Made by a program: the position numbers and the translations under genes. Of a DNA stretch of 64,000 bases, positions 1 through 64,000 are shown piece after piece (the first letter of the stretch is position 1; the number at the start of each line of letters is the position of its first letter). The notes under the pieces are model-generated. The model saw nothing but the letters and a program-made list of their open reading frames with translations. It did not search any database and was not told the origin of the DNA. The DNA is from a candidate division KSB1 bacterium (lineage in GTDB: Bacteria; Electryoneota; RPQS01): positions 1-64,000 of the forward strand of contig JACRMR010000023.1 of assembly GCA_016214895.1 (NCBI GenBank), in the 5' to 3' direction.

Positions 1-104
1 CGCTGAGAGGGGCTTTTTTCCACGCGGCGTTATGTGTCGGCATGTGCCCCGCTCGGGAGGACTTGCTGACGGCTCGCTTCCCGACATGCGGTGCGGTTCA
101 GAGG

Positions 105-127
105 TCGGGTCGTGGACCCGCCCCTAC
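105..127 (-). repeat. GTAG-headed REP-like hairpin (GGGGCGGGTC type)
   Basis: Read on the minus strand it starts GTAG and continues GGGGCGGGTCCACGACCC, a self-complementary stem. Related copies lie at 59769-59793 and 63125-63169. A GTAG tetranucleotide at the foot of a small hairpin is the hallmark of REP sequences mobilised by RAYT transposases; that link is family knowledge, and no RAYT gene is visible in the window. Confidence 0.6.
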
Positions 128-206
128 GGGAGATACGGCCCGTGATGTGCAGGAATTGACGCACCTGCCGTGTGGCGGACTCTGGTCTGGTTGACGACCG
201 GAGCGA

Positions 207-238
207 GATTCCGGCAGGGACACAGTCCCTGCTCGGCG
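207..238 (+). repeat. GATTCCGGC-type hairpin repeat
   Basis: The unit starts GATTCCGGCAGGGAC and ends GTCCCTGCTCGGCG, so GCAGGGAC pairs with GTCCCTGC. The same frame with variable inner stem recurs at 18760-18798, 23084-23117, 58253-58286 and, inverted, at 63671-63702. The conserved outside with covarying inside suggests selection or mobilisation as a hairpin. Confidence 0.6.
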
Positions 239-248
239 AGGAGTTCCC

Positions 249-412
249 GATGCGCGAAGACGCGCACCGCCCCGGCCCCCCACGGGATGTGGGGGGAGAG
301 CCGACCCACCGATTCCGGCAGGGAGCTCCCGATGCGCGAAGACGCGCACCCCCCCGGCCCCCCACAGGATGTGGGGGGAGGGCCGACTCGCCGATACCGG
401 CGGGGCGAAGAA
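249..412 (+). repeat. Tandem duplication of an ~82-bp repeat unit
   Basis: The word GATGCGCGAAGACGCGCACC starts at 249 and again at 331, and the following bases align for most of 82 bp before diverging near 395. Each unit contains the hairpin CCCCCCAC-loop-GTGGGGGG (276-296 and 358-378), also present at 20341-20361. It is a local duplication of intergenic repeat material, not coding. Confidence 0.7.
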
Positions 413-418
413 GAGCGG

Positions 419-445
419 GGCACGTCAACGCTCAAGAGACGTGCC
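419..445 (+). repeat. GGCACGTC hairpin repeat
   Basis: GGCACGTC (419-426) pairs perfectly with GACGTGCC (438-445) around a loop containing CTCAAGA. A second copy with the same loop word lies at 20129-20154, also next to other repeat types. It may be a terminator-like or REP-type element. Confidence 0.5.
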
Positions 446-496
446 GCCGCGAAGTAGCTTATTGTATTGTTCCTTGTTCCTTGATCCTTTCTTCCC

Positions 497-2239
497 ATGC
501 CTCTGCTTCCTATCGTGCTTGCCGCGGCCGTGATTTTCGTGCTGGCGTACCGCTGGTACGGCGGCGCGCTGGTGAAATGGCTGCGGATTCGCGACGACGA
601 ACCCACACCCGCCGTCGCGCTGCGCGATGACGTGGACTTCTCGCCCATCGAAAGAAAGTTCCTGCTCAGTCAACACTTCTCGGCGATTGCGGCGGCGGGA
701 CCGATTGTCGGGCCGATTCTCGCGGGGGTGATGTTCGGTTGGCTGCCCGCGCTGCTCTGGATCATCGTCGGTTCGATCTTCATCGGCGGCGTGCATGACC
801 TGACCGCGCTGGTGGCCTCGCTGCGGCATCGCGCGCGCTCCATTGCGGAGGTCGTGAAGGAACGCATGTCGCAGCGGACCTATCTGCTCTTTCTCACCTT
901 CGTCTGGATCGCGCTCGTCTATATTATCGTCGCGTTCACGGACATTGTGGGCGCTTCGTTCGTGGGCAGGCAGACGCTGGAGAACGGGACGGTGATCACG
1001 GGCGGCGGCATCGCGACCTCCTCCCTGCTCTATCTGGCGCTGCCGATCATGATGGGTCTGCTGCTCCGCTTCAGCAAGCTCAGCTTGAATTGGGCCACGG
1101 CGATCTTTCTGCCGCTGGTCGGCGTGGCGATCTGGGTCGGGCAATACATCCCGCTCGAGCTGGCGGCGCTGCTGGGCACGACCGACGGCGACGCGCAGCG
1201 CATTTGGAACGTGGGCTTGCTCGGCTACTGTTTTGTCGCGTCGCTTGTGCCGATGTGGTTTCTATTGCAACCGCGCGGCCATCTTGGCGGCTATTTCCTG
1301 TACGTCGCACTCGCGGGGAGCGCCGTCGGCCTGCTGTTCGGCGGCAACACGGTGAGCTATCCTGCTTTCACCGATTGGACGTTCATGTCGCAGCGCGGCG
1401 AAGCGTTTCCGCTCTTTCCGCTGCTCTTCATCACCGTGGCCTGCGGCGCGTGCTCCGGTTTTCACAGTCTGATCGCCAGCGGCACGACGGCCAAGCAGCT
1501 CTGCAAGCAATCCGACGCGAAGCTGATCGGTTATGGCGCGATGCTGCTCGAAGGATTTGTTGCCGTGGTCTCACTCTCGTGCGTAATGATGCTCTCGCAG
1601 AGCGCGGCGGCCGCTCTGCAAGGGAAGCCGAACTTCCTCTATGCGCAGGGCATGGCGGGATTCCTGAACACGATCGGCATTCCGGTATCCTTCGGCATTG
1701 CGTTTGGTCTGCTCGCGTTCACGACGTTTGTGTACGACACGCTGGATGTATGCACGCGCCTCGGTCGTTACATCGTACAGGAACTGACGGGCTGGCACGG
1801 CACGTTCGGCCGCTGGTTCGCTACGGCACTGACATCGGTCACGCCGCTGTTTTTCGTGACGCAGACATTGCTCGACGCCGCGGGCAATCCCGTTCCGGCC
1901 TGGCGCGTCTTCTGGCCGCTGTTCGGCGCGAGCAATCAGCTGCTGGCGGCGCTCTCGCTGATCGGCGTCACGGTGTGGCTGCATTCGGAATCCCGCGCCC
2001 GGTGGGTGTGGTACGTCACCGGGTTGCCCGCCGTGTTCATGTATCTGATGAGTTCATGGGCGCTGCTGCGGTTCATCCGCGCGGGGTTTTCAGATCAGTA
2101 CGGCGCGTGGAGCATGACTGCCGATCCGGTGCCGTGGGTGGCGCTCGTGCTGCTGGTGCTGGCGATTTTTGTGCTGGTCGAAGCGCTGCGCATAGTGATT
2201 CGCTCCACGCCGCGCGCTCCGCGAGCGGTGCCCGCATAG
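497..2239 (+). CDS. cstA: Carbon starvation protein A (CstA) family transporter
   Basis: A 580-residue polytopic membrane protein of the CstA family, whose studied members take up peptides or pyruvate. Visible signatures include the N-terminal helix followed by RWYGGALVKWL, a conserved block with HFSAIAAAGPIVGPILAG near residue 57, and the GASNQLLAALSLIGVTVWL block near residue 475. About fifteen hydrophobic segments run through the chain. It is shorter than the ~700-residue enterobacterial CstA and fits the shorter anaerobe-type members. It is monocistronic, convergent with dtd and followed by a shared terminator at 2261-2286. The ATG has no obvious Shine-Dalgarno sequence. Substrate is unknown. 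Confidence 0.93.
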   Translation: MPLLPIVLAAAVIFVLAYRWYGGALVKWLRIRDDEPTPAVALRDDVDFSPIERKFLLSQHFSAIAAAGPIVGPILAGVMFGWLPALLWIIVGSIFIGGVHDLTALVASLRHRARSIAEVVKERMSQRTYLLFLTFVWIALVYIIVAFTDIVGASFVGRQTLENGTVITGGGIATSSLLYLALPIMMGLLLRFSKLSLNWATAIFLPLVGVAIWVGQYIPLELAALLGTTDGDAQRIWNVGLLGYCFVASLVPMWFLLQPRGHLGGYFLYVALAGSAVGLLFGGNTVSYPAFTDWTFMSQRGEAFPLFPLLFITVACGACSGFHSLIASGTTAKQLCKQSDAKLIGYGAMLLEGFVAVVSLSCVMMLSQSAAAALQGKPNFLYAQGMAGFLNTIGIPVSFGIAFGLLAFTTFVYDTLDVCTRLGRYIVQELTGWHGTFGRWFATALTSVTPLFFVTQTLLDAAGNPVPAWRVFWPLFGASNQLLAALSLIGVTVWLHSESRARWVWYVTGLPAVFMYLMSSWALLRFIRAGFSDQYGAWSMTADPVPWVALVLLVLAIFVLVEALRIVIRSTPRAPRAVPA

Positions 2240-2260
2240 TTCGCTCCGGCTCCCAAAAGA

Positions 2261-2286
2261 AAACCCCGCCAAATCGCGGGGTTTTT
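2261..2286. terminator. Bidirectional Rho-independent terminator, cstA/dtd
   Basis: AAACCCCGC (2261-2269) pairs perfectly with GCGGGGTTT (2276-2284). The stem is flanked by T-rich sequence on the plus strand and by TTTTC on the minus strand, so it can stop transcription of both converging genes. Confidence 0.85.
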
Positions 2287-2288
2287 CA

Positions 2289-2753
2289 CTATTCAAGCTC
2301 CGGCGCGCCACCGGGCGGGCGTTCAACGATGATCGTTACGGGTCCTTCGTTGACCAACGCCACCGACATTTTGGCGGCGAAAATACCGGTGGCGACGCTC
2401 AGCCCCATCTCGCGCAGTCGTGCGCAAAAGCGCTCGTACAGCGGATTGGCGAACTCCGGCGGGGCGGCCCGGACGAAGCTCGGTCTGCGGCCGCGCTGCA
2501 CATCTCCGAGCAAGGTAAACTGGCTGATGACCAGGACGCTCCCCCCCGCTTCGATCACACTACGGTTCAGCTTGTGATCGTCATCGGGGAAGATGCGCAT
2601 GCCCGCGGTTTTCTGTGCGCACCACTCCAACTCCGTTTCCGTATCGCCTTGCTCGACCCCCAGCAGCACGAGCAGACCCGGTCCGATTTCGCCGACGCGC
2701 CGGCCGTCCACATCGACGGCCGCGCTGGAGACGCGTTGCAGCACCAGCTTCAG
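2289..2753 (-). CDS. dtd: D-aminoacyl-tRNA deacylase (Dtd)
   Basis: This enzyme hydrolyses D-amino acids and glycine from mischarged tRNA in the cytoplasm. Family motifs are clear: LQRVSSAAVDVDG at the N-terminus, SQFTLLGDVQRGRRPSF in the middle (the SQFTL block) and the Gly-transPro motif region NEGPVTIIVE near the C-terminus. A GTG at 2744 would give a protein missing the first family residues. An in-frame CTG at 2753 instead gives MKLVLQRV, lies 6 nt after GGAGGA (2765-2760) and overlaps the upstream gene's TGA in a CTGA tetranucleotide. I therefore prefer the rare CTG start (154 residues). It is the last gene of the long leftward run. Confidence 0.9.
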   Translation of the reverse strand: MKLVLQRVSSAAVDVDGRRVGEIGPGLLVLLGVEQGDTETELEWCAQKTAGMRIFPDDDHKLNRSVIEAGGSVLVISQFTLLGDVQRGRRPSFVRAAPPEFANPLYERFCARLREMGLSVATGIFAAKMSVALVNEGPVTIIVERPPGGAPELE

Positions 2754-3727
2754 TCGTGCTCCTCCCAGAGCGTGAAGGCGGCCAGATAGCGCGGGAATTT
2801 CATCGTGTCAATTTGAGTTTGCGCGGTGTCGGTCAGGGAGAAGCGCAGGATTTCGTCGGTGGCCAGCGAGGCCACGAACAGGTGCTCCGCGCTGCGCTCG
2901 AAGCGCGGGATGCCCGCCGAGGCTCCGGCATGATAGTCGCGTCGCTCGCCCGTGGTCAAGTCCCAGACGCGGACGGTACCGTCCACGGAATCCGCGGCCG
3001 CCAGCCAGCGATTGTTCGGGCTGACCGCGATATCCCGCGTCCCGCCGGAGGTCGTGTAGCTGTCAATCAGCTCCATGGTCTCGACCGCGAAGAGATGGAC
3101 GGCCGTGGCGGTATTGACGAAGCCGACGGAGCCGTCGGATTGAAAGCACACATCGTACGGCCGGCGATCAAATCGCAAGGTGTCCGTGATTCGCCGAGCC
3201 AGCAAATCCACTTCGTACACGGCGGAATCTCTGGGACACGTTACCCACAGGCGGACAAGATCCGGCGGCACCATGCTCATGCTTCGCGCATCGGTGCTCA
3301 CGTCGATCGAGTCGTAGGTGGCGTGGGCGATTGCGTAGTCCCAGATCAGTCCATTGCGAGTGAGCACAAACGCGTGCGCACCGGCGCGGTCCAGCTCCAG
3401 GTCGAGCGGAATCCCGCCGACGGTGAAGCTTGAGAGTAGCGGCAGATCGGGCAAGCGGTAGATCAGAATCCGATCGGCTCCGGCGTCCGTCACGAACAAC
3501 CGGTCGCCGCCGAAATTGACCATGACGTCCGTGGCGGAAGAGCCACCGACTTCCGTCAGGTAATGCACGTCACCGTCGCGCGTGTCAAAGCTGTAGAGCA
3601 AGCCCGCCGGGGAGCAAATGGCAAGCCCCGCCGGCGGTCGGATCATGCCGCTGCTGGTGTCGTCACCGGTTCCCTTGTCCCGGCACGCCAGCACGAGCAG
3701 CAGAGTAAGTAGCAGATACGGCCTCAT
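2750..3727 (-). CDS. Predicted lipoprotein with YVTN/WD40-like beta-propeller
   Basis: A 325-residue protein with a lipoprotein signal peptide (hydrophobic LLLTLLLVLA followed by Cys at about residue 15), so probably anchored to a membrane facing the periplasm or cell surface. The rest consists of ~40-residue repeats with VMVNFGGDRLFVTDAGADRI- and AVSPNNRWLAAADSVDGTV-like blades, typical of YVTN/WD40 propellers. Such proteins often bind partners or ligands, but no specific function can be assigned. It lies 18 bp after ribBA and overlaps dtd by 4 bp, so it is co-transcribed with enzymes to which it has no obvious functional link. Confidence 0.85.
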   Translation of the reverse strand: MRPYLLLTLLLVLACRDKGTGDDTSSGMIRPPAGLAICSPAGLLYSFDTRDGDVHYLTEVGGSSATDVMVNFGGDRLFVTDAGADRILIYRLPDLPLLSSFTVGGIPLDLELDRAGAHAFVLTRNGLIWDYAIAHATYDSIDVSTDARSMSMVPPDLVRLWVTCPRDSAVYEVDLLARRITDTLRFDRRPYDVCFQSDGSVGFVNTATAVHLFAVETMELIDSYTTSGGTRDIAVSPNNRWLAAADSVDGTVRVWDLTTGERRDYHAGASAGIPRFERSAEHLFVASLATDEILRFSLTDTAQTQIDTMKFPRYLAAFTLWEEHD

Positions 3728-3745
3728 CCCCCGGCCTTTCTCACG

Positions 3746-4954
3746 CTAAGAATCGAAATGAATCAGATGTCCCATCTTATCGCGCTTGGTCAGCAAATAC
3801 TGACGATTGATGTCCGTGGCGTTTACGACCAGCGGCACGCGTTCCGTGACCCGCACACCGTGGGCTTCCAATTCTTCGACCTTTTTCGGGTTGTTCGTCA
3901 TCAGCCTCACGGTTGTTGTCCCCAAGGCGCGCAGGATTTGCGATGCGGCGCCGTAGCTCCGCAGGTCGGCCTTGAACCCGAGTTTGAGATTCGCTTCGAC
4001 GGTATCCAGGCCTTCATCTTGCAGCTTGTAGGCCAAGAGCTTCGGACCAAGTCCGATTCCGCGTCCCTCCTGCCGCAGGTAGATCACCGCGCCCGCCCCT
4101 TCGCGTTCAATGGCGCTCATGGCTGCGACCAACTGCGCGCCGCAATCGCATCTCGCGCTCCCGAACACATCCCCGGTCAGGCACTCCGAGTGCACGCGCA
4201 CGAGCGCTGACGGTTTCAGCGGAAGCTCGCCTTTGACAATCGCGAGGTGGTCTTTGCCCGCGTACACATCTTCAAAGTGCACGAGCGTAAAGGTGCCGTG
4301 GGCCGTCGGGAAGTATACGTGCACGCGCTCTTCGACGAACCGCTCGCGTTCCGTTCGATAGCGGATGAGATCGGCCACGGAGACCAGTTTCAGACCGTAC
4401 CGGTCGGCAAACTGTCGCAGTTCGGGGCGGCGCATCATGGTGCCGTCGTCGCGCATGATTTCGCAGAGCGTACCGGAGGGATAGGCGCCCGCGAGTCGCG
4501 CCAGATCGACGGAGGCTTCGGTCTGGCCGGTTCGTTCGAGCACGCCGCCGGCGCGCGCGCGCAGCGGGTGAATATGTCCGGGTCGGGCGAAATCTTCCGG
4601 TTTGGTCCGCGGGTCCACCACGGCTTTCAGCGTCTTGGCGCGGTCGTAGGCCGAAATGCCCGTGGTCGTGCCGTGCAGATAGTCGATCGAAACCGTGAAG
4701 CCGGTTCCGCGCAGGGAGGTATTCTGCGCGACCATCGGGTGCAGATTCAGTTCGTCGGCGCGTTCGTCCGTCACGCAGACGCAGATCATTCCGCGTCCGT
4801 GCTTGGCCATGAAGTTGACCGAATCGGGAGTGACAAATTGTGTCGCCATGATCAAATCGCCTTCATTCTCGCGATCTTCGTCATCGACGACAATTACCAT
4901 CTTGCCCGCGGCGATCTCATTCAGCCCATCGCGAATCGAGTCCAGTATCTTCAA
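3746..4954 (-). CDS. ribBA: Bifunctional DHBP synthase / GTP cyclohydrolase II (RibBA)
   Basis: Supplies both early substrates of riboflavin synthesis. The N-terminal half makes 3,4-dihydroxy-2-butanone 4-phosphate from ribulose 5-phosphate; its acidic loop [10 protein letters not shown] and the block [10 protein letters not shown] are present. The C-terminal half is GTP cyclohydrolase II, with the zinc-binding [18 protein letters not shown] and catalytic RQEGRGIGL motifs. The length of 402 residues is normal for a fusion. Its ATG overlaps the ribE stop in ATGA, implying translational coupling. Lumazine synthase (ribH), needed to complete the pathway, is not in the window. Confidence 0.97.
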
Positions 4955-5598
4955 TCGTCACTCCCCGCTTTCGCCACGGCACTCGCGCCGCGTAGCCCCA
5001 CGGGCGCCGCGCCGGACGCCAGCAGCTTTTCGATGTGTTTCGCGAGCAAATCGGTCTCGATATTCACACGGGTTCCCGATCGCCAACGCGAAAAATTTGT
5101 CGCATCCCAGGTATGCGGAATCACTCCGACCGTCAGGACATCGCCTTCGATATCGGCCGCGGTCATGGAGACGCCGTCCAGCGCGATCGATCCGGTTTGG
5201 ATCACATATTTGCTGAGCTGCGGCGGCAGCCGTAGCGTGATGCGTCGGTCCTCCACGGTGTCCAGGACCTTGACCACGGTGGCGACGCCTTCGACGTGGC
5301 CTTGGACAATGTGCCCGCCGAGTTCGTCGCCGAGTCGCAACGGTCGTTCGAGATTGACGATGTCGCCGACCTCGAGCCCGCCGAGATTCGTGCGGTCCAG
5401 CGTGAGCCGCATCAAGTCGCAGCGGAATGCGCGTCCGTCGGATTCCGTTGACGTGACACAGCAGCCGTTCACGGCGATGCTGCCTCCGAGCGGGAGCAGC
5501 GTGACCACGCCCGGCGCTTCAATCCGCAGGTTTTTGCCCCCGGCGGTGACGCGGATCTCCGCGATCCGGCCCGTTGCTTCAACGATTCCCGTAAACAT
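4951..5598 (-). CDS. ribE: Riboflavin synthase, alpha subunit
   Basis: Catalyses dismutation of two 6,7-dimethyl-8-ribityllumazine molecules to riboflavin. The chain (215 residues) begins with the family-diagnostic [10 protein letters not shown] and has two internally homologous lumazine-binding halves, with GCCVTS and DGVSMTA in equivalent positions. I chose the ATG at 5598 because the family starts exactly at MFTGI; upstream in-frame sequence would add a non-conserved extension. The start lies 20 bp inside the 3' end of ribD, and the stop overlaps ribBA in ATGA. The gene is often called ribC in Gram-negative bacteria. Confidence 0.95.
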
Positions 5599-6745
5599 CG
5601 CGTTCAAACTCCAACCATATATCGTGCCCCAGTCGGCGGCAGCGGCCCACCACAAAACGCGGGGCGTTATCCAGCTTGGTCAATCCCAAATCTCCCACCG
5701 CCGGTCGCCCGTCACCGCCGAGCAGGAGCGGCGCGATGGCCACGATGAACTTGTCGAAGAGCCCCTCGCGAATGAGCGAGGCATGCAGGGTCCCGCCGCC
5801 TTCCACGAGGGCCGACGTGATTCCGTGTTGCGCCAGCGTGCGCATGGCCCCGGTCAGGTCCAATCGGCCATCGGGATTCGCCGCGCACCCAAACAGGGTC
5901 GCGCCGGTATCCGCGAAGCTGCCGCCACGCTCGCCCAGCGAGGATTCAGTTGTCATCACCCACGTGCGCGCGGGCTGGGACTGCTTAAAGACTCTCGACC
6001 CGGGCGAGATTCGCAAGCGCGAGTCCAGCACAATACGGAGCGGATCGCGACCGGCCACGTGCCGCACGGTGAGTTCGGGATCGTCGTCCAGCACGGTCTG
6101 CGATCCCACGATAACCGCGTCCAGTGTGGCGCGCAGCTTGTGCACTTCCGTCCGCGCCGCGACGCCGGTAATCCAACGCGACTGGCCGTTGGCCAGCGCG
6201 ATTCGGCCGTCGAGGGACTGGCCCACCTTCATGAGCAGCCACGGCCTGCCGCGCGTGATGTAGGTCAGGAACGGGGCGTTGATGCGGCGCGCCTCCCGTT
6301 CCATCACGCCGACTGCAACCTGGATTCCCGCCGCGCGCAGGGCGGCAATTCCGTTCCCCGACACCAGTGGATTCGGGTCTTCGTGGCCGATGACCACTCG
6401 CCGCACGCCCGCGCGAATCAAGGCCTCAGTGCAGGGCGCCGTCTTGCCCACATGGCAGCAGGGTTCAAGGTTGACATAGACGGTCGCATCGCGTGCCAAG
6501 TTCGCGGAAAGTTTTCCCAGCAACTCGACCTCCGCGTGCGCGTCTCCATAGCCCACATGATACGCCCGCGCCAGGAGCTTTCCGTCCTTGACGGCCACGG
6601 CACCTACGAGCGGATTTGGACTGACGAGACCGGCGCCCCGTGCGGCTTCGCGCAGCGCGATGCGCATGAAGCGTTCGTCCGCTTCACCCGACTCCCGGCC
6701 GCGAAACTCCGTGCTGCCGCTGCCGCCGCCGCTCTCCGACGTCAC
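5579..6745 (-). CDS. ribD: Bifunctional diaminohydroxyphosphoribosylaminopyrimidine deaminase / uracil reductase (RibD)
   Basis: Performs the second and third steps of riboflavin synthesis: zinc-dependent deamination, then NADPH-dependent reduction of the ribosyl side chain. The N-terminal deaminase domain shows the zinc motif HAEVELL followed by PCCHVGKTAPC. The C-terminal RibD_C reductase domain begins near residue 170 (RPWLLMKVGQSLDG) and ends with LVEGGGTLHASLI. The GTG start overlaps the ddl stop as GTGA. The first ~22 residues are Gly/Ser-rich and not conserved, so a later start is possible. Confidence 0.95.
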   Translation of the reverse strand: MTSESGGGSGSTEFRGRESGEADERFMRIALREAARGAGLVSPNPLVGAVAVKDGKLLARAYHVGYGDAHAEVELLGKLSANLARDATVYVNLEPCCHVGKTAPCTEALIRAGVRRVVIGHEDPNPLVSGNGIAALRAAGIQVAVGVMEREARRINAPFLTYITRGRPWLLMKVGQSLDGRIALANGQSRWITGVAARTEVHKLRATLDAVIVGSQTVLDDDPELTVRHVAGRDPLRIVLDSRLRISPGSRVFKQSQPARTWVMTTESSLGERGGSFADTGATLFGCAANPDGRLDLTGAMRTLAQHGITSALVEGGGTLHASLIREGLFDKFIVAIAPLLLGGDGRPAVGDLGLTKLDNAPRFVVGRCRRLGHDIWLEFERDVYGNR

Positions 6746-7779
6746 GCGGGCGCCGCCGATTTCCGCAGTGACGCCCGCACGACCTTCTGCATAAGCTCCG
6801 CCGGCGACTCACCGCGGGCCGCCGCCGACTTGGGGACCAGCGAAGTCCCGGTCATTCCCGGCAGCGTATTGACTTCAAGACAGATGAATTCATCGCGTTC
6901 GTTGAGCAGGAAATCGACGCGCACGACCCCGCGGCATCCGATGGCATTGAAGGCCCGCACGGCGGCATCCCGAATGGCCGCCGCGACCGGCTCGGTGACG
7001 GGTGCCGGGCAGAGATAGTCCGTGCGGCCCGCCGTGTACTTGTTGGCGTAGTCGTAGAAGCCTTCGTGGGGGCGAATCTCGATCAGCGGGTATGCTTCCC
7101 CGTTGACGACGGTCGCCGTCAATTCGCGGCCTGAAAAATAAGTTTCGACCAGCGCGACATCCCCTTGGGCGGCGATTTGCAGCAACGCCGGCTCTACGTC
7201 GTGCTCCGTTCGCACTACGGAGACGCCCACCGCCGAGCCGCTGCAGAGCGGCTTGATGATTACGGGCAAGCCGATTTCGCGCTGCGCTCGCTTTACGACA
7301 CCGGCCGTCTCGCGCATTTCGGCGGCGCCGACGACAAATCCCTTGGCAATGGGCACTGCTGCCGCGGCCATCGCCACTCGACCGGCTTGCTTGTTCATCG
7401 CCATCGCGCTCGCCAGCGCCCCGGAGCACGCGTAGGGCACATTCACCCAATCCAACAGGGCTTGCAGCGTGCCGTCTTCTCCCCAGCCGCCGTGCAGAAT
7501 CGGAAAGACGAACTCCGCCCGTTCGTGCTCGATGAGGTCGAGAATTCCGCGCACCGTACGTGCATCGAACCCGTCGGTATTCCGCGGCAGCGGCGGCAGC
7601 GTGCCGATCTGCGGCGGCGCAAGTTTCTCGGACGGCGTATGCGTCACGCCCGGTCGGGCCGGATCATATTTTAGCACGCAGTGTCCCGCCTCGGCGAGCC
7701 ATCCGGCAACCGCGTCGCCGGAAGCCAAAGATACAATTCGTTCCGCCGAGTCACCGCCGCAAAACACCAGCAACTTCAT
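6742..7779 (-). CDS. ddl: D-alanine--D-alanine ligase family protein
   Basis: An ATP-grasp ligase that should join two D-alanines for peptidoglycan precursor synthesis in the cytoplasm. Family blocks are visible: HGGWGEDGTLQALLD near residue 97, the ATP-grasp segment PVIIKPLCSGSAVGVSVV near residue 155, GRELTATVVN, and the C-terminal metal-binding FICLEVNTLPGMTGTSLVPKSA. I chose the ATG at 7779 because it overlaps the gltX stop as ATGA and is preceded by GGTGAG; the upstream in-frame extension is not conserved. The cell-wall gene is embedded between gltX and the rib genes. Confidence 0.93.
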   Translation of the reverse strand: MKLLVFCGGDSAERIVSLASGDAVAGWLAEAGHCVLKYDPARPGVTHTPSEKLAPPQIGTLPPLPRNTDGFDARTVRGILDLIEHERAEFVFPILHGGWGEDGTLQALLDWVNVPYACSGALASAMAMNKQAGRVAMAAAAVPIAKGFVVGAAEMRETAGVVKRAQREIGLPVIIKPLCSGSAVGVSVVRTEHDVEPALLQIAAQGDVALVETYFSGRELTATVVNGEAYPLIEIRPHEGFYDYANKYTAGRTDYLCPAPVTEPVAAAIRDAAVRAFNAIGCRGVVRVDFLLNERDEFICLEVNTLPGMTGTSLVPKSAAARGESPAELMQKVVRASLRKSAAPA

Positions 7780-9248
7780 GAACTCACCGCCGTAGTTGCC
7801 GAAGCGGCATTTTCGAGCTCGGCCATTACCCGCGCGCGCCCCCAAATGCCCACCAGCTTTGCCAGCTCCGGGCCGTGCAGCTGTCCGGTCAAGGCGGCTC
7901 GCACGGTTTGCCAGAGTGACTTCCCCTTCAAGCCGACGGCCTGTCCGCTATCGTTGGCCGCAGCTTTGAACGCCGCTTCCAGTGCCGGAAAGTCGTTCCA
8001 GATTTCCGGCGGGATTTCGCTCATTCTGCGCTGAAACTCCGTCACGAGCTTTCGCGCCTCCGCATTGGCGAGCAAGGCGATGGATTCCGGATCGTCCGCG
8101 CTACGCGGTCCGAGTGTCGCGCGAATTCGGTCGGCCAAATCGCCATAGACTTCCGTCCCGCCGCGCAGGGTGGCGACGGCATAGCGCACGCGTGACTCAC
8201 CACAAATCTCAATTTGCTCCGTCAGCAATGCCGCCACGTGCGCGTACAGGTCGTGCTCAGACTCGCGCTTGATATACTCGGCATTCATCCACCGCAGTTT
8301 GGCACCGTCGAAGATCGCGCCCGCCTTGTTTACGCGCTCCAGCGAGAATTCTTTCACGAGCTCATCCACGCTGAAGATTTCGCGCTCATCCTGCGGATGC
8401 CAGCCCAAGAGCGCCACGAAATTGATCAATGCCGCCGGCAGGATCCCGTTGCGGCGATAATCCTCGACGGCGACATCGCCGCCGCGTTTGGACATCTTGC
8501 TGCGATCGGGATTCAGCAGCAGCGGGAGGTGCGCGAACCGCGGTCGCTCCCAGCCGAAGCACGCATAGAGCAGCGCGTGCTTGGGCGCCGATGGCAGCCA
8601 TTCTTCGCCGCGAATCACGTGGCTGATTCGCATGTAATGGTCATCGACGACGTTGGCGAGGTGATAGGTCGGAAAGCCGTCGCTTTTGAGCAGCACCTGG
8701 TCATCGACCGTATCGGTGGCGAATTCGACGTCGCCCCGCACCAGATCATGTACGCGCACAATTTGTCCGCCCGGTACCGCCATTCGCCAGACATGCGCCT
8801 CGCCGCGCTCGATTCGTCGCCGGGCGTCAGCGGGCGAAATCGACTTGCAGCGCCGGTCATACATCGGCGGTTCGCCGCGCGCGCCTTGCGCCGCGCGCAT
8901 TTCGTCGAGCGTCGCCGGAGCGCAGAAGCAGGGATAGGCGTGATTGGCGTCGGCGAGCCGCTTCACGTGCTCGCGGTAGAGCGTCAGTCGCTGTGATTGC
9001 ACGTAGGGTCCGCAAGCGCCGCCCACATGCGGACCTTCGTCAAACTCCAAGCCGAGCCAGTGGAAGGCCGCGAGCAGATTTTCGACCGCGCCTTTTACCT
9101 CGCGCGACTGATCGGTATCCTCGATTCGCAGCAGGACGACCCCGCCCTGCTGTTTTGCGAAGAGATAGTTGTACAGCGCGGAGCGCAGGCCGCCGACGTG
9201 CAGGTAGCCGGTCGGACTCGGCGCGAATCGTGTGCGGACCTCGCTCAT
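7776..9248 (-). CDS. gltX: Glutamyl-tRNA synthetase
   Basis: Class I aminoacyl-tRNA synthetase charging tRNA-Glu (and tRNA-Gln where GatCAB is used). The HIGH-type signature is FAPSPTGYLHVGG at residue 7 and the KMSKS-type signature is DRSKMSKRGG near residue 250. The length of 490 residues is standard. The start ATG directly follows the ispF TAG, and its stop overlaps ddl. The cognate tRNA-Glu(UUC) gene is at 40381-40452. Confidence 0.97.
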   Translation of the reverse strand: MSEVRTRFAPSPTGYLHVGGLRSALYNYLFAKQQGGVVLLRIEDTDQSREVKGAVENLLAAFHWLGLEFDEGPHVGGACGPYVQSQRLTLYREHVKRLADANHAYPCFCAPATLDEMRAAQGARGEPPMYDRRCKSISPADARRRIERGEAHVWRMAVPGGQIVRVHDLVRGDVEFATDTVDDQVLLKSDGFPTYHLANVVDDHYMRISHVIRGEEWLPSAPKHALLYACFGWERPRFAHLPLLLNPDRSKMSKRGGDVAVEDYRRNGILPAALINFVALLGWHPQDEREIFSVDELVKEFSLERVNKAGAIFDGAKLRWMNAEYIKRESEHDLYAHVAALLTEQIEICGESRVRYAVATLRGGTEVYGDLADRIRATLGPRSADDPESIALLANAEARKLVTEFQRRMSEIPPEIWNDFPALEAAFKAAANDSGQAVGLKGKSLWQTVRAALTGQLHGPELAKLVGIWGRARVMAELENAASATTAVSS

Positions 9249-9731
9249 CTACTCCAGGCCCTTGACGAGGGCCACGGCCAGCGCGGCGATGCCTTCGTTT
9301 CGACCGGTGAAACCCATGCGCTCGAGCGTGGTTCCTTTCACACTGATCCGCCGTTCGTCGAGGGCCAGCGCCAGCCCCAATTGCCGGACCATCTCCGGCA
9401 CGTACGGTGCGAGCTGTGGCTCTTCGCACATGACGCTGACATCGATGTTTTCGATCTCGAAGTCATAGTCCGCGAGGGTCTTCCGGCATTCCTGCAGCAA
9501 GACGAGTGATGAGATATTGTGATAGGCGGGATCCGTCGGCGGGAAGAACCGTCCTTTGTCTCCCAGCGCGGCCGCGCCGAACAGGGCGTCGAGGATGGCG
9601 TGGGCAATGACGTCGCCGTCGGAATGCGCCGCGAGCCCGAACTCGGCCGGCAGCTCGACGCCGCCGAGCACGAGTTTGCGCCCGCTGACTCTGCGGTGCG
9701 CATCAACGCCGATTCCGATTCGCAAGCCCAT
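9249..9731 (-). CDS. ispF: 2-C-methyl-D-erythritol 2,4-cyclodiphosphate synthase
   Basis: Fifth enzyme of the MEP isoprenoid pathway. The metal-binding residues lie in IGVDAHR (Asp and His near residues 9-11) and AHSDGDVIAHAILDALFGA (His near residue 36). The FPPTDPAY loop and the C-terminal TTLERMGFTGRNEGIAALA block are intact. The length of 160 residues is typical. It abuts gltX and is separated by 101 bp from ispD, with a terminator-like hairpin in the gap. Pairing with ispD shows that this organism has the MEP route. Confidence 0.96.
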   Translation of the reverse strand: MGLRIGIGVDAHRRVSGRKLVLGGVELPAEFGLAAHSDGDVIAHAILDALFGAAALGDKGRFFPPTDPAYHNISSLVLLQECRKTLADYDFEIENIDVSVMCEEPQLAPYVPEMVRQLGLALALDERRISVKGTTLERMGFTGRNEGIAALAVALVKGLE

Positions 9732-9754
9732 GAACGGAGTTTCTGCGGTGGAAC

Positions 9755-9790
9755 AAAAAAGGGTTCATCGGTTGCATCCGCATCGAACCC
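9755..9790 (-). terminator. Terminator-like hairpin between ispD and ispF
   Basis: On the minus strand GGGTTC (9790-9785) pairs with GAACCC (9766-9761) around a long loop and is followed by six T residues. The short 6-bp stem suggests partial termination or attenuation in the leftward run. Confidence 0.5.
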
Positions 9791-9832
9791 CGGAATGGAA
9801 CAACGTGTTGACGGCGGGAGCGGGCGGGGGAG

Positions 9833-10528
9833 TCACCGCGCGGCGACCAGCAGGCGCGCCAGCCGCAGGTCGGCGGGCGTCGTGATTTTGAAATTTCCGG
9901 AATCGCCTTCGCAAATTTGCACCCGGCCCAGTCCGAACTGTTCGACCAGCGCGACGTCATCGGTACACTGAAGGCCCTCGGCGCGAGCCCGTCGAAATGC
10001 TTCGCGCGCGACGGCGATGCGGAGTCCCTGCGGCGTCTGTACCGCGTACAGGCCCTTGCGGGGGATCGTTTCGCGCACGATCGGCGGCATCCCGGCGACG
10101 GCCTTGAGCGTATCCGACACCTCGACGCCGGGCAGGACCGCATCCGCGCCGTGTTTCAGCGCGTCGAACACACGCCGGATGGTCTCCACGGTGATCAGGG
10201 GTCGCGCGGCGTCATGAATCAGCACGGCATCAATGTCGCGATCGCCGACCGCATCGAGGGCGAATCCGACTGAATCCTGTCGCGTGGCCCCTCCGGCCAC
10301 CACGCTGAGCTCACAGGTCGCCCACAGCGGCTGCAACACCTGCTGCACATCCGGGATGAGGTCGGCCGGCGCGGCCACCACGATCTTTCGGCATTCTTCG
10401 CAGTCCAGAAAGGGGCGGATCGCCCGCACGACCATGGCTTCGCCGCCGAGGTCCACCAGCGCCTTCGGCAGTTCGCTGCCCAAGCGAGATCCGCTTCCGG
10501 CGGCCGGAACCAGCAGCGCGAATTTCAA
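9833..10528 (-). CDS. ispD: 2-C-methyl-D-erythritol 4-phosphate cytidylyltransferase
   Basis: Third MEP-pathway enzyme, forming CDP-methylerythritol from CTP. The nucleotide-binding PAAGSGSRLGSELPKAL motif is at the N-terminus, with VLIHDAARPLI near residue 100 and DDVALVEQFG near residue 195. I chose the TTG at 10528: it gives MKFALLVPAAG, as expected for the family, and overlaps the queA TGA in TTGA. The longer upstream reading is non-conserved. The length is 231 residues. Confidence 0.94.
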   Translation of the reverse strand: MKFALLVPAAGSGSRLGSELPKALVDLGGEAMVVRAIRPFLDCEECRKIVVAAPADLIPDVQQVLQPLWATCELSVVAGGATRQDSVGFALDAVGDRDIDAVLIHDAARPLITVETIRRVFDALKHGADAVLPGVEVSDTLKAVAGMPPIVRETIPRKGLYAVQTPQGLRIAVAREAFRRARAEGLQCTDDVALVEQFGLGRVQICEGDSGNFKITTPADLRLARLLVAAR

Positions 10529-11601
10529 GTGATGAGCATCGCGTCGCCGTAACTGTAGAACCGATATTTTTCGCGCACGGCGTGCCGGTACGCTTTCATG
10601 ATCAGGTCCTGATCCGCGAACGCGCACACCAGCATGAGCAACGTCGATCCCGGCAGGTGGAAATTGGTCACGAGTCGATCGACCACCTTGAAATGATACG
10701 GCGGATAGATGAATTTGTCGGTCCAGCCGCGGGCGATCTTGACGCCGCCGTTAAAATTGGCCACGGTTTCGAGCGTACGCGTGACGGAAGTTCCGACGGA
10801 ATAGATCCGTCCGCCTTTCTCGATCGCGCCGTTAATGACGTCCACGGCATGCGCATTCACTTCATAGTACTCCGAGTCCATGCGGTGGCGCGACAGGTCT
10901 TCGACTTGCACGGGCCGAAACGTGCCGAGGCCGACGTGCAGGATCAGGGGCACGACCTGCACACCTTTGGCGCGGGCTTTATCGACCAGTTCCGGTGAGA
11001 AGTGCATGCCCGCGGTCGGCGCGGCGACGGCGCCGGAGACGCGCGCGAAAATGGTTTGGTAGCGCTCGCGGTCTTCGGGTCGGGGTTCGCGCCGGATATA
11101 CGGGGGCAGCGGCGGCTGGCCGAATTTTTCCACCAGCGCGTTAAAATCGCCATCGTAGTGGAAGCGCACGACGCGCCCGCCCGACGTCGTATTGTCAATG
11201 ACCTCGCAGGTGATCGCGTCGCCGATCGTGATGCTGTTTCCGGTTCGCACCTTGCGCGCGGGCTTGACCAGGACCTCCCACAACTCCTCCGTCAGGCGCC
11301 GCAGCAGGAAGACCTCGATTTCCGCTTCGGTCTTTTCCTTGTATCCTTTCAGCCGCGCCGGAAATACCCGGGTCTCGTTCACGACCATGACGTCATGGGG
11401 TCCGAAGAAATCGACGACGTCGGAGAACTGCGCGTCGCGGAACGTCCGCGAGTCGCGATCCACGATCAGCAGCCGGGATTGGTCGCGCTTCGCCAGCGGT
11501 TCCTGGGCGATCAGTTTCTCCGGAAGCGAATATTTGAAATCGGACAACCGGGGCGTGGTTTGCACGCCGCGCGGTTGATAGACCGCTGAGGTAATGGGCA
11601 T
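10525..11601 (-). CDS. queA: S-adenosylmethionine:tRNA ribosyltransferase-isomerase
   Basis: Transfers and isomerises the ribosyl moiety of SAM onto 7-aminomethyl-7-deazaguanine-modified tRNA, forming epoxyqueuosine. The family N-terminus DFKYSLPEKLIAQEP starts near residue 21. Other conserved blocks are VMVNETRVFPARL, APTAGMHFSPEL, HVGLGTFRPV and NFHLPGSTLLMLV. The protein carries about 17 extra N-terminal residues relative to the E. coli enzyme, so an internal start is possible. It lies 45 bp after ruvB and overlaps ispD. Confidence 0.95.
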   Translation of the reverse strand: MPITSAVYQPRGVQTTPRLSDFKYSLPEKLIAQEPLAKRDQSRLLIVDRDSRTFRDAQFSDVVDFFGPHDVMVVNETRVFPARLKGYKEKTEAEIEVFLLRRLTEELWEVLVKPARKVRTGNSITIGDAITCEVIDNTTSGGRVVRFHYDGDFNALVEKFGQPPLPPYIRREPRPEDRERYQTIFARVSGAVAAPTAGMHFSPELVDKARAKGVQVVPLILHVGLGTFRPVQVEDLSRHRMDSEYYEVNAHAVDVINGAIEKGGRIYSVGTSVTRTLETVANFNGGVKIARGWTDKFIYPPYHFKVVDRLVTNFHLPGSTLLMLVCAFADQDLIMKAYRHAVREKYRFYSYGDAMLIT

Positions 11602-11646
11602 GGTTGGTACTACAATTCTAAGGTGAGACTACCCCACAGGACCGTA

Positions 11647-12663
11647 CTAAAAAAACTTCGACTGCTGGGTCATAGGCGGCTGAATTCCGAAATGTTCATA
11701 GGCACGCGCGGTGGCGACGCGGCCGCGCGGCGTGCGTTGTAAGAATCCTTCGCGAATCAGGTACGGCTCGCAGATTTCTTCGAGCGTGCCTTCGTCTTCG
11801 CCGACCGTGACCGCGAGCGTCCCCAGCCCCACCGGTCCGCCGCGGAACTTCTCCAGCAGCGCGGTCATGAGCCGCTTGTCGAGGTCATCCAAGCCGTATT
11901 GATCAATCTCCAGTAAGTGCAAGGCGTCCCGTGCGATTGCCGCCGATACGCGGCCTTCGCCGCGGACCTGCGCGACGTCACGCACACGCCGCAGCAAGCG
12001 ATTCGCCACGCGCGGCGTACCGCGGGACCGCGACGAGATCTCCGCGATCCCCTCTTCGTCGCAGTGCGTCGCGAGCAACTTCGCCGACCGATGCAGAATT
12101 CCGCCCAGCTCTTCGGGGTCGTAATAGTCGAGCCGCAGGTTCACTCCGAATCGCGACCGCATCGGCCCGGTCAACAGACCGGCCCGCGTGGTAGCCCCCA
12201 CCAGCGTGAATTTGCTCAACTGCAATTGCAGCGTGCGCGCGCCGGGCCCCTTGTCGATCAGAATATCCAGCTTGAAGTCTTCCATGGCCGGATACAGGTA
12301 CTCTTCGACGACGGAACTCAGGCGATGGATTTCGTCAATGAACAGGACGTCGCCGGGCTGCAGACTCGTCAGGACACCGGCCAAGTCCGCCGGCCGTTCG
12401 AGCACGGGACCGGTCGTCACTTTGATACTGGTACCCATCTCGCGCGCGATGAGGTGAGCGAGCGTGGTCTTGCCGAGTCCCGGCGGACCGTACAGCAAGA
12501 CGTGATCGAGGGCTTCGCCGCGCTGTTTCGCGGCTTGCAAGAAGATGGCCAACTGTTCTTTGACGCGCGGCTGACCGAGGAATTCGTCGAACGAAGAGGG
12601 CCGCAACGATTGTTCGAGTTCGCGATCCTCGTCTTGTCTGACCGGCTCAATTACTCGCGGCAT
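11647..12663 (-). CDS. ruvB: Holliday junction branch-migration ATPase RuvB
   Basis: Hexameric AAA+ motor that drives branch migration with RuvA. Walker A is [12 protein letters not shown] near residue 60 and Walker B is [12 protein letters not shown] near residue 105. The sensor-1 region LVGATTRAG and the C-terminal winged helix ([19 protein letters not shown]) are present. The length of 338 residues is normal. Its start ATG shares one base with the ruvA stop. It lies in the usual ruvC-ruvA-ruvB order downstream of yebC. Confidence 0.97.
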
Positions 12664-13247
12664 CAGCCGACCCGCAGGGAATGCTTGACCAGTTCTTCCG
12701 CGCCGTCCGCGCCGCGCTTGATGGCCAGATCGACGGCCCGTTCAGCCTCGAGCCGCGTGAAACCCAGGGCGGTCAGCGCTTCGATGGCCTCGCGGACGTC
12801 GCCCTGGCTCGTCCGCGTCTCGGACATCGCGAATTCGGGAACCGCTTTGCCGAGCTTTTTCTTGAGTTCGAGCACGATTCGCTCGGCGGTCTTGGCGCCG
12901 ATTTTCGGGATGCTTTGCAGGCGGCCGCTGTCGCCATCGACGATCGCCTGCCGCACGGATTCGGCTTTGGCGGAAGACAGCATGGTAATCGCCAGTTTGG
13001 CGCCGACGCCCTGCACGGAAATCAGATGCTCGAACAGCCAGCGCTCTTCCAGGGAGCCGAACGCAAACAGCGTGTGCTCGTCTTCACGAATCTGCAAATG
13101 CGTCCAGAGCCGCACCTGCTCGCCGACCCCGGGCAGTGAATCGTAAGTGGCCAGCGAGATGATACCCTTGTAGCCCAGGCCGCCGGAATTGATGACGACG
13201 TGCGAAGGAGCTTTCGCGGCTAACTTCCCCTCGATGAAATCGATCAC
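12663..13247 (-). CDS. ruvA: Holliday junction DNA-binding protein RuvA
   Basis: Tetrameric junction-binding subunit of the RuvAB complex. The chain of 194 residues shows the N-terminal OB-fold ([16 protein letters not shown]), two helix-hairpin-helix motifs ([11 protein letters not shown] and [13 protein letters not shown]) and the C-terminal domain that contacts RuvB ([17 protein letters not shown]). The GTG at 13247 was chosen because the family starts at MIDFIEG and because it overlaps the ruvC stop as GTGA. Confidence 0.95.
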
Positions 13248-13750
13248 CGCACGGCCGCTTTGCGTTCCTGCACCCGTTGCCGCATGACCGAGCTGATCGC
13301 GACGGCCAGCGCGTCGGACACATCTTCTTCGCCTTCGTCGAAGGCCAGGGAGAGCATTTTGCCGACCAGATAGGCGACCTGGCCCTTCGAGGCGCCGCCG
13401 CGCCCGGTGATGGCCATTTTGACTTCCCGCGGGGCCAGTACGGTGACGGGAATATTCAGGCTTTCGGCGGCCAGGACGGCGGCGGCGCGTGCCTGTCCGA
13501 GTTTCAGAGCGGCTTGCGGACCACGGCCGACGAATCCGCTCTCGACGGCGCACGCTTCCACTTGATACTTTTGGGCGACCTGCTGCAGCTGGTTGTAAAT
13601 TTCGGTCAACCGCTCGCCCTCGGGCGTCGCGGAGTTCGTGCGGATAAAGCCGGAATCGACGTACACAAAGCGTCGGCTTTCGGCCCGCACAACTCCCCAG
13701 CCCGTGGTCCCCAATCCGGGGTCAACTCCCAATACCAGCGAGTCCGGCAT
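13244..13750 (-). CDS. ruvC: Crossover junction endodeoxyribonuclease RuvC
   Basis: Resolves Holliday junctions by symmetric nicking. The acidic catalytic residues appear in LGVDPGLGTTGWGVV (Asp near residue 7), the AVESGFVGRGPQAALKLGQ block (Glu near residue 67) and the C-terminal DVSDALAVAI (Asp residues near 145). The length of 168 residues is standard. It starts 15 bp after yebC and is coupled to ruvA. Confidence 0.95.
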   Translation of the reverse strand: MPDSLVLGVDPGLGTTGWGVVRAESRRFVYVDSGFIRTNSATPEGERLTEIYNQLQQVAQKYQVEACAVESGFVGRGPQAALKLGQARAAAVLAAESLNIPVTVLAPREVKMAITGRGGASKGQVAYLVGKMLSLAFDEGEEDVSDALAVAISSVMRQRVQERKAAVR

Positions 13751-13765
13751 CGTGAATCGCTGCGC

Positions 13766-14512
13766 TTAGCGCAACGTCTCCATCACTTCTTCGTCGATTT
13801 CAAAATTCGAATAGACGTTTTGCGCGTCGTCGAGGTCTTCGAGTGCTTCAATCAGATTGAGCACCGACTTCGCCGAATCCGCTTCCACCTTTACCGTGTT
13901 TTTCGGGATGTACGAGATCTCGGCGGAGCTGGTCTGCTTGCCCTTGGCTTCAATTCCGGCCTTGACCTTGTACAGGTCCTCCGGCGCCGTATAGACTTCC
14001 CAAATGGTCTCGTCGCCTTCGACATCCGTCGCTCCCGCTTCCAAGGCGATCTCCATGATCTCGTCTTCGGTGCCGGCGTCGGCTTCCAGCGTGATATATC
14101 CGCGGCGGTCGAACATCCACGCCACGGCACCGGCTTCGGCCATGCTCGCGTTGCGCTTGGAGAAGCAGTGCCGGACTTCGCCCACCGTGCGGTTGCGATT
14201 GTCCGTCACGCATTCCACCAGGATGGCGACGCCTCCCGGTCCGTACCCCTCGTACAAGATCTCTTCGAGCACCTGTCCTTCGAGCTCACCGGCGCCCTTC
14301 TTGATCGCACGATCGATGTTGTCCGCCGGCATGTTGACGGCTTTCGCGGCGTCAATCGCGGACCGCAGACGCGGATTGGCATCTGCATTCGATCCCCCGA
14401 GTCGTGAAGCGATCGTGATTTCTCGAATCACACGCGTAAATACTTGTCCGCGCGCGGAGTCGATCTTCTCTTTCTTGCGACGGATCGTCGCCCATTTACT
14501 GTGACCGGACAT
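13766..14512 (-). CDS. yebC: YebC/PmpR/TACO1 family protein
   Basis: A 248-residue member of the widespread YebC family; members act as transcriptional regulators or, like TACO1, assist translation of difficult stretches. Diagnostic motifs are MSGHSKWATIRRKKEKID at the start, NPRLRSAIDAAKAVNMPADNI, and EGYGPGGVAILVE. The ATG at 14512 follows AGAGG by a few bases and yields the canonical MSGHSKW; the upstream extension is non-conserved. The yebC-ruvCAB arrangement is common across bacteria. Confidence 0.95.
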   Translation of the reverse strand: MSGHSKWATIRRKKEKIDSARGQVFTRVIREITIASRLGGSNADANPRLRSAIDAAKAVNMPADNIDRAIKKGAGELEGQVLEEILYEGYGPGGVAILVECVTDNRNRTVGEVRHCFSKRNASMAEAGAVAWMFDRRGYITLEADAGTEDEIMEIALEAGATDVEGDETIWEVYTAPEDLYKVKAGIEAKGKQTSSAEISYIPKNTVKVEADSAKSVLNLIEALEDLDDAQNVYSNFEIDEEVMETLR

Positions 14513-14645
14513 AAGCCTCTGAAACTCTATACTCGAAGTGTCTGAATCTGTTTCTTCCACTGGCCTGGCGCAGCGGGGGGACCACGGCGTCCGCCCGGTT
14601 GGGCAAACTTTCGCGTGCGTTCTTCAGGCTTCCGTTCCGCTCCGG

Positions 14646-15059
14646 CTACACCGCGGCCCGCCGATTGGCCGTGACCCAGTCGCGAATGTAAACAATCGGC
14701 ACCTGAGTTGGCGTTCCGGGGCCGAACAGCTTGCCGACCCCCAGCTTTTCGAGCTGATCCATCTCTTCCCGGGGAATGATCCCTCCCCCCGTGAGCAGCA
14801 CATCGAGCATGCCCCGCTCCCGCATCAGCTTGAGCACGGCGGGGAAGATGGTCATGTGTGCACCGGACAGAATGGACAGGGCAACCACGTCCACGTCTTC
14901 TTGGAGGGCTGCCTCGACGATCATCTCGGGGGTCTGCCGCAGGCCGGTATAGATCACTTCCATCCCGGCATCGCGGAAGGCCGCCGCCATAACTTTGGCG
15001 CCGCGGTCATGCCCGTCGAGCCCGGGTTTGGCCACTAAAATCCTGATTTTTCTATCCAT
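14646..15059 (-). CDS. Cobalamin-binding domain protein (methylmalonyl-CoA mutase small/C-terminal domain type)
   Basis: A stand-alone B12-binding Rossmann-type domain of 137 residues. The DxHxxG signature that replaces the lower axial ligand is present as [10 protein letters not shown] near residue 15, and later blocks ([22 protein letters not shown]) match the B12-binding domain of acyl-CoA mutases. It probably pairs with a separate catalytic mutase subunit, which is not in the window. The ATG at 15059 gives [13 protein letters not shown], the usual start. It lies 134 bp upstream of yebC on the same strand. Confidence 0.9.
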
Positions 15060-15137
15060 AAGCGACGGTGCCCAGCCGAGCACACTACACACTGGTTCAA
15101 ATCAACCGGTTCTAACGACTCTAAACTGCAAATATAC

Positions 15138-15176
15138 AAAAAAATCGGCCGGAAATCAATCCTGACTCCCGGCCGA
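15138..15176 (-). terminator. Rho-independent terminator of terC
   Basis: On the minus strand TCGGCCGG (15176-15169) pairs perfectly with CCGGCCGA (15152-15145) and is followed by seven T residues (15144-15138). It stands just downstream of the TerC-family gene. Confidence 0.85.
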
Positions 15177-15227
15177 CAGTTATATATAATACCTTGGGTT
15201 GCCGCGATTTTCAAGATTGCGGTGGGG

Positions 15228-15950
15228 TCACTCCGCAGCCTCCGGCTCGCGTTTTGGCAGAGCGCTGGTCTTCTTTGAGGACGCGCGGACGGCATATCCG
15301 GTTCCACCGACGGCGATGATTCCCATGCCCGACCAGAAGAGCCAGTGGGGCAGTTCTATTTCGGCGTTTCCGACGTACATCCCATACGACTCGATCATCA
15401 GCTTCAACGCAATCCAGCCGATCAACGCATAGGCCACGTCCTCGAGGGCCGGCCATTTCTCCAGGACTTTGATGAAGCTGCCAGCCGCGACGCGCACGGC
15501 GACAATCCCCAATGCCACCCCGGTGAATACGATCACCAGATCGTCGGACAAGCCCACGGCGGCCAACACGCTATCGATGGCGAAGGCACAGTCCACGAGG
15601 TTCAGAACAAGCACGGTCTTCCAGAAGCCGGCGGGCTTTGCCTCGAAATCTTTGTGTCCGGCCATGCGGTGGCGGAAATGCTGAAAGGTCAGCCAGCCGA
15701 GGTACAGGGCTCCGGCCAGCCGCAGATACCAGAGTTTGATGATCCAGGTCGCCGTCAGCAGCATCAGGAAGCGGAAGAAGAACGCTCCGGCAATACCGTA
15801 ATAGAGCGCTTTTTTCTGCTGATTTTGCGGCAGCGGCCGGACGATCACGGCCATCACGAGCGCATTATCCGCTGAGAGCAGGCCCTCCAGCAGAACGAGC
15901 GTGGCAATGATGGTAAAGGTGTGTGCCGTAAAGAAAGTTTCGAGAGTCAC
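15228..15950 (-). CDS. terC: TerC family integral membrane protein
   Basis: A 240-residue membrane protein with about seven hydrophobic segments. It has the two acidic family motifs LLSADNALVMAV (near residue 25) and NLVDCAFAIDSVLAAVG (near residue 118), thought to bind divalent metal. Relatives (TerC, Alx, MeeY/MeeF) act in manganese efflux, metallation of exported enzymes or tellurite resistance; the substrate here is unknown. The start is a GTG only five bases after the T-run of the clpB terminator, with no clear Shine-Dalgarno sequence. I found no yybP-ykoY manganese riboswitch in the short leader. Confidence 0.9.
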   Translation of the reverse strand: MTLETFFTAHTFTIIATLVLLEGLLSADNALVMAVIVRPLPQNQQKKALYYGIAGAFFFRFLMLLTATWIIKLWYLRLAGALYLGWLTFQHFRHRMAGHKDFEAKPAGFWKTVLVLNLVDCAFAIDSVLAAVGLSDDLVIVFTGVALGIVAVRVAAGSFIKVLEKWPALEDVAYALIGWIALKLMIESYGMYVGNAEIELPHWLFWSGMGIIAVGGTGYAVRASSKKTSALPKREPEAAE

Positions 15951-15955
15951 TCGCG

Positions 15956-15990
15956 AAAAGCCCCGTGACTGGTGAAGGAGTTACGGGGCT
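15956..15990 (-). terminator. Rho-independent terminator of clpB
   Basis: On the minus strand AGCCCCGT (15990-15983) pairs with ACGGGGCT (15966-15959), followed by TTTT. It lies between the clpB stop and the terC start. Confidence 0.8.
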
Positions 15991-16015
15991 AAGATACGGA
16001 GAAACCGACAAATAA

Positions 16016-18640
16016 TCAAGCGTTGGCCGCGGCGGGTGTTTTCACGTGAAATACCATTTGATCGTTAGCGATGTCGGCGGCGACCGTGCAGCCGGGCAGG
16101 ACATGCCCGGCGAGCAACTCCTCGGCCAGCGGATTGAGCAACAGTGTTTGAATGGCTCGCTTGAGTGGGCGGGCGCCAAAGGCGGGGTCGAAGCCCTCGC
16201 GCAGCAAGCGCGCCTTGGCCCTTGGGCTCAGATCGAGCGCAATCTCCTGCTTGGCCAACCGTTCACGGACACGGTCGAGCTGGATCTCGATGATGCCTTC
16301 AAGTTCCGTGCGTCCCAATTGCCGGAACACGATGATTTCGTCGATACGATTCAAGAACTCGGGGCGGATCGAATGCCGCAACAGGTCCAGCACCTCGCGC
16401 TTGACTTCATCATACACGGCCTCGCTCGATTCGATCTGCTCGGCGCGCGCGCGGATCAGGTCCGAACCGAGGTTTGAAGTCATGACGAGAATGATATTCT
16501 TGAAATCGACGGTTCGCCCCTGACTGTCCGTCAAGCGACCATCGTCCATCACCTGCAGCAGCACGTTCCAGACGTCGGGATGGGCCTTCTCGATTTCGTC
16601 AAGCAGTACGACGCTGTATGGCCGGCGGCGCACGGCCTCGGTGAGCTGGCCGCCCTCTTCGTGGCCGACATAGCCCGGCGGCGCGCCGATCAGGCGGGCG
16701 ACCGTATGCCGTTCGCCATATTCGGACATGTCGATGCGAATCATCGCAGTCTCATCGTCGAACAGGAATTCGGAAAGCGCTCGCGACAGCTCCGTCTTGC
16801 CGACACCCGTCGGACCGAGAAACAGGAAACTGCCGATGGGCTTGTTCTCATCGGACAGTCCCGAGCGTCCGCGTCGGATCGCCGCGGCGACCGCATTGAC
16901 CGCCGCATCCTGGCCGACCACGCGTTTCCGCAGTTGCACCTCGATGTGCAGCAGTTTGGCGCGCTCGCCTTCAAGCATCTTGGAGACCGGAATCCGCGTC
17001 CAGCGGGAAACCACATCGGCGATATCCTCTTCCGTGACCTCCTCTTTCAAGAGCGCGCGGTCTTTCTGCAGCGCCGCCAGTTGATGGCGTGCGGTCTCCA
17101 GTTTCGCGGCCAATTCACGCTGTTTGCCATAGCGGAGTTCGGACACTCGGCCCAGGTCTCCGGCGCGTTCGGCTTTCTGCTCATCGAGCTTGGCGGCCTC
17201 GATCTGCTCCTTTTGCGAGCTGATCCGCTTGATGATCTGCTTCTCCTGCTCCCAGTGGACCCGCAGTGTCTGTTCCGTGTGCTTGAGCTCGGCAAGCTCC
17301 TCGTCGATCTTCTTGCTGCGTTCGCGCGCGGCGTCGTCAGTTTCGCGGGCGATGCCAACTTTTTCGATTTCGAGCTGCCGGATCCTTCGCGTGAGCTGGT
17401 CGATCTCTTCGGGCATGGAGTCGATTTCCAGCCGCAGCTTGGACGCGGCCTCATCGATCAGGTCAATGGCTTTGTCGGGCAGAAAGCGGTCTGTGATATA
17501 GCGGTGGGAGAGTGTGACGGCGGCGATCAGCGCGGCATCGGTGATGCGCACGCCGTGGTGAATCTCGTATTTCTCGCGCAGTCCGCGCATGATCGAAATC
17601 ATGTCTTCGATGGACGGCTCGCTGACCGTCACCGGCTGGAACCGGCGTTCGAGCGCGGCGTCCTTTTCGATATGCTGGCGATATTCGTCCAGTGTGGTCG
17701 CGCCGATGCAATGCAATTCGCCGCGCGCCAGCGCGGGTTTGAGCAGATTGGAGGCGTCCATGGAGCCTTCGGCCCGGCCCGCGCCCACGAGATTGTGCAG
17801 CTCGTCGATGAACAGAATCACGCTGCCTTCCGCGTCGGTGACTTCTTTCAGTACAGCCTTGAGCCGCTCCTCGAAGTCACCGCGAAATTTTGCTCCCGCA
17901 ACGAGCGCGCCGAGGTCGAGCGCAATCACGCGCTTGTGCTTGAGCTGCTCGGGGACGTCGCCGGAGACGATGCGGTGCGCGAGCCCTTCGGCAATCGCGG
18001 TCTTCCCCACTCCCGGCTCACCAATCAGCACCGGGTTGTTCTTCGTGCGGCGCGACAGCACTTGCAGGATTCTGCGAATCTCCTCATCACGGCCAATTAC
18101 GGGATCCAGCTTGCCGCGCCGGGCGAGGTCGCAGAGGTCGCGGCCATATTTATCGAGCGCGCGGTACTTGCTCTCGGGGTCCTGATCTTTGACACGCTGC
18201 CCGCCGCGCAGGTCTTTCATCGCTTGCAGGATCGCGCCGTACGAGAGCCGCAAGTCCGCAAACAGTTTCTTGATGGCCGGGTCATCGGACGTGGCGAGGC
18301 CAAGCAGCAAATGCTCCACGGACAGGAATTCGTCGTGCAGTTGGGACATCTCTTTGAGCGCGTCGTCGAAGAGTTTGGCCGTCGCGGGCGCGAGGTACGT
18401 CGCGCCGACCGAGCCGGTCACCGCGGGAAGTTTGGCCAGCTCGACAGAAACCACACGCAGTGTGTCGGCGGGACGCGAGCCGATCTTGGCGAGAATCTCG
18501 CTGGCGATGCCTTCGCTGTCCTTGAGCATGCCGGCGAGCAAATGCAGCGGCGTGAGCGCTTGCTGTTGCGCGTCACGCGCGATCTGTTGTGCGGCCTGCA
18601 GCGCTTCCTGCGCCTTGATGGTCCACTGGTCGATGTTCAT
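16016..18640 (-). CDS. clpB: ATP-dependent disaggregase ClpB
   Basis: Hexameric AAA+ chaperone that pulls polypeptides out of aggregates together with DnaK. The order is an N-terminal Clp repeat domain (residues ~1-145), NBD1 with [15 protein letters not shown] (near 205), a long coiled-coil middle domain (~410-530), NBD2 with [14 protein letters not shown] (near 610) and a C-terminal domain. The length of 874 residues is standard for ClpB rather than ClpA or ClpC. The upstream region has short A/T-rich direct repeats but no recognisable CIRCE element. dnaK lies upstream on the same strand, separated by a TIR-domain gene. Confidence 0.97.
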
Positions 18641-18822
18641 AATTTAGAAAATTCCAAATTCAAAATCCCAAATCCCAAATCCGAGAGCTATCTGCCCATA
18701 CTATGGCGAGATGCGAAGATTTTGACGGAGCGAAGTGGAGGGGGGCAATTTGTGAATCCGATTCCGGCCGGGTTGCGCGGACTTAACCCGGCTCGGCAAG
18801 CCATGACCCTGACACGAAGTTC
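18641..18822. other. Spacer with CCCAAATC direct repeats and a GATTCCGGC hairpin
   Basis: Bases 18648-18683 are a low-complexity run of AAATTC and CCCAAATCC words next to the clpB start. A GATTCCGGC-type hairpin follows at 18760-18798. No gene is seen. Confidence 0.6.
18760..18798 (+). repeat. GATTCCGGC-type hairpin repeat
   Basis: GATTCCGGCCGGGTT and AACCCGGCTCGGC form the outer arms with GCCGGGTT/AACCCGGC pairing. It lies just downstream (on the minus strand) of the TIR-domain gene and could serve as its terminator. Confidence 0.55.
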
Positions 18823-19989
18823 TCAGTTACCAACAGTTATGCTAATTAACTTGAAGGCGATTAGCTCGCGGAACAGTTCATTCGTCTTGTCCGTAAGTCG
18901 ATCTTGCTCAAATGTTATGTATCCAATGTCGCTGTAATTCGTTGCGAGGCTCACCTTATCTTCCTTGAAGACAATTATCTTGCGGTCGTAAAGAAACGAT
19001 GACGCACCGAGTTCGAAGACTACATTCTCACTGGGTCTCCACAACGGCTTGCCGTCCTTGTCCGTCAACTCCTCATCAGCCGTGAAGATCAGAATCGCTG
19101 CACCGCACTCATTCATGACGTCCGCAACCTTCTGAGAAATCGGTCGTCCCGCGTTTGCTTCTCTTATGGCAATCTTGTATGGGATGCCATACTGCTTCAG
19201 GATCCCTTCAAGTTGTTCGAGCGGGCGCTTGTTCTTTCCATGAGCAATAAAAATTGCTCTTCTAGCACCCGCCTGTGGTTCTCCTTTTTGCGGGGGGCGG
19301 GTACTGGCGTCTGCGAGCTGGCGTACATCACTTTGCACGTCATCTTCCGCGATCATTGCGGTTTCAGGCGGCGGATCTGGGAACTGAACTGCAGTGTTGT
19401 CCAAGTCAACATACGTCGAGTCCTTCACACGCCTGAAGAAACCTACGAAGTCAGCGCTTTTCTTCAACAATTCGAATGTTCGAGCAGTAGCATCAGAACC
19501 AACCCCCATCTCTTCAAGTACGTTTTTCGCAATAGTATCTTGTGGGAACTTGGAATTGTTGTACTTTGTTAAAAACTCCCGAATCACTCGCGGCTTCAGA
19601 CATGCTTCACGCAACGCAGCTCTTTCATCACCCTCCTCGGTAGGCGCAACCACTCGACGCCCAAGGGGCGTTAGCGAAATCGTCGAAGCGTTATATGCAC
19701 CGTCGGTGAGACCGTATGCCACAGCGGCACCGGTCATCCTTCGGAAAAGCAAGCCACCCGGTTCCAATTCCATCGCTTCCGCTACTCGAAGTGGCTTAGT
19801 CGCGTCCTTGCCAAAATTGTCCGCAATCGCACGCGGGACTCTAACAGCATCTTCAAGTGAGAATCCTGGAATATCAGTTTGCCGAACGTATGCCCGGCTC
19901 CGATTTTCCTCAGGATCTCTCTTGTTTGTCTTCGTCTTTGTCGTGCTCCGCTTGCTCGCGCGCCGGATCTTAGATATAGGCTTCTTCAC
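18823..19989 (-). CDS. TIR-like (CAP12/PF10137-type) domain protein, candidate defence effector
   Basis: A 388-residue protein. Residues ~245-385 resemble the TIR-like domain once called 'predicted nucleotide-binding': RAIFIAHGKNKRPLEQLEG, the EANAGRPISQKV loop, AAILIFTADEELTDKDG and ENVVFELGASSFLYDRK, whose Glu is a candidate NADase residue. Residues ~40-215 look like a double winged-helix region resembling DUF5343 (LTPLGRRVVAPTEEGDERAAL). The first ~35 residues are Lys/Arg-rich. Relatives with this TIR domain act as NAD-cleaving antiphage effectors. The GTG start is preceded by GAGGAG at 9 nt. The gene is visibly A+T-richer than its neighbours, sits between dnaK and clpB and is flanked by hairpin repeats, which suggests acquisition. 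Activity is inferred. Confidence 0.8.
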   Translation of the reverse strand: MKKPISKIRRASKRSTTKTKTNKRDPEENRSRAYVRQTDIPGFSLEDAVRVPRAIADNFGKDATKPLRVAEAMELEPGGLLFRRMTGAAVAYGLTDGAYNASTISLTPLGRRVVAPTEEGDERAALREACLKPRVIREFLTKYNNSKFPQDTIAKNVLEEMGVGSDATARTFELLKKSADFVGFFRRVKDSTYVDLDNTAVQFPDPPPETAMIAEDDVQSDVRQLADASTRPPQKGEPQAGARRAIFIAHGKNKRPLEQLEGILKQYGIPYKIAIREANAGRPISQKVADVMNECGAAILIFTADEELTDKDGKPLWRPSENVVFELGASSFLYDRKIIVFKEDKVSLATNYSDIGYITFEQDRLTDKTNELFRELIAFKLISITVGN

Positions 19990-20080
19990 AGGGAATTGCT
20001 CCTCGCTATTTGTGATTGAACTCTCCTCGCTGCGACATGTTCAGCCCATGCCCCGCTCGGAATGAATGCTTGGTATTCCA

Positions 20081-20114
20081 GATTCCGGGCACCCGCGGAC
20101 GGGTGCCTCGGCGG
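20081..20114 (+). repeat. GATTCCGG-type hairpin repeat (variant stem)
   Basis: GATTCCGG is followed by GCACCCGCGGACGGGTGC, a strong hairpin, and then CTCGGCGG. The inner stem differs completely from other copies while the outer arms are conserved. It is followed at 20129-20154 by a GGCACG/CGTGCC hairpin like the one at 419-445. Confidence 0.55.
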
Positions 20115-20173
20115 ATGTGCGTTGGCGGGGCACGTCAGGCCTCAAGAGCGTGCCGCCGCAAAGAATGTCCCGA

Positions 20174-20224
20174 GCGCATGTCGATGCGGCGCTACAAAGA
20201 TCGCGCACGGCTGTGCGGCGCTAC
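20174..20224 (-). repeat. Two adjacent GTAG-headed REP-like hairpins (GCGCCGCA type)
   Basis: Read on the minus strand, both units start GTAGCGCCGCA. One (20224-20203) continues with CAGCCGTGCGC; the other (20195-20174) continues with TCGACATGCGC. In each, the GCGC(C)GCA arm pairs with TGCGC. Related copies occur at 23141-23152, 24351-24371 and 63597-63769. Confidence 0.6.
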
Positions 20225-20262
20225 GGTTGTTCATCTATCATCTCTCATCTATCGCGAGGGGC

Positions 20263-20284
20263 GGGCGATGCAATCAGCCCCTAC
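20263..20284 (-). repeat. GTAG-headed REP-like hairpin (GGGGCTGATTGCATC type)
   Basis: On the minus strand it reads GTAGGGGCTGATTGCATC then GCCC. GGGC and GAT pair with ATC and GCCC around a TGC loop with one bulged T. Other copies are at 22554-22575 (plus strand), 23155-23176, 24295-24316 and 24414-24435. Confidence 0.6.
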
Positions 20285-20340
20285 GGTCGGGCTTTCACGT
20301 TTCAAATTTCACGCCTTCAAAATTTTTTCCTCCCCCCCTG

Positions 20341-20361
20341 CCCCCCACAAGATGTGGGGGG
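20341..20361. repeat. CCCCCCAC/GTGGGGGG hairpin
   Basis: A perfect 8-bp stem with a five-base loop ending GAT, the third copy of the hairpin seen at 276-296 and 358-378. It lies 21 bp downstream of the dnaK stop on the minus strand, so it may help terminate dnaK transcription. Confidence 0.6.
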
Positions 20362-20381
20362 GAATCAGAGGGGTGGCGGAG

Positions 20382-22286
20382 TCACTTCTTCTTCGTTTCG
20401 TCCACGACTTCGGCGTCGGCGTACTCGACATCGTCGCCCTTGTTGGAACCACTTGACTCGGCCTGCGGCTCCGCTTGCGGTTCGGCTTGCTGCTGCTGCT
20501 GATAGAGACTGGGCGCGATCTGTGTCCATGTTTCGTTCAGCGCATCACTGGCCGATTTTATCTCCGTGAAGTCACGCCCTTCGAGGGCTTTTTTCACGCG
20601 ACCGACCGCGGCCTCTAACTTGGACTTGTTGTCGCCCGTGAGTTTGTCGCCGAGTTCAGTCATTTGTCGTTCGGTCTGGAAGGCGAGCGCGTCGGCGGTA
20701 TTGCGGATCTCAGCTTCCTCGCGGCGCTTGCGGTCTTCGTCGGCGTGCGCTTTCGCATCGCCCTTCATGCGCTCGATCTCTTCTTTCGTGAGGCCGCTCG
20801 AGTGCGTAATTTTGATGGATTGCTCGCGGTTCGTGGCCTTGTCCTTGGCCGTCACGGACAGAATGCCGTTGGCGTCGATGTCGAACGTGACTTCGATCTG
20901 CGGAATGCCGCGCGGCGCCGGCGGAATGCCGTCGAGCTGGAATTTGCCGATGGACTTGTTGTCAATCGCCATCGGCCGCTCGCCTTGCAGGACGTGAATT
21001 TCCACCGACGGTTGACTGTCGGACGCTGTCGAGAAGATCTCCGTTCGCCGTGTGGGAATCGTGGTGTTGGCGTCGATTAGTTTGGTCAGCACACCGCCCA
21101 TGGTTTCGATGCCCAGCGACAGCGGCGTCACGTCGAGCAGCACCACATCATGCACGTCGCCGGTGAGAATCCCGCCCTGAATCGCCGCGCCCACGGCCAC
21201 GACTTCGTCGGGGTTAACGCCACGATGGGGGTCCTTGCCGAAATATTCTTTGACGACGTCGATAATGCGCGGCATGCGGGTCGAACCGCCGACCATAATC
21301 ACCTCGTCGATGTCCTTCGGCGACAGGCCCGCGTCGCGCAGGGCCTTCTTCGTCGGCTCGATGGAGCGCTGCACGAGGTCTTCCGTCAGCTCCTGAAATT
21401 TCGCGCGCGTGACGGTCATGTCGAGGTGCTTCGGGCCGTCGGCGGTGGCCGTGATGAAGGGCAGATTGACCTGCGCCTGCGTCTGGCCGGAGAGTTCGCA
21501 CTTGGCCTTCTCACTGGCTTCGCGCAGCCGCTGGAGCGCCATCGGGTCTTTGCGCAGGTCGATGCCTTCGGCCTTCTTGAACTCCTCGGCGAGGTAGTCG
21601 ATCAGGCGCATGTCCCAGTCGTCGCCGCCGAGGTGCGTATCGCCGTTGGTGGACTTTACTTCAAACACGCCATCGCCGAGTTCGAGGATTGAAATATCGA
21701 ACGTGCCGCCGCCGAGGTCATAAACGGCGATCTTCTCGTCCTTCTTCTTGTCGAGACCATAGGCGAGCGCGGCGGCGGTCGGCTCGTTGATGATGCGCAG
21801 CACTTCGAGGCCCGCGACGAGGCCCGCGTCTTTCGTCGCCTGCCGCTGCGTGTCGTTGAAGTAGGCTGGTACCGTGATGACGGCCTTGGTCACCTTCTCG
21901 CCGAGATAATCTTCCGCGGCCTGCTTCATCTTTTGCAGCACCATGGCGGAGATTTCCGGCGGCGTGTAGTCTTTGTCGTCGATCTTGATCTTGACTTGAC
22001 CATCGGAGGACACCACGTCGTAGGGGACGCGCTTCATCTCTTCGCTGACCTCGTGGATCTGGCGGCCCATGAAGCGCTTGATGGAATAGACGGTCTTCTT
22101 CGGGTTGGTGACGGCCTGCCGCTTGGCCGCCGCGCCGACGAGTCGCTCGCCGCTCTTGGAGAAGCCGACGACGGAGGGTGTGGTGCGGGCGCCTTCGGAA
22201 TTCGGGATGACGACGGGTTCGCCGCCTTCGATGACCGCGACACAGGAGTTGGTGGTGCCGAGGTCGATGCCGATGATTTTGGACAT
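20382..22286 (-). CDS. dnaK: Chaperone protein DnaK (Hsp70)
   Basis: ATP-dependent Hsp70 chaperone. The ATPase domain starts [18 protein letters not shown]. Phosphate-binding and hinge motifs are visible ([14 protein letters not shown] near residue 195, [10 protein letters not shown] near 335). The linker region [14 protein letters not shown] (~390) leads into the substrate-binding domain, followed by a helical lid and a Gln/Glu-rich tail ending in VVDETKKK. The length of 634 residues is standard. No grpE, dnaJ or hrcA is adjacent and I could not find a CIRCE inverted repeat upstream. It shares strand and neighbourhood with clpB, its functional partner. Confidence 0.98.
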
Positions 22287-22707
22287 GTTCGTTATCTCTG
22301 GGTTAGTTGATGGTCGAAGTTGAACCTAATTCTCGAACAATATCTATGCAAGGATGGTTCCAGTGCATTTTAGTAATTATAAATATTGCAGATAAAACAA
22401 AGGCACACGCGATGTGTGCCGAAAAATACGCCAATATGGCAGAGTTAGTGCATTACCTGAGGTCAGAATGGCAGAAGTTCAGGCGGGAGCGAGGCTTAGA
22501 GGAGGAAGAGGCCGAAGCGATGAACGCGGAACGATGAACGATGAAATCCGAGGGTAGGGGTTGATTGCATCGCCCGCGCGTCTGCAATTCCTGTAGCCGC
22601 GGCCCCACGTGGCTGTCTCTTTGTCGCGCCGCAGGGATCTGCGCTCGAGATTTCGCGGCCTACAATCTTGAATACGCCAGTTTCCCCTTGCCGCAATTTC
22701 GGGCAAT
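22287..22707. other. A+T-rich leader region of dnaK with hairpin and REP
   Basis: The first ~180 bases next to dnaK are A+T-rich and probably hold its promoter, which I could not place with confidence. GGCACAC (22402-22408) pairs with GTGTGCC (22414-22420) and on the minus strand is followed by TTTGTTTT, so it can act as a leftward terminator. A plus-strand frame from ATG 22412 to TGA 22537 (41 codons, AAAGG 8 nt upstream) encodes a charged helical peptide and could be a small gene, but support is weak. A GTAG-headed REP lies at 22554-22575. Confidence 0.45.
22554..22575 (+). repeat. GTAG-headed REP-like hairpin (GGGGYTGATTGCATC type)
   Basis: Reads GTAGGGGTTGATTGCATC then GCCC on the plus strand. 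It is the same element as 20263-20284 but in the opposite orientation. Confidence 0.55.
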
Positions 22708-22836
22708 TCAGCACTCAATCGTACACACGTCAGTCCACGGCTCGTTGCGGAAGTCCGCCGGGACATTCCACTCGTGCGCGCAGAGTTCGCAAGTCAGTGT
22801 CATCCTCCGCGCATTGGGGCACGCACGGAAGAACAC
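22708..22836 (-). CDS. Possible 42-residue Cys-rich (zinc-ribbon-like) small protein
   Basis: An open frame from GTG 22836 to TGA encodes 42 residues with cysteines near positions 6, 16, 19, 38 and 42. It contains MTLTCELCAHEWNVPADF and ends WTDVCTIEC. The CxxC pair followed by His/Trp and two later cysteines resembles a small zinc finger. There is no ATG start and no strong Shine-Dalgarno sequence, so it may be the 3' remnant of a longer gene; the frame stays open upstream for about 20 more codons. The hairpin at 22402-22420 could terminate it. No family is recognised. Confidence 0.3.
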   Translation of the reverse strand: MFFRACPNARRMTLTCELCAHEWNVPADFRNEPWTDVCTIEC

Positions 22837-23172
22837 CGCCGGCGGATGCGGATTGAGAACCGGGAAACGATTCGATTTAGCAGGTGAAGAGGTCGGTCAT
22901 GCCGGACTGGGGTACTGGAACCCGCCACGGCAAATCGGCTTTATCGTTCATCGCTCACCGAACCGAGCGCATAGCGGTGCGGGCTCGTTGCCGAAATGAT
23001 TTCGCTGAGGCACCCGTCCCCGGGGGCCCGGAATCTGAGAAGGAACCTACAGCGGCGATGAAAATTGGGGCACGACTCACTCCGATTCCGGCGGGGTGGG
23101 GGCACCCCGCTCGGCGGATTTTGATTTGGGCAACAAGCCCGTGCGGCGCTACGCGGGCGATGCGATCAGCCC
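22837..23172. other. Repeat-bearing spacer
   Basis: No gene is supported. It contains a GATTCCGGC-type hairpin (23084-23117) and two GTAG-headed units (23141-23152 and 23155-23176), the last overlapping the stop codon of the next gene. Confidence 0.6.
23084..23117 (+). repeat. GATTCCGGC-type hairpin repeat
   Basis: GATTCCGGCGGGGTG and CACCCCGCTCGGCGG form the arms, with GCGGGGTG/CACCCCGC pairing around a short G-rich loop. Confidence 0.6.
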
Positions 23173-23176
23173 CTAC
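23155..23176 (-). repeat. GTAG-headed REP overlapping a stop codon
   Basis: On the minus strand the element starts GTAGGGGCTGATCGCATC and ends GCCC. The TAG inside its GTAG head is the stop codon of the oxidoreductase gene at 23173-24168. A GCGCCGCA-type unit (23141-23152) follows immediately. Confidence 0.65.
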
Positions 23177-24168
23177 GGGATCGTGATGACGACGGCTCCT
23201 GTTCGCTGTCCCGCTTCCACATAGCGGTGAGCGTCGGCCGCCTGCTCCAAGGGAAAGGTCCGGTCGACAACCGTGCGGATCACACCGGCCTCCGCAAGGT
23301 CTCGCAAGACCACCATGTATTCGGGCTTTTCGGCGGCAATCGCACAGATGACTTTCTTGCTCCCGGAGATCGAAGTGCGAAGCATTTGCAGGAGCTGCTT
23401 CGTTTTGAAGCTTGCCAGCAGATAACGGCCATTGGCGGTCAGCGAAGCTTTGCAGCGGGAAAATGAACTCCTGCCCAAGACGTCAAAGATCAGATCGTAG
23501 CGATTGCCGCTTTGAGTGAAATCCGCTTTGGTGTAATCGACGACGTGGTCCGCTCCCAGCGCTTTGACGAAACTCAGGCGTGGCGTGCCGCAGACTCCGG
23601 TCACTTCCGCCCGGTAATATCGGGCAAGTTGCAGGGCCATGGAACCGATCCCGCCGGACGCGCCGTTGATCAGGACCTTGTGTCCGCTTCTGATGTCCGC
23701 CTTCTTGAGGAGGCTCAGCGCCATGATCCCGCCATAGGGTACGGCGCACGCTTCCGCGAACGACATGTTGTTCGGCTTCAGTCCTACGGTTCCGCTTTCG
23801 GGCAGGCACAAGTACTCGGCATTGGCCCCCATCTTCATGCCAGTATATGCAAAAACCTCGTCACCGACTTTGAATTTCGTTACGCTCCTCCCGATCGCCG
23901 CGACCGTCCCGGACAATTCACTGCCCAGAATCGGCTTCTTCGGCGTGCTGAAACCGAACGCGAATCGTGCCGGCAGCCAGAGGAGCAGGGGCATGTTGAA
24001 CTCTCGAGAAGACAAGTTGCCGAAGTTTCGAGCCGTCAAGTCGCCGTAATTCACCGCCGCGGCTCGTACTCGAATCAGGACTTCACTGGCCTTCGGAACC
24101 GGAGTCGCGACTTCGCTAAGCCGGAGTACATCCGGCGGTCCATAGCGCGTGTAGGTGATCGCTTTCAT
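23173..24168 (-). CDS. Zinc-independent MDR-superfamily oxidoreductase (quinone oxidoreductase-like)
   Basis: A 331-residue medium-chain dehydrogenase/reductase: a GroES-like N-terminal domain (ITYTRYGPPDVLRLSEV; the ILGSELSGTVAAIG block near residue 80) and a Rossmann domain with VLINGASGGIGSMALQLARYY near residue 166. Residues that bind catalytic zinc in alcohol dehydrogenases are not evident, so an NAD(P)H:quinone or enone reductase role is more likely. Substrate is unknown. Its stop codon TAG is supplied by a REP element. It appears monocistronic between repeat-rich spacers. Confidence 0.88.
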   Translation of the reverse strand: MKAITYTRYGPPDVLRLSEVATPVPKASEVLIRVRAAAVNYGDLTARNFGNLSSREFNMPLLLWLPARFAFGFSTPKKPILGSELSGTVAAIGRSVTKFKVGDEVFAYTGMKMGANAEYLCLPESGTVGLKPNNMSFAEACAVPYGGIMALSLLKKADIRSGHKVLINGASGGIGSMALQLARYYRAEVTGVCGTPRLSFVKALGADHVVDYTKADFTQSGNRYDLIFDVLGRSSFSRCKASLTANGRYLLASFKTKQLLQMLRTSISGSKKVICAIAAEKPEYMVVLRDLAEAGVIRTVVDRTFPLEQAADAHRYVEAGQRTGAVVITIP

Positions 24169-24469
24169 GGGTCTCCCTCCTCGAACATGGCATCACGCAA
24201 TGACGAGTGCAGCACGTGCCGCCGCGAATGAACCGGTTTCATCGCTGATCGTTTTGGAGTCGTCTATCATCTATCAGCTCTCATCGATCAAAACGGGCGA
24301 TGCAATCGGCCCCTACGGAAAGGCCTTCAGCGTTGATCGTTTCCGAGATCGCGCACTCTGTGCGGCGCTACGGCGTATTCACCCCACATCTATCAGCTCT
24401 CAACGATCAAAACGGGCGATGCAATCGGCCCGTACAGCTCGGAGTCATCTATCATCTCTCATCGATCAT
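24169..24469. repeat. Cluster of GTAG REPs and ATCTATCATC-type words
   Basis: A ~45-bp block built on CTATCAGCTCTCATCGATCA, then AAAACGGGCGATGCAATCGG, is present twice (24270-24316 and 24389-24435). Its second part is the minus-strand GATTGCATCGCCC-type REP. A GCGCCGCA-type unit lies between them (24351-24371). The right part is a degenerate TATCATCTCTCATCGATC tract running into the stop codon of the CMD-family gene. No gene is seen. Confidence 0.65.
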
Positions 24470-25117
24470 CTATTTGATGCTCTTCCACAACCGCCAGATC
24501 TCGGCGCGGTGCGGCTCGTCCAGCCAGCCCTCGACGGTGTGCAACACCAGCTCGACTTCGTCGTGCGTGGCGCCGAGATTGAGCGCGCCGCGGATGTGCG
24601 AGTGCAGTTGGCGCGGGAAGCCCTGCACGGCCAGTGCGGCGATTTCGAGCAGTTCGCGCCAGTGCGGCGGCAGTCCGGGGCGTGACATCACGAGCCCATA
24701 ACCGACCATCACGGTCCACGCTTCGAGTTCGGGCGAAATGGCCAGCAGATTCGTGCGCAGCTTCTCAACACTGCCCGCATACACTTTGGCCTGCAAGTCA
24801 TAGCCGCGATGCAGCCACACTTGACTGAAGCTCTCTTCGAGTTCGCGCGGATCGCCGGTCAGCGTCGCGTTGAAGACCTCGTGAATCTGAAAGAAGGCTT
24901 CGAGCGACGTCTGAAATCCGGCCAGCAGGAGCAGTTGCAGCGCGGCTTCGCGCAGCGCGGCCTGATCGAGTTGACGGTCGCGGTAGTGTTCAAGCAACCG
25001 CTTCGCTTCCGGATTCTGCGGCGTGAGCCACATCACCGAGAGTGCCGTCAGATAGATCAGCGTCTCGTAGTCGGGGTGCCGCTGGGCGGAGCTGATCGCG
25101 CGGTCGGCAGATCTCAT
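24470..25117 (-). CDS. Carboxymuconolactone decarboxylase (CMD)-family protein
   Basis: A 215-residue mostly helical protein. Its C-terminal half matches the CMD/AhpD-like fold (HWRELLEIAALAVQG, LHSHIRGALNLGATHDEVELVLHT). The N-terminal half carries a degenerate, possibly duplicated, copy (AALREAALQLLLLAGF). The CxxC redox pair of AhpD is absent, so a peroxidase-reductase role is unlikely. The ATG overlaps the hutH stop as ATGA, suggesting co-expression with histidine ammonia-lyase. Its stop lies at the edge of an ATCTATCATC repeat tract. Confidence 0.8.
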   Translation of the reverse strand: MRSADRAISSAQRHPDYETLIYLTALSVMWLTPQNPEAKRLLEHYRDRQLDQAALREAALQLLLLAGFQTSLEAFFQIHEVFNATLTGDPRELEESFSQVWLHRGYDLQAKVYAGSVEKLRTNLLAISPELEAWTVMVGYGLVMSRPGLPPHWRELLEIAALAVQGFPRQLHSHIRGALNLGATHDEVELVLHTVEGWLDEPHRAEIWRLWKSIK

Positions 25118-26682
25118 TCCAGCGGAACCGCCGCGCTCACGGCTGCGAGCAGTTCACCGTCGCGCACCAGTTCAATCGCCTTTTCCATGTCGCCGGCGAG
25201 GACGCGGTCGCGTGTCAGGACCGGTATACTTTTGCGAAGGAATTCGTGCGCGGCTTGTGAACCTCGTCCGAGCATCGCGTGGGGCACATTCTCCTTCCGC
25301 AGATCAACCGCCTGTGCGGCGCAGAGCAGCTCAATCGCGACGACACGCTCGATATTCTCGAGGATTTGCATGGCCTGCCGCGCGCCGTGGGTGCCCATCG
25401 AGACGATGTCCTCTTGATTCTCGGAGGTGGGAATCGTGTCGATGGAAGCGGGGTGGGCAAGCACCTTGCTTTCGGCGACGAGCGCGGATGCGGTATAGCT
25501 CGCGATCATGAATCCCGATTCGACTCCCGGCTTGCGAGCGAGATAGGGAGTCAAGCCGAAGTTCAGGTGTCGATCCATCAGCCGCGAGACTCGTCGTTCG
25601 CTGAGATTGCCGAGTTCGCACAAGAGGATCTTCATGTAGTCCACGGGCAGACCGATGGGATCGCCATGGAAATTACCGCCGGACAAGACTTCGCCGGCGT
25701 CGGCAAACACGAGCGGATTGTCGGTGACGGAGTTGATTTCCGTCTCGATGGCGCACCGTACGTGCGCCAGTCCGTCGCGAGCGGCTCCGGCGATTTGCGG
25801 AGCGCAGCGAATGCTGTAGGCATCCTGCACGCGTTGCGGATCGGAGTCGGCGAGTTCGCTGCCTTGCAACAGCGCGAGCAGGTTGTTGGCGACAGTCGCG
25901 TGTCCCGTGTGCGGCCGCAGTTTCGCGATGCGCGGATCGAACGCCGTGCGCACGCCGCAGGTCGCCTCGATGTGCAGCGCGAGCGCGATATCATGCGCTT
26001 TCAGCAAGGCCTCCGCACGCAACAGCGTGAGCAGCGCGATGGCGGTCATGATCTGCACGCCGTTATTGAGCGCGAGTCCCTCCTTGGCTTCCAGCACGAC
26101 GCGCTCGATTCCGGCCTTATGCATCGCCTGATAGCCGGACATGCGCACACCTTGGTACCACGCTTCGCCGGAGTCCTCCTCGGTATCGCGGTCCGGATCG
26201 CGAGAGAGCACAATCGCGATGTGCGAGAGCGGAGCGAGATCGCCGGACGCCCCGAGCGAACCTTGCGCGGGGACAATCGGAATCACGCCGCGGTTGAGCA
26301 TCTCCAGGATGGTCTCAATTACGCGCGGCCGAATGCCGGAATAGCCCTGCGCGAGGGCGTTGGCGCGCAGCAGCATCGCGGCGCGGACAATTTTCGGTGG
26401 GAGCGGATGGCCGACCCCCGCGCAATGCGAGACGATCAAATTGCGCGAAACACGACGGGCCTCGGAAATCGAGAAGCGTTCGCTTTTCAGACTTCCGAAG
26501 CCCGTGTTGATTCCATAAACAGCGGGCGCGGCGTCAGCCGCCGCACCGAGCTTTTCGATCCATTTGCACGCCGGCAGCATCTGTTCGGCCGCCGTCGGAC
26601 TAAGTGCTGCCGGTTCGCCCGCGGCGACGGCGGCCACCGCCTCCGGCGTCAGCGAATGGCCATCCACGACAATGGTAGCCAA
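25114..26682 (-). CDS. hutH: Histidine ammonia-lyase
   Basis: Deaminates L-histidine to urocanate. The self-processing MIO prosthetic-group triad Ala-Ser-Gly is in GSLGASGDLAPLSHIA near residue 145. The INTGFGSL motif near residue 58 and the NFHGDPIGLPVDY block near residue 335 are typical of HAL. The length of 522 residues is normal. The start appears to be TTG, preceded by an AGGGGG-rich Shine-Dalgarno sequence. No hutU, hutI or hutG is nearby; an aminomutase or another aromatic ammonia-lyase is possible, but HAL fits best. Confidence 0.92.
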   Translation of the reverse strand: MATIVVDGHSLTPEAVAAVAAGEPAALSPTAAEQMLPACKWIEKLGAAADAAPAVYGINTGFGSLKSERFSISEARRVSRNLIVSHCAGVGHPLPPKIVRAAMLLRANALAQGYSGIRPRVIETILEMLNRGVIPIVPAQGSLGASGDLAPLSHIAIVLSRDPDRDTEEDSGEAWYQGVRMSGYQAMHKAGIERVVLEAKEGLALNNGVQIMTAIALLTLLRAEALLKAHDIALALHIEATCGVRTAFDPRIAKLRPHTGHATVANNLLALLQGSELADSDPQRVQDAYSIRCAPQIAGAARDGLAHVRCAIETEINSVTDNPLVFADAGEVLSGGNFHGDPIGLPVDYMKILLCELGNLSERRVSRLMDRHLNFGLTPYLARKPGVESGFMIASYTASALVAESKVLAHPASIDTIPTSENQEDIVSMGTHGARQAMQILENIERVVAIELLCAAQAVDLRKENVPHAMLGRGSQAAHEFLRKSIPVLTRDRVLAGDMEKAIELVRDGELLAAVSAAVPLE

Positions 26683-26691
26683 GGCGCCCCC

Positions 26692-27093
26692 TTAACTTGA
26701 GACGCGGGATTTGTCCACGAAAACCGGCTGCCAGCCTTTCTCGGTCTTGACGACCACGCCGCCAGCCACTTTACCGGCCGGTGGCTCGACGTCGATCGTC
26801 TGAATCTGCGGATGCTTAATCAGGTCAATCAGTGCGACCGGGCGGGGGATCGCTCCGCCGGGAGTGGGCGGTTTGTGACCGGACGCCGAGAGCGAAGGTC
26901 GTCCGCCGGTCTTTTGCTGTGCGCGTTCGCGCGCGCCGACGGGATCAATGCCGTGGGCCTCGCGGAGTTTGTCGAGCTTCGCGCTGATGGCCTTGCGCGT
27001 CACGCCGAAGCGGTCCGCGAGTTCGGCCATGGGAACCTTGCCGTAGTTCTCCAGCAGATATTTTTCTTCCGCGGGAGTCCATTTCTTTGCCAT
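26692..27093 (-). CDS. Myb/SANT-like helix-turn-helix protein
   Basis: A 133-residue protein. Its first ~50 residues (MAKKWTPAEEKYLLENYG, then LADRFGVTRKAISAKLDKL) form a Myb-like tri-helical DNA-binding domain with the spaced Trp/hydrophobic pattern. A Pro/Gly-rich linker follows, then a short beta-rich tail (IDVEPPAGKVAGGVVV). The ATG at 27093 has a perfect AGGAGG eight bases upstream and is preferred to the GTG three codons earlier. It ends 9 bp before hutH, so it could regulate or be co-transcribed with the histidine genes. Target is unknown. Confidence 0.8.
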   Translation of the reverse strand: MAKKWTPAEEKYLLENYGKVPMAELADRFGVTRKAISAKLDKLREAHGIDPVGARERAQQKTGGRPSLSASGHKPPTPGGAIPRPVALIDLIKHPQIQTIDVEPPAGKVAGGVVVKTEKGWQPVFVDKSRVSS

Positions 27094-27190
27094 ATCGAGC
27101 ACCTCCTAAGGGGTTGAATTAGTCGGGGAACCAGGAACAAGTCGGGTTTCGGTCGGGTCGCGATACCCTGGCCCGGCGCGGCGGGCATGC

Positions 27191-27212
27191 GGGCGATGCC
27201 ATCGTCGGCTAC
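27191..27212 (-). repeat. GTAG-headed hairpin overlapping a stop codon
   Basis: On the minus strand it reads GTAGCCGACGATGGCATC then GCCC, with CGATGGCATCG self-complementary. TAG of its head is the stop codon of the C25-family gene at 27209-30931. Confidence 0.55.
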
Positions 27213-30200
27213 TTCATCAGAATCATTTTGCGCGTGAGCACACCGAGCGGAGTGGAGAGGCGGTAGAAGTAAATGCCGCTGCCGACAGCGGTACCGTACT
27301 CGCTGCGGCCATTCCACGTCAGGCGGTGAATTCCGGCCTCGGCGACGTTGTCGGAGAGCAAGGCGACCGAGCGACCGAGCACATCAAAGATCTCCAGCCG
27401 GATCGGACTGCTCCGCGGCAGGCTGAACTGAATGGTCGTCTCGGGATTGAATGGATTCGGGAAGTTTTGCGCCAACTCGATTTCTTGTGGCAGCGCGGTG
27501 TGCTCCGGATCGGCGGCAACAATTACCGGCGGCGTCGTCGTCAGCAGAATCTGCCGTCCGGCATCGAGCGCAGCCGCCGACTGCGCATACTGCCCGCTAC
27601 TGAAGTAGGTGGCGCCGTCGTCCTGCGCGAGGTTCTCGAAGCCCACAGTGGCTCCGCTGTTGCTAAGGGCGCGCGTCGAGACTTCGTTGTAGAGAAACAC
27701 CCACTGCGCATTTCCCGATTGCGTCGGGTAGGTCGCGGGATTCAGCAGTTGCAACTGGAAGGTACTCCGATAAGTTCCCGTTTGCCAATCGTGAACTTGA
27801 TACCACTCGACGACGAAGCGATCGGTGGCTGTGTCGTAGTAATACGCCAGTTGGCCGGTCTCACCGAAGCGGTAGAACAAGTCATCCCACAACACGGCGA
27901 TCATCGACGAGATGTTGTCGCCCGGATTGGGGAACGGCGTATTCGCGTAATTCGTGGCGGAAGTCGGTCCCGGACGAACCCAGCCGTCGGTCGAAACAGA
28001 CAGCGTGTCTTGGGCCACCCCGTCGTAAGTGAAGCTGAACGGAACGCGCACTCTGAACGTTTGATCGCTCTGGGCGGCTTCGAGCAACGTGCCCGGTCCT
28101 CCCGCCGCCGGTGCGATTTCGAGCCACTGGAAGTTCGGAGCAGCCGAGTACTCGACGTCCGTGTTATCATAGAGCCAATAGAACCCGTCCGCATCGGAGA
28201 GCGGATCATGGGGGCCGATCTGCCCGATGGTCAACTGAATCGGCAGTGACACTTGGTAGAGGTAAGATCCCATCTGAATCGTCGCGGACAGGTTCAGCGC
28301 CACCGGATGTCCGGACGGTGTGCCGCCACTGGCCTGCAAGCGGAACGAATTCTCGGGGAAGTCATAGTCGGTGCCCGCGGCAATCTGCGGCGCATCGACC
28401 GGCGCGGAGACGATCGTGGTGTATTCATCGGCGGTCACCAGCGAGTATTGGCCGCCGAGCAGCGTGGCGTTTCCGCTGTTCGCCAGCGTGACTTGCAGGT
28501 CGATCAACTCGCCGCGCTCCCAGATGCCGTTCTCGCCGTCTTGGATCACGGTTTGGGTAAGCGAAATCGAGGGCACGTGCAGATCGAGATAGACATTGGA
28601 GGTTGTCGGCTCTCCGTTCTGCGACGTCCAATGCAGCACAAATTCGAGCTGCTGTACCCCGGAGATTGTCGGGGCTACGGAGAAGCTGTAAGGCGACGCG
28701 CCGACGGCAGTACCGCCCGCGGGAATGTTGCCAAAGGTGGCGCTGTTGACCGTGATCCCCACGCCACCGGTCGTCGTCGTGAGCGTGGCCGCCGCGCTGT
28801 TGGCGATCTCCGTGCCGATATTCCGTGCCGTTTCGCTCCAGGCGATCGTTTCGCCCGGATTAACCAAGCCATCGCCGTTGCCGTTGTCGGTCAAGGCGAG
28901 TTCGCCGTGGGCAAGAAACGGTCCGACCGGACCGACATCAAGTACTCGGTGGAACGCGAGCACATTGTCACCCGTGATGGTCACGCCGATGGAGTCCAAG
29001 CCGGTAGTTACCACGGGAATCGTAATTAACGACTGACCGGGCTGCATCCAGCGCGTCACAAACTGACCGGCCTGATACCAGACCGTGACATTCAGGCTTT
29101 CCGCTTCCACCTCGGCCATATTACCGACGGTCAATTCAAGATTGAAGTTCCCGCTCGGGACGGCCGGCGGCAGACTCACGTCAAGGCGCAGCGGAGTGTC
29201 GGTGAAGACCTGCAACGACGGGTCACTCAGTACGAGGTACTGCCGCAGCATCGTCTCGGTGACTTCGCGCACATCGCCGTCAGTTTCGAGGAACAGGTCG
29301 AAGATGCCCCACGCTTGCATCTTTCCGCTCGCGAGCGCAGCCCCCAGCGTGGGAATGTGCCAATCGAGGAACGCGCGGTAGAGCGAGGAATCGAGGCAGT
29401 CATTGTACACGGTATGCGTGTTCCAGCAGGGGCCGATGAAGCCGGCGGCACCTTTTGGTTGGGAAACCGTGCCGACCAACATCCAGTCTTCGCCGAAGCC
29501 GAATCCATCAGGTCCGTCGAACTTGCCAACGCCGCAACCGATCCCGGTCACGATGCACGGCTTGCGGACGTTGTTGAGTTGGTTGATGCTGTTTAGATAG
29601 AATCCGATTCCCGCCCAGCCGATGTCCCAGCCCGTGCCGCGATAATTGACGAAGGTCACGCCCTGGGTGACTGAGTTAATCAACGGCGTCGGTCCCTGGT
29701 TGTCTCCCCAGAGCGAATCCACGTTGGGGAAGCCGTGATCCCACAGCATGGTCTTCACGCGACGCTTGGTCAGTCGCTGCGAAGGATACTGCTCATCGGC
29801 GGCGACGGCGGCGCGCTCGAAGCGCAAGGAGTCCGTCACAAAGGTATCACGTTCGTGCAGGATTGTGCGCGCGACTACGTTCTGGACCTCCGTGGGCGTG
29901 TTGACAATCCACCGGCCGATAAACAGATCGGGGAAGACATCCGAACCCTGCACACAGGAGAAATAGGCCTCGTTGGTGTACGGGTCGCCGGGGTTGTACG
30001 ATTGCTGGCTGAACCGTGTAAGCGGGTCGTCGGTATGCAGAGGGCTGATGGGCAGCTGTGTCTCGTCACCGCAGAGCAACACATAGTCGATGCGGGGCGA
30101 CGATGCATTCAGCTCCTGCACGATGCGGTCATGCACCTGCGTGGCGCTGGGATTGCCGCCAATGGAGTTCTTGGGCAGCGCCGTCACCTTGATTCCGCGC

Positions 30201-30931
30201 TCTTCCTTCCAGCGAATCCAGGACGACAGATTCGTGCTATAGCTGTCGGGATAGATCAGAAGGATATGGGACGGTTCGCTCGTGTAGAAACTCGGGATCG
30301 ACTCCCAGTTGGTCAAGACCGACTGATAGACCTTTTGCCACGTGCGCGAGAAGGCGGTGCGCGGCGTGGTGACGGGATTCTGACCGGTTTGGTCATCGAT
30401 TTCGATGGAAACCGTGGCCTCGGTCACGACGGCGCAGGTCGAACTGGAATTCGCGTACTGAATTGGGCGGAAGGTAACGGGTACGACGCGCACACCGCCC
30501 AAGATTCCGACATCTCCGACCATGACGGCGGCCGGATTGGGATTGTTCTCCGGGATATTGATCGTCGGATTGACGTTGAACGTGGTCGTCTGCCAATCCT
30601 CGATCACGGCGGCCGGGTTCCCCGTGGAGGGCAGGGCAAGGAAGATCGTGAAGCGCGGCACGAGCGTTCCGGAGGCGTTCATCTCGTCCCACGTCCCGGG
30701 AACCGGGTTGTTGAAGTTGATCGCGGATCCGGTCGGCAGGTTTTCCATCACCAGATGGAGCCGCACGCGGTCAGCGCTGAACTCGGTCACCGTGATGGTC
30801 GGAGAGAAGCCGGCCCCCTCGTACACACCGAAGGGGAGCACGTCGGGGACGGCCGTCACAGGAGTTGCTGCAAACAAGCCGAGGCCGGCCAACAGGCAGA
30901 ACAGGTACAGTTCCGTCCGGGTCTTATTCAT
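27209..30931 (-). CDS. C25 (gingipain-like) surface/secreted protein with T9SS-type C-terminal domain
   Basis: A 1240-residue exported protein with a signal peptide of about 27 residues (LFCLLAGLGLFAATPVTA). A propeptide-like region is followed at ~225-580 by a C25 catalytic-domain homologue, including ILLIYPDSY, YVLLCGDETQLP and DLFIGRW. The nucleophile region is kept as GIGCGVGKF (Cys466). The canonical GHG His is replaced by Thr432 in NYRGTGW, so classical gingipain activity is doubtful. Beta-sandwich modules follow. The last ~85 residues form a Por/T9SS-type sorting domain (QNFPNPFNPETTIQFSLP; IFDVLGR; SGIYFYRL), implying outer-membrane secretion. Its TAG stop lies in a REP element. Confidence 0.88.
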   Translation of the reverse strand: MNKTRTELYLFCLLAGLGLFAATPVTAVPDVLPFGVYEGAGFSPTITVTEFSADRVRLHLVMENLPTGSAINFNNPVPGTWDEMNASGTLVPRFTIFLALPSTGNPAAVIEDWQTTTFNVNPTINIPENNPNPAAVMVGDVGILGGVRVVPVTFRPIQYANSSSTCAVVTEATVSIEIDDQTGQNPVTTPRTAFSRTWQKVYQSVLTNWESIPSFYTSEPSHILLIYPDSYSTNLSSWIRWKEERGIKVTALPKNSIGGNPSATQVHDRIVQELNASSPRIDYVLLCGDETQLPISPLHTDDPLTRFSQQSYNPGDPYTNEAYFSCVQGSDVFPDLFIGRWIVNTPTEVQNVVARTILHERDTFVTDSLRFERAAVAADEQYPSQRLTKRRVKTMLWDHGFPNVDSLWGDNQGPTPLINSVTQGVTFVNYRGTGWDIGWAGIGFYLNSINQLNNVRKPCIVTGIGCGVGKFDGPDGFGFGEDWMLVGTVSQPKGAAGFIGPCWNTHTVYNDCLDSSLYRAFLDWHIPTLGAALASGKMQAWGIFDLFLETDGDVREVTETMLRQYLVLSDPSLQVFTDTPLRLDVSLPPAVPSGNFNLELTVGNMAEVEAESLNVTVWYQAGQFVTRWMQPGQSLITIPVVTTGLDSIGVTITGDNVLAFHRVLDVGPVGPFLAHGELALTDNGNGDGLVNPGETIAWSETARNIGTEIANSAAATLTTTTGGVGITVNSATFGNIPAGGTAVGASPYSFSVAPTISGVQQLEFVLHWTSQNGEPTTSNVYLDLHVPSISLTQTVIQDGENGIWERGELIDLQVTLANSGNATLLGGQYSLVTADEYTTIVSAPVDAPQIAAGTDYDFPENSFRLQASGGTPSGHPVALNLSATIQMGSYLYQVSLPIQLTIGQIGPHDPLSDADGFYWLYDNTDVEYSAAPNFQWLEIAPAAGGPGTLLEAAQSDQTFRVRVPFSFTYDGVAQDTLSVSTDGWVRPGPTSATNYANTPFPNPGDNISSMIAVLWDDLFYRFGETGQLAYYYDTATDRFVVEWYQVHDWQTGTYRSTFQLQLLNPATYPTQSGNAQWVFLYNEVSTRALSNSGATVGFENLAQDDGATYFSSGQYAQSAAALDAGRQILLTTTPPVIVAADPEHTALPQEIELAQNFPNPFNPETTIQFSLPRSSPIRLEIFDVLGRSVALLSDNVAEAGIHRLTWNGRSEYGTAVGSGIYFYRLSTPLGVLTRKMILMK

Positions 30932-31393
30932 GGTCCTCTCCGCTGAAGACAGATCGTTTACGTGCGCCAGTCATCGGAATCGCGGATGGTTTGACTTTCC
31001 GGTTCCGTTCTACTATTTTACTACCGACCCACGCAGGAAGTCCCCGTTGGGGTTTTCGTATTCAAGGGTTTGTTAAGACAGGAGTTATGCAAATAGCGAG
31101 GTGGCCGAAACGCGGCCGCAACCTTTTGAGATCATAAAATATATGGGATTTCAGCGAGGAGTCAAGGACGCGGGGTGCCAACTCGAAAATGGAGCAGGTA
31201 CTCGTAGTGCACATTCTTCACTCTTCGTGCACAGGGAACAGGGTACTCGGGGTTTAAGTCGCGACAGATTTGGCCGATAATTCGATATAGAGGACTGTCC
31301 CGGGTGACCGGGTCTGCAATGCAAAACTTGGCTTCGAGCTCTCCGCGCCGCGCACGTGCCGTGGACAGCCATATGGGAAAGAAAGGACTGGCG
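30932..31393. other. Divergent spacer between two secreted-protein genes
   Basis: This holds the divergent promoters of the C25 gene and the Cys-rich secreted protein. I cannot assign -35/-10 boxes securely; an A+T-rich stretch ATCATAAAATATATGG at 31132-31147 is the best candidate. A CCCCAACGGGG mini-hairpin lies near 31042-31052. No gene is supported. Confidence 0.5.
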
Positions 31394-32806
31394 ATGAACG
31401 CAAGACGTTGGAATCTACTCACGGTGGCGGCACTGCTTCTAACCGCGTGGGGTTGGGCGAACGCGGCCCCGGACCATTCGATCAGCGCGCTGGCTCCGGG
31501 CTGCACGGTCGAGCAGCTGGAACAGGAGTGGAACCTGATTCAAGCCGCGAAGCAGGCGGATCAAGAGATTACCGAGGAGATGTACGCGCCTTACTACGCG
31601 TTGTTCGGACGCCTGTATCCCGAGCGCGGGCTGGAAGGCTCCGGTCGCGGTGAGGGCGACAACCTCGATCAGGGCTACGATCGCTGCCCGGGCTTGGTCA
31701 TTAACCAGACGTTTCCCATGACCTGGGTGGACTACGGCCAGACCTATAACTATGGTAATGATTGCCGTCGGCCTAATTGCCGCGACGGCAAGGACATTGT
31801 CTATCAGTTTAACGTCACGCAGCGCGACTCGATCATCATCAGTACCTGCGGGTCAACGTTTGACACGTGGCTGTGTGTGTACCAAGATGTATGCTGCAGC
31901 TCGACGCCGCTCTTTTCGAATGATGACAACTGGGACATCTGCGGCGCACACACGATGCTGTCGGGCGTCGCCGCCTGTTTTGACCCGGGCACGTATTACA
32001 TCGTATTGGATGGTTACGGTCGTTCGGCTTATGGCCACTATGCCCTGTCGATCAACGGCCTGGGGAACGCCTGCATTCCGCCGATACAGCCGGTGGATTG
32101 TCCGCCGGAATGGCCGCGCCACTTCGAGGATGGGATCGACGATGAGCCCTGCGGCGAGGGGAACATGTTTCTCGAGTGCCCGGCGGGCCTGTGCGGTGCG
32201 GTGGACGGCCTCGGCGACATCGATGTGTTCGATTTCAGCATTGACCAGTGCAGTGTGGTGACCTTGACCGTGTACGGCAACGATACTCCCGGCCACCACG
32301 GCTTCACCGAGGGGCTTGACCCGTACGTGATCCTGTACAACAGCGTATGCGAGGACGCGTTGTACACGAATTTCGATTACAACGACGCGGATCACACGGG
32401 CGATGTGCTGAGCGATGATGCGCGCATCGTGACGCTCTGCCTGCGCTATGGCGAGTACCACGTGGAAGTCGGGGGCCAGAATGAGACGGACGGGCCGTAC
32501 GAATTCTGGTTTGACTGCGTTCCCTGCGGGAATCCCGAGCCGCTCGACATTACCTACCACTACGAGGTTCCGGGCTGTGCGGTGCAGTTGACCTGGCCGA
32601 GCAGCGGCTCGAACTTCATCTACTACGTCTGGCGCTACGAGGATGTGGACGGTTCGGGCTTCTGGCAGCAGATCGCCACCACGCCAAACCTGTTTTATTG
32701 CGATACGTACGAGAGTGAATGGACCGTAATCTACGCGGTGTTCGACAATCCGTGCGGTGAACCATCGGGCGGGCCGCAGCTCCGCGGGAACACGCAGGGC
32801 CGTTGA
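31394..32806 (+). CDS. Secreted Cys-rich protein with PPC/CUB-like domains
   Basis: A 470-residue exported protein with a signal peptide of about 25 residues (MNARRWNLLTVAALLLTAWGWANA). Two beta-rich domains (~100-230 and ~245-385) carry paired cysteines and PPC-like features, for example KDIVYQFNVTQRDSIIIST, TWLCVYQDVCC and GTYYIVLDGYG. A final FN3-like segment (VQLTWPSSGSNFIYYVWRYE) closes the chain. Many cysteines suggest disulphides outside the cytoplasm. The ATG at 31394 has AAGGA six bases upstream and gives a clean signal peptide, unlike the longer upstream reading. There is no sorting tail. Function is unknown. Confidence 0.8.
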   Translation: MNARRWNLLTVAALLLTAWGWANAAPDHSISALAPGCTVEQLEQEWNLIQAAKQADQEITEEMYAPYYALFGRLYPERGLEGSGRGEGDNLDQGYDRCPGLVINQTFPMTWVDYGQTYNYGNDCRRPNCRDGKDIVYQFNVTQRDSIIISTCGSTFDTWLCVYQDVCCSSTPLFSNDDNWDICGAHTMLSGVAACFDPGTYYIVLDGYGRSAYGHYALSINGLGNACIPPIQPVDCPPEWPRHFEDGIDDEPCGEGNMFLECPAGLCGAVDGLGDIDVFDFSIDQCSVVTLTVYGNDTPGHHGFTEGLDPYVILYNSVCEDALYTNFDYNDADHTGDVLSDDARIVTLCLRYGEYHVEVGGQNETDGPYEFWFDCVPCGNPEPLDITYHYEVPGCAVQLTWPSSGSNFIYYVWRYEDVDGSGFWQQIATTPNLFYCDTYESEWTVIYAVFDNPCGEPSGGPQLRGNTQGR

Positions 32807-32827
32807 CGCGCAAGTGCGCTTCAGCCG

Positions 32828-32853
32828 AGGGGCGGGTACCAACCCGCCCCTTT
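32828..32853 (+). terminator. Terminator between convergent genes
   Basis: AGGGGCGGGT (32828-32837) pairs perfectly with ACCCGCCCCT (32842-32851) around an ACCA loop, with only a short T-run. The sequence resembles the GGGGCGGGT-type REP, so a repeat may have been co-opted. Confidence 0.7.
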
Positions 32854-32877
32854 GCGTATTCCGAAGTCACCGAGCTG

Positions 32878-33345
32878 CTAAAGCGTGAGCTTCAGTACGC
32901 CCAGGATGGCCAGCAGCCAGCCCGCGCCGACGGTGATTCGCGCGCGCGCGAAGTTGCGCGGAGCGGCGGCGAGCAGTTCGCGGAGTGCCTGATCGTTCTC
33001 TCCCGCCGCCAAGATTGCCGCGCGGAATTTTCGCGTCTTGTTCAATGCCGACAGGGCATCACCGAGGAGCAGGATGCCGAGTAGCTGTTTGAAGGCGAGC
33101 CAGAACGTATTGCCGAAATCGAACCACCGATAGCCTCCGGTCATCGTCATGAACGCTCCGGTCAGCACCACGATGCCGAGGATCGCCGCGGTGATGAAGC
33201 GCATCCGGATCGCCGTCAATACCAGCGCCGCCCGGGCGCGACCCGCGGTTGCCTGTTTGAATTGCGCGCCGATTGCCCGCAGGGGAACGATCGCGCCGAT
33301 CAGACAAGCCATGCCGAGCACGTGAATCAAGAGCGCGAATTTCAT
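32878..33345 (-). CDS. Small four-helix membrane protein
   Basis: A 155-residue protein with four predicted membrane segments (ALLIHVLGMACLIGAIVPL; ITAAILGIVVLTGAFMTM; FWLAFKQLLGILLLG; VGAGWLLAILGVLKLTL) and an Asn-Lys-Thr-Arg-Lys basic cytoplasmic loop. It resembles small DUF2269/CopD-like membrane proteins, but no function can be assigned. The ATG overlaps the upstream methyltransferase stop as ATGA, so it is the last gene of the glycan operon. Confidence 0.75.
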   Translation of the reverse strand: MKFALLIHVLGMACLIGAIVPLRAIGAQFKQATAGRARAALVLTAIRMRFITAAILGIVVLTGAFMTMTGGYRWFDFGNTFWLAFKQLLGILLLGDALSALNKTRKFRAAILAAGENDQALRELLAAAPRNFARARITVGAGWLLAILGVLKLTL

Positions 33346-34022
33346 GGGCCGACTCGCTCCAGTGTGCACATGATCCGATAGTAGGGCGGAAAGTTCAGCC
33401 GGTGCACCATCTGCTTCACGAACTCCGGGTGGCGATCATAGCTGTTCTTGACGCGGCGCGCGACGCTCTTCAGATTCCCGAAGAACACACAGCCGATGTG
33501 CAGCATGCCGTTTTCCTGTCCTTGAATTCGCACCTTGAAGTGCTGCAAATTCCCGGGCAAGTATTGCGTCGGATCGGGCAATGGATTCTGGAAGTGTTCA
33601 TCGAGCCACCACGGTCGTCGCACACCGAGCGGCCGCAAGAGATCATATTGCCAGCTCAACAGGGTGTCCGCGATTCTACCGATCTTGCCGGCCGGATGCG
33701 TAATGATGATTTGCCGGCGGGCCACGCGGCACATCTCCTGTACGACCGGGGCGCGCCAGGCTTCCGGGAGGTGTTCCAGCACTTCGATGCACAGCACGAT
33801 ATCGAAACTGCGATCGCGAAACGGCAGGGCCATGCCGCTGGCGCGGACGGCCTTCTGCTGCGGAATCGGCGGCTCCGGATACCACGGATCCACTCCGACA
33901 AACGGATGCGGGAGGCAGGCGCCAAGCCCCTGCGGTCCGGCCCCGACTTCGAGGATCGTGCCCGCGGGATGCGGCCCCAGAATGCGCTCGACCTCGCCAT
34001 AGCGGATCAGCTTGTCAAGCAT
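33342..34022 (-). CDS. SAM-dependent methyltransferase (class I)
   Basis: A 226-residue Rossmann methyltransferase. Motif I is ILEVGAGPQGLG near residue 23, the acidic motif is VGVDPWY, and VLCIEVLEHLPEAWR and RVARRQIIITHP supply the post-motif elements. Its place among a GT2 gene, a second methyltransferase and a flippase suggests modification of a surface glycan. The start overlaps the GT2 gene by 8 bp. The acceptor is unknown. Confidence 0.87.
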   Translation of the reverse strand: MLDKLIRYGEVERILGPHPAGTILEVGAGPQGLGACLPHPFVGVDPWYPEPPIPQQKAVRASGMALPFRDRSFDIVLCIEVLEHLPEAWRAPVVQEMCRVARRQIIITHPAGKIGRIADTLLSWQYDLLRPLGVRRPWWLDEHFQNPLPDPTQYLPGNLQHFKVRIQGQENGMLHIGCVFFGNLKSVARRVKNSYDRHPEFVKQMVHRLNFPPYYRIMCTLERVGP

Positions 34023-34728
34023 GCTTCTTGCCCGTTCCGCCGACCAAGTCGCGCAACTTGCGCAGCACGTCGCCCAGCGTGGAACTCATTTTCAGATGCT
34101 GGCGCGCGGTGCCCGGATGTTTGAGATGGAAGAAGATGTGATCCCAGTTGTACGACGACCGAGGCGCCGGGTCCTTGTGGTGAATAGCCTTGACCCGACC
34201 GTCATAGAGTACGCAGTAGCCGAGGCGCCGCAACCGGATCGCGAAGTCCTCCCCTTCGTAACCCTTCGAGCGATCAAAGGATTCATCGAACATCAGCAGA
34301 TCCTTGCGAATCAGCATCAGGTTCTCCGTGACACCGTGCACGACTTCCACACTCTCGAACTGCCCGGAATCGGGCCGATCAAAATCCCGCGGCATGGAGT
34401 TCTCCAGCGTTCCGCAGGAAAAGATTCTCCCATCGTACATCACCACTTTGCATCCGACCAGCCCGACGTCGGGCCGGCTATTGGCCGTCTCGAGCAGCAG
34501 CTCCAGCCAATTATCCTGTGTCACCGTACAATCCGCGTCGATGCTCGCGACCCACTCGCTCCGGCTGACCACTAATCCCTGATTTCGATTGGCGGCGATG
34601 GGCCGTTTTCCGACGACGGCAATCGCATTATACGGCTGACTCGTGTGCCGGAAAATAGAGTCCAGGCACTTCCGCAGAAACTCGTCAGGCTCGTAACAAA
34701 TCGTGTAGATGTCAATCGGGTCGTGCAT
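34015..34728 (-). CDS. Glycosyltransferase family 2
   Basis: A 237-residue GT-A fold enzyme beginning IDIYTICYEPDEFLRKCLDSI. The metal-binding motif appears as ASIDADCTVT near residue 70 and the acceptor/catalytic region as GYEGEDFAIRLRRLGYCVLY near residue 170. No membrane helix is apparent, so it probably works at the inner face of the membrane on lipid-linked glycan. It lies between two methyltransferase genes. Confidence 0.88.
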   Translation of the reverse strand: MHDPIDIYTICYEPDEFLRKCLDSIFRHTSQPYNAIAVVGKRPIAANRNQGLVVSRSEWVASIDADCTVTQDNWLELLLETANSRPDVGLVGCKVVMYDGRIFSCGTLENSMPRDFDRPDSGQFESVEVVHGVTENLMLIRKDLLMFDESFDRSKGYEGEDFAIRLRRLGYCVLYDGRVKAIHHKDPAPRSSYNWDHIFFHLKHPGTARQHLKMSSTLGDVLRKLRDLVGGTGKKHA

Positions 34729-34779
34729 GGCGTCGGTCGGTGCAGCGGGCGGAGGTTGAGTGGAATCGGTCGCGTACGC

Positions 34780-35535
34780 TTATTTCTGCGCGACGAACAG
34801 CATCATTTCCGCTTGTTCATCATCCTTGCCGAACGACCAGATCTGTTCCTGCTTCCAGTCGGCGCTGCTGCGTCCGGTCATGACCTTTTCGGCGGCATGC
34901 ACCCACTTGCGGGGAAAGCGCGGGCCGGCAAGTCCGACGGCGCGTTTTGCCCGCAGGTACCACACCAGCCATGATTTTTGATAGAATCCGGTGATCAATG
35001 GATGCGCCGAGCCCTGGCCGTAGAACTCGATGGCTCCGAACCCTGCCGCCTTCAGCTGATCGACCATTTCTTGTCGCGTGAATTCGTGAAAGTGGTAGGG
35101 ATTCTTGCCCGCTTCGCTGTAGGTCTTGATGTTCGGCGTGCTGATGATGAGCCGGCCGCCGGGCTTGATCACCCGGAACATTTCGGTAAAGGCCCGCGGA
35201 TCGAGTTCGATATGCTCAATCACTTCGAAACAAACCACCGAGTCGAACCGGGCGTCCGGCAGCGGGAGCTTTCGGATATCTCCCTGCACGAACTCGCCGG
35301 AGTATTTCTGTCGCGCCCGTTCGACGATTTCGGAGTCGATGTCCATCCCGGTGGTCTGGAAGCCCGCCTCGCGCAGCAGACTGGTTCCGTAACCTTCGCC
35401 GCAGCCGAGGTCAAGTACGTCGCGTCCGCGAACCTGCGAGCTACCGATGGCCCATTCATAGCGGGCCATGTGATGCGAGATCATCAGTTCATCACTGGCG
35501 TGTTCGCCTTCGGGCATCACTCGTTCCTGAATCAT
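34780..35535 (-). CDS. SAM-dependent methyltransferase (class I)
   Basis: A 251-residue methyltransferase with motif I VLDLGCGEGYGTSLL near residue 40, TTGMDIDSEIVERA, DSVVCFEVIEHIE and the GGRLIISTPN motif. It is of the Methyltransf_11/23 type typical of glycan and lipid clusters. The ATG at 35535 follows GGAG with a six-base gap; the upstream in-frame extension is unconserved. It lies 28 bp after the flippase gene. Confidence 0.88.
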   Translation of the reverse strand: MIQERVMPEGEHASDELMISHHMARYEWAIGSSQVRGRDVLDLGCGEGYGTSLLREAGFQTTGMDIDSEIVERARQKYSGEFVQGDIRKLPLPDARFDSVVCFEVIEHIELDPRAFTEMFRVIKPGGRLIISTPNIKTYSEAGKNPYHFHEFTRQEMVDQLKAAGFGAIEFYGQGSAHPLITGFYQKSWLVWYLRAKRAVGLAGPRFPRKWVHAAEKVMTGRSSADWKQEQIWSFGKDDEQAEMMLFVAQK

Positions 35536-35563
35536 TCGTCGCTCCAGAGGGTTGGTTCGCGCA

Positions 35564-36799
35564 TCAGCGCGCTTCGAGCACCGGCTGCTCGTTGGTGTAA
35601 AAAGAGGTCTTGATCCGCCAATACATGAACCCGGCGAGATAGGCAAAGGTCAGCAGCAGCACCGCGACCATGCCTTGAATGCCCCACAGCGGGATGAGCG
35701 TCAGATTCAGCGCGAGATTGATCAGGATTCCCGAGACGAGCGGGAGCGCGATCGCCGGCGCGCGTCCAGCCGCAACCATCGCGTTCGCAACGACGCTGTA
35801 AATCGGTTCGAGGAAGGTGATCACCAGCAAGGCGCGAAAAAACGGAATCGCCGCCAGATATTTCGCACCCAACAACCAGGGGAAGATCGAGTCGGCCGTG
35901 AGATAGATCACGATGTTTACCGGCAGCAGGGCGACCAGCAAACCGCCCAATGACTGTCGCAGCCGGCGTTTCAGGAGGCGGAATTGCCCGGCCGCGGCCA
36001 GCCGCGCGGCGACCGGGAAGGCGACAAAGTTGATCGCCTGCGAGAATAGCGTGTAGAATTTCAGCAGGGTCCGCGCGGCGAGGTACGGCGCGAGCTGTGC
36101 CGGGCTGAAAAATACTCCGCCGATCAGCGCGTCGCCTTGCTGGAGCGCCATATCGCTGACGGTCAGCAGGCCGTACCAGCGGGCATTGCGATAGACCTCA
36201 CGGAACTTGCCGCTCAACCGCGGTTTCAGCAAAGTCGGATAGAAGCAGATGCCGACGATCAGCGCCAGCAGTGCGGCGACGACGTTCGCCGTGAGCGCCA
36301 TCTCCGCCGAGTCCAACTTGTCGCGGGTGGCCAGCAGCATGAACACCGAGAGCGAGCCGATGAAGTACCCGGCCTCGATGAGGAATGCGACGACGACCCG
36401 GCTCTGTGCCTGCGCCAGCCCGAATGCGATATCGCGCGGCACGAGGACCACGAGCATTACGGCCGCGATCGCCGCCATCGAGTGTCCGACATTCAGGAAC
36501 GGCAGGAGGATCAGACCCGTCAGGCCCCCGGCCGCCGCGGTCGCGAGGCCGAACCAGAAGACGGGTCCCAAGACGTCTTCCTGTCGGCCCAGCGCCGAAC
36601 TTCCGACCAGCGACGCCGACCACAGTCCGCGCGACAGCCCCGCGACGAGATTCACGAAGGCGATGGTGATCGAGTAGCGACCGAAATCTTCGAGCGGCAC
36701 CACGCGCAGCACGAACAGGATGAACCCCGCGCCATAGATCGCCGGCAGCGCCTTGACCGCGAGCGATCCGACCACACGGACGGCGAGGTCACGATTCAC
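35564..36799 (-). CDS. Oligosaccharide flippase (Wzx/MOP superfamily)
   Basis: A 411-residue polytopic membrane protein with about twelve hydrophobic segments and MOP-superfamily features (GLSRGLWSASLVGSSALGR; ALIGGVFFSPAQLAPYLAAR). Such proteins flip undecaprenyl-linked repeat units to the periplasm. Neighbouring GT2 and methyltransferase genes and the O-antigen ligase-like gene 2 kb away support a surface-polysaccharide role. The start is GTG, 29 bp after sppA. Confidence 0.88.
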   Translation of the reverse strand: MNRDLAVRVVGSLAVKALPAIYGAGFILFVLRVVPLEDFGRYSITIAFVNLVAGLSRGLWSASLVGSSALGRQEDVLGPVFWFGLATAAAGGLTGLILLPFLNVGHSMAAIAAVMLVVLVPRDIAFGLAQAQSRVVVAFLIEAGYFIGSLSVFMLLATRDKLDSAEMALTANVVAALLALIVGICFYPTLLKPRLSGKFREVYRNARWYGLLTVSDMALQQGDALIGGVFFSPAQLAPYLAARTLLKFYTLFSQAINFVAFPVAARLAAAGQFRLLKRRLRQSLGGLLVALLPVNIVIYLTADSIFPWLLGAKYLAAIPFFRALLVITFLEPIYSVVANAMVAAGRAPAIALPLVSGILINLALNLTLIPLWGIQGMVAVLLLTFAYLAGFMYWRIKTSFYTNEQPVLEAR

Positions 36800-36828
36800 G
36801 GTTGAAGGGTGCGATCCGGCGGCATTGC

Positions 36829-38592
36829 TCAGTAGTCAACCTCGATCGGCAGCGTTGCCTGCACGAACTCGCGTCGGGTGGCGAAATTCCGCAGCAAGTC
36901 CGCCGCCTGCCGGATCGCCGCTTCCTCGGGTCCAATCCACAGTCGCGTCCAGACGGATTGCGCGCTCAGATTGAGGCGGCGCGAGAGATAGGTGAACCAA
37001 TCCTGTTCCTCGGGATAGAACCGAAGTTGCACGGCGGCGCTGTCCATTCCGGCAAGTTCAGCCGCCTTTGCGACGGCCACGTCGAGCCCGCCGAGTTGAT
37101 CGACCAGCTTTCGGTCAAGCGCCTGTTTTCCGGTCCAGACCCGTCCCTGCGCCACGGCGTGCACCTGCTCCACTTCGAGCTTGCGCCCGGTGGCCACGTA
37201 CTGCACGAATTCGTCGTAGATGCCCGTCGAAATCTGCATGAGTACCGCGCGTTGCTCGGCGGTCAGGTCTTTGTCAAGGCGAAAGAATTCGGCCCATTTC
37301 CCGCGGCGCACGGTCTCGACGCGAGCTTCGGCCTTGCGGTAGAGCCCCTCCGCGGAGGGCAGCACGGACACGACGCCGATCGAACCGGTCACGGTATTGG
37401 GCTGCGCAACGATCCAATCGGCGCCGCACGAGATGTAGTACCCTCCGGAAGCGGCGACACTGCCCATCGAGACCACAACGGACTTCTTTGCTTTCAGACG
37501 CAAGACTTCGCGCAGAATAATATCGGAGGCGAGCGCCGAGCCGCCCTGCGAATTGACACGCAGCACCACCGCTTTGACGCGATCGTCCTCCGCGAGTTCG
37601 TGCAGACGTTCGACCATGTCGTCCGAGTTGATCCCTTCAGAGCGGTCGATGGTCGGCACCCCGTCCGGCGTGTAGGAAATCTCGCCCTCGGCGAACAGCA
37701 CCGCAATATGATCGCCATGTACACGCGGCAACGAACGCGCGTAACGGGCCACCGAAGTTGTGGACAGCTCTTCACCGTTGCCGAGCTGATTCTCGAACTC
37801 CATCCAGTCCGCATTCCGGTCCACAAGCTGCTTGTCGAGGGCCTCCGGACCTGTGATCAACAGGTGATCGCCGGACAACAGTTCCTGCTCGAACCTGGCG
37901 CCGGGCGAGCGCGAGGCATCGGTTTCGCTAACATAGGTTGCAAACAGGTCGTCGTAGAGCGCTTGCAGGCTGGCCCGCAACGGCGCGGACATGCTATCCG
38001 CTCCGAGATTCTCAAATGCACCTTTGAAATCGCCCACGTGAATGACGTGGAACTTGAGCCCGAACTTTTCGAACGTTCGCTTCAGGTAGGTACTTGACCG
38101 TCCCAGTCCTTCAAACACCAATCCGGCGGACCTGCCGGGATAGGCGATGATCGAGTCCGCCACCGACGCGAGATAGTAATCACGGTCCGTGGCGAGCTCA
38201 AGATAGGCATAGACCGGTTTGCCCGAGGCCTTGAATCTGACGACGGCTTCACGAATTTCGCGCAGATCCGCGAACCCCGCGGCACCGGTTGGTCGCAGGA
38301 TCAGACCGGCGATGTTCGGGTCGTCTTGGGCGTGGTCGAGGGTCGTCAGGATCTCGGCCAAACTGGGCGCGCCGCCCGTTCCGAACAGTCGAAGTTTGGG
38401 CAGCTGCCGATGCTCCTCAACATAGCCCGTCAGGTCCATGACCAGATAGCTGTCCTTCTCGACAACCGGGGCGGCGCCACCCGTGGACTTCATCACGAGG
38501 GCCACGATGCCGACCACCGTCCCAAAGAAGAGCAGGAACAAGGCAACCAAGACCCCCAAAATCCAACAGCAAGCTTTGCCTTTCATCCTCAT
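36829..38592 (-). CDS. sppA: Signal peptide peptidase SppA (67-kDa type)
   Basis: Membrane-anchored serine protease of 587 residues that degrades cleaved signal peptides. One N-terminal helix (WILGVLVALFLLFFGTVVG) is followed by two SppA/Clp-like domains. The catalytic Lys is probably in KASGKPVYAYLE (near residue 125, N-terminal domain). The nucleophilic Ser is in SMGSVAASGGYYISCGA (near residue 385). A second in-frame ATG six bases downstream (38586) has a better-spaced AGGTGA and may be the real start. It heads the run that continues into the glycan genes. Confidence 0.93.
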   Translation of the reverse strand: MRMKGKACCWILGVLVALFLLFFGTVVGIVALVMKSTGGAAPVVEKDSYLVMDLTGYVEEHRQLPKLRLFGTGGAPSLAEILTTLDHAQDDPNIAGLILRPTGAAGFADLREIREAVVRFKASGKPVYAYLELATDRDYYLASVADSIIAYPGRSAGLVFEGLGRSSTYLKRTFEKFGLKFHVIHVGDFKGAFENLGADSMSAPLRASLQALYDDLFATYVSETDASRSPGARFEQELLSGDHLLITGPEALDKQLVDRNADWMEFENQLGNGEELSTTSVARYARSLPRVHGDHIAVLFAEGEISYTPDGVPTIDRSEGINSDDMVERLHELAEDDRVKAVVLRVNSQGGSALASDIILREVLRLKAKKSVVVSMGSVAASGGYYISCGADWIVAQPNTVTGSIGVVSVLPSAEGLYRKAEARVETVRRGKWAEFFRLDKDLTAEQRAVLMQISTGIYDEFVQYVATGRKLEVEQVHAVAQGRVWTGKQALDRKLVDQLGGLDVAVAKAAELAGMDSAAVQLRFYPEEQDWFTYLSRRLNLSAQSVWTRLWIGPEEAAIRQAADLLRNFATRREFVQATLPIEVDY

Positions 38593-38844
38593 TCACCTTT
38601 CTTCACGTCGAAGGGCCGCCGGACCGGAACTACGGTCTCAAGCAATGGTTGAACTATTGTTCGAGTCTGTGCCGACAGTTCATGACAAGCATGCGCGGGG
38701 TAACCCAGGCGGGCGTCGCCCACGGCAGCTTGTTTTGCTCAGCAGTTGTTACTAAATTACGGGTAAACAGTATCAGCGCGGGGCACGCGGGTTGCAGCGC
38801 TTCTTGAAGATGTCCAATTACTCCAGAAATCGGGACCGGAATTC

Positions 38845-40323
38845 GTGAGAACCGACCGCATCGCCATCGGCAGCGCCATCGTGATGGTGATCGCCGCATA
38901 TACCGCCGCGGTATTTGCGTTCTTCAGCACGGCCGGCGAATCACGACTGTTCCTGCTCGGCATCATCGGCCTGCCGCTGTCCGTCGTGCTGTTTCTGTTT
39001 CCGCGGGCAGCGCTGATGCTGCTGGGACTCCTAGTCTATTCGGTGGATTGGCTGTCGGACGTCTGGCATGCCGTCCCGCGCGAGGCGACCTGGTTGATCG
39101 ATATTTTGATTTTGCTGCTCCTGGGACGGACAGCGCTCTTTTCATTTCGCCGCAAGGAGCCGATCCCGTCGCTCGAGAAGTGGATCTACGTCCTGATCGG
39201 GTTCGCCGTGCTTTCCACCATTATCAACGGCTCGGGCCGTGCGACGGCGTTTGTCGGGATGCGCGTCGGATTCCGCTATCTCGGTCTGTTCGTTGCCGCG
39301 TACTATTTGAGTCCGTCGCCGCGATGGTTACGCGGCTATGTGCGCTTCCTGTTTGTGATCGGACTGATTCAGGTTCCCGTGGTTCTGATCCAGTACTTCG
39401 TGTACGGCTGGTCGGATCCCGATCTGCTCTGCGGGACATTCGGGATCAGCCAGACTCCCGCGGTGGCGCTGTTTCTGCTGATCTTGATCACCTACTTGGT
39501 CTCGCGGATGATCGAGGAGCGCCATCTGCGGCTCGGATTCGTTGTCGCCATCGGGATCATGATGATCTGCCCGCTGCTGGGCGAGGCCAAGTTCTTCTTC
39601 ATGTTCCTGCCGCTACTGATGATCTTCATGATTCGGCGCGAGTTCCTCGGCCGCCCGGTCATGGCGATCGGGATCACGCTGGCCGCGGTCGCGGCGATTG
39701 TGGCCGCGGATTTCGTGATCGTGGCCTCCGGCGGTTGGGTGGAAGGACGAAACCCGCTCACCTATGTCCGGAAGTTGCCCGAGGTATTCGCCGCGGAGCT
39801 GGAACCCTCGACGGAAGAGCGCTACGAGCGCTCGTACACCTATGTGGCTGCATTGCGGTTGGCAGCGGAATCGCCGAAGCACGCGGTGTTCGGCAACGGA
39901 CCGGGCTCCATCACACAATCCGTGATCTCGGAAGGGCATTCGGCCAAGTCAGCGTACTTTTCGCAGTGGGGGCTGTCCTCCAACGCGACGTCGATCCCCT
40001 GGCTGCTGATTGAATACGGTTACGTCGGGACCGGCATCATGCTGTTTATTTTGTATTCGATCTACCGGCGGGGCCGAGTCTTGCGGCACTCGGGGGAGAC
40101 CGAACGCCGGACATACGGCCGCACGCTGGAGTCGATCACGTTTCTGTATGGCGGGTGGCTGTTCTACGCGCCGTCCTGGCAATCGGACACGATGAACTTT
40201 GTGTACTGGCCGCTGGCCGCTTTCCTCGTGCACCTGAGCTATCAACCGGGACCGGCTGTCGCACCGGGACCTGAGGGCGCGGCGCTGACCGGAGCGCGCG
40301 ATTGGCGGCAGTTGAACGCGTAG
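38845..40323 (+). CDS. O-antigen ligase/polymerase-like membrane protein (Wzy_C type)
   Basis: A 492-residue membrane protein with about eleven helices and one large periplasmic loop (~285-365). The family block LLGEAKFFFMFLPLL and the loop around NGPGSITQSVISEG and SNATSIPWLLIEYGYVGTG fit O-antigen ligase or Wzy-type polymerases. It starts at GTG, divergent from sppA. Ligase and polymerase cannot be told apart from sequence alone. A terminator follows at 40350-40378. Confidence 0.82.
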   Translation: MRTDRIAIGSAIVMVIAAYTAAVFAFFSTAGESRLFLLGIIGLPLSVVLFLFPRAALMLLGLLVYSVDWLSDVWHAVPREATWLIDILILLLLGRTALFSFRRKEPIPSLEKWIYVLIGFAVLSTIINGSGRATAFVGMRVGFRYLGLFVAAYYLSPSPRWLRGYVRFLFVIGLIQVPVVLIQYFVYGWSDPDLLCGTFGISQTPAVALFLLILITYLVSRMIEERHLRLGFVVAIGIMMICPLLGEAKFFFMFLPLLMIFMIRREFLGRPVMAIGITLAAVAAIVAADFVIVASGGWVEGRNPLTYVRKLPEVFAAELEPSTEERYERSYTYVAALRLAAESPKHAVFGNGPGSITQSVISEGHSAKSAYFSQWGLSSNATSIPWLLIEYGYVGTGIMLFILYSIYRRGRVLRHSGETERRTYGRTLESITFLYGGWLFYAPSWQSDTMNFVYWPLAAFLVHLSYQPGPAVAPGPEGAALTGARDWRQLNA

Positions 40324-40349
40324 CTCAGCCGATCTCAGTGGAAAAGAGC

Positions 40350-40378
40350 AAACCCGATACGACCGGTATCGGGTTTTT
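40350..40378. terminator. Rho-independent terminator
   Basis: AAACCCGATAC (40350-40360) pairs perfectly with GTATCGGGTTT (40366-40376), followed by TT. It serves the ligase-like gene and may also stop leftward transcription from the two tRNA genes. Confidence 0.85.
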
Positions 40379-40380
40379 CG

Positions 40381-40452
40381 TGACCCCACGGAGAATCGAA
40401 CTCCGATTGCGAGAATGAAAATCTCGAGTCCTAACCGTTAGACGATGGGGCC
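40381..40452 (-). tRNA. tRNA-Glu(UUC)
   Basis: The minus strand folds into a cloverleaf. The acceptor arm GGCCCCA pairs with TGGGGTC (one G-U), the anticodon loop contains TTC, and the T-arm is CGGAG-TTCGATT-CTCCG. The 3' CCA is not encoded. It lies 50 bp from tRNA-His on the same strand. Confidence 0.95.
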
Positions 40453-40502
40453 GCAATGCGGGGATGGGTGACGATCTTCTCGGATGCTCCGGATGTCATT
40501 TG

Positions 40503-40577
40503 GGTGGCTGAGGGGATTTGAACCCCCGACCCTTGGAACCACAATCCAATGCTCTAACCAACTGAGCTACAGCCACC
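40503..40577 (-). tRNA. tRNA-His(GUG)
   Basis: On the minus strand GTGGCTG pairs with CAGCCAC in the acceptor arm. The anticodon arm is TTGGA-TTGTGGT-TCCAA with anticodon GTG, and the T-arm is CGGGG-TTCAAAT-CCCCT (last pair mismatched). The extra 5' G (position 40577) opposite discriminator C is the identity element of tRNA-His. Confidence 0.95.
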
Positions 40578-40607
40578 AGAAAAATGAGCTCGCCGTTCGG
40601 GCGACCT

Positions 40608-41945
40608 TCAGCGCCGTTTGCCGGATCCGCGCTCGAGCAGCGGAGCCACGACGGTATCGAGTGTGGGAGATCCGATTTCCTGCAAGTCGTAGCGGACGCG
40701 AATCGCCGGCTTGTCGAGTTGAATCACACGACGCAGATCGATGGGCGTGGCGATAATGACCAGATCGGCCTTGGCCTTCTTGATCGTCGCCTGCAAATCT
40801 TTCATCTGCTTGGCACCGTATCCCATCGCCGGCAGCAGCGGTCCGATCCCCGGATACTTGCGGAAGGTCTCGGCGATCGTGCCGACCGCATACGGCCGCG
40901 GATCGACCAATTCGGCGGCGGCGAACCGCTTTGCCAGGACAACGCCCGCGCCATACTTCATTTCGCCGTGCGTCGTCGTGGGACCGTCTTCCACAACTAA
41001 TACGCGTTTGCCGCGGATTTTCTCCGCTCCCTCCGCGGAAATCGGGGAAGCCGCATCGATCACGACCGCCGTCGGATTGCAGATCTCAATCGACGCGCGG
41101 ACCTGCGCCACCTGCTCCGGTGTCGCACTGTCGATCTTATTAATGACGATGGCATGAGCCATTCGCAAGTTGACCTCGCCCGGGTGATACGAGACCTCGT
41201 GACCGGCGCGCAGCGGATCGCAGACGGTGATATGCAGGTCGGGCTTGAAGAACGGGAGGTCATTGTTGCCGCCGTCCCAGAGCACCACATCCGCCTCTTG
41301 CTCGGCCTGCCGCAGCAGCCGTTCGTAATCCACTCCGGCATAGACAATGGAGCCGCGATCGAGGTGCGGTTCGTATTCTTCCATTTCCTCAATCGTGCAG
41401 TGCTGCGCCTTGAGGTCTTTGATGGAAGCGAATCGCTGCACCGCCTGCTTGACCAGGTCGCCGTACGGCATCGGGTGGCGCACGACCACGAGCTTCTTGC
41501 CTGCCGCCTTCACCAGCTCCGCTACCCTGCGTGTGGTTTGCGACTTGCCGGCGCCGGTGCGTACGGCGCAAACAGCAATCACCGGCTTTTTGCTGGGAAC
41601 CATCGTGGCCCGACCGCCGACCAGGCGGAAGGCCGCTCCGGCGGCAAGCACGCGGGAGGCCCAGTGCATCACATACTCATGCGCGACATCGCTGTAGCTA
41701 AAGACGACTTCGTCCACCTGTTGTTTGCGGACGAGGGTCTCCAGTTCAGCCTCCGCATGAATTGGAATTCCTTTGGGGTATAGTGATCCGGCCAATTTGG
41801 CCGGATAGCGACGGCCATCGATATCAGGGATTTGCGTGGCAGTAAACGCGACAACATCGCAGGCCGAGTTGTCACGATACAGCATGTTGAAATTGTGGAA
41901 ATCCCGGCCGGCGGCTCCTTGGATGATCGTCTTGATCTTGTTCAT
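40608..41945 (-). CDS. Cyclic 2,3-diphosphoglycerate synthetase-like GTPase (COG2403 type)
   Basis: A 445-residue P-loop protein. Its N-terminal domain (~1-115) contains IQGAAGRDFHNFNMLYRDN. Walker A is AVRTGAGKSQTTRRV near residue 128. Later blocks include VVLWDGGNNDLPFFKPDLHI and AHAIVINKID (G4-like NKID). It matches the family containing archaeal cyclic 2,3-diphosphoglycerate synthetase, which makes a thermoprotectant. Many bacterial members have unknown roles, so the product is uncertain. A good promoter lies upstream at 42068-42096. Confidence 0.82.
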   Translation of the reverse strand: MNKIKTIIQGAAGRDFHNFNMLYRDNSACDVVAFTATQIPDIDGRRYPAKLAGSLYPKGIPIHAEAELETLVRKQQVDEVVFSYSDVAHEYVMHWASRVLAAGAAFRLVGGRATMVPSKKPVIAVCAVRTGAGKSQTTRRVAELVKAAGKKLVVVRHPMPYGDLVKQAVQRFASIKDLKAQHCTIEEMEEYEPHLDRGSIVYAGVDYERLLRQAEQEADVVLWDGGNNDLPFFKPDLHITVCDPLRAGHEVSYHPGEVNLRMAHAIVINKIDSATPEQVAQVRASIEICNPTAVVIDAASPISAEGAEKIRGKRVLVVEDGPTTTHGEMKYGAGVVLAKRFAAAELVDPRPYAVGTIAETFRKYPGIGPLLPAMGYGAKQMKDLQATIKKAKADLVIIATPIDLRRVIQLDKPAIRVRYDLQEIGSPTLDTVVAPLLERGSGKRR

Positions 41946-42067
41946 CGGGTTGGACGGGTCAGACAGTGAACTTGCGAAACTATGAATTTATGATTCTCGG
42001 CGGTAAAAGTCAACTCGGGCCCAATCTTGCCTTTCGCGGGGGATGTCGCTAACTCGTAAATAGTTAT

Positions 42068-42096
42068 ATTATACCATGTTAACAGATCGTGTGCAA
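42068..42096 (-). promoter_or_regulatory. Sigma70-type promoter
   Basis: On the minus strand TTGCAC (42096-42091), a 17-bp gap and a perfect TATAAT (42073-42068). It points at the GTPase gene, about 120 bp upstream of its start. Confidence 0.7.
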
Positions 42097-42161
42097 AGCG
42101 AAGCGCCGATCTTGAGGACCGGCGCCGGTGCGACTTCAACCGCGATTGGCGTAAGGAGGGC

Positions 42162-44591
42162 TCAGACGAGCTTGCCCTCCGCCCGGCACTTGCAATGACA
42201 CTGGAGCAGGTAGGCGAGGAAGTCCGCCACTGCCGAAAGCGTGCGGACATAGGCGGGTGCTTCCGGTCGCGGCTCGCGATCCGCCGTCATGAGCACACCG
42301 AAGACGCGATCTCCGTCTCTTAGCGGCGCGGCCACATAGCCACGGAATCCGGCGGCCCGCGCCGTCTCGCAGAACTCCCCCTCCTCCCGCGAAAGGTCGG
42401 CGAAGGCACAGGCCTCGCCCGTGCGGGCGACCCACCCGCAGCGAGTGGTCGCCACGGAGATCTCCGTAGTGGCCGGTGACATGCCGTAACAACCGGAGTA
42501 ATCCAGAGTAGCTCCGCCCGGCCTGAGCAACTGAATGGCCACGATGGGGAAGCCGATATGTTGTGCGATCAACTCCGGCACCACGTCCAGTAACTGGTCC
42601 CGGCTCGCGCCGCAGACAAGCAGGCGCGACAACTCGGAGACGACTTGATGCTGGACCTCCCGTAATCGCTGGTCGGTGACGTCGCGGGCGCTGCCAACGA
42701 TTTGCAGCGCATTGCCTGCTTCATCCCGCAGCGAAACCGCGTTGCGGCTTTCGACCCAGCGCCACTGATTGAGCTTATCGCGGAATCGCCACTGGAGTTG
42801 CATGGTCGTGCCGTCCGGCTGGCGCACCAGCTCTTCCATCCGTTCATTATAGTGACTGATGTCGTCCGGGTGCACGCGCTGGAATACGAAATTCGGACTC
42901 AGGAGCTCCGGATCGTCCGGCGAGAATCCCAAGCTTTGTTTGACGCCCGGACTCACTTGCAGCATCCGGTGTTCGCGGAGATCGAAAACATACAGCATGT
43001 CCGGGGACGCATCAAGAATGCGTTGCACGAGCACCTGGCTTTGCGTGAGTCGTGCAACGGTTTCCTTGTGGTCATCTACGTCGAGACAGGAACCGATGTA
43101 CCCTTGATACCCGCCCTCAACCCCGTAGCGCGGCACGCCGTGGTTAAGCACCCAGCGATACGCGCCATCGCGCCGGCGCATCCGATACTCGAGCGAGAAC
43201 GGCTTGCGTTCAGCGGTGGCGGCCTTGAATTCGGCCTGGAATCTCGCCGCGTCGTCCGGGTGCAGATGGTGACTCCAGTCGGCCTTGAACTGCTGGTCCG
43301 GCGGCAGTCCGAGGAAATCGAAGCCCATGCGGTTGAGATACGCGAGCGCGTTGTTTTCATCGATCATCCAAATCATCACGGGCGTAGCGTCGGCGACGGA
43401 GCGGAATCGTTCTTCGTTTTCCTTCATCGCCGCTTCGACACGCCGCCGTTCGGTGATGTCGCGCACGATTGCCAGCACGAGTCCCTCCCCGCCAATTTCG
43501 ACGGAGGACAGGGAGACTTCACAGTCGATCAGTATGCCGTCCTTGCGCCGATGCTTCCAGTAGAAGGATTGCGCGCTGCCCGCCATGGCCGCCATGATAT
43601 ACGCCCGGGCCGCTTCGGTGGAGGGTCTGCCGTCGGGCTGGATTTCGGGGGAGAAGTTCACGGGCGACGCGCCGATCAGGTCGGAGCGCGTGCAGGCGAA
43701 GATTTCGCAGGCTTTCGCATTGCAGTCGCGGAAGTACTCGTCCATCAGGAAGAAGCCGTCGCCCGAGCGCGTGAAGACGGAGCGGTACTTCTCTTCGGAC
43801 TCACGATACGCTTCGGCGGTCCGCCGTTGTTGTTCGAGTAGCCGCGCGGTTTCGACTTTGGTCGCGGCGAGATCGGCGAACAATTCGAGATAGAGAAATG
43901 CCTCGGGCGTGGGGCGTTTGCCATCGACGGGATCATCGCAGTTGACGGAGCCGATCACGCGGCCGCCGGAACCGTAGAGCGGCACGTATGCCAGATCCAT
44001 CGGATTCCATTCGTCGCCCGGCTGCACCTCACGGCGGCCCGGCACGACCGTGTCCACGGGGATCACGGACGGCAACTCTTCGGCCGGTACAAAGTAGCTG
44101 CGGCTGATTTTGAAGCGCTCAAAGGCCGGACCGAATTGCCGCGCGCGATCTTCCGGTGACCGTCGGTTGGACTCCAGAAACTCGATGTCTTCGGGTGTGC
44201 AGCCGACATAGGCCGCCTGGACAATTGCCCAGTTCTTGAACAGGCTGACGGAGACGGAACCCCAACCTGCCTCATGGACCGCATCAGCAATCCGCTGCAA
44301 CGTCGCCTGCACGGTACGGGCTTCCTGTACGGCGGCGGCGGCGCGGAACAGACGCGTCAGCTTATCCCGCGATTCCTCGAGCTGCTTGGCGTACTCATCG
44401 AGGACGCCGAGCGAATCGAATCGCTCTTGCTCTTCCGTGACGCGAGCGATTTCCATCTCTTCGAGCTCGTACAGCCTCGAACGCAGCGCGTCGAGTTCGG
44501 CGGTGAGCTTCTCTACTCCGTATTCGGCCTCAGTCTGTGCGCCCGAGTTCACCATTCGTCGCGGATGTTTGACGTTGCAGAATTCCGACAC
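42162..44591 (-). CDS. Multi-PAS/GAF sensor protein without visible output domain
   Basis: An 809-residue soluble protein. The order is an N-terminal coiled coil (~25-90), a GAF domain (~90-260), three PAS domains (~270-395, ~400-525, ~530-660; each ends in a PAC-like block such as VRDITERRRVEAAMKENEERF), and a C-terminal GAF domain (~665-800) ending CHCKCRAEGKLV. No histidine kinase, GGDEF, EAL or HTH domain is present, and no response regulator is adjacent. It may signal by protein-protein contact or have lost its kinase. The GTG start is uncertain; ATG codons downstream are possible. Confidence 0.85.
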   Translation of the reverse strand: MSEFCNVKHPRRMVNSGAQTEAEYGVEKLTAELDALRSRLYELEEMEIARVTEEQERFDSLGVLDEYAKQLEESRDKLTRLFRAAAAVQEARTVQATLQRIADAVHEAGWGSVSVSLFKNWAIVQAAYVGCTPEDIEFLESNRRSPEDRARQFGPAFERFKISRSYFVPAEELPSVIPVDTVVPGRREVQPGDEWNPMDLAYVPLYGSGGRVIGSVNCDDPVDGKRPTPEAFLYLELFADLAATKVETARLLEQQRRTAEAYRESEEKYRSVFTRSGDGFFLMDEYFRDCNAKACEIFACTRSDLIGASPVNFSPEIQPDGRPSTEAARAYIMAAMAGSAQSFYWKHRRKDGILIDCEVSLSSVEIGGEGLVLAIVRDITERRRVEAAMKENEERFRSVADATPVMIWMIDENNALAYLNRMGFDFLGLPPDQQFKADWSHHLHPDDAARFQAEFKAATAERKPFSLEYRMRRRDGAYRWVLNHGVPRYGVEGGYQGYIGSCLDVDDHKETVARLTQSQVLVQRILDASPDMLYVFDLREHRMLQVSPGVKQSLGFSPDDPELLSPNFVFQRVHPDDISHYNERMEELVRQPDGTTMQLQWRFRDKLNQWRWVESRNAVSLRDEAGNALQIVGSARDVTDQRLREVQHQVVSELSRLLVCGASRDQLLDVVPELIAQHIGFPIVAIQLLRPGGATLDYSGCYGMSPATTEISVATTRCGWVARTGEACAFADLSREEGEFCETARAAGFRGYVAAPLRDGDRVFGVLMTADREPRPEAPAYVRTLSAVADFLAYLLQCHCKCRAEGKLV

Positions 44592-44613
44592 TCCCCGCCG
44601 GCGGAGCGAATTG

Positions 44614-44817
44614 TTACGAGATCATGCAAAATTGATTCCCGAGCACGGGAGCCGCGGCGCCGGTCGGGTCTCCGGTCAGAACCGCTCCCTTAGCTTCATT
44701 CGCACAAAATAATTGCAGTGCTTCGGACGGACTGACGCGCAGAATGTGCAGGGTCTGGCGAATTCGGTCCTGAAGTTCCGCCAGAGACTCACCGAACTCG
44801 GCGTCGGGCCCTTGCAA
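44614..44817 (-). CDS. Possible small protein upstream of the PAS/GAF gene
   Basis: A 67-codon frame starting at TTG, with GC-rich third positions and a plausible helix (ELQDRIRQTLHILRVSPSEA) followed by a Gly/Ala/Pro-rich tail. It ends 22 bp before the PAS/GAF start and could be co-transcribed with it. The TTG overlaps the -35 box of the divergent C25 gene, so the true start may be further inside. No family is recognised. Confidence 0.35.
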   Translation of the reverse strand: MQGPDAEFGESLAELQDRIRQTLHILRVSPSEALQLFCANEAKGAVLTGDPTGAAAPVLGNQFCMIS

Positions 44818-44840
44818 CCGCCTCGAATCGTCGGTATATT
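44812..44840 (+). promoter_or_regulatory. Sigma70-type promoter of the first giant C25 gene
   Basis: TTGCAA (44812-44817), a 17-bp spacer and TATATT (44835-44840) lie ~85 bp before the chosen start. Confidence 0.65.
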
Positions 44841-44925
44841 AAGTGGGCCCCTGACTCGTAACATCGCGCACTGCCGACAATAGCGGATTTGCCTTCTCGG
44901 AATGGACAAGAAACGGAGTGACGAC

Positions 44926-47900
44926 GTGAGAAAAACCGTAGCAATTTGTTGCCTGTTTGCGACAACCATGTTGACATCTGCAATCGTATGGGCAACGCCT
45001 TTGGGTGGATCTATCCCTGCCAATTTTCACCGCCTGACCGGTCCATCGGCGGCGGTCCCTTGCCCGACTGAACTAATCGACAGCAATCCGGAGGCCATCC
45101 GCCTCGGCTTTTACGATCCGCCGTTCACACGGCTGGGTATTGAGCTGGGCGGCCAATCGTATGTTGCGCTGCGCATGGACGGTGAAGGCTCCACTCTTTT
45201 GCCGGGTCAGCCAGACTTGCCGATGGTGAACCGCGTGCTCATGGTCAGTAATCATGGGCAAGTCGGGGTCCGTATAGTTTCCCAATCTTACCATGTGGAG
45301 TCGCTGGACGCACTTCCCGCGCCATTCGTTTCGCTGCAATCGAATGACGAAGAAAGCCGGATGTTGGTGACTCCCGATAGTCGAATCTATTCGACGGACG
45401 CGTGGTACCCCGCGGAAGTCGCCGCGGTGAGTACTCCGGCGACGTTTCGCGACCTGCGGATCGTCAACTTGTCGGTATTTCCAATTCAGGTGAATCCGGT
45501 CACGCGCGAGATTCGCGTGTACGACCAGTTGGAAGTAGCGGTGGAGAATCTGGGCGGAATCGGCGAGCACGAGATCGATCTCGTGCCGCAATCGATCACA
45601 CCCGGCTTCAAGAAGCTGTACTCGATGGTGACGAACTTCCGCGACAGCGCGTTGGACGCGTTGCCGGTAGTCCCGGGGAAGCAACTATTTATCTGTCCAG
45701 ACGGCACGACGCAGGCGACCACGCAGCTGCTCGTGGACTGGCGGCGGAAGAAGGGCAATGATGCCTATTTGACCACGGCAACGGCCATCGGCGGGAACGA
45801 TGCAGTCCTCATTCGGAACTACATAGTAACGGAATACAACAACAGCGGCGGCACTCTCGAATCCGTGTGTTTGGTGGGCGATCCGTCCGGTGGTGCGGGT
45901 TACAATCTCGCCACGCACGGCACGCAGCTCGACAACTTCTTCGGGACGTTGGGCACGGGACCGAATCCGGATCCGGTGCCGGACATCGGGGTCGGTCGTC
46001 TGCCGGTATTGGATGCCACTCAACTCGGGGCGATGGTCACGAAGACCGTCAACTACGAAGCGGATCCGTACGTCGCGGACACGACGTGGTTTCGTCGCGC
46101 GTGGTGCGCCGCGCACATTGCGACCATCGAATCCAACGCCTCGACGAAGCAGTACACGCGGCAGATCATGCTGCAACACGGCATGGATTCGGTCTACTTC
46201 AATATCATGACCAGCGACATGACCGCCGAGATCATGGCGCCGCGCATTGATCAGGGCGTGTGTGTGTTCAATCATCGCATGAGCTGGCTGTTTGAGATGG
46301 ATCCCATCGAGATCGACGGTCTGACTAACGGCCGCAAGTTGCCGTTTGTGATGACGGTCACCTGCGGAACCGGGACGTTTTCGGGCAGTGGTGATGTCCT
46401 GTCGGAAGCGTGGGTGCGCAAGGGTACGGCATCGACTCCAATCGGAGCGATCGGCGCGGTCGGGATGTCGGGTTCAGGAACGCACGTTGCGCAGAACAAC
46501 ATCGTTGATGCGGGCGTGATGCACGGCATCTTCTCGCTCGGTATTCGCGAACAGAGTCTGGCGCTGATTGCCGGCAAGCTGGCGCTCTATCAAACCTACT
46601 CAGGGCACGACGATGCCTCGGTGAACAACTTCTGCTACTGGGCAAACCTGATGGGCGATCCCGGAGTGGAACTCTTCACGCGCGTGCCACGCACGGCAGT
46701 GGTTACGCACCCCGCGTCCATTCCACTGAACACCAACAACGTCACCGTAACGGTCGCCGTCGGCGGCGGTTCGCCCGATCCCGGGGCCCTCGTCGGCCTG
46801 GTGAAGGGTACCGAGACGTTCGCCCGCGGCTACACGGATGAAAACGGCATCGTGAATCTCGCTGTGTCCACGCCGACCACCGGGACGATGATCATCACGG
46901 TAACCGGCCCCGGCATCGATACCTACAACGGCACGATCACCGTGGCCTCGGCTGCCGCCTCGCTCTCGTTCTTCAGCAACACGGTTGACGACGACAACTC
47001 AGGTGGCACGGTTGGCAACAGCAACGGCGTGCTCAACCCCGGCGAGACCATCGACCTGAATCTCCGGCTCACCAATAGCGGTACGACCTCTACGGTAACG
47101 GGCATCAGCGGGACGCTATCGTGCTCGCATCCGGGAGTTTCCGTGACGGGCGCGACGCGCGGCTATCCCAACATCGCGGTTGGCGCGAATGCGGCTCCGA
47201 CAACTCCGTTCCGGATTCAAACCGCACAGCTGTTCAACGCGGAGCCGATCTCGTTCTTCTTGACGACCACATCATCGGCCGGTACACAGGTCATTCGGCT
47301 CGATCTCACTCCGTCCAGCGGCGATGTGGCATTTGTCAGCAGTTCATTCCCCGACGGCAACAGTCGCGTCGATCCGGGCGACACGGGTCCGCTGACGGTG
47401 ACGATCAACAACTCCGGGGCCGTTGCTTTCACGAACGCCAGCGCGATCCTGCGCTCCTTGGACCCCGACATCACTGTCACGGATTCCCTTGGAACTTATG
47501 GCGCGGTCGCCAACGGCGCCAATGCCACGAACAGCGGCAACCCGTTCGCGCTGGTCGCCTCGGCACAGGCGCTCGGCGGGTCCACGGCGCGAATGCAATT
47601 GGTGCTGACCGACGTGACCGGCTTCCGTGATTCCGTGGAATTCCTGCAAAACGTCGGACTGGTGGCCACGACCTGTGCAACGGGTCCGGACGCCTACGGC
47701 TACTACGCGTTCGACAATACGGAAACCTCGCCGGCCAGCGCGGCGTGCCAGTATTTCTGGACCGAGATCAGCGGAGTCGGAACCAACCTCGGGATGACCG
47801 ATAACGCGCAGGATCAGGATCAGAGCGCGCTGCGCACGCTGCCGTTCACGTTCCGTTATTACGGAGTGGACTACACGCAGATTACGATCTGCTCGAATGG

Positions 47901-49767
47901 CTGGATCGCGTTCGGCGATCACACGGACATAACGGACTTCCGCAACTATCCGATCCCCGGCCCGCTCGGTCCGCCCGCGATGGTCGCCGCCTTCTGGGAT
48001 GACCTGGTGATTGGCGGAATCGCGAATCCGGGTGTGTGGATCTATCATGATGTGGCCAACGCTCAGTACATTGTGCAGTGGCGCGTCCAGACGCGATGCA
48101 CATTAGTGGATGAAGTCTTCCAGATCGTGCTCATGAATCCGGCGGTCTATCCCTCCGCCTCCGGCGACGGCAAGATTCTGATGCAGTACCAATCCGTTGC
48201 GCAGTCGAGTAACTGCACCGCGGTCGGCGGCGTCAACGACAACGAATACTCCACCACCGGAATCCAGAACGCGGACCATTCGGCGGGCCTCCAATATTGC
48301 TATTGGAATGTGTATGCACCGAGCGCCGCACCGCTGGCCGCGGGCCGCGCCGTCGTGTACACGACCGACCAGACCGGTAGTCTGATTGCGGACCTCACGT
48401 TGATCGCTCCGAACGGCGGCGAGCAGTGGTATGGCGCGGATGTCCGCGATATCGCGTGGCATCCCGGCGATGTCGGCGGCAACATCAGCATCGAGCTCTC
48501 GCGCAGTGGCACCGGCGGGCCGTGGGAACCGCTAACGGCTTCGACACCGAACGACGGTCTGTTCTCCTTTACCGTAACCGGGGCCGCGTCGAGCACCTGC
48601 CGTGTGCGTATTACGTCACTCTCTGACCCGTTGCAAACCGACGTTTCGGCGACGGACTTCTCGATCGCGGGACTGACCTTGTCGGCTCCCGACGGCGGAG
48701 ATTTCTGGTTCACGGGCGATACCCGCACGATTAGTTGGGTTCCCGCCGGCGTGGCGGGTAATATCCGCGTCGAACTTTCGCGGACCGGAAGCGGCGGTCC
48801 GTGGACGGTGCTGGATGCCGGGACGGCCAACGATGGGCTGTTTGACTGGGTAGTCGTCAGTCCGATTTCGACGGCCTGCCGGGTTCGCATCACGGCCGTG
48901 AACGATGGCGCTCAGACCGATGTCTCCGCGGCCGATTTCACGATTGCCACGTTGCAAACGATCTTAAGCGAGGGCTTCGAGAGTGGGGCACCGCTCTGGA
49001 CCCACGCGGCGAGCGGCGGCAGTTGGGTGGACCAGTGGCACATCTCCACGGAGCTCGCGCAGACCGGCACTCACTCGTACAAATGCGGAGATCCCAGTAC
49101 GGGAACCTATGCGGCCCTGAACGATGCGCTGCTGCTCTCACCGGTGCTGACGGCGCTCCCGGCGAACGCGACGCTAAGGTACTCCTACCAGATTGAGGCG
49201 GAGGTCTCGACCACGTTTCCCGACTCGGCGTACGATGGCGGTGTGCTCGAAGTCTCGGCCGACGGCGGCGCATTTACGCAGGTCTTCCCCACTGCCGGGT
49301 ACAATCGTCGCTTCCGGACGACGGCCGGCGGAGGCAATCCGTTCACCGGCCCGATGCCGGGACTGGCCTGTTACTCGGCCACGGTTTCGACCTGGACCAC
49401 GGAGTCGCTTGATCTGAATCCCTATGCCGGGCAAGATATCCAGCTTCGTTTTCGCTTCGGATCGGACGCGGGTGCTCATCGTGAGGGCTGGTATGTTGAC
49501 GATGTCTCCGTCACGGCCCCGCTGATCGCGCCTCCGCCGCCGACCGAGCCGATTTCCGTGACACTTTCCCGTCCCAGCGGTGGTCTGGTGACCCTGCACT
49601 GGGCCGATGACACGAATTACGGCTATAAGATTCTCTACTCGACGACTCCGGACGGACCGTGGACCTGGAATCCGGCCTGGGTGACGACGGGGAACAGCTT
49701 CGTGGTGCCGGACGGCATTGCCGAGGTAAGGCGCTTCTTCTATGTCATCGGTTGGGATGGGCAGTAG
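44926..49767 (+). CDS. Giant secreted C25-family (gingipain-like) protein, copy A
   Basis: About 1613 residues from GTG 44926, which has GGAG seven bases upstream and gives a compact signal peptide (ICCLFATTMLTSAIVWA); an ATG at 44902 is an alternative. A propeptide-like region is followed by the C25 homologue (~240-560: KQLFICPDG; SVCLVGDPSGGAGYN). Cys480 lies in VTCGTGTF, but the GHG His position is Ser453 in NHRMSW. Next come CARDB-like sandwiches (DDDNSGGTVGNSNGVLNPG), two ~95-residue Kre9/Knh1-like repeats (LIAPNGGEQW; LSAPDGGDFW), an immune-inhibitor-A/MAM-like lectin domain (~1350-1530) and an FN3-like C-terminus. There is no T9SS-type tail. It is a tandem paralogue of the next gene. 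Confidence 0.85.
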   Translation: MRKTVAICCLFATTMLTSAIVWATPLGGSIPANFHRLTGPSAAVPCPTELIDSNPEAIRLGFYDPPFTRLGIELGGQSYVALRMDGEGSTLLPGQPDLPMVNRVLMVSNHGQVGVRIVSQSYHVESLDALPAPFVSLQSNDEESRMLVTPDSRIYSTDAWYPAEVAAVSTPATFRDLRIVNLSVFPIQVNPVTREIRVYDQLEVAVENLGGIGEHEIDLVPQSITPGFKKLYSMVTNFRDSALDALPVVPGKQLFICPDGTTQATTQLLVDWRRKKGNDAYLTTATAIGGNDAVLIRNYIVTEYNNSGGTLESVCLVGDPSGGAGYNLATHGTQLDNFFGTLGTGPNPDPVPDIGVGRLPVLDATQLGAMVTKTVNYEADPYVADTTWFRRAWCAAHIATIESNASTKQYTRQIMLQHGMDSVYFNIMTSDMTAEIMAPRIDQGVCVFNHRMSWLFEMDPIEIDGLTNGRKLPFVMTVTCGTGTFSGSGDVLSEAWVRKGTASTPIGAIGAVGMSGSGTHVAQNNIVDAGVMHGIFSLGIREQSLALIAGKLALYQTYSGHDDASVNNFCYWANLMGDPGVELFTRVPRTAVVTHPASIPLNTNNVTVTVAVGGGSPDPGALVGLVKGTETFARGYTDENGIVNLAVSTPTTGTMIITVTGPGIDTYNGTITVASAAASLSFFSNTVDDDNSGGTVGNSNGVLNPGETIDLNLRLTNSGTTSTVTGISGTLSCSHPGVSVTGATRGYPNIAVGANAAPTTPFRIQTAQLFNAEPISFFLTTTSSAGTQVIRLDLTPSSGDVAFVSSSFPDGNSRVDPGDTGPLTVTINNSGAVAFTNASAILRSLDPDITVTDSLGTYGAVANGANATNSGNPFALVASAQALGGSTARMQLVLTDVTGFRDSVEFLQNVGLVATTCATGPDAYGYYAFDNTETSPASAACQYFWTEISGVGTNLGMTDNAQDQDQSALRTLPFTFRYYGVDYTQITICSNGWIAFGDHTDITDFRNYPIPGPLGPPAMVAAFWDDLVIGGIANPGVWIYHDVANAQYIVQWRVQTRCTLVDEVFQIVLMNPAVYPSASGDGKILMQYQSVAQSSNCTAVGGVNDNEYSTTGIQNADHSAGLQYCYWNVYAPSAAPLAAGRAVVYTTDQTGSLIADLTLIAPNGGEQWYGADVRDIAWHPGDVGGNISIELSRSGTGGPWEPLTASTPNDGLFSFTVTGAASSTCRVRITSLSDPLQTDVSATDFSIAGLTLSAPDGGDFWFTGDTRTISWVPAGVAGNIRVELSRTGSGGPWTVLDAGTANDGLFDWVVVSPISTACRVRITAVNDGAQTDVSAADFTIATLQTILSEGFESGAPLWTHAASGGSWVDQWHISTELAQTGTHSYKCGDPSTGTYAALNDALLLSPVLTALPANATLRYSYQIEAEVSTTFPDSAYDGGVLEVSADGGAFTQVFPTAGYNRRFRTTAGGGNPFTGPMPGLACYSATVSTWTTESLDLNPYAGQDIQLRFRFGSDAGAHREGWYVDDVSVTAPLIAPPPPTEPISVTLSRPSGGLVTLHWADDTNYGYKILYSTTPDGPWTWNPAWVTTGNSFVVPDGIAEVRRFFYVIGWDGQ

Positions 49768-49796
49768 GCGACGCGGATCACCCCTATGATTCCCGG

Positions 49797-49831
49797 GCGG
49801 CCGGGGCCAAATGGCCCTGGCCGCTTTGTTT
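49797..49831 (+). terminator. Rho-independent terminator of C25 copy A
   Basis: GCGGCCGGGGCC pairs with GGCCCTGGCCGC (one mismatch) around AAAT, followed by TTTGTTT. Confidence 0.8.
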
Positions 49832-49957
49832 CAGCCTGCACGGTAGGTGATTCATGTCTCATTCAGCTCCGAGAATATTCTCCAACTCCCGTCGGCAGCT
49901 ACTGCAATTTGTGCATTAGTACGCATTTACCGAGTGTGACAAATCGGTCGCTTGCGG

Positions 49958-49997
49958 TTGATTCACAGTCAAAAACCACGTAAATTAGCACTGCTAA
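49958..49997 (+). promoter_or_regulatory. Promoter of C25 copy B with overlapping palindrome
   Basis: TTGATT (49958-49963), 17 bp, then TAAATT (49981-49986). A perfect palindrome TTAGCACTGCTAA (49985-49997) overlaps the end of the -10 box and the likely start site, a classic repressor-operator position. Confidence 0.55.
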
Positions 49998-50062
49998 ATG
50001 TAGCTATATCACTTGTGTAACGCAGTGCAACTTGGCGTTTTGAGGTTAGGAGAAGCACCCCA

Positions 50063-53000
50063 ATGAGTTTTCGGCGACAGTTTGACCAGCTCGGACAGAT
50101 TAGCCTGATACTTGCCGTGCTGGTAGCAATTTGCTTAGTCCCCGGCAGTTATGCCGCGGAAACCGGTTCGCAGACTTCGGTCCGACCGGTCATGGTACCT
50201 GCCAATTTCAATCAGCTTGCAGGCCCGCAGGCGGTGGTTCGCATGCCGCAGGAGATGCTGGATCCGAGCCCGGCAGCGGTCCGACTGAGGTTCTATGATC
50301 CTCCCGTGGAGTACGGTACCGCGGAGGTGGGCGGCGAGACGTACCAGACCATGCAGATGCTCGGCGAGGCCAATACGCTCGAACCGGGCTTTCCCGATGT
50401 TCCGCGTATAGCCCGGCTCTTGATGGTCGATCGCACGGGGAATGTGGACCTGACGATTCTGAATCAGCAATTCCACATTGAGCAGGGCGGCGTTCCCGCT
50501 CCGGTGCAACCGCTGCAAGGCGACAATGGCTATGAGCCGTCCGTCCCGGTGCTTCCGGCGGACGAGATTTACGCGAACAACGACTGGTATCCGGCGCAGA
50601 TCGCGACGATCTCGGAGCCGATGACGCTGCGCGACATCCGGTTCGTGATTCTCAACATCTTCCCGGTGCAGGTCAATCCGGTGACGGGCGAGCGCCGCGT
50701 GTATGACGATCTCGAAGTGATCGTCGAGAATGTCGGCGGTACCGGTCCGAACGAGATCCTGTTTGTCCCCACCTCGATTTCGCCTTCGTTCAAGAAGATG
50801 TACAGCATGTTCGAGAACTTCGAGGACAGCGCGATCGACGCGCTTCCCGTATTCCCGGGCAATATGCTGATCTTCTGTTCGACGGATGCGACGGTGATCA
50901 GCAATGTGGGCGAACTGGCCCAGTGGAAGAAACTGAAGGGGATCGACGTATCGGTCCGTTCAGGGACGTGGACGACGCAGGCGATCAGGGACACGATCAC
51001 CGCGGTCTATAATCAGACCGGCGGGAAGTTGGAATACGTCTGTCTCGTTGGCGATCCGGACAATGGCAGCGGCGCGTACTACGTGCCAACGCACTGGACG
51101 GGTTCCGAGAGCTCGTCGCAGTGGGACAATTACTACGGCACCCTGAGCTCCGGCGGGCCGAATCCCGACCCGGTACCCGACGTCGCGGTGGGTCGTCTCA
51201 GCAACATCGAGACCAGCGATGCGTTGGTAGGAATCATCCGCAAGACGACACGGTACGAAGCCGCGCCCTCAATGGCTCCGGATAGCGGCTGGTTCACCCG
51301 CGCATGGTGTGCTTCCAATACGGGCCACATCGCCTCGAACCCCTCGACAAAAGAGTACACGCGTCAGATCATGCTGCAACACGGCGTGAACACGGTGTAT
51401 TGGAACGTTTATGGCAGCAGCGGTGTCACGGCGGACCTCGCCGCCCGGATCGGCAGCGGAATCAGCGTGTTCAATTACCGCCTGTCCTATATCGGCGAGT
51501 TCGGCCCGGCTGATATTACGACCTCAACGGTTCCGGCGGACCCGCGGACTCCGTTTGTGATGGTGGTCACGTGCGGCACGGGCAGTTTCCAGACCGGCGA
51601 GTCGCTGTCCGAGCGCTGGTTGAAACCGCCGGCCCAAACCACGTCAAATCCCGCGGGTGCGATTGGCTGCGTGGGTGTCGCCACCTTGAGCACGAGCGTG
51701 CCCTACAATAACGTCATCGACGCGGGTGCAATGTACGCTCTCTACGGCCTTGATCTCGAAGAGCAGGGCCCCTTGTTGGTGGCGGCCAAGCTGCAGCTGT
51801 ACTTGAACTACTGGAACGTTGGCCATAGCGGGCAGGTCCAGCAGTTCAGCTACTGGTCGAACCTGATGGGTGATCCGTCCGTTCCGATCTGGATCAAGCA
51901 GCCACTTTCGGCGGTCGTAACCAAGCCGACGTCGATTGCCGTCGGCGCGAACAACGTGGCGATCTCGGTTGCGGACGCCTCCCATGGCACGCCGGTCAAC
52001 GGGGCGCTCGTCTGTCTCGAAAAAGGGTCGTGGTCTTCGCCCGAATCGTGGACTCGCGGCTATACGAGCGGACTCGGCGCCATCAACCTGCCGGTGACGA
52101 TCACGACGACCGGCTACCTGTACGTGACGATCACCAAGGATGACCTGCGGACGGTTCGCGATTCGATTCTGGTGAACGCCGCCTCGGGTCTGGCCTACAA
52201 CAGCCGCACGGTTGACGACGACAACAGCGGTGGGACGATCGGCAACAGCAACGGCGTGTTGAATCCGGGCGAGACGATTGATCTCTCCATCGGCATTCAC
52301 AACTACAATGGTAGCACGATCAGCGGCATTTCCGGGACGCTTTCCACTTCGTCTCCGGGAATCACGATCACGCAAGGCGTGAGCGCCTATGCCAACATCG
52401 CCGCCGGCGGCAACGGGACGAACTCGACGCCATTCCGCTTTACCGTAAGTTCCGTCTTCAATGGCGAGCCGGTCTCACTCTACTTGTCTCTGACCAGTGG
52501 CTCGGGCAGTTTCTACCTCCGCCTCGACTTCACGCCCGCATCCGGTGATGTGACGTATGTGAGTAACGTTTACTCCGGGCCGGGCGGCAGCTACGACCCG
52601 GGTGAAAGCGGGAACGTGACGGTGACCTTCCAGAATTCCGGTGCCGCGCTGCAATCGCTGATTTCGGCGCAGGGCATCCTGCGCTCCCTCGACCCCTACG
52701 TGATTGTCAACGACTCGCTGGGCGCGTACGGCACGGTCACGGCCGGGTCCAATGCCACAAACAGCGGCGACCCCTACAATGTTACCTTGAGCAGCCAGTC
52801 GTTCAACGGTCGCGTGGCCCGGATGCAGCTGGTCGTACATGACAACAATGGGTTCCGCGATAGCACGAACTTCTCGATCACGATCGGCACCGCGAGCAGT
52901 ACCAGCCCCTCCGGACCGGATGCTTACGGATACTACGCTTACGATAACACGGAGACTCAGCCCGCGGGCATCGCGTCCACATATAGCTGGATCGAAATCG

Positions 53001-55231
53001 CGCCCGGTCTCGGCGGTTCCGGTACGTCGTTCAATTGGGACGACCAGCTGGAAGACGGCGACGACTACGGTGTCTTGACACTGCCGTTCACAGCCCGCAT
53101 GTACGGGCAGACGTTCGTGCCGTCGCAGATCACGGTTTGCGACAACGGCTGGCTGGCCTTCGGTAACTATGCGATGTGGGACTACCGCAACTATCGCATG
53201 GGCACGCCGATTGGACCGCCCTACATGGTCGCGGCGTACTGGGACGATCTCGAAGTCCAGTCCGGCGGGAACATGAACGTGTTCTACTACTACGATCCTG
53301 CCAATCACTGGTATGTCGTCGAGTGGCTCGCGCGCACGCAGTACACGAATGTGACGGAGAATTTCGAGGTCATCATCTACGACCCGGCTTACTATCCGTC
53401 GGTCACCGGTGACTGCAAGATCAAGGTCCAGTACCAGACGGTGAATCTCAGCGCGAATTCCAACACCAACGACAACGATTACGCGTCGATCGGCATTCAG
53501 GACGGCGATCACGCGGTTGGCCTCGATTACTACTACTGGAATGAGCTCTTGTCCCTGCATCCCGGTGCGGCCACCATCGCTGCCGGTCGTTCGATCATGT
53601 ACACCACGGATGCGACCGGCCAGTTGAATCCGATCGTGACGGTCAACACTCCGAACGGCGGCGAGACGTTCTACATCGGTCAGAGTTACAACGTGCTTTG
53701 GTCAACGTCCGCGATCTCCGGGAACATGAATGTCTATCTGAACCGCGCCTATCCCGGTCCGACGTGGGAAACGCTGTTCAGCAACACGCCGAACGACGGC
53801 CTGCAAGCATGGACGGCGGCCGGCTCGCCGACGACGGCGGCGCGCATTCGCGTCACCAGTGTATCGACACCTTCGGCCGGCGACACGTCGAACGCCAACT
53901 TCACGATCGCGGCACCGACGGCCCAGATCACGCAGCCCAACGGCGGTGAATTCTTGTCGATTGGTGATCCCTACTCCATTCAGTACGTCTCAACCGGTCT
54001 GGGTGCGGCGACGGTTTCGATCAACCGCAACTATCCGGCCGGCTCGTGGGACGTGATCGATGCTGCCGCGGCGGGCGACGTGTACTGGGTCATCACGGGA
54101 CCGGGAACTTCGAACGCCCGCATTCGCGTGATCGGCAACGCGGCCCCCGCTTACGGCGACACCTCGGACGCGAATTTCACGATCGGCCTGGCGCCGACCC
54201 TGAGCCACGATCAGCATCCGGACGGTGCCCCGGGCGCCGCGACCTTCACCGCCTTGGTGACGGACGATGCGGGCGGATTTGTGACGAAACTCTTCTATCG
54301 CGTGGTCGGCGCGGCGAACTTCGACTCCCTGACGTTCACGAGCACGGGCAATCCTGACGAGTTCTCGGCGGTGACCCCCGTTCTCGCGGCGGGCTACTAT
54401 GAGTACTTCGTCCGTTGTACCGATGCGCAGAATCTGTCCGTGTATGAGCCGAGCACGGGTACGCACACGTTCGACCTCGCGGAGCTCAGCACTGCGGTGA
54501 TCTTTTACGATGACGGCGGCGCCGAGAATTACAACTGGGTGGACGGCATCGGGTTCAAGTGGGCGGTCAAGTTTGACGCTCCCTCCTACCCTTACGCGCT
54601 GTGCAACGCGAAGTTCGCCGTTTGTCCGACCGCACCTCAGACCGGCCATCAGGCGGCGCGTGTGACCGTGTATTCGGCTGATGGACCCGGCGGCTTGCCC
54701 GGCACGATCCTGTTCAGCGATACGTCCGGCGCAGCCGGCAATATCATCGGCGGTCTTCCCGCGGGTGCCGCATGGGCTGACGTGGTCACGCGGCTGAGCA
54801 ATAGCTGTCTGACGATCAACTCCGCATTCTATATCGCTGTGGAAAATGTCGAGCCGCGTCTGAAGCCCGATGCCTTCGCCACGGACACGAGCGTGACCCG
54901 CGCGGGCCGCTCTTACTTCTGGGACGAATGCGACGGGCAGTGGTTCATTGAATCGTCCGGCGACATCAACGCCCGTCCGGGCGACCGCATGATCCGGGCT
55001 GCGGGCTGGACGGTCACACCGCCCACGATCACGGTGATCAAGAACGGCAGCAACGCCAGCTTGAACTGGACGGCCACCGGTGCCCCCTATTACAAGGTGT
55101 ACGCGGCGACGACGTTGACGGGCGGTTATGCCTACATCGGATCAACCAGTACCAACAGCTACAACGATCCGACGCCGTGGGTTGCAAACGCGAATCGGTT
55201 CTATCAGGTCACGAGTAGCGACGCGCCGTAG
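50063..55231 (+). CDS. Giant secreted C25-family (gingipain-like) protein, copy B
   Basis: A 1722-residue paralogue of the preceding gene, starting at ATG with AGGAGA nine bases upstream. The hydrophobic segment LILAVLVAICLVPGSYA is the signal peptide. The C25 homologue (~255-600) has Cys504 in VTCGTGSF, while the GHG His position is Ser475 in NYRLSY. It shares the DDDNSGG and VLNPGETIDLS sandwiches and two Kre9-like repeats (VNTPNGGETF; ITQPNGGEFL) with copy A. It then differs in having a domain around residues 1490-1640 (DDGGAENYNWVDGIGFKW). The FN3-like C-terminus (YYKVYAATTLTGGYAYIG) matches copy A. No membrane anchor or T9SS tail is visible. Confidence 0.85.
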   Translation: MSFRRQFDQLGQISLILAVLVAICLVPGSYAAETGSQTSVRPVMVPANFNQLAGPQAVVRMPQEMLDPSPAAVRLRFYDPPVEYGTAEVGGETYQTMQMLGEANTLEPGFPDVPRIARLLMVDRTGNVDLTILNQQFHIEQGGVPAPVQPLQGDNGYEPSVPVLPADEIYANNDWYPAQIATISEPMTLRDIRFVILNIFPVQVNPVTGERRVYDDLEVIVENVGGTGPNEILFVPTSISPSFKKMYSMFENFEDSAIDALPVFPGNMLIFCSTDATVISNVGELAQWKKLKGIDVSVRSGTWTTQAIRDTITAVYNQTGGKLEYVCLVGDPDNGSGAYYVPTHWTGSESSSQWDNYYGTLSSGGPNPDPVPDVAVGRLSNIETSDALVGIIRKTTRYEAAPSMAPDSGWFTRAWCASNTGHIASNPSTKEYTRQIMLQHGVNTVYWNVYGSSGVTADLAARIGSGISVFNYRLSYIGEFGPADITTSTVPADPRTPFVMVVTCGTGSFQTGESLSERWLKPPAQTTSNPAGAIGCVGVATLSTSVPYNNVIDAGAMYALYGLDLEEQGPLLVAAKLQLYLNYWNVGHSGQVQQFSYWSNLMGDPSVPIWIKQPLSAVVTKPTSIAVGANNVAISVADASHGTPVNGALVCLEKGSWSSPESWTRGYTSGLGAINLPVTITTTGYLYVTITKDDLRTVRDSILVNAASGLAYNSRTVDDDNSGGTIGNSNGVLNPGETIDLSIGIHNYNGSTISGISGTLSTSSPGITITQGVSAYANIAAGGNGTNSTPFRFTVSSVFNGEPVSLYLSLTSGSGSFYLRLDFTPASGDVTYVSNVYSGPGGSYDPGESGNVTVTFQNSGAALQSLISAQGILRSLDPYVIVNDSLGAYGTVTAGSNATNSGDPYNVTLSSQSFNGRVARMQLVVHDNNGFRDSTNFSITIGTASSTSPSGPDAYGYYAYDNTETQPAGIASTYSWIEIAPGLGGSGTSFNWDDQLEDGDDYGVLTLPFTARMYGQTFVPSQITVCDNGWLAFGNYAMWDYRNYRMGTPIGPPYMVAAYWDDLEVQSGGNMNVFYYYDPANHWYVVEWLARTQYTNVTENFEVIIYDPAYYPSVTGDCKIKVQYQTVNLSANSNTNDNDYASIGIQDGDHAVGLDYYYWNELLSLHPGAATIAAGRSIMYTTDATGQLNPIVTVNTPNGGETFYIGQSYNVLWSTSAISGNMNVYLNRAYPGPTWETLFSNTPNDGLQAWTAAGSPTTAARIRVTSVSTPSAGDTSNANFTIAAPTAQITQPNGGEFLSIGDPYSIQYVSTGLGAATVSINRNYPAGSWDVIDAAAAGDVYWVITGPGTSNARIRVIGNAAPAYGDTSDANFTIGLAPTLSHDQHPDGAPGAATFTALVTDDAGGFVTKLFYRVVGAANFDSLTFTSTGNPDEFSAVTPVLAAGYYEYFVRCTDAQNLSVYEPSTGTHTFDLAELSTAVIFYDDGGAENYNWVDGIGFKWAVKFDAPSYPYALCNAKFAVCPTAPQTGHQAARVTVYSADGPGGLPGTILFSDTSGAAGNIIGGLPAGAAWADVVTRLSNSCLTINSAFYIAVENVEPRLKPDAFATDTSVTRAGRSYFWDECDGQWFIESSGDINARPGDRMIRAAGWTVTPPTITVIKNGSNASLNWTATGAPYYKVYAATTLTGGYAYIGSTSTNSYNDPTPWVANANRFYQVTSSDAP

Positions 55232-55256
55232 GCGCCGCGCCTCTCCTTCTCGACAG

Positions 55257-55290
55257 CAAGGCCGGCCCGCGGGGGTCGGCCTTGTTGATT
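55257..55290 (+). terminator. Rho-independent terminator of C25 copy B
   Basis: CAAGGCCG (55257-55264) pairs with CGGCCTTG (55277-55284), followed by a T-rich stretch TTGATT. Confidence 0.7.
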
Positions 55291-55416
55291 CCTGCCCTCT
55301 GAATGTGTAAATTAGACCTCCTTGGTCCGATTCGCCTCGAGGGCGCGCTCCATGCATCGCATTGTGATCCGTGGAGATTTCGTGATCTGGCGAGGGTCGC
55401 GGCGGGGAGGTTAGAG

Positions 55417-55445
55417 TGGAAAAATCGGCGGCAATCGCTTATATT
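55417..55445 (+). promoter_or_regulatory. Putative promoter of the peroxiredoxin
   Basis: TGGAAA (55417-55422), 17 bp, then TATATT (55440-55445), about 50 bp upstream of the ATG. Confidence 0.5.
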
Positions 55446-55497
55446 GCGGGCATTAGCAGGCAATTAACCACCGGCTCTGCCGGACGAGGAAACAGAT

Positions 55498-56139
55498 ATG
55501 TCATGTGATTGTTGCGACGGCGACGACGACGGGATGGTCGTCGAAGTCGGGGAGGTGGTGCCCGATTTTGCGCTCAAGACGTATGAGCCTTCCACGGGTG
55601 ATTGGGGCGAATTCTCGCTGGCGCGTACGCGCGAGGCGAAAAAGTGGTCGCTTCTCTTCTTCTATCCCGCCGACTATACATTTGTATGAACGACCGAGTT
55701 TGCGGCTCTGGCAGAGCTGCATGAGCGGTTTGCGCGACTGGGCGCGGAACTGGTGACGGTCTCGACGGACAGCCATTTCGTTCACTTGGCGTGGCAACGG
55801 GAAGAACCCGGACTGGCCAAGGTGAGGTTTTCGATGGGCGCGGACCGCAGCGGCGAGATTTCGCGGCTGTTTGGCGTGTGGGAGGCGGTGAGCGGCGAGG
55901 CCTATCGCGGCACGTTCATTATCGACCCTGATGGCGTTTTGCGCTCCATGGAGATCAACGCGAACAGCGTGGGCCGGAACATCGACGAGCTGATGCGCAA
56001 ATTCAAGGCATTTCTGCACGTAACAAAACATCCGAAGACGGATTGCCCGTCGAAGTGGAAAGATGACGGCGATCCGACGCTGCAGGCAAGCCCGAAGCTG
56101 GTCGGGCGCGTCTATTCGAAGGGCGGCGATCTGGCCTGA
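55498..56139 (+). CDS. AhpC/Prx-type peroxiredoxin, predicted selenoprotein (UGA = Sec)
   Basis: The frame from ATG 55498 (GAGG eight bases upstream) reaches TGA at 55687-55689 and continues in the same frame to 56139, giving 213 residues if UGA is decoded. The TGA falls in FFYPADYTFV-U-TTEF, where peroxiredoxins have the peroxidatic Cys (FYPADFTFVCPTE). The downstream half is a normal Prx/AhpC (LVTVSTDSHFVHLAW; GTFIIDPDGVLRSMEIN) and keeps the AhpC-type resolving Cys in TDCPSKWKD near residue 182. The expected product reduces peroxides with a selenenic intermediate. The N-terminus has an unusual Cys-x-Cys-Cys cluster (MSCDCCDG). A SECIS-like hairpin follows the UGA. A sequencing error turning TGC/TGT into TGA is the main alternative. 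Confidence 0.85.
55702..55720 (+). promoter_or_regulatory. Bacterial SECIS-like hairpin
   Basis: GCGGCUCUGGCAGAGCUGC forms an 8-bp stem (one G-U pair) with loop GGC, which carries G in the first two loop positions. The loop begins 20 nt after the UGA, inside the 16-37 nt range known for SelB-dependent bacterial SECIS elements. Confidence 0.75.
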
Positions 56140-56170
56140 TCGCGGTCTTCGACAACGGGCAGGTAGAGCA

Positions 56171-56200
56171 AGCGCCCCGACTCATCTGAGTCGGGGCGCT
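56171..56200. terminator. Bidirectional terminator, peroxiredoxin/gdhA
   Basis: A perfect 14-bp stem (AGCGCCCCGACTCA with TGAGTCGGGGCGCT) with a two-base loop lies between the convergent genes. T-runs are short on both sides. Confidence 0.8.
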
Positions 56201-56243
56201 CTTGTCCTTAGTCCGCGCGGCCTTTCGGTCGCGTGAATCGCGA

Positions 56244-57608
56244 CTACACGAGACCCTGCTCCATCATCGCGTTGGAGACTTTCAGGAATCCGGCGATGTT
56301 GGCGCCGTCCACGTAGTTGCCTTTCCGACCGTACGCCTCGGCGGCGTCCTTGCAGGACTTATGAATGTTCTTCATGATGTTGTGCAAGCGCTCGTCCACC
56401 TCTTCGCGCGGCCAGGCCAGCCGCATGCTGTTCTGGCTCATCTCGAGGCCGGAGGTGGCGACACCGCCCGCATTGGCGGCCTTGCCGGGTCCGTAGAGAA
56501 TATGCGCATCGAGGAAGACTTCCACACCATCCGGCGACGTCGGCATATTCGCGCCTTCAGACACGACACTGACTCCGTTCTTGACCAGATGCGCGGCATC
56601 CGCGCCGTTGATCTCATTCTGCGTGGCGCTCGGGAACGCACATTGCGCCTTGATCTCCCACAACGGATTGGAGCCATTCTTGGCGCCGTTGATCGGAGTG
56701 AAGGTCGCGCTCTTGTACTTGTCCGCGTACTCCTTGATCCGACCGCGGCGAGTGTTCTTGAGTTCCATGACAAACGCCAGCTTGTCGGCGCTGATCCCTT
56801 CCGGATCGTACACAAACCCATCGGAGTCCGACAGGGTCACGGGTTTCGCGCCCAGCTGATTGAGTTTCTCGACCGTGTACTGCGCAACATTGCCGCTGCC
56901 CGAGACCAAACACGTCTTCCCCTTCAGCGAGTCGTTCTTGGTCCCCAGCATTTCGGCCGCGAAATAGACCGCACCGTAGCCGGTGGCTTCGGGCCGGATC
57001 AGCGACCCGCCCCAGGCCAGGCCTTTGCCGGTGAACACGCCCGTGAATTCGTTCCGCAGACGCTTGTACATGCCGAACAGATAACCGATCTCACGACCGC
57101 CGACGCCGATGTCACCGGCCGGCACGTCGGTATTCGCGCCGATGTGACGGAACAGCTCGCACATGAAGCTCTGGCAGAAGCGCATGACTTCCGTGTCGCT
57201 CTTGCCCTTGGGATCGAAATCGGAGCCGCCCTTGCCGCCGCCCATGGGCAGAGTGGTCAGGCTGTTTTTCAAGACCTGCTCGAAGGCCAGGAACTTGAGG
57301 ATGCCCAGGTTGACCGTCGGGTGGAAGCGCAGGCCGCCCTTGTACGGTCCGAGCACGCTGTTCATCTCAATGCGGTAACCGCGATTGACATGCACATTGC
57401 CCTTGTCATCTTCCCACGGAACCCGAAACATGATCACGCGTTCCGGTTCGACCATCCGCTCCAGGATTCTCGCCTTGCGGAATTCGGGGAATTTGTGGTA
57501 AACTGTCTCCAGCGATTCAACGACTTCCTGCACGGCTTGCAGAAACTCAGGCTCGCACGGATTCTTGGCTTTGACCTCCGCCATGAAGGAGGTCACGAAA
57601 TCAGACAT
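56244..57608 (-). CDS. gdhA: NADP-type glutamate dehydrogenase
   Basis: Catalyses reversible reductive amination of 2-oxoglutarate with ammonium. The 454-residue chain matches the ~450-residue hexameric bacterial GdhA. The substrate-binding PMGGGKGGSDFDPKGKSD holds the catalytic Lys near residue 125. The Rossmann domain contains VSGSGNVAQYTVEKL near residue 235. The Ser that distinguishes many NADP-type enzymes was not verified. I chose the ATG at 57608, preceded by AAAGGAG with a six-base gap, over the earlier in-frame start. Confidence 0.96.
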   Translation of the reverse strand: MSDFVTSFMAEVKAKNPCEPEFLQAVQEVVESLETVYHKFPEFRKARILERMVEPERVIMFRVPWEDDKGNVHVNRGYRIEMNSVLGPYKGGLRFHPTVNLGILKFLAFEQVLKNSLTTLPMGGGKGGSDFDPKGKSDTEVMRFCQSFMCELFRHIGANTDVPAGDIGVGGREIGYLFGMYKRLRNEFTGVFTGKGLAWGGSLIRPEATGYGAVYFAAEMLGTKNDSLKGKTCLVSGSGNVAQYTVEKLNQLGAKPVTLSDSDGFVYDPEGISADKLAFVMELKNTRRGRIKEYADKYKSATFTPINGAKNGSNPLWEIKAQCAFPSATQNEINGADAAHLVKNGVSVVSEGANMPTSPDGVEVFLDAHILYGPGKAANAGGVATSGLEMSQNSMRLAWPREEVDERLHNIMKNIHKSCKDAAEAYGRKGNYVDGANIAGFLKVSNAMMEQGLV

Positions 57609-57743
57609 GAATTGCTCCTTTACCAACAGGGTTACTCGTTGGAGATTGACTGAAGGGCGGGCAAGTGTCGGCGATAGGCACTGTGTCGGCCCGTGGTGTT
57701 AGTGATTCGACAAAAACGCGGAACAGTGTGGACCGCCCCTCGC

Positions 57744-58010
57744 CTATCCTACAAATTGATACTCTTCGCAATTCCACACGCCGTCGTCCGGTTTCTGCAG
57801 CGTGCACTTGTTGACGAACTCGCAGAGGTTGCACAGGCCGACGAATTCGGTGGGATGCGGTTTGGCGACTTTCGGCTTGACATGATGATGCGCAAGTTCC
57901 TTGCTCACGAATTGCTCGCATTGCAGCACGGCGCTGCCGTGATGCATCGAACAGGTGGGCCCAATCGCGCAGGACATACAAATTCCGTGAGCGGCTAATC
58001 GATACGGCAT
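57744..58010 (-). CDS. Small Cys-rich putative metal/Fe-S-binding protein
   Basis: An 88-residue protein with two Cys clusters: GICMSCAIGPTCSMHHG plus LQCEQF in the first half and VGLCNLCEFVNKCTLQKP with VWNCEEYQ in the second. The repeated CxxC...C...C spacing suggests two metal sites or one iron-sulphur cluster. The ATG at 58010 has GGGAG eight bases upstream; a GTG at 58079 would add 23 residues including another Cys. No family name is known to me. It lies 135 bp upstream of gdhA on the same strand. Confidence 0.7.
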   Translation of the reverse strand: MPYRLAAHGICMSCAIGPTCSMHHGSAVLQCEQFVSKELAHHHVKPKVAKPHPTEFVGLCNLCEFVNKCTLQKPDDGVWNCEEYQFVG

Positions 58011-58097
58011 GGTCCAGTCTCCCGGATGTGGCTCGCCGCCCGTGGCAACATCGGCGGCGCAAGTTCGGACGATCTTCACCTTAACATGCTATCATAG

Positions 58098-58126
58098 CAA
58101 TTAAGCAATAGCGGCGTAATTGTCAA
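58098..58126 (-). promoter_or_regulatory. Putative promoter of the Cys-rich protein
   Basis: On the minus strand a consensus TTGACA (58126-58121), 17 bp, then TAATTG (58103-58098). A perfect palindrome TGCTATCATAGCA (58088-58100) overlaps the -10 region and could be an operator. Confidence 0.45.
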
Positions 58127-58252
58127 GTGAATTTTTGCACAAAGTCGGTGCGATCAATGACAATTGGCCAGTTTCGGGTACGGTGACGCTTAGCCTCCGT
58201 ATTAGCCTGACCCACCTCGCATTCGGCGCCGGCTCGTTGCGCAGGGCAAATT

Positions 58253-58286
58253 CCGCCGAGCGGGGACCGTTCCCCGCCGGTATGAA
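58253..58286 (-). repeat. GATTCCGGC-family hairpin repeat (inverted copy)
   Basis: CCGCCGAGCGGGGAC on the plus strand is followed by GTTCCCCGCCGGTAT. It matches the reverse complement of the unit at 23084-23117 with a different inner stem. Confidence 0.5.
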
Positions 58287-58589
58287 CAAGCTTCGCGCCA
58301 CGACTTTCGCCAAGTAACAACAACCGCGCACAGCGGAAGGCTCAAGAAATTGAACGTAATGGCAACGACCGAGCGTGCGGAAATTCTAAGGGATTGGGGT
58401 TCCGACCTTGTGAGTTCGTGCGCAACGGCACGAGGTGGGTCATGAAACGAGAAGAGAGGCTTTGCGGGCCTCTCTGCGGATCCTAATCAATGTCACCCCG
58501 CCGAGTGAAGCTCGGCAAGCAGCACGTGCCACTCTACAAATCCCTTGACGCGCCTACCAAGGTCGGCAGTGCGGGGAGGCATCGAGTGC

Positions 58590-58829
58590 CTAAAGTTCCT
58601 TCGCGATGTCGGCTGCGTCAAGCCTCAAATGCGCCGCCGCTGTTGTGAGGATCGATAGCAGCGTCCCCGCCTTGATTTCCCGGTGATTCGGCACAACGAC
58701 TTCACACTCAGGTGGCCCGGGATGTTTCAACACAACGTGGCTCCCGGATTGCCTGATTTCCACGGAACCATGTTATTTCAGAACCCGGATCAGATCGTTT
58801 GGCCGGACATCACGAGGTAGCCTGACCAT
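58590..58829 (-). pseudogene. hicA toxin pseudogene (in-frame TAA at codon 19)
   Basis: Translation from ATG 58829 gives MVRLPRDVRPNDLIRVLK, then TAA (58775-58773), then HGSVEIRQSGSHVVLKHPG and a normal HicA C-terminus (LLSILTTAAAHLRLDAADI) up to TAG. The whole is 80 codons, the usual size for a HicA mRNA interferase, and includes the catalytic-type His in GSHVVL. A single substitution in the TAA codon would restore it. It starts 3 bp after the intact hicB-like gene. An undetected sequencing error would be the alternative to decay. Confidence 0.8.
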
Positions 58830-58832
58830 GAT

Positions 58833-59075
58833 CTACGCCGCCACCGGATTCACCGCGATCGTCTCTTCGCGCGTCGTCATGTGCAGGAGTCGAATCACCT
58901 TGGGCTTTGACGACTTGTCCTCATAGTAGAGATTCACCGCGTCGCGCACCATCACCTTGAGGTCCTCCCAACTATCACCCTGCGTAAAAATATTCACGCC
59001 GAGCGCACGCGCGTTGTAACCGCCCTCTTCCGCCTCGCGGACTTCGAAGATGATCTCAGTTTGGGATTCTGACAT
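58833..59075 (-). CDS. HicB-like antitoxin
   Basis: An 80-residue partial-RNase-H-fold antitoxin (IIFEVREAEEGGYNARALGV, then IFTQGDSWEDLKVMVRDAV). It is of the short type found with LPRDV-type HicA toxins and lacks a separate DNA-binding tail. The gene is intact, whereas the downstream hicA carries a stop codon, so it is an orphan antitoxin. The order is hicB then hicA. Confidence 0.8.
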   Translation of the reverse strand: MSESQTEIIFEVREAEEGGYNARALGVNIFTQGDSWEDLKVMVRDAVNLYYEDKSSKPKVIRLLHMTTREETIAVNPVAA

Positions 59076-59121
59076 AGTGACAATACTCCAAATTGAAGAG
59101 CGGGCGCGGTGCGGCGCTAAT

Positions 59122-59353
59122 TCACTTCTCGCGGAATCGCTTTTCGAACTCCTTGCGGGTCATTCCCAGACTGCGCAGCGATGTTCGGACATGCAAATCG
59201 GGAACGTCTTTGCAATGCTCTTGATGACAATTGGACGCCCAAGGAGTCGTCCGGCTTGTCCCAAATCTCGTGGCTACTCTCGGTGCGGACGCGGACAAGG
59301 CCAAGCCTTTTCAGAAACGCTTTCCATTTCTTGGTCGGAATTTGCGGAGGCGA
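59122..59353 (-). pseudogene. hicA-type toxin pseudogene with two frameshifts
   Basis: Three consecutive frames encode one HicA-like protein. PPQIPTKKWKAFLKRLGLV and RVRTESSHEIWDKPDDSLG are in one frame, RPIVIKSIAK in the next, and DVPDLHVRTSLRSLGMTRKE with EFEKRFREK in the third, ending at TGA 59122. Two single-base deletions (near 59247 and 59217) explain it. The usual ATG before PP is also missing. The HicA-type His is in SSHEIW. It begins 8 bp after the intact hicB at 59361-59696. Confidence 0.72.
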
Positions 59354-59360
59354 GCTTTCC

Positions 59361-59696
59361 TCAAACCGTCGTATAGGAAATGGGAACGCTGGTTCTGGTC
59401 AGGCGAACCGATCTTGATCGCACGGCGCGCTTGTTCTTCGCGGACAATTCAGGCGGTTGGTATTTTGGAGTGGGTTTCTGCTTCAGCGTCCATCCGAGGC
59501 CGAGTATGACCTTCTCCAACGTACCCTTGCGTTCCGTCTCCTTGACAAAAATCTTCAGCGCCTGCTCGAATGACTTCTTGGCCGCCGCTTCCGCGCGTCC
59601 ATACGAGGACAGATCCAGCTCAGGGCAGTACGCGACAAAGTAGTCGCCCTCCTGACTGATCAATACGCGGACATTGATTTTGAATTTCTTTGTCAT
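59361..59696 (-). CDS. HicB family antitoxin
   Basis: A 111-residue HicB: VRVLISQEGDYFVAYCPELD, then LSSYGRAEAAAKKSFEQAL, is the classic pseudo-RNase-H signature. A basic C-terminal tail follows. The ATG at 59696 gives MTKKFKINVRVL; longer readings add unconserved residues. The adjacent hicA is frameshifted, making this a second orphan antitoxin beside 58833-59075. Confidence 0.8.
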   Translation of the reverse strand: MTKKFKINVRVLISQEGDYFVAYCPELDLSSYGRAEAAAKKSFEQALKIFVKETERKGTLEKVILGLGWTLKQKPTPKYQPPELSAKNKRAVRSRSVRLTRTSVPISYTTV

Positions 59697-59768
59697 GCGG
59701 GATTTGCGAGAATTACGATTCAGCGCGACGTCGAAGAGCGCATATCCGTGCGGCACGACGGACCACCC

Positions 59769-59793
59769 GGGCGGGTCACGGACCCGCCCCTAC
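59769..59793 (-). repeat. GTAG-headed REP overlapping a stop codon
   Basis: On the minus strand it reads GTAGGGGCGGGTCCGTGACC then CGCCC, a strong hairpin. TAG of the head is the stop of the DUF35 gene at 59790-60185. The same type occurs at 63125-63169 and 105-127. Confidence 0.65.
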
Positions 59794-60185
59794 TCCGGGA
59801 CGACCTTGTAGCCGTACAGATGCAGGCCTTCGTCGCCGTCGTCCATGAGTTTGCGAAACTCGACGCGGACCTTCATGCCGATCTTGACCTGATCGAGCGG
59901 GCAGTCAGCGAGCTGACAGGTGATGCGGCCGCCGCCGTTGAGTTCGACAATGCAAAGCGCGTAGGGACCGATTTTTTCGAATCCCATCGGCGCGACGCGG
60001 ATGACGGTGTAAGTGAGGATTTCGCCGGTGTACTCGAGCCGGACGGGCTTGAACTTACGATTGCCGTTGCCCGGTTCGACCTGCCGCGCGGGAAAGAACA
60101 CCTTGCCGGTCTTGGCCGACTTGTTCGCCTCGCCGCGATAGCGTTCAGGGATTTCGCGCCAGTAGCGCGCAGTTGAACGGAACAT
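59790..60185 (-). CDS. DUF35 OB-fold protein lacking its zinc ribbon cysteines
   Basis: A 131-residue DUF35-family protein. In archaea this family forms the scaffold that joins acetoacetyl-CoA thiolase to HMG-CoA synthase, and in PhlB-like systems it supports acyltransfer. The OB-fold part is clear (YTGEILTYTVIRVAPMGF; PYALCIVELNGG; KIGMKVRVEF). The N-terminal zinc ribbon normally reads CxxCGxxxFPPRxxCPxC. Here it is SAKTGKVFFPARQVEPGN, so all four Cys are replaced. It follows the thiolase gene by 111 bp, and its stop codon lies in a REP. Confidence 0.85.
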   Translation of the reverse strand: MFRSTARYWREIPERYRGEANKSAKTGKVFFPARQVEPGNGNRKFKPVRLEYTGEILTYTVIRVAPMGFEKIGPYALCIVELNGGGRITCQLADCPLDQVKIGMKVRVEFRKLMDDGDEGLHLYGYKVVPE

Positions 60186-60296
60186 ATTTTGTCCTGAGTG
60201 TTGACTGCCTGGTTGGGTAAACTTGAAACTTCAAACTTGAAACTCGACCCGCTTCGGTTCTGAACTCACGTCTCAAGTTTCACGTTTCACGTTTTC

Positions 60297-61475
60297 CTAC
60301 ATTGACTTGAGGATGTGCACAATCGCACTGCCCCCGCTGCCGCCCATGTTCTGGGTGAGGCCGACCTTGGCCTTCTTGAGCTGACGCTCGCCGGCTTCGC
60401 CGCGCAATTGCTGAACGATTTCGATCACCTGCGCAATCCCCGTCGCACCCACGGGATGCCCCTTCGATTTGAGACCGCCCGAGGTGTTGATGGGCATCTT
60501 GCCGTCGCGCGCCGTGGCACCGGACAGCGCCGCTTCGCCCCCCTTCCCCTTCGCGAAGAAGCCGAGCGCTTCGGTCGTACAAATCTCCGCGATGGTGAAA
60601 CAGTCGTGAACTTCGGCCAGCTGAATCTGCTTCACCGGATCGTCGATGTTCGCCATCTTGTAGGCGTGTTTCGCGGCGATTTCGGTGCTCTTCAAATAGG
60701 TCAGATCCTCGCGGTCATGCAGGGCGATGGTATCCGTTGCCGCACCGGTTCCGATCACCGCCACGATCGGATGATTCTTGAACTTCTTCTTCGCGAGTTC
60801 GATCGGCGCCAGAATGCACGCCGCCGCACCGTCGGTAATCGGCGAGCAATCATAGAGCCGCAGCGGATCGGCGACCATCGTGGACTTGAACGTGTCTTCC
60901 ATCGTCAGCTTCATGCGGAACTGCGCGTTGGAGTTCAGAAATCCGTTGGCGTGATTCTTCACGGTCACGGCGCTGAGCTGCTGCCGGAATTTGTCCGCGG
61001 GAATCTTGTACTTCTTGGCGTACGCATTGGCGATCATCGCGTACAGCCCGGGGAACGTCGCGCCGTTGTAGCCTTCGTATTCCTGATCCGCCGCCGTGGC
61101 CAGGGTATAAGTCGCGGCTCCGCCATCGACATCGAGCATCTTCTCGACGCCGCTGACCATCACGACGTCACTGAGGCCGAGCGCGACCTCCATCCAGCCC
61201 GTGCGGAACGCAAGTCCGCCCGAGGCGCAAGCCGACTCGACGCGCGCGGCGGGAATCGGACACTGACCGAGATAATCGGCGAGCATGCTGGCCAGGTGTT
61301 CCTGACCGACGAACAGGCCCGGCGACATCGAACCGACATACAGCGAGTCGATCTTGTCGACGCCCGCATCGTCCATCGCTTTCAGCGCGGCATCCACAAA
61401 GATCTCGCGCAGGCTCATCTCCCAGAGTTCGCCCCACTTATTGAGGCCGACTCCGATGACGGCTACATCTCTCAT
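60297..61475 (-). CDS. Thiolase family acetyl-CoA acetyltransferase (archaeal/SCP2 type)
   Basis: A 392-residue thiolase. The nucleophilic Cys is in [15 protein letters not shown] near residue 85, and the C-terminal His is in [14 protein letters not shown] near residue 343. The second Cys (CxG) typical of degradative thiolases is replaced in [13 protein letters not shown], as in archaeal-type enzymes. The expected reaction is condensation of two acetyl-CoA to acetoacetyl-CoA, pulled forward by the HMG-CoA synthase encoded upstream. Operon partners are HMG-CoA synthase, DUF4242 protein and DUF35 protein. Confidence 0.9.
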
Positions 61476-61537
61476 GCGAAATATCCTATTGGTGGTTATG
61501 GCAATTCAAACAAGTACGGCGTTCGCGGACGTCGCGC

Positions 61538-61819
61538 TCAGATCCCGGCTTCCGCCGTAGTGGGATCGATAATGGACACCACTTCCGAGATCCGGTCCGC
61601 GGGGAACCCGGCTTCGCGAGCGTGTTCGCGGATAATCTCTTCGCTGGGCGCGAGGTACACGCAGTAGAGCTTATCCCCGGTGATATAGCTCTGCACCCAC
61701 TGGATGCTCGGGCCGAGGATGTTGAGCACGATGCAGGATTTTTGCGCGGCGTTGCGCTTTACTTCAGCATCCCAGTTTCCTGCGCCTGGAACGTTCCGTT
61801 CAATGATGTACTTCGGCAT
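61538..61819 (-). CDS. DUF4242 family protein
   Basis: A 93-residue ferredoxin-like alpha/beta protein of the DUF4242 family (MPKYIIERNVPGAGNW; WVQSYITGDKLYCVYLAPS; IREHAREAGFPADRISEV). Members have an uncharacterised role and are sometimes annotated nickel-binding. The ATG at 61819 follows GGGAGGA. Its position between HMG-CoA synthase and thiolase genes suggests a role tied to that pathway, but this is only inference from context. Confidence 0.8.
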   Translation of the reverse strand: MPKYIIERNVPGAGNWDAEVKRNAAQKSCIVLNILGPSIQWVQSYITGDKLYCVYLAPSEEIIREHAREAGFPADRISEVVSIIDPTTAEAGI

Positions 61820-61938
61820 AATGTCCTCCCTCGAGTTCTGCAATTCCATCGGTCAATGATAGTGGCCCTGCCGCTGGCTCTCGGCCAAACCTCGGTTTCG
61901 GGTTTCGGGTTTCGGCGGTCGGCATTCAGCGCTTCAGA

Positions 61939-63000
61939 TCAGTGTCCCGCCATGTGAATCTTGCCGCGGAACTTGACGTACGTGCCGTAATCAAGGTACA
62001 CCTTGTTCTCGTGCAGTTGCGGGTGCGTCTGCGGAGCCAGTTTGGCCTTGCCCTTGATCTCGTCGGTCACCGTGTAGATGAAACCGTCGGAGCCCGCGCC
62101 CGAGCCGTAGCTGACCATGAAGATGCGGTCGCCGGGCTTGGCGATATCGAGAATGGCGGTGAGGCCGATCGGCGACGCGCCGGAATAGGTGTTGCCCAGC
62201 CACGGCGTGAGCCAGCCCGTTTCGTACTGCTTCTTGTTGAAGCCGAGCATCTCGGCGGCGCGCGACGGGAACTTGCCGTTCGGCTGATGAAAGACGCAGT
62301 ACTTGAAGTCTTCCGGCTTCGTCCCGGACTTCTTCAGGAGGTCTTTGGCCGCGCCCAGCGAATGTTTGAAGTAGGCGGCGTCGCCGGTGAAGCGGCCGCC
62401 GTGCGACGGATAGAACGCATGCTCGCGGCGCCAGAAATCCGGCGTGTCGGTCATGTATGTGTTCGTGAAATCAACCGTCGCGACGACGTTCTTCTTGCCG
62501 AACAGAAAGGCCGCGGCTCCGGCGGAGGCGGAATATTCGAGCGCATCGCCGGGCGCGCCCTGCGATGTATCCGCGCCGATGCCGAGGCCGTAATCGAGGA
62601 CGCCGGATTTCACATGGGAGTAGGCGATGAACATGCCTTCCGAACCCGCTTTGCAGGCAAATTCGAGGTCCGCGACGCGGCAATCGGGCGTTGCGCCGAG
62701 CGCTTCGGCCACGGTCGTGCCCGTCGGCTTGACGGCGTACGGATGCGATTCCGAACCGACATAGCAGCAGCCGATCTCTGCCGGATCGATCTTCGCGCGG
62801 ACGACCGCGCGGCGCGCGGCTTCGACGGACATGGTGATGACATCCTGATCGGGGCTGGGGACGCTTTTTTCGAACAGCATGAGTCCGCGCTTGTACGATT
62901 CGGAGTCAGCGCCCCAGACTTTGGCGATTTCTTCAAGTTTGATGCGGTAGCGTGGGATGTACGATCCCCAGCCGATGATGCCGATTCCGGCCTTGGCCAT
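61939..63000 (-). CDS. Archaeal-type hydroxymethylglutaryl-CoA synthase
   Basis: A 353-residue thiolase-fold enzyme. Long matches to the archaeal HMG-CoA synthase type are visible: IIGWGSYIPRYRIKLEEIA, YVGSESHPYAVKPTGTTVAE, DLEFACKAGSEG (nucleophilic Cys near residue 115), GADTSQGAPGDALEYSASAG, DTPDFWRREH, and VFHQPNGKFPSRAAEMLGF with the catalytic His. It condenses acetoacetyl-CoA and acetyl-CoA. The length and blocks differ from the ~390-residue bacterial MvaS type. GGAGG lies 4 bp before the ATG. It is the first gene of the thiolase/DUF35 operon; no HMG-CoA reductase is visible in the window. Confidence 0.92.
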   Translation of the reverse strand: MAKAGIGIIGWGSYIPRYRIKLEEIAKVWGADSESYKRGLMLFEKSVPSPDQDVITMSVEAARRAVVRAKIDPAEIGCCYVGSESHPYAVKPTGTTVAEALGATPDCRVADLEFACKAGSEGMFIAYSHVKSGVLDYGLGIGADTSQGAPGDALEYSASAGAAAFLFGKKNVVATVDFTNTYMTDTPDFWRREHAFYPSHGGRFTGDAAYFKHSLGAAKDLLKKSGTKPEDFKYCVFHQPNGKFPSRAAEMLGFNKKQYETGWLTPWLGNTYSGASPIGLTAILDIAKPGDRIFMVSYGSGAGSDGFIYTVTDEIKGKAKLAPQTHPQLHENKVYLDYGTYVKFRGKIHMAGH

Positions 63001-63124
63001 TTATCCTCCGTTGGAACTCAGATGGAAGTAAGGAATTTCAGAGCGGAAACGTGCTGTTCAGGGATGAACAGCGAGGTGGTGTAAACAGGAATTTAGGAAT
63101 TTTGATCGGGAAAGGCAAATCCCC

Positions 63125-63169
63125 GTAGGGGCGGGTCCGTGACCTGCCCTCGGGTCCGTGACCTGCCCT
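63125..63169 (+). repeat. GTAG-headed REP with tandem 20-bp duplication
   Basis: GTAGGGGCGGGTCCGTGACC is followed by TGCCCT, and the CGGGTCCGTGACCTGCCCT block is immediately repeated. It lies just upstream of the HMG-CoA synthase gene on the other strand. Confidence 0.65.
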
Positions 63170-63210
63170 CTCCGTGCCCCGTCCAGAATCGGAAGCCCGC
63201 CTTTCCGATT

Positions 63211-63546
63211 TCATTCCCTGACAAAGTGCGGCATCTCTTCCGGGATTTCGAGGGCCAGTTCCACGAAGCCCATGTACACGCCGCGCTCGAACCACGGAGT
63301 TTGATAGATCAGCTTCTTGACGCCGTTTTTCTCGATCGTGTAGATGTGTTTGGATTGCGTGCGCAGCATCTTCGCGAGCTGCGAACGCGACGGTTCAGGA
63401 TGACAGTCGAGTACGTTGGTGCCGATCAGCATCGCGCCGCCGTCATTGGCGAACGTCTGCTGCGACTTTTCGTTCATTTCGAGAATAATGCCATCGCGAT
63501 CACACACCGTCGCGGCAATGGGGAGTTCGTGGGTCCAGTGGGGCAT
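63211..63546 (-). CDS. Single-domain PAS protein
   Basis: A 111-residue protein that is one PAS domain (LPIAATVCDRDGIILEMNEK; IGTNVLDCHPEPSRSQLAKM; IYTIEKNGVKKLIYQTPW). It has no output domain or membrane segment. CHPEPSR recalls PAS domains of redox or haem sensors, but no cofactor can be inferred. It starts upstream of the HMG-CoA synthase gene on the same strand, with a repeat-bearing gap of about 210 bp. Confidence 0.75.
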   Translation of the reverse strand: MPHWTHELPIAATVCDRDGIILEMNEKSQQTFANDGGAMLIGTNVLDCHPEPSRSQLAKMLRTQSKHIYTIEKNGVKKLIYQTPWFERGVYMGFVELALEIPEEMPHFVRE

Positions 63547-63596
63547 GGGAAGAGAAATCGAAAATCGAAAAGTGAAAATTCAAGTCCGAGCCGGTC

Positions 63597-63769
63597 GTAG
63601 CGCCGCACGGGCGCGCGCGTTCGTGAATCTGCGGAAGCTGAAGGGGCCGGCTGCGCCGCCCGCCGCTGCGCGCCGAGCGGGGACTGTGTCCCCGCCGGAA
63701 TCTCGCTCAGCCGATAGCGGCGCACGGATGTGCGCTCGGTTCTTCGTAGCGTCGCACGGCCATGCGACT
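63597..63769 (+). repeat. Cluster of GTAG and GATTCCGGC-type hairpins
   Basis: GTAGCGCCGCACGGGCGCGC (63597-63616), an inverted GATTCCGGC-type unit (63671-63702, CGCCGAGCGGGGAC arm), a diverged ATAGCGGCGCACGGATGTGC unit (63714-63733) and GTAGCGTCGCACGGCCATGC (63746-63765) follow each other. Alternating families resemble composite BIME-type repeats. Confidence 0.6.
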
Positions 63770-63816
63770 CTGCCATCGGACGCTGCGCGCGCGCGTGCGC
63801 GGTCACGCGGTCGGGG

Positions 63817-64000
63817 TCATTTCGAATCCGTGGCGTTTGCGCGTCGAAACAACAGCGCCGATCCGACAAACAGCATGACGAAGAACCCATTCAGGATGAA
63901 GACACCCACGATACCCGGGGTGTCTTCCAATGAGGGCCGCCAGATCATCAGCGCAATCACGGGGACCAATGCTTGCGCCAGCGCCGTCGCGAACAGAGCG
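63817..64000 (-). CDS. C-terminal fragment of a membrane protein (runs off the window)
   Basis: An open frame enters from the right edge and stops at TGA 63817. The 60 visible residues contain two hydrophobic helices (LFATALAQALVPVIALMIW and GIVGVFILNGFFVMLFVG) separated by a short polar loop (RPSLEDTP) and end with a basic/polar tail (LLFRRANATDSK). The start lies outside the window. Function is unknown. Confidence 0.65.
   Translation of the reverse strand, partial: ALFATALAQALVPVIALMIWRPSLEDTPGIVGVFILNGFFVMLFVGSALLFRRANATDSK

Follow-up and report, generated by a model that had tools for sequence, protein, structure and literature searches.

Two adjacent HicBA modules with broken toxin genes and readable antitoxin genes behind a thiolase operon in an uncultured bacterial lineage

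The window, which is the whole stretch of 64,000 nucleotides analysed in this work, contains four toxin-antitoxin genes, all on the minus strand and in the order hicB2-hicA2-hicB1-hicA1 (Table 1). They are very probably a lineage-specific tandem of two type II HicBA modules which was gained downstream of a conserved thiolase operon and is now at an early stage of decay. HicA is a small mRNA-cutting ribonuclease which is kept inactive by HicB, and each of the two modules, while intact, would have functioned like other HicBA pairs. Both hicB genes have intact frames; hicA2 is interrupted by two frameshifts, hicA1 by a nonsense codon, and the toxin activity of both modules has presumably been lost. 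The four genes may have been co-transcribed, and the hairpin downstream of hicA1 may mark where transcription of the tandem ends; the consensus scan for terminators which detected it gave 2 sites against 2.6 expected.

Table 1. Features of the toxin-antitoxin cluster and the neighbouring operon gene.
Feature	Position	Strand	Description
OB-fold (ChsH2_C) gene	59790..60185	-	PF01796; last gene of the HMG-CoA-synthase-like / thiolase / OB-fold operon
hicB2	59361..59696	-	intact HicB-type antitoxin ORF, uninterrupted, 111 codons / 111 aa
hicB2 domains			residues 1-84, conserved core; C-tail, 25 residues, variable
hicA2 pseudogene	59122..59344	-	three frame pieces; breaks near 59238 and 59212-59219
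hicB1	58833..59075	-	intact short HicB-type antitoxin ORF, 80 aa; subfamily differs from that of hicB2
hicA1 pseudogene	58590..58829	-	79-codon HicA; in-frame TAA at codon 19 (58775-58773)
terminator-like hairpin	58453..58475	-	downstream of hicA1; found by consensus scan only

The earlier note on this DNA had described an intact hicB upstream of a toxin remnant and, in the remnant, one HicA-like protein running over three successive frames with two frameshifts. Both descriptions hold: the antitoxin is encoded by an ORF of 111 codons (59696-59361), and the three pieces, the first of 35 residues (QIPTKKW...DDSL, 59344-59240), the second of 6 residues (RPIVIK, 59237-59220) and the third (KDVPDLHVRTSLRSLG...REK*, 59211-59122) with its stop at 59122, match a homologue of the same family in a related draft genome, G005. 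This homologue is open throughout in a single frame and served as the reference for the breaks; relative to it both junctions are one base short of whole codons, and the joined pieces show 64-65% amino-acid identity. When the G005 protein was searched against all six frames of the window's genome, two pieces and no others were found (74% identity over 35 aa, E 2.9e-12, and 56% over 25 aa, E 2.2e-4), and as these lie in the correct order and spacing the match is not due to chance. The PF07927 model gives 17.5 bits on piece 1 alone and 18.2 bits on the pieces joined with X at the breaks, with a cut-off of 27 bits, and the identification as HicA2 rests on the G005 homologue. What stands in the place of a gene for the HicA dsRBD-like ribonuclease is a recognisable HicA sequence in three frames and without a start; to judge from the sequence, hicA2 and hicB2 are the remnant of a HicBA module and not a working one.

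It is unlikely that the frameshifts of hicA2 are assembly or sequencing errors and that the toxin is intact, in which case hicA1 would be a separate nonsense case. Such an error would fit the two one-base losses, which are about 25 bases apart and each beside short homopolymers, and the draft state of the window's genome (26 contigs); in addition a conserved thiolase changes frame in the G005 draft, so such breaks do occur in drafts of the family. Against it, the window contains unbroken ORFs of 1722, 1621, 1240, 923 and 874 aa, and the Pfam matches of its glutamate dehydrogenase (GDH), Hsp70, IspD, QueA and aromatic lyase span almost the whole of each model. Full-length genes across the window make a generally indel-ridden assembly unlikely, a local assembly error in hicA2 being possible. 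Furthermore, the start of hicA2 is missing independently of the frameshifts, and the neighbouring hicA1 is also broken, in this case by a stop of the substitution type. The G005 thiolase gene mentioned above (contig 30, L104 1090-2159) is split over two frames, which suggests an assembly indel or a pseudogene.

Two different modules do stand side by side with dead toxins and intact antitoxins, as had been proposed, since in module 1 as well the hicB1 frame is intact and hicA1 carries the TAA. HicA1 is above the PF07927 cut-off (58.7 against 27 bits), yet with one TAA inside; its GSH motif is kept, and an intact hicA1 counterpart is present in another relative, G006. Reading from the GTG (58763) after the TAA would give a product of 57 aa with the GSH motif kept, and some HicA1 activity could therefore remain. 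The idea that the antitoxins could serve a live HicA at another place in the genome was rejected on searches of the window's genome, in which PF07927 finds hicA1 only and a HicA2-like query finds the hicA2 pieces only.

The sequences of HicB1 (80 aa) and HicB2 (111 aa) themselves gave no match in Pfam. Of the aligned homologues of HicB2, 5 out of 16 match PF15919 (HicB_lk_antitox), and the AlphaFold model of HicB2 (pLDDT 75.5) has as its best PDB match HicB3 in the HicA3-HicB3 complex 4p78 (probability 1.00, with an E value of only 7e-3); the family match of the homologues and the structure match both point to a HicB fold. For HicB1 the fold search gave weak matches, the best of them 2yzt, and for this reason a sequence profile was used instead: the profile of HicB1 homologues matches the solved HicB antitoxins 6hpb and 6u0i at about 9e-5. 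HicB1 and HicB2 belong to different HicB subfamilies. The hicB of G006, which is followed by the intact hicA, is 66-67% identical to hicB1, and the G005 homologue of hicB2 is 54% identical overall, with 63% in the core and 24% in the C-tail.

Comparison with intact counterparts suggests that both toxins were lost recently. Against G005, the hicA2 pieces have a pN of 0.21 and a pS of 0.84 (65% identity) and the hicB2 core a pN of 0.21 and a pS of 0.74 (63% identity), that is, equal constraint on the core and the pieces, and the hicB2 C-tail has a pN of 0.56. Against three outgroup HicAs the broken HicA1 has 36, 43 and 41% identity and the intact HicA of G006 37, 36 and 39%; the broken HicA2 has 30, 29 and 36%, and the intact G005 protein 34, 30 and 31%. 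As the broken toxins are no more diverged than the intact counterparts, both were probably inactivated recently on the scale of these distant comparisons, in which synonymous sites are saturated and hence give no date. Freshly dead toxins leave no time for the antitoxins to decay, so that the intactness of the hicB genes carries little information; a toxin lost much earlier than its antitoxin would erode neutrally is not what these comparisons indicate.

The toxin-antitoxin cluster follows an operon composed of an HMG-CoA-synthase-like gene, a thiolase gene and the OB-fold gene. A homologue of the OB-fold gene, 74-79% identical and beside a thiolase gene, is present in five relatives (G001, G002, G003, G005 and G007), and in none of these five was a HicB detected after it. 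The G005 homologue of hicB2 has a different neighbourhood from that in the window, and synteny with the closest homologue was accordingly discarded. The site fits a lineage-specific acquisition of modules which would have been mobile. As to marks of a mobile element, no informative flanking repeats, no nearby tRNA and no Rfam family were found at the site. A phage or plasmid origin was also rejected, the HicB2 search having given no match in viral contigs or plasmids and the HicA2 search none in phages, viral contigs or plasmids. The cluster is surrounded by two short and imperfect inverted repeats (58772-58785 / 60256-60269 and 58046-58061 / 58630-58645), which are probably due to chance. Elsewhere in the window, positions 18823-19989 (minus strand) encode a protein of 388 aa that contains a CAP12/Pycsar TIR effector domain (PF10137, E 2e-15), a candidate anti-phage effector whose gene has a third-position GC of 0.53, below that of its neighbours. 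Gingipain-type C25 peptidase domains, C25 propeptide domains or both occur in three very large proteins, encoded at 27209-30931 (minus), 44902-49767 (plus) and 50063-55231 (plus).

The frequency of such broken modules was estimated in a survey of 39 genomes of the phylum, in which 150 HicA matches were listed, 13 of them with a stop by our count of the rows, the window's own included. An internal stop is therefore found in 12 of the 149 other listed matches, and in at least 8 of the 12 the broken hicA is adjacent to an open hicB that has a start. HicBA modules commonly occur in tandem in this phylum: eight genomes together have 11 pairs of HicA matches separated by no more than about 700 bp, and in the tandem on contig 7 of G013 the second hicA has an internal TAG. 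Double-dead tandems are not common, yet every ingredient is. The earlier note had proposed that related genomes be surveyed for the same double orphan-hicB arrangement, and searches of 60 relatives with HicB1 and HicB2 as queries gave no second instance of two dead toxins with live antitoxins; its absence from the relatives examined points to a single-lineage event. At least four HicBA-like modules are arrayed in about 4 kb on contig 2 of G018 (L101, 4800-9983). A hicB1-like gene directly follows an apparent rpoD-type sigma factor gene in G002 (contig 172, L027) and in G004 (contig 17, L029); at this site the G004 pair is intact, and in G002 the hicB is seemingly frameshifted and the hicA absent.

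In a tandem of HicBA modules in early decay, failure of the toxin first would be the only safe order, since loss of the antitoxin first would kill the cell, and a dead hicA with a still readable hicB would be the expected transitional state. As addiction alone forces the toxin to be lost first, no selection on hicB is needed. The suggestion of the earlier note that the pattern fits selection for antitoxin-only remnants is for this reason unsupported: the toxins appear recently dead, and a dead hicA beside a readable hicB is common in the phylum. We consider it quite improbable that both antitoxins were kept by selection after the loss of the toxins, either as shields against incoming HicA toxins (anti-addiction) or as transcriptional regulators. 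In its favour, both antitoxin genes have open frames with the conserved core kept, orphan antitoxins are widespread and shield or regulator roles have been proposed for them (PMC7192599), and downstream of a hicB2-like gene in an Ignavibacteriales genome no frame resembling HicA was seen, the gene being followed by an apparent dnaN (judged from the translation only). However, the death of the toxins appears too recent for the retention of hicB to be informative, conservation of the hicB2 C-tail is poor (24% identity, pN 0.56), no added DNA-binding domain was found in HicB1 and HicB2, which are short and without a Pfam match, and no other genome shows the double arrangement. Very improbable is the more specific form of this idea, in which the two adjacent HicBs of different subfamilies are kept as a toxin-free pair, for protection from the HicA of incoming elements or for gene regulation, and the toxins were disarmed independently, one by loss of the start and frameshifts and the other by a nonsense mutation.

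The start codon of hicA2, already suspected to be lost, is indeed missing: the first frame has no ATG, GTG or TTG from the upstream stop (TGA) to the HicA part. Intact HicAs of more distant relatives begin with ATG (GTG in one), some 5 to 13 codons upstream of the part that aligns. The G005 homologue (L002, contig 40, about 1452-1228, minus strand) is also without an ATG, GTG or TTG start; there a single TAG ends hicB, hicA follows without a change of frame, and ATT occupies the expected start position. The window is therefore not alone in lacking the start, and either the start was weakened before the lineages of the window and G005 split or G005 uses a rare start. It is a mildly odd point that the closest unbroken homologue shares this lack, and among the genomes searched the window and G005 are the only two members of the subfamily in which a hicA-like gene is retained. 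A non-canonical start was rejected for the hicA2 of the window, which has none of the three codons and no ATT at the expected position. Expression of hicA2 by recoding (programmed frameshifting), whether translation began at a rare codon, for instance ATT, or gave a HicB-HicA product, is extremely improbable. The arrangement in G005 speaks for it; against it, two separate shifts within about 25 bases would be required, no slippery heptamer is seen at either break, neither ATT nor another plausible start is present at the expected position in the window, and the G005 copy needs no frameshift.

The locus offers a clear snapshot of how tandem toxin-antitoxin modules of an uncultured lineage decay with the toxin lost first. 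It also carries a caution: a dead toxin beside an intact antitoxin is not by itself evidence of selection on the antitoxin, since addiction is enough to set the order in which the two are lost. Should the antitoxins nevertheless prove to be maintained, the locus would allow the anti-addiction idea to be tested in nature. Both solitary hicB genes and hicB genes in clusters have already been published, and the present locus is a further instance. It shares with type II HicBA modules the hicB-hicA order, the small ORFs, the HicA and HicB families, the patchy presence in relatives and the variable genomic position, and differs from them in the inactivating mutations of both toxins and in the extended variable C-tail of hicB2. 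Decay of chromosomal toxin-antitoxin systems via nonsense mutation and deletion has been reviewed (PMC7167474), including the decaying ccdO157 of E. coli, which is likewise a chromosomal system lost by inactivating mutations; here the system is HicBA and not Ccd, and two modules in tandem decay together. Orphan antitoxins have been described in Klebsiella, with discussion of anti-addiction and regulator roles (PMC7192599), and HicB is among the prevalent orphan antitoxins of marine genomes (PMC12654330). These too are antitoxin genes without a working toxin, whereas the present case concerns an uncultured lineage and two adjacent instances. In a defence island of Methanosarcina barkeri, two hicBA loci are found with two solitary hicB genes (PMC10865869), and there as here several hicB genes without working partners lie together; in the window, in contrast, a toxin remnant is visible beside each hicB and no hicBA pair is intact.

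Follow-up and report, generated by a model that had tools for sequence, protein, structure and literature searches.

The closest described relatives of the system analysed here are the proteins of the thiolase/HMG-CoA synthase/DUF35 complex of Methanothermococcus thermolithotrophicus (6esq, 6et9). A paper of 2019 stated that every DUF35 protein structurally characterised until then binds zinc at equivalent positions. Sulfolobus Trf (6htj) and SSO2064 (3irb) share the DUF35 fold, a ribbon plus an OB fold, and are both zinc-bound; the matching passages of the SSO2064 paper (PMC2954200) mention no loss of ligands. An outlier is CtShy, the DUF35 protein of the Sal aldolase (9myr), which binds zinc by three Cys and one His, and the shifted zinc packs the ribbon loop on the thiolase-fold partner, as described in passages of a 2025 paper (PMC12329534). 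Outside the family, passages on the unrelated TFE-alpha of Haloferax volcanii (PMC5861453) describe a working protein with a degenerate zinc ribbon, in which one Cys remains and zinc binding is weak. No ligand-free DUF35 protein was recognised from titles and the beginnings of abstracts in a literature search for DUF35, zinc ribbon and cysteine, most subscription papers being outside its scope.

The window is a stretch of 64,000 nucleotides from a genome of the phylum Electryoneota (G000; other genomes are labelled G, loci L, and three families of the phylum f3, f5 and f6). Its DUF35 gene lies beside genes for an archaeal-type HMG-CoA synthase and a PRK06064-type thiolase. Upstream of DUF35 on the minus strand, the order is thiolase, a gene for an SCO4226-like protein, and HMG-CoA synthase, all on the same strand (Table 1). 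In a PDB search, the DUF35 protein, the thiolase and the synthase all had relatives in one solved complex, 6esq. The DUF35 protein was the single match to PF01796 (OB_ChsH2_C) in the window genome, with 70.5 bits against a cut-off of 27.1, and it matched 6esq_E with an E value of 1.1e-24 by phmmer. The SCO4226-like protein probably lies outside the complex; among the loci compared, only the window genome has its gene between those of the synthase and the thiolase. Just downstream of DUF35, two small open reading frames at 59361-59756 and 58833-59075 on the minus strand look by eye like HicB-type antitoxins.

Table 1. Positions of the features in the window and the evidence for each.
Feature	Position	Strand	Evidence
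DUF35 subunit of 131 aa with ribbon and OB fold, ligand Cys all replaced	59790..60185	-	PF01796, 6esq_E, AlphaFold, VIA
Ribbon at residues 19-46, predicted to be metal-free; a hairpin bearing two ex-zinc knuckles	60048..60131	-	6esq_E alignment, pLDDT
Ser23 codon replacing ribbon Cys 1	60117..60119	-	Ser in 8/8 of order, 4 codons
Thr26 codon replacing ribbon Cys 2	60108..60110	-	Thr in 8/8 of order, 3 codons
Glu37 codon replacing ribbon Cys 3	60075..60077	-	Glu in 8/8 of order, 2 codons
Asn40 codon replacing ribbon Cys 4	60066..60068	-	Asn in 8/8 of order, 2 codons
Acetoacetyl-CoA thiolase subunit, 392 aa	60297..61475	-	PRK06064 508 bits (cut-off 420); 6esq_A 2.3e-101
SCO4226-like small protein between synthase and thiolase	61538..61849	-	PF14026 84.8 bits
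Archaeal-type HMG-CoA synthase subunit, 353 aa	61939..63000	-	TIGR00748 523.4 bits (cut-off 353.35); PRK04262 530 bits, above cut-off; 6esq_I 3.1e-141

The window protein resembles the DUF35 of M. thermolithotrophicus in sequence, in predicted fold and in its homologous partners, and differs from it in the ribbon. A preliminary description of this DNA had claimed that all four ribbon cysteines are replaced and that the surrounding residues are preserved, and both claims held. The phmmer alignment with 6esq_E runs without gaps from ribbon Cys 1 to Cys 4 and places S23, T26, E37 and N40 opposite them, while the residues around the lost ligands are retained. The C4 pattern of a zinc ribbon (Cys-x2-Cys ... 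Cys-x2-Cys) is thus replaced by S, T, E and N, and the Pfam scan found no zinc-ribbon family in the protein at E<=1. The Cys residues of the protein are at 78, 90 and 95 and its sole His is at 122. Since neither residue occurs before position 78, no alternative Cys or His can occupy the ribbon site; other Cys aligned in the ribbon, which the preliminary description had named as a refutation, are thereby ruled out. Like CtShy, the protein departs from the C4 site, but it has no ligand set such as the three Cys and one His of CtShy.

The preliminary description had also proposed that the fold may persist without metal, and the predictions agree with this. AlphaFold, run on a 54-row alignment, gave a mean pLDDT of 85.3 for the window protein, with values of 94, 91 and 94 for residues 21-30, 31-40 and 41-50. 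The top fold match of the model was 6esq in both Foldseek (TM 0.73-0.75) and VIA, which aligned 122 residues to 6esq_E with a Z score of 15.7 and an rmsd of 2.8. The protein is thus predicted to keep a ribbon-plus-OB fold like that of 6esq_E, with the ribbon in its place and shape, in a model whose alignment was rich in Cys-bearing rows and may have imposed the fold. For a protein with short knuckles from Ca. Hatepunaea, the pLDDT was also 85.3 and the TM score to 6esq_E was 0.82, with lower confidence in the ribbon (about 84).

The spread of the replacements was read in 39 genomes of the phylum. The DUF35 model matched in 26 of them at 1e-10, giving 24 orthologues readable through the ribbon, one partial gene (G008) and one different paralogue (G009). 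Ribbon cysteines were absent from 22 of the 24 orthologues; one Cys was present in G015 and all four in G016, of family f6. All eight genomes of the window's order, which belong to two families, carry STEN at the four sites. The seven other genomes with identical replacements rule out a sequencing artefact or an isolated copy; the comparison of related genomes that had been proposed as a check on the loss thus upholds it. In family f5 (six genomes) the four sites read DTAN, DTVN or DSTD, with one CTAN. The nine genomes of f3 have T, A or D at site 1, Y at site 3, a deletion of site 4 and shortened knuckles. Identical or comparable replacements therefore extend beyond the window's order, where all eight genomes have them, to two more families of the phylum. 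The DUF35 of G008 belongs to a short mosaic of joined synthase, thiolase and DUF35 pieces (L125, G008:C29), which is probably an assembly fault.

Outside the phylum, the cysteines are mostly kept. The contig scan confirmed 196 hits, of which the best 80 were taken. After removal of 11 phylum copies, 68 of the remaining 69 loci had four Cys; the exception was a KSB1-labelled metagenome-assembled genome with CTNT (L038). A second sample comprised 40 loci, four of them duplicates of loci in the first, drawn from the 44 genomes outside the phylum with a match among 386 searched. All four Cys were found in 32 of these 40, and one or no Cys in six: G088 (CTVN), G200 (CTAF), G366 (the KSB1 copy again), G097 and G238 (both NTAE) and G368 (HDKE). 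These six and the two other exceptions, G278 and G339, all have an HMG-CoA synthase neighbour. In G278 the ribbon is half lost, reading CDCG (L171, G278:C82), and may be an intermediate. In G339 the DUF35 gene (L179, G339:C94, 4562-4966, minus strand) encodes a Cys-rich insertion in knuckle 1 and CCPWC in knuckle 2. Since it nests in a clade of Cys-less rows, this ribbon may be a rebuilt metal site. Thr-Gly at site 2 recurs in the window's order, most of f5, the KSB1 copy, G088, G200 and G097/G238, and may form a turn in place of the knuckle.

One alternative is that the degenerate ribbon still holds zinc or another metal weakly through the oxygen ligands of S, T, E and N, in the manner of Haloferax TFE-alpha, which retains low zinc affinity with a single ribbon Cys in the passages cited above (PMC5861453). 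However, the potential ligand set differs by group (STEN in the window's order; DTAN, DTVN, DSTD or CTAN in f5; the shortened form in f3). Moreover, residues 19-46 of the window protein contain no Cys, His or Asp, and their only acidic residues are Glu19 and Glu37. We consider weak metal binding very unlikely.

The sequences of the order also bear on selection. Over its eight genes STEN is invariant, yet it is written with four different codons for Ser, three for Thr and two each for Glu and Asn. The identity of the residues despite the differing codons indicates that selection maintains the replacements. With the four sites left out, the mean identity of ribbon and OB fold was 0.76 and 0.74 in the window's order, 0.67 and 0.71 in f5, and 0.69 and 0.70 in f3; in 29 Cys-bearing rows, hand-picked from a larger set, the values were 0.57 and 0.58. 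The corresponding ratios of ribbon to OB identity were 1.03, 0.94, 0.99 and 0.99. The synonymous share of codon differences in ribbon and OB fold was 0.67 and 0.59 in the window's order, 0.59 and 0.58 in f3, and 0.53 and 0.59 in f5, where the four sites themselves vary (identity 0.60). All these identities and shares are plain counts taken without a tree. The repeated loss of this site across lineages speaks for relaxed selection, with the ribbon decaying and the subunit turning dispensable, and the lower synonymous share of the ribbon in the HMG-CoA reductase-bearing f5 weakly agrees with such decay. However, in the window's own order the replacements are fixed over synonymous codon changes, the ribbon is conserved like the OB fold, and the synonymous share is higher in the ribbon. 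The counts speak against decay in this order, whereas in f5 they are neutral or lean slightly the other way; relaxed selection as the general explanation is extremely unlikely.

Hence, we consider it probable that the window DUF35, its ribbon having turned metal-free, serves as the clamp in a complex with thiolase and HMG-CoA synthase. Turn-forming residues would substitute for zinc, with a Thr/Ser-Gly turn at knuckle 1 and a Pro-x-Asn turn or a shortened loop at knuckle 2. The subunit would still pack on thiolase and tether it to HMG-CoA synthase, and acetoacetyl-CoA would pass between the two enzymes. A clade that lacks every ligand, keeps the predicted fold and has its replacements under selection in at least one order would offer a natural test of the role of zinc in acyl-CoA complexes. 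That DUF35 is one case of zinc or cysteine being saved throughout the genome is the least probable of the readings considered here. This reading has no support besides DUF35 itself, and in ribosomal protein L32, the only other ribbon compared, the CxxC pairs are kept in 30 of 30 phylum loci read, including that of the window genome (L32 was matched by tblastn in 30 of 36 genomes). Other DUF35 paralogues of the phylum, in G009 and as the second copy in G005, also keep four Cys.

The history of the loss was followed on trees of HMG-CoA synthase and thiolase with DUF35 left out, built three times with 79, 103 and 65 rows. Loci without both partners above the length limits were excluded, so that 79 of 94 loci entered the first tree; for the second, 107 of 134 loci had both partners and 103 remained after four duplicates were dropped. 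The third kept 65 of these 103 rows after long branches and near-copies, including the distant Cys-less L186, L187 and L193, had been removed following a quick tree. The rows of G008 (L028, L125) were excluded, and L171 with its CDCG was scored as neither lost nor kept. In the 79-row tree, the 20 phylum rows with one or no Cys fell on one side of a branch with a support of just 55, and a tree constrained to unite them with the Cys-bearing phylum row L114 fitted at least as well (likelihood 3.65 higher, p-AU 0.552). In the two later trees, these 20 rows grouped with L172, L174 and L179 in a clade of good support, and L114 lay outside. The 103-row tree required at least four changes of Cys state, and well-supported branches enforce three of these. 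The bootstrapped 65-row tree required three, with a 23-row clade of the 20 rows, G088, G200 and the Cys-rich G339 at a support of 99/97. Changes of state on these trees may be losses or regains. Because the partner trees require three or four of them, the cysteines were probably lost more than once. The trees suggest as the simplest history either one old loss in the 23-row clade, after which the ribbon of G339 was elaborated anew, or multiple losses within that clade, together with separate losses in the KSB1 genome and in the distant group of G097, G238 and G368. A recurrent loss across the phylum goes beyond the preliminary description, as does the lack of HMG-CoA reductase in the window genome described below.

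The preliminary description had further suggested that the loss could alter how the protein bridges thiolase and HMG-CoA synthase. This was not supported as stated. The three genes remain near neighbours across the loci long enough to tell, and Cys-bearing and Cys-less DUF35 genes both precede the same methylcrotonyl-CoA carboxylase genes. At one locus beside a Cys-less DUF35 (L032, in G005), the best thiolase match stops after the first 178 residues, as from a frameshift or an assembly error.

Unlike M. thermolithotrophicus, the host of the window is a bacterium without detected HMG-CoA reductase: no match to PF00368 was found in its genome, which is 97.9% complete. IspH, of the MEP route, is present. 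Across the phylum, HMG-CoA reductase was found in seven of the 39 genomes, all of them f5, and IspH in 31, being missing from those seven f5 genomes and G018. In most phylum genomes that carry the complex, HMG-CoA synthase is not accompanied by the reductase. Outside the phylum, 17 of 26 tested complex-bearing genomes, a set that left out G097, G238 and G368, were also without HMG-CoA reductase, and one of the other nine had a weak partial match. Since no reductase was found, mevalonate synthesis is probably not the role of the complex in the window genome, and an HMG-CoA synthase kept without the reductase needs another use for HMG-CoA. In f5, the complex probably serves mevalonate.

A remodelling of the ribbon to alter the function of the complex, for example in favour of HMG-CoA cleavage, would have a parallel in the Sal/Shy aldolase, in which passages of the 2025 paper report that the Cys3His shift moves the ribbon loop onto the thiolase-fold partner and reshapes the active site (PMC12329534). 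However, cysteines were lost in genomes both with and without HMG-CoA reductase, so that the pathway does not explain the loss and was rejected as its cause. In addition, DUF35 is Cys-bearing in 43 of the 46 loci adjoining a carboxylase, from the best 80 of 196. We regard such remodelling as rather improbable, and a metal-free clamp remains the preferred reading of the ribbon.

The carboxylase genes offered a lead to the role of the complex. An acyl-CoA carboxylase beta subunit more than 60% identical to the copy in L035 was present in 46 of 80 loci (the best 80 of 196), often after the three genes, and 39 of these 46 loci, some of them incomplete, also had a crotonase-type hydratase and a biotin carboxylase. 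In the window genome, the carboxylase set lies on another contig (G000:C12). Its beta and alpha subunits had their best PDB matches in 3u9r and 3u9s, which bear the names of the corresponding subunits of methylcrotonyl-CoA carboxylase, and by sequence the set is identified as that enzyme. The adjoining crotonase-family gene, a candidate for methylglutaconyl-CoA hydratase, matched PRK05674 best, with 243 bits below the cut-off of 426, and its best PDB match was 3i47, a general enoyl-CoA hydratase. No HMG-CoA lyase was found in the window genome with NF004283 at 1e-20.

The carboxylase was present in 29 phylum genomes. Of these, 23 had the complex alone, four the lyase alone and none the two together; the remaining two, each about 80% complete, had neither (Fisher p 6e-4). 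The four lyase genomes are two related pairs, one within a genus and one within a family, and thus represent few independent events. Of 63 outside genomes with the carboxylase, 13 had the complex but no lyase, 33 the lyase but no complex, five both and 12 neither (p 0.0014). No exclusion was seen in the 294 of 386 genomes without the carboxylase (complex only 12, lyase only 28, both 0, neither 254; p 0.61). The carboxylase occurred in 41 of 53 complex-bearing genomes compared with 51 of 333 without the complex. These tables use cut-offs of our own choice (carboxylase 1e-150, lyase 1e-40) and their p-values ignore kinship. Fifteen of the 68 DUF35-matching genomes were not scored as having the complex, 14 for want of an HMG-CoA synthase match above 45% identity in the locus and G264 with its locus unread.

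Within the phylum, the exclusion of lyase and complex hints that a textbook enzyme of leucine degradation has possibly been displaced by the synthase complex. We tentatively propose that in this and many related bacteria the complex stands in for HMG-CoA lyase, cleaving HMG-CoA and channelling acetoacetyl-CoA to thiolysis to yield three acetyl-CoA, with a zinc-free clamp in Electryoneota; this is possible, at somewhat less than even probability. HMG-CoA would be broken by reversal of the synthase, and thiolysis within the complex would drain acetoacetyl-CoA. In the known complex, the thiolase step is uphill and is coupled to a downhill synthase step. The complex keeps acetoacetyl-CoA from the solvent, as cited in a passage of the Sal paper (PMC12329534). 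With the two steps coupled and acetoacetyl-CoA not released, the overall reaction should be near reversible. Five genomes have both complex and lyase, 12 carry the complex but lack the carboxylase, and the f5 genomes bear the reductase; all three groups speak against a universal role in place of the lyase. Literature searches found no paper joining HMG-CoA synthase with leucine degradation; on HMG-CoA synthase in these phyla they returned only a review of phylum names, and on alternative routes to isovaleryl-CoA only papers on other subjects by title. The complex may also work in the opposite direction, with isovaleryl-CoA made from acetyl-CoA, as myxobacteria do. In G014 and G019 the lyase gene directly adjoins the carboxylase, which favours breakdown over isovaleryl-CoA synthesis.
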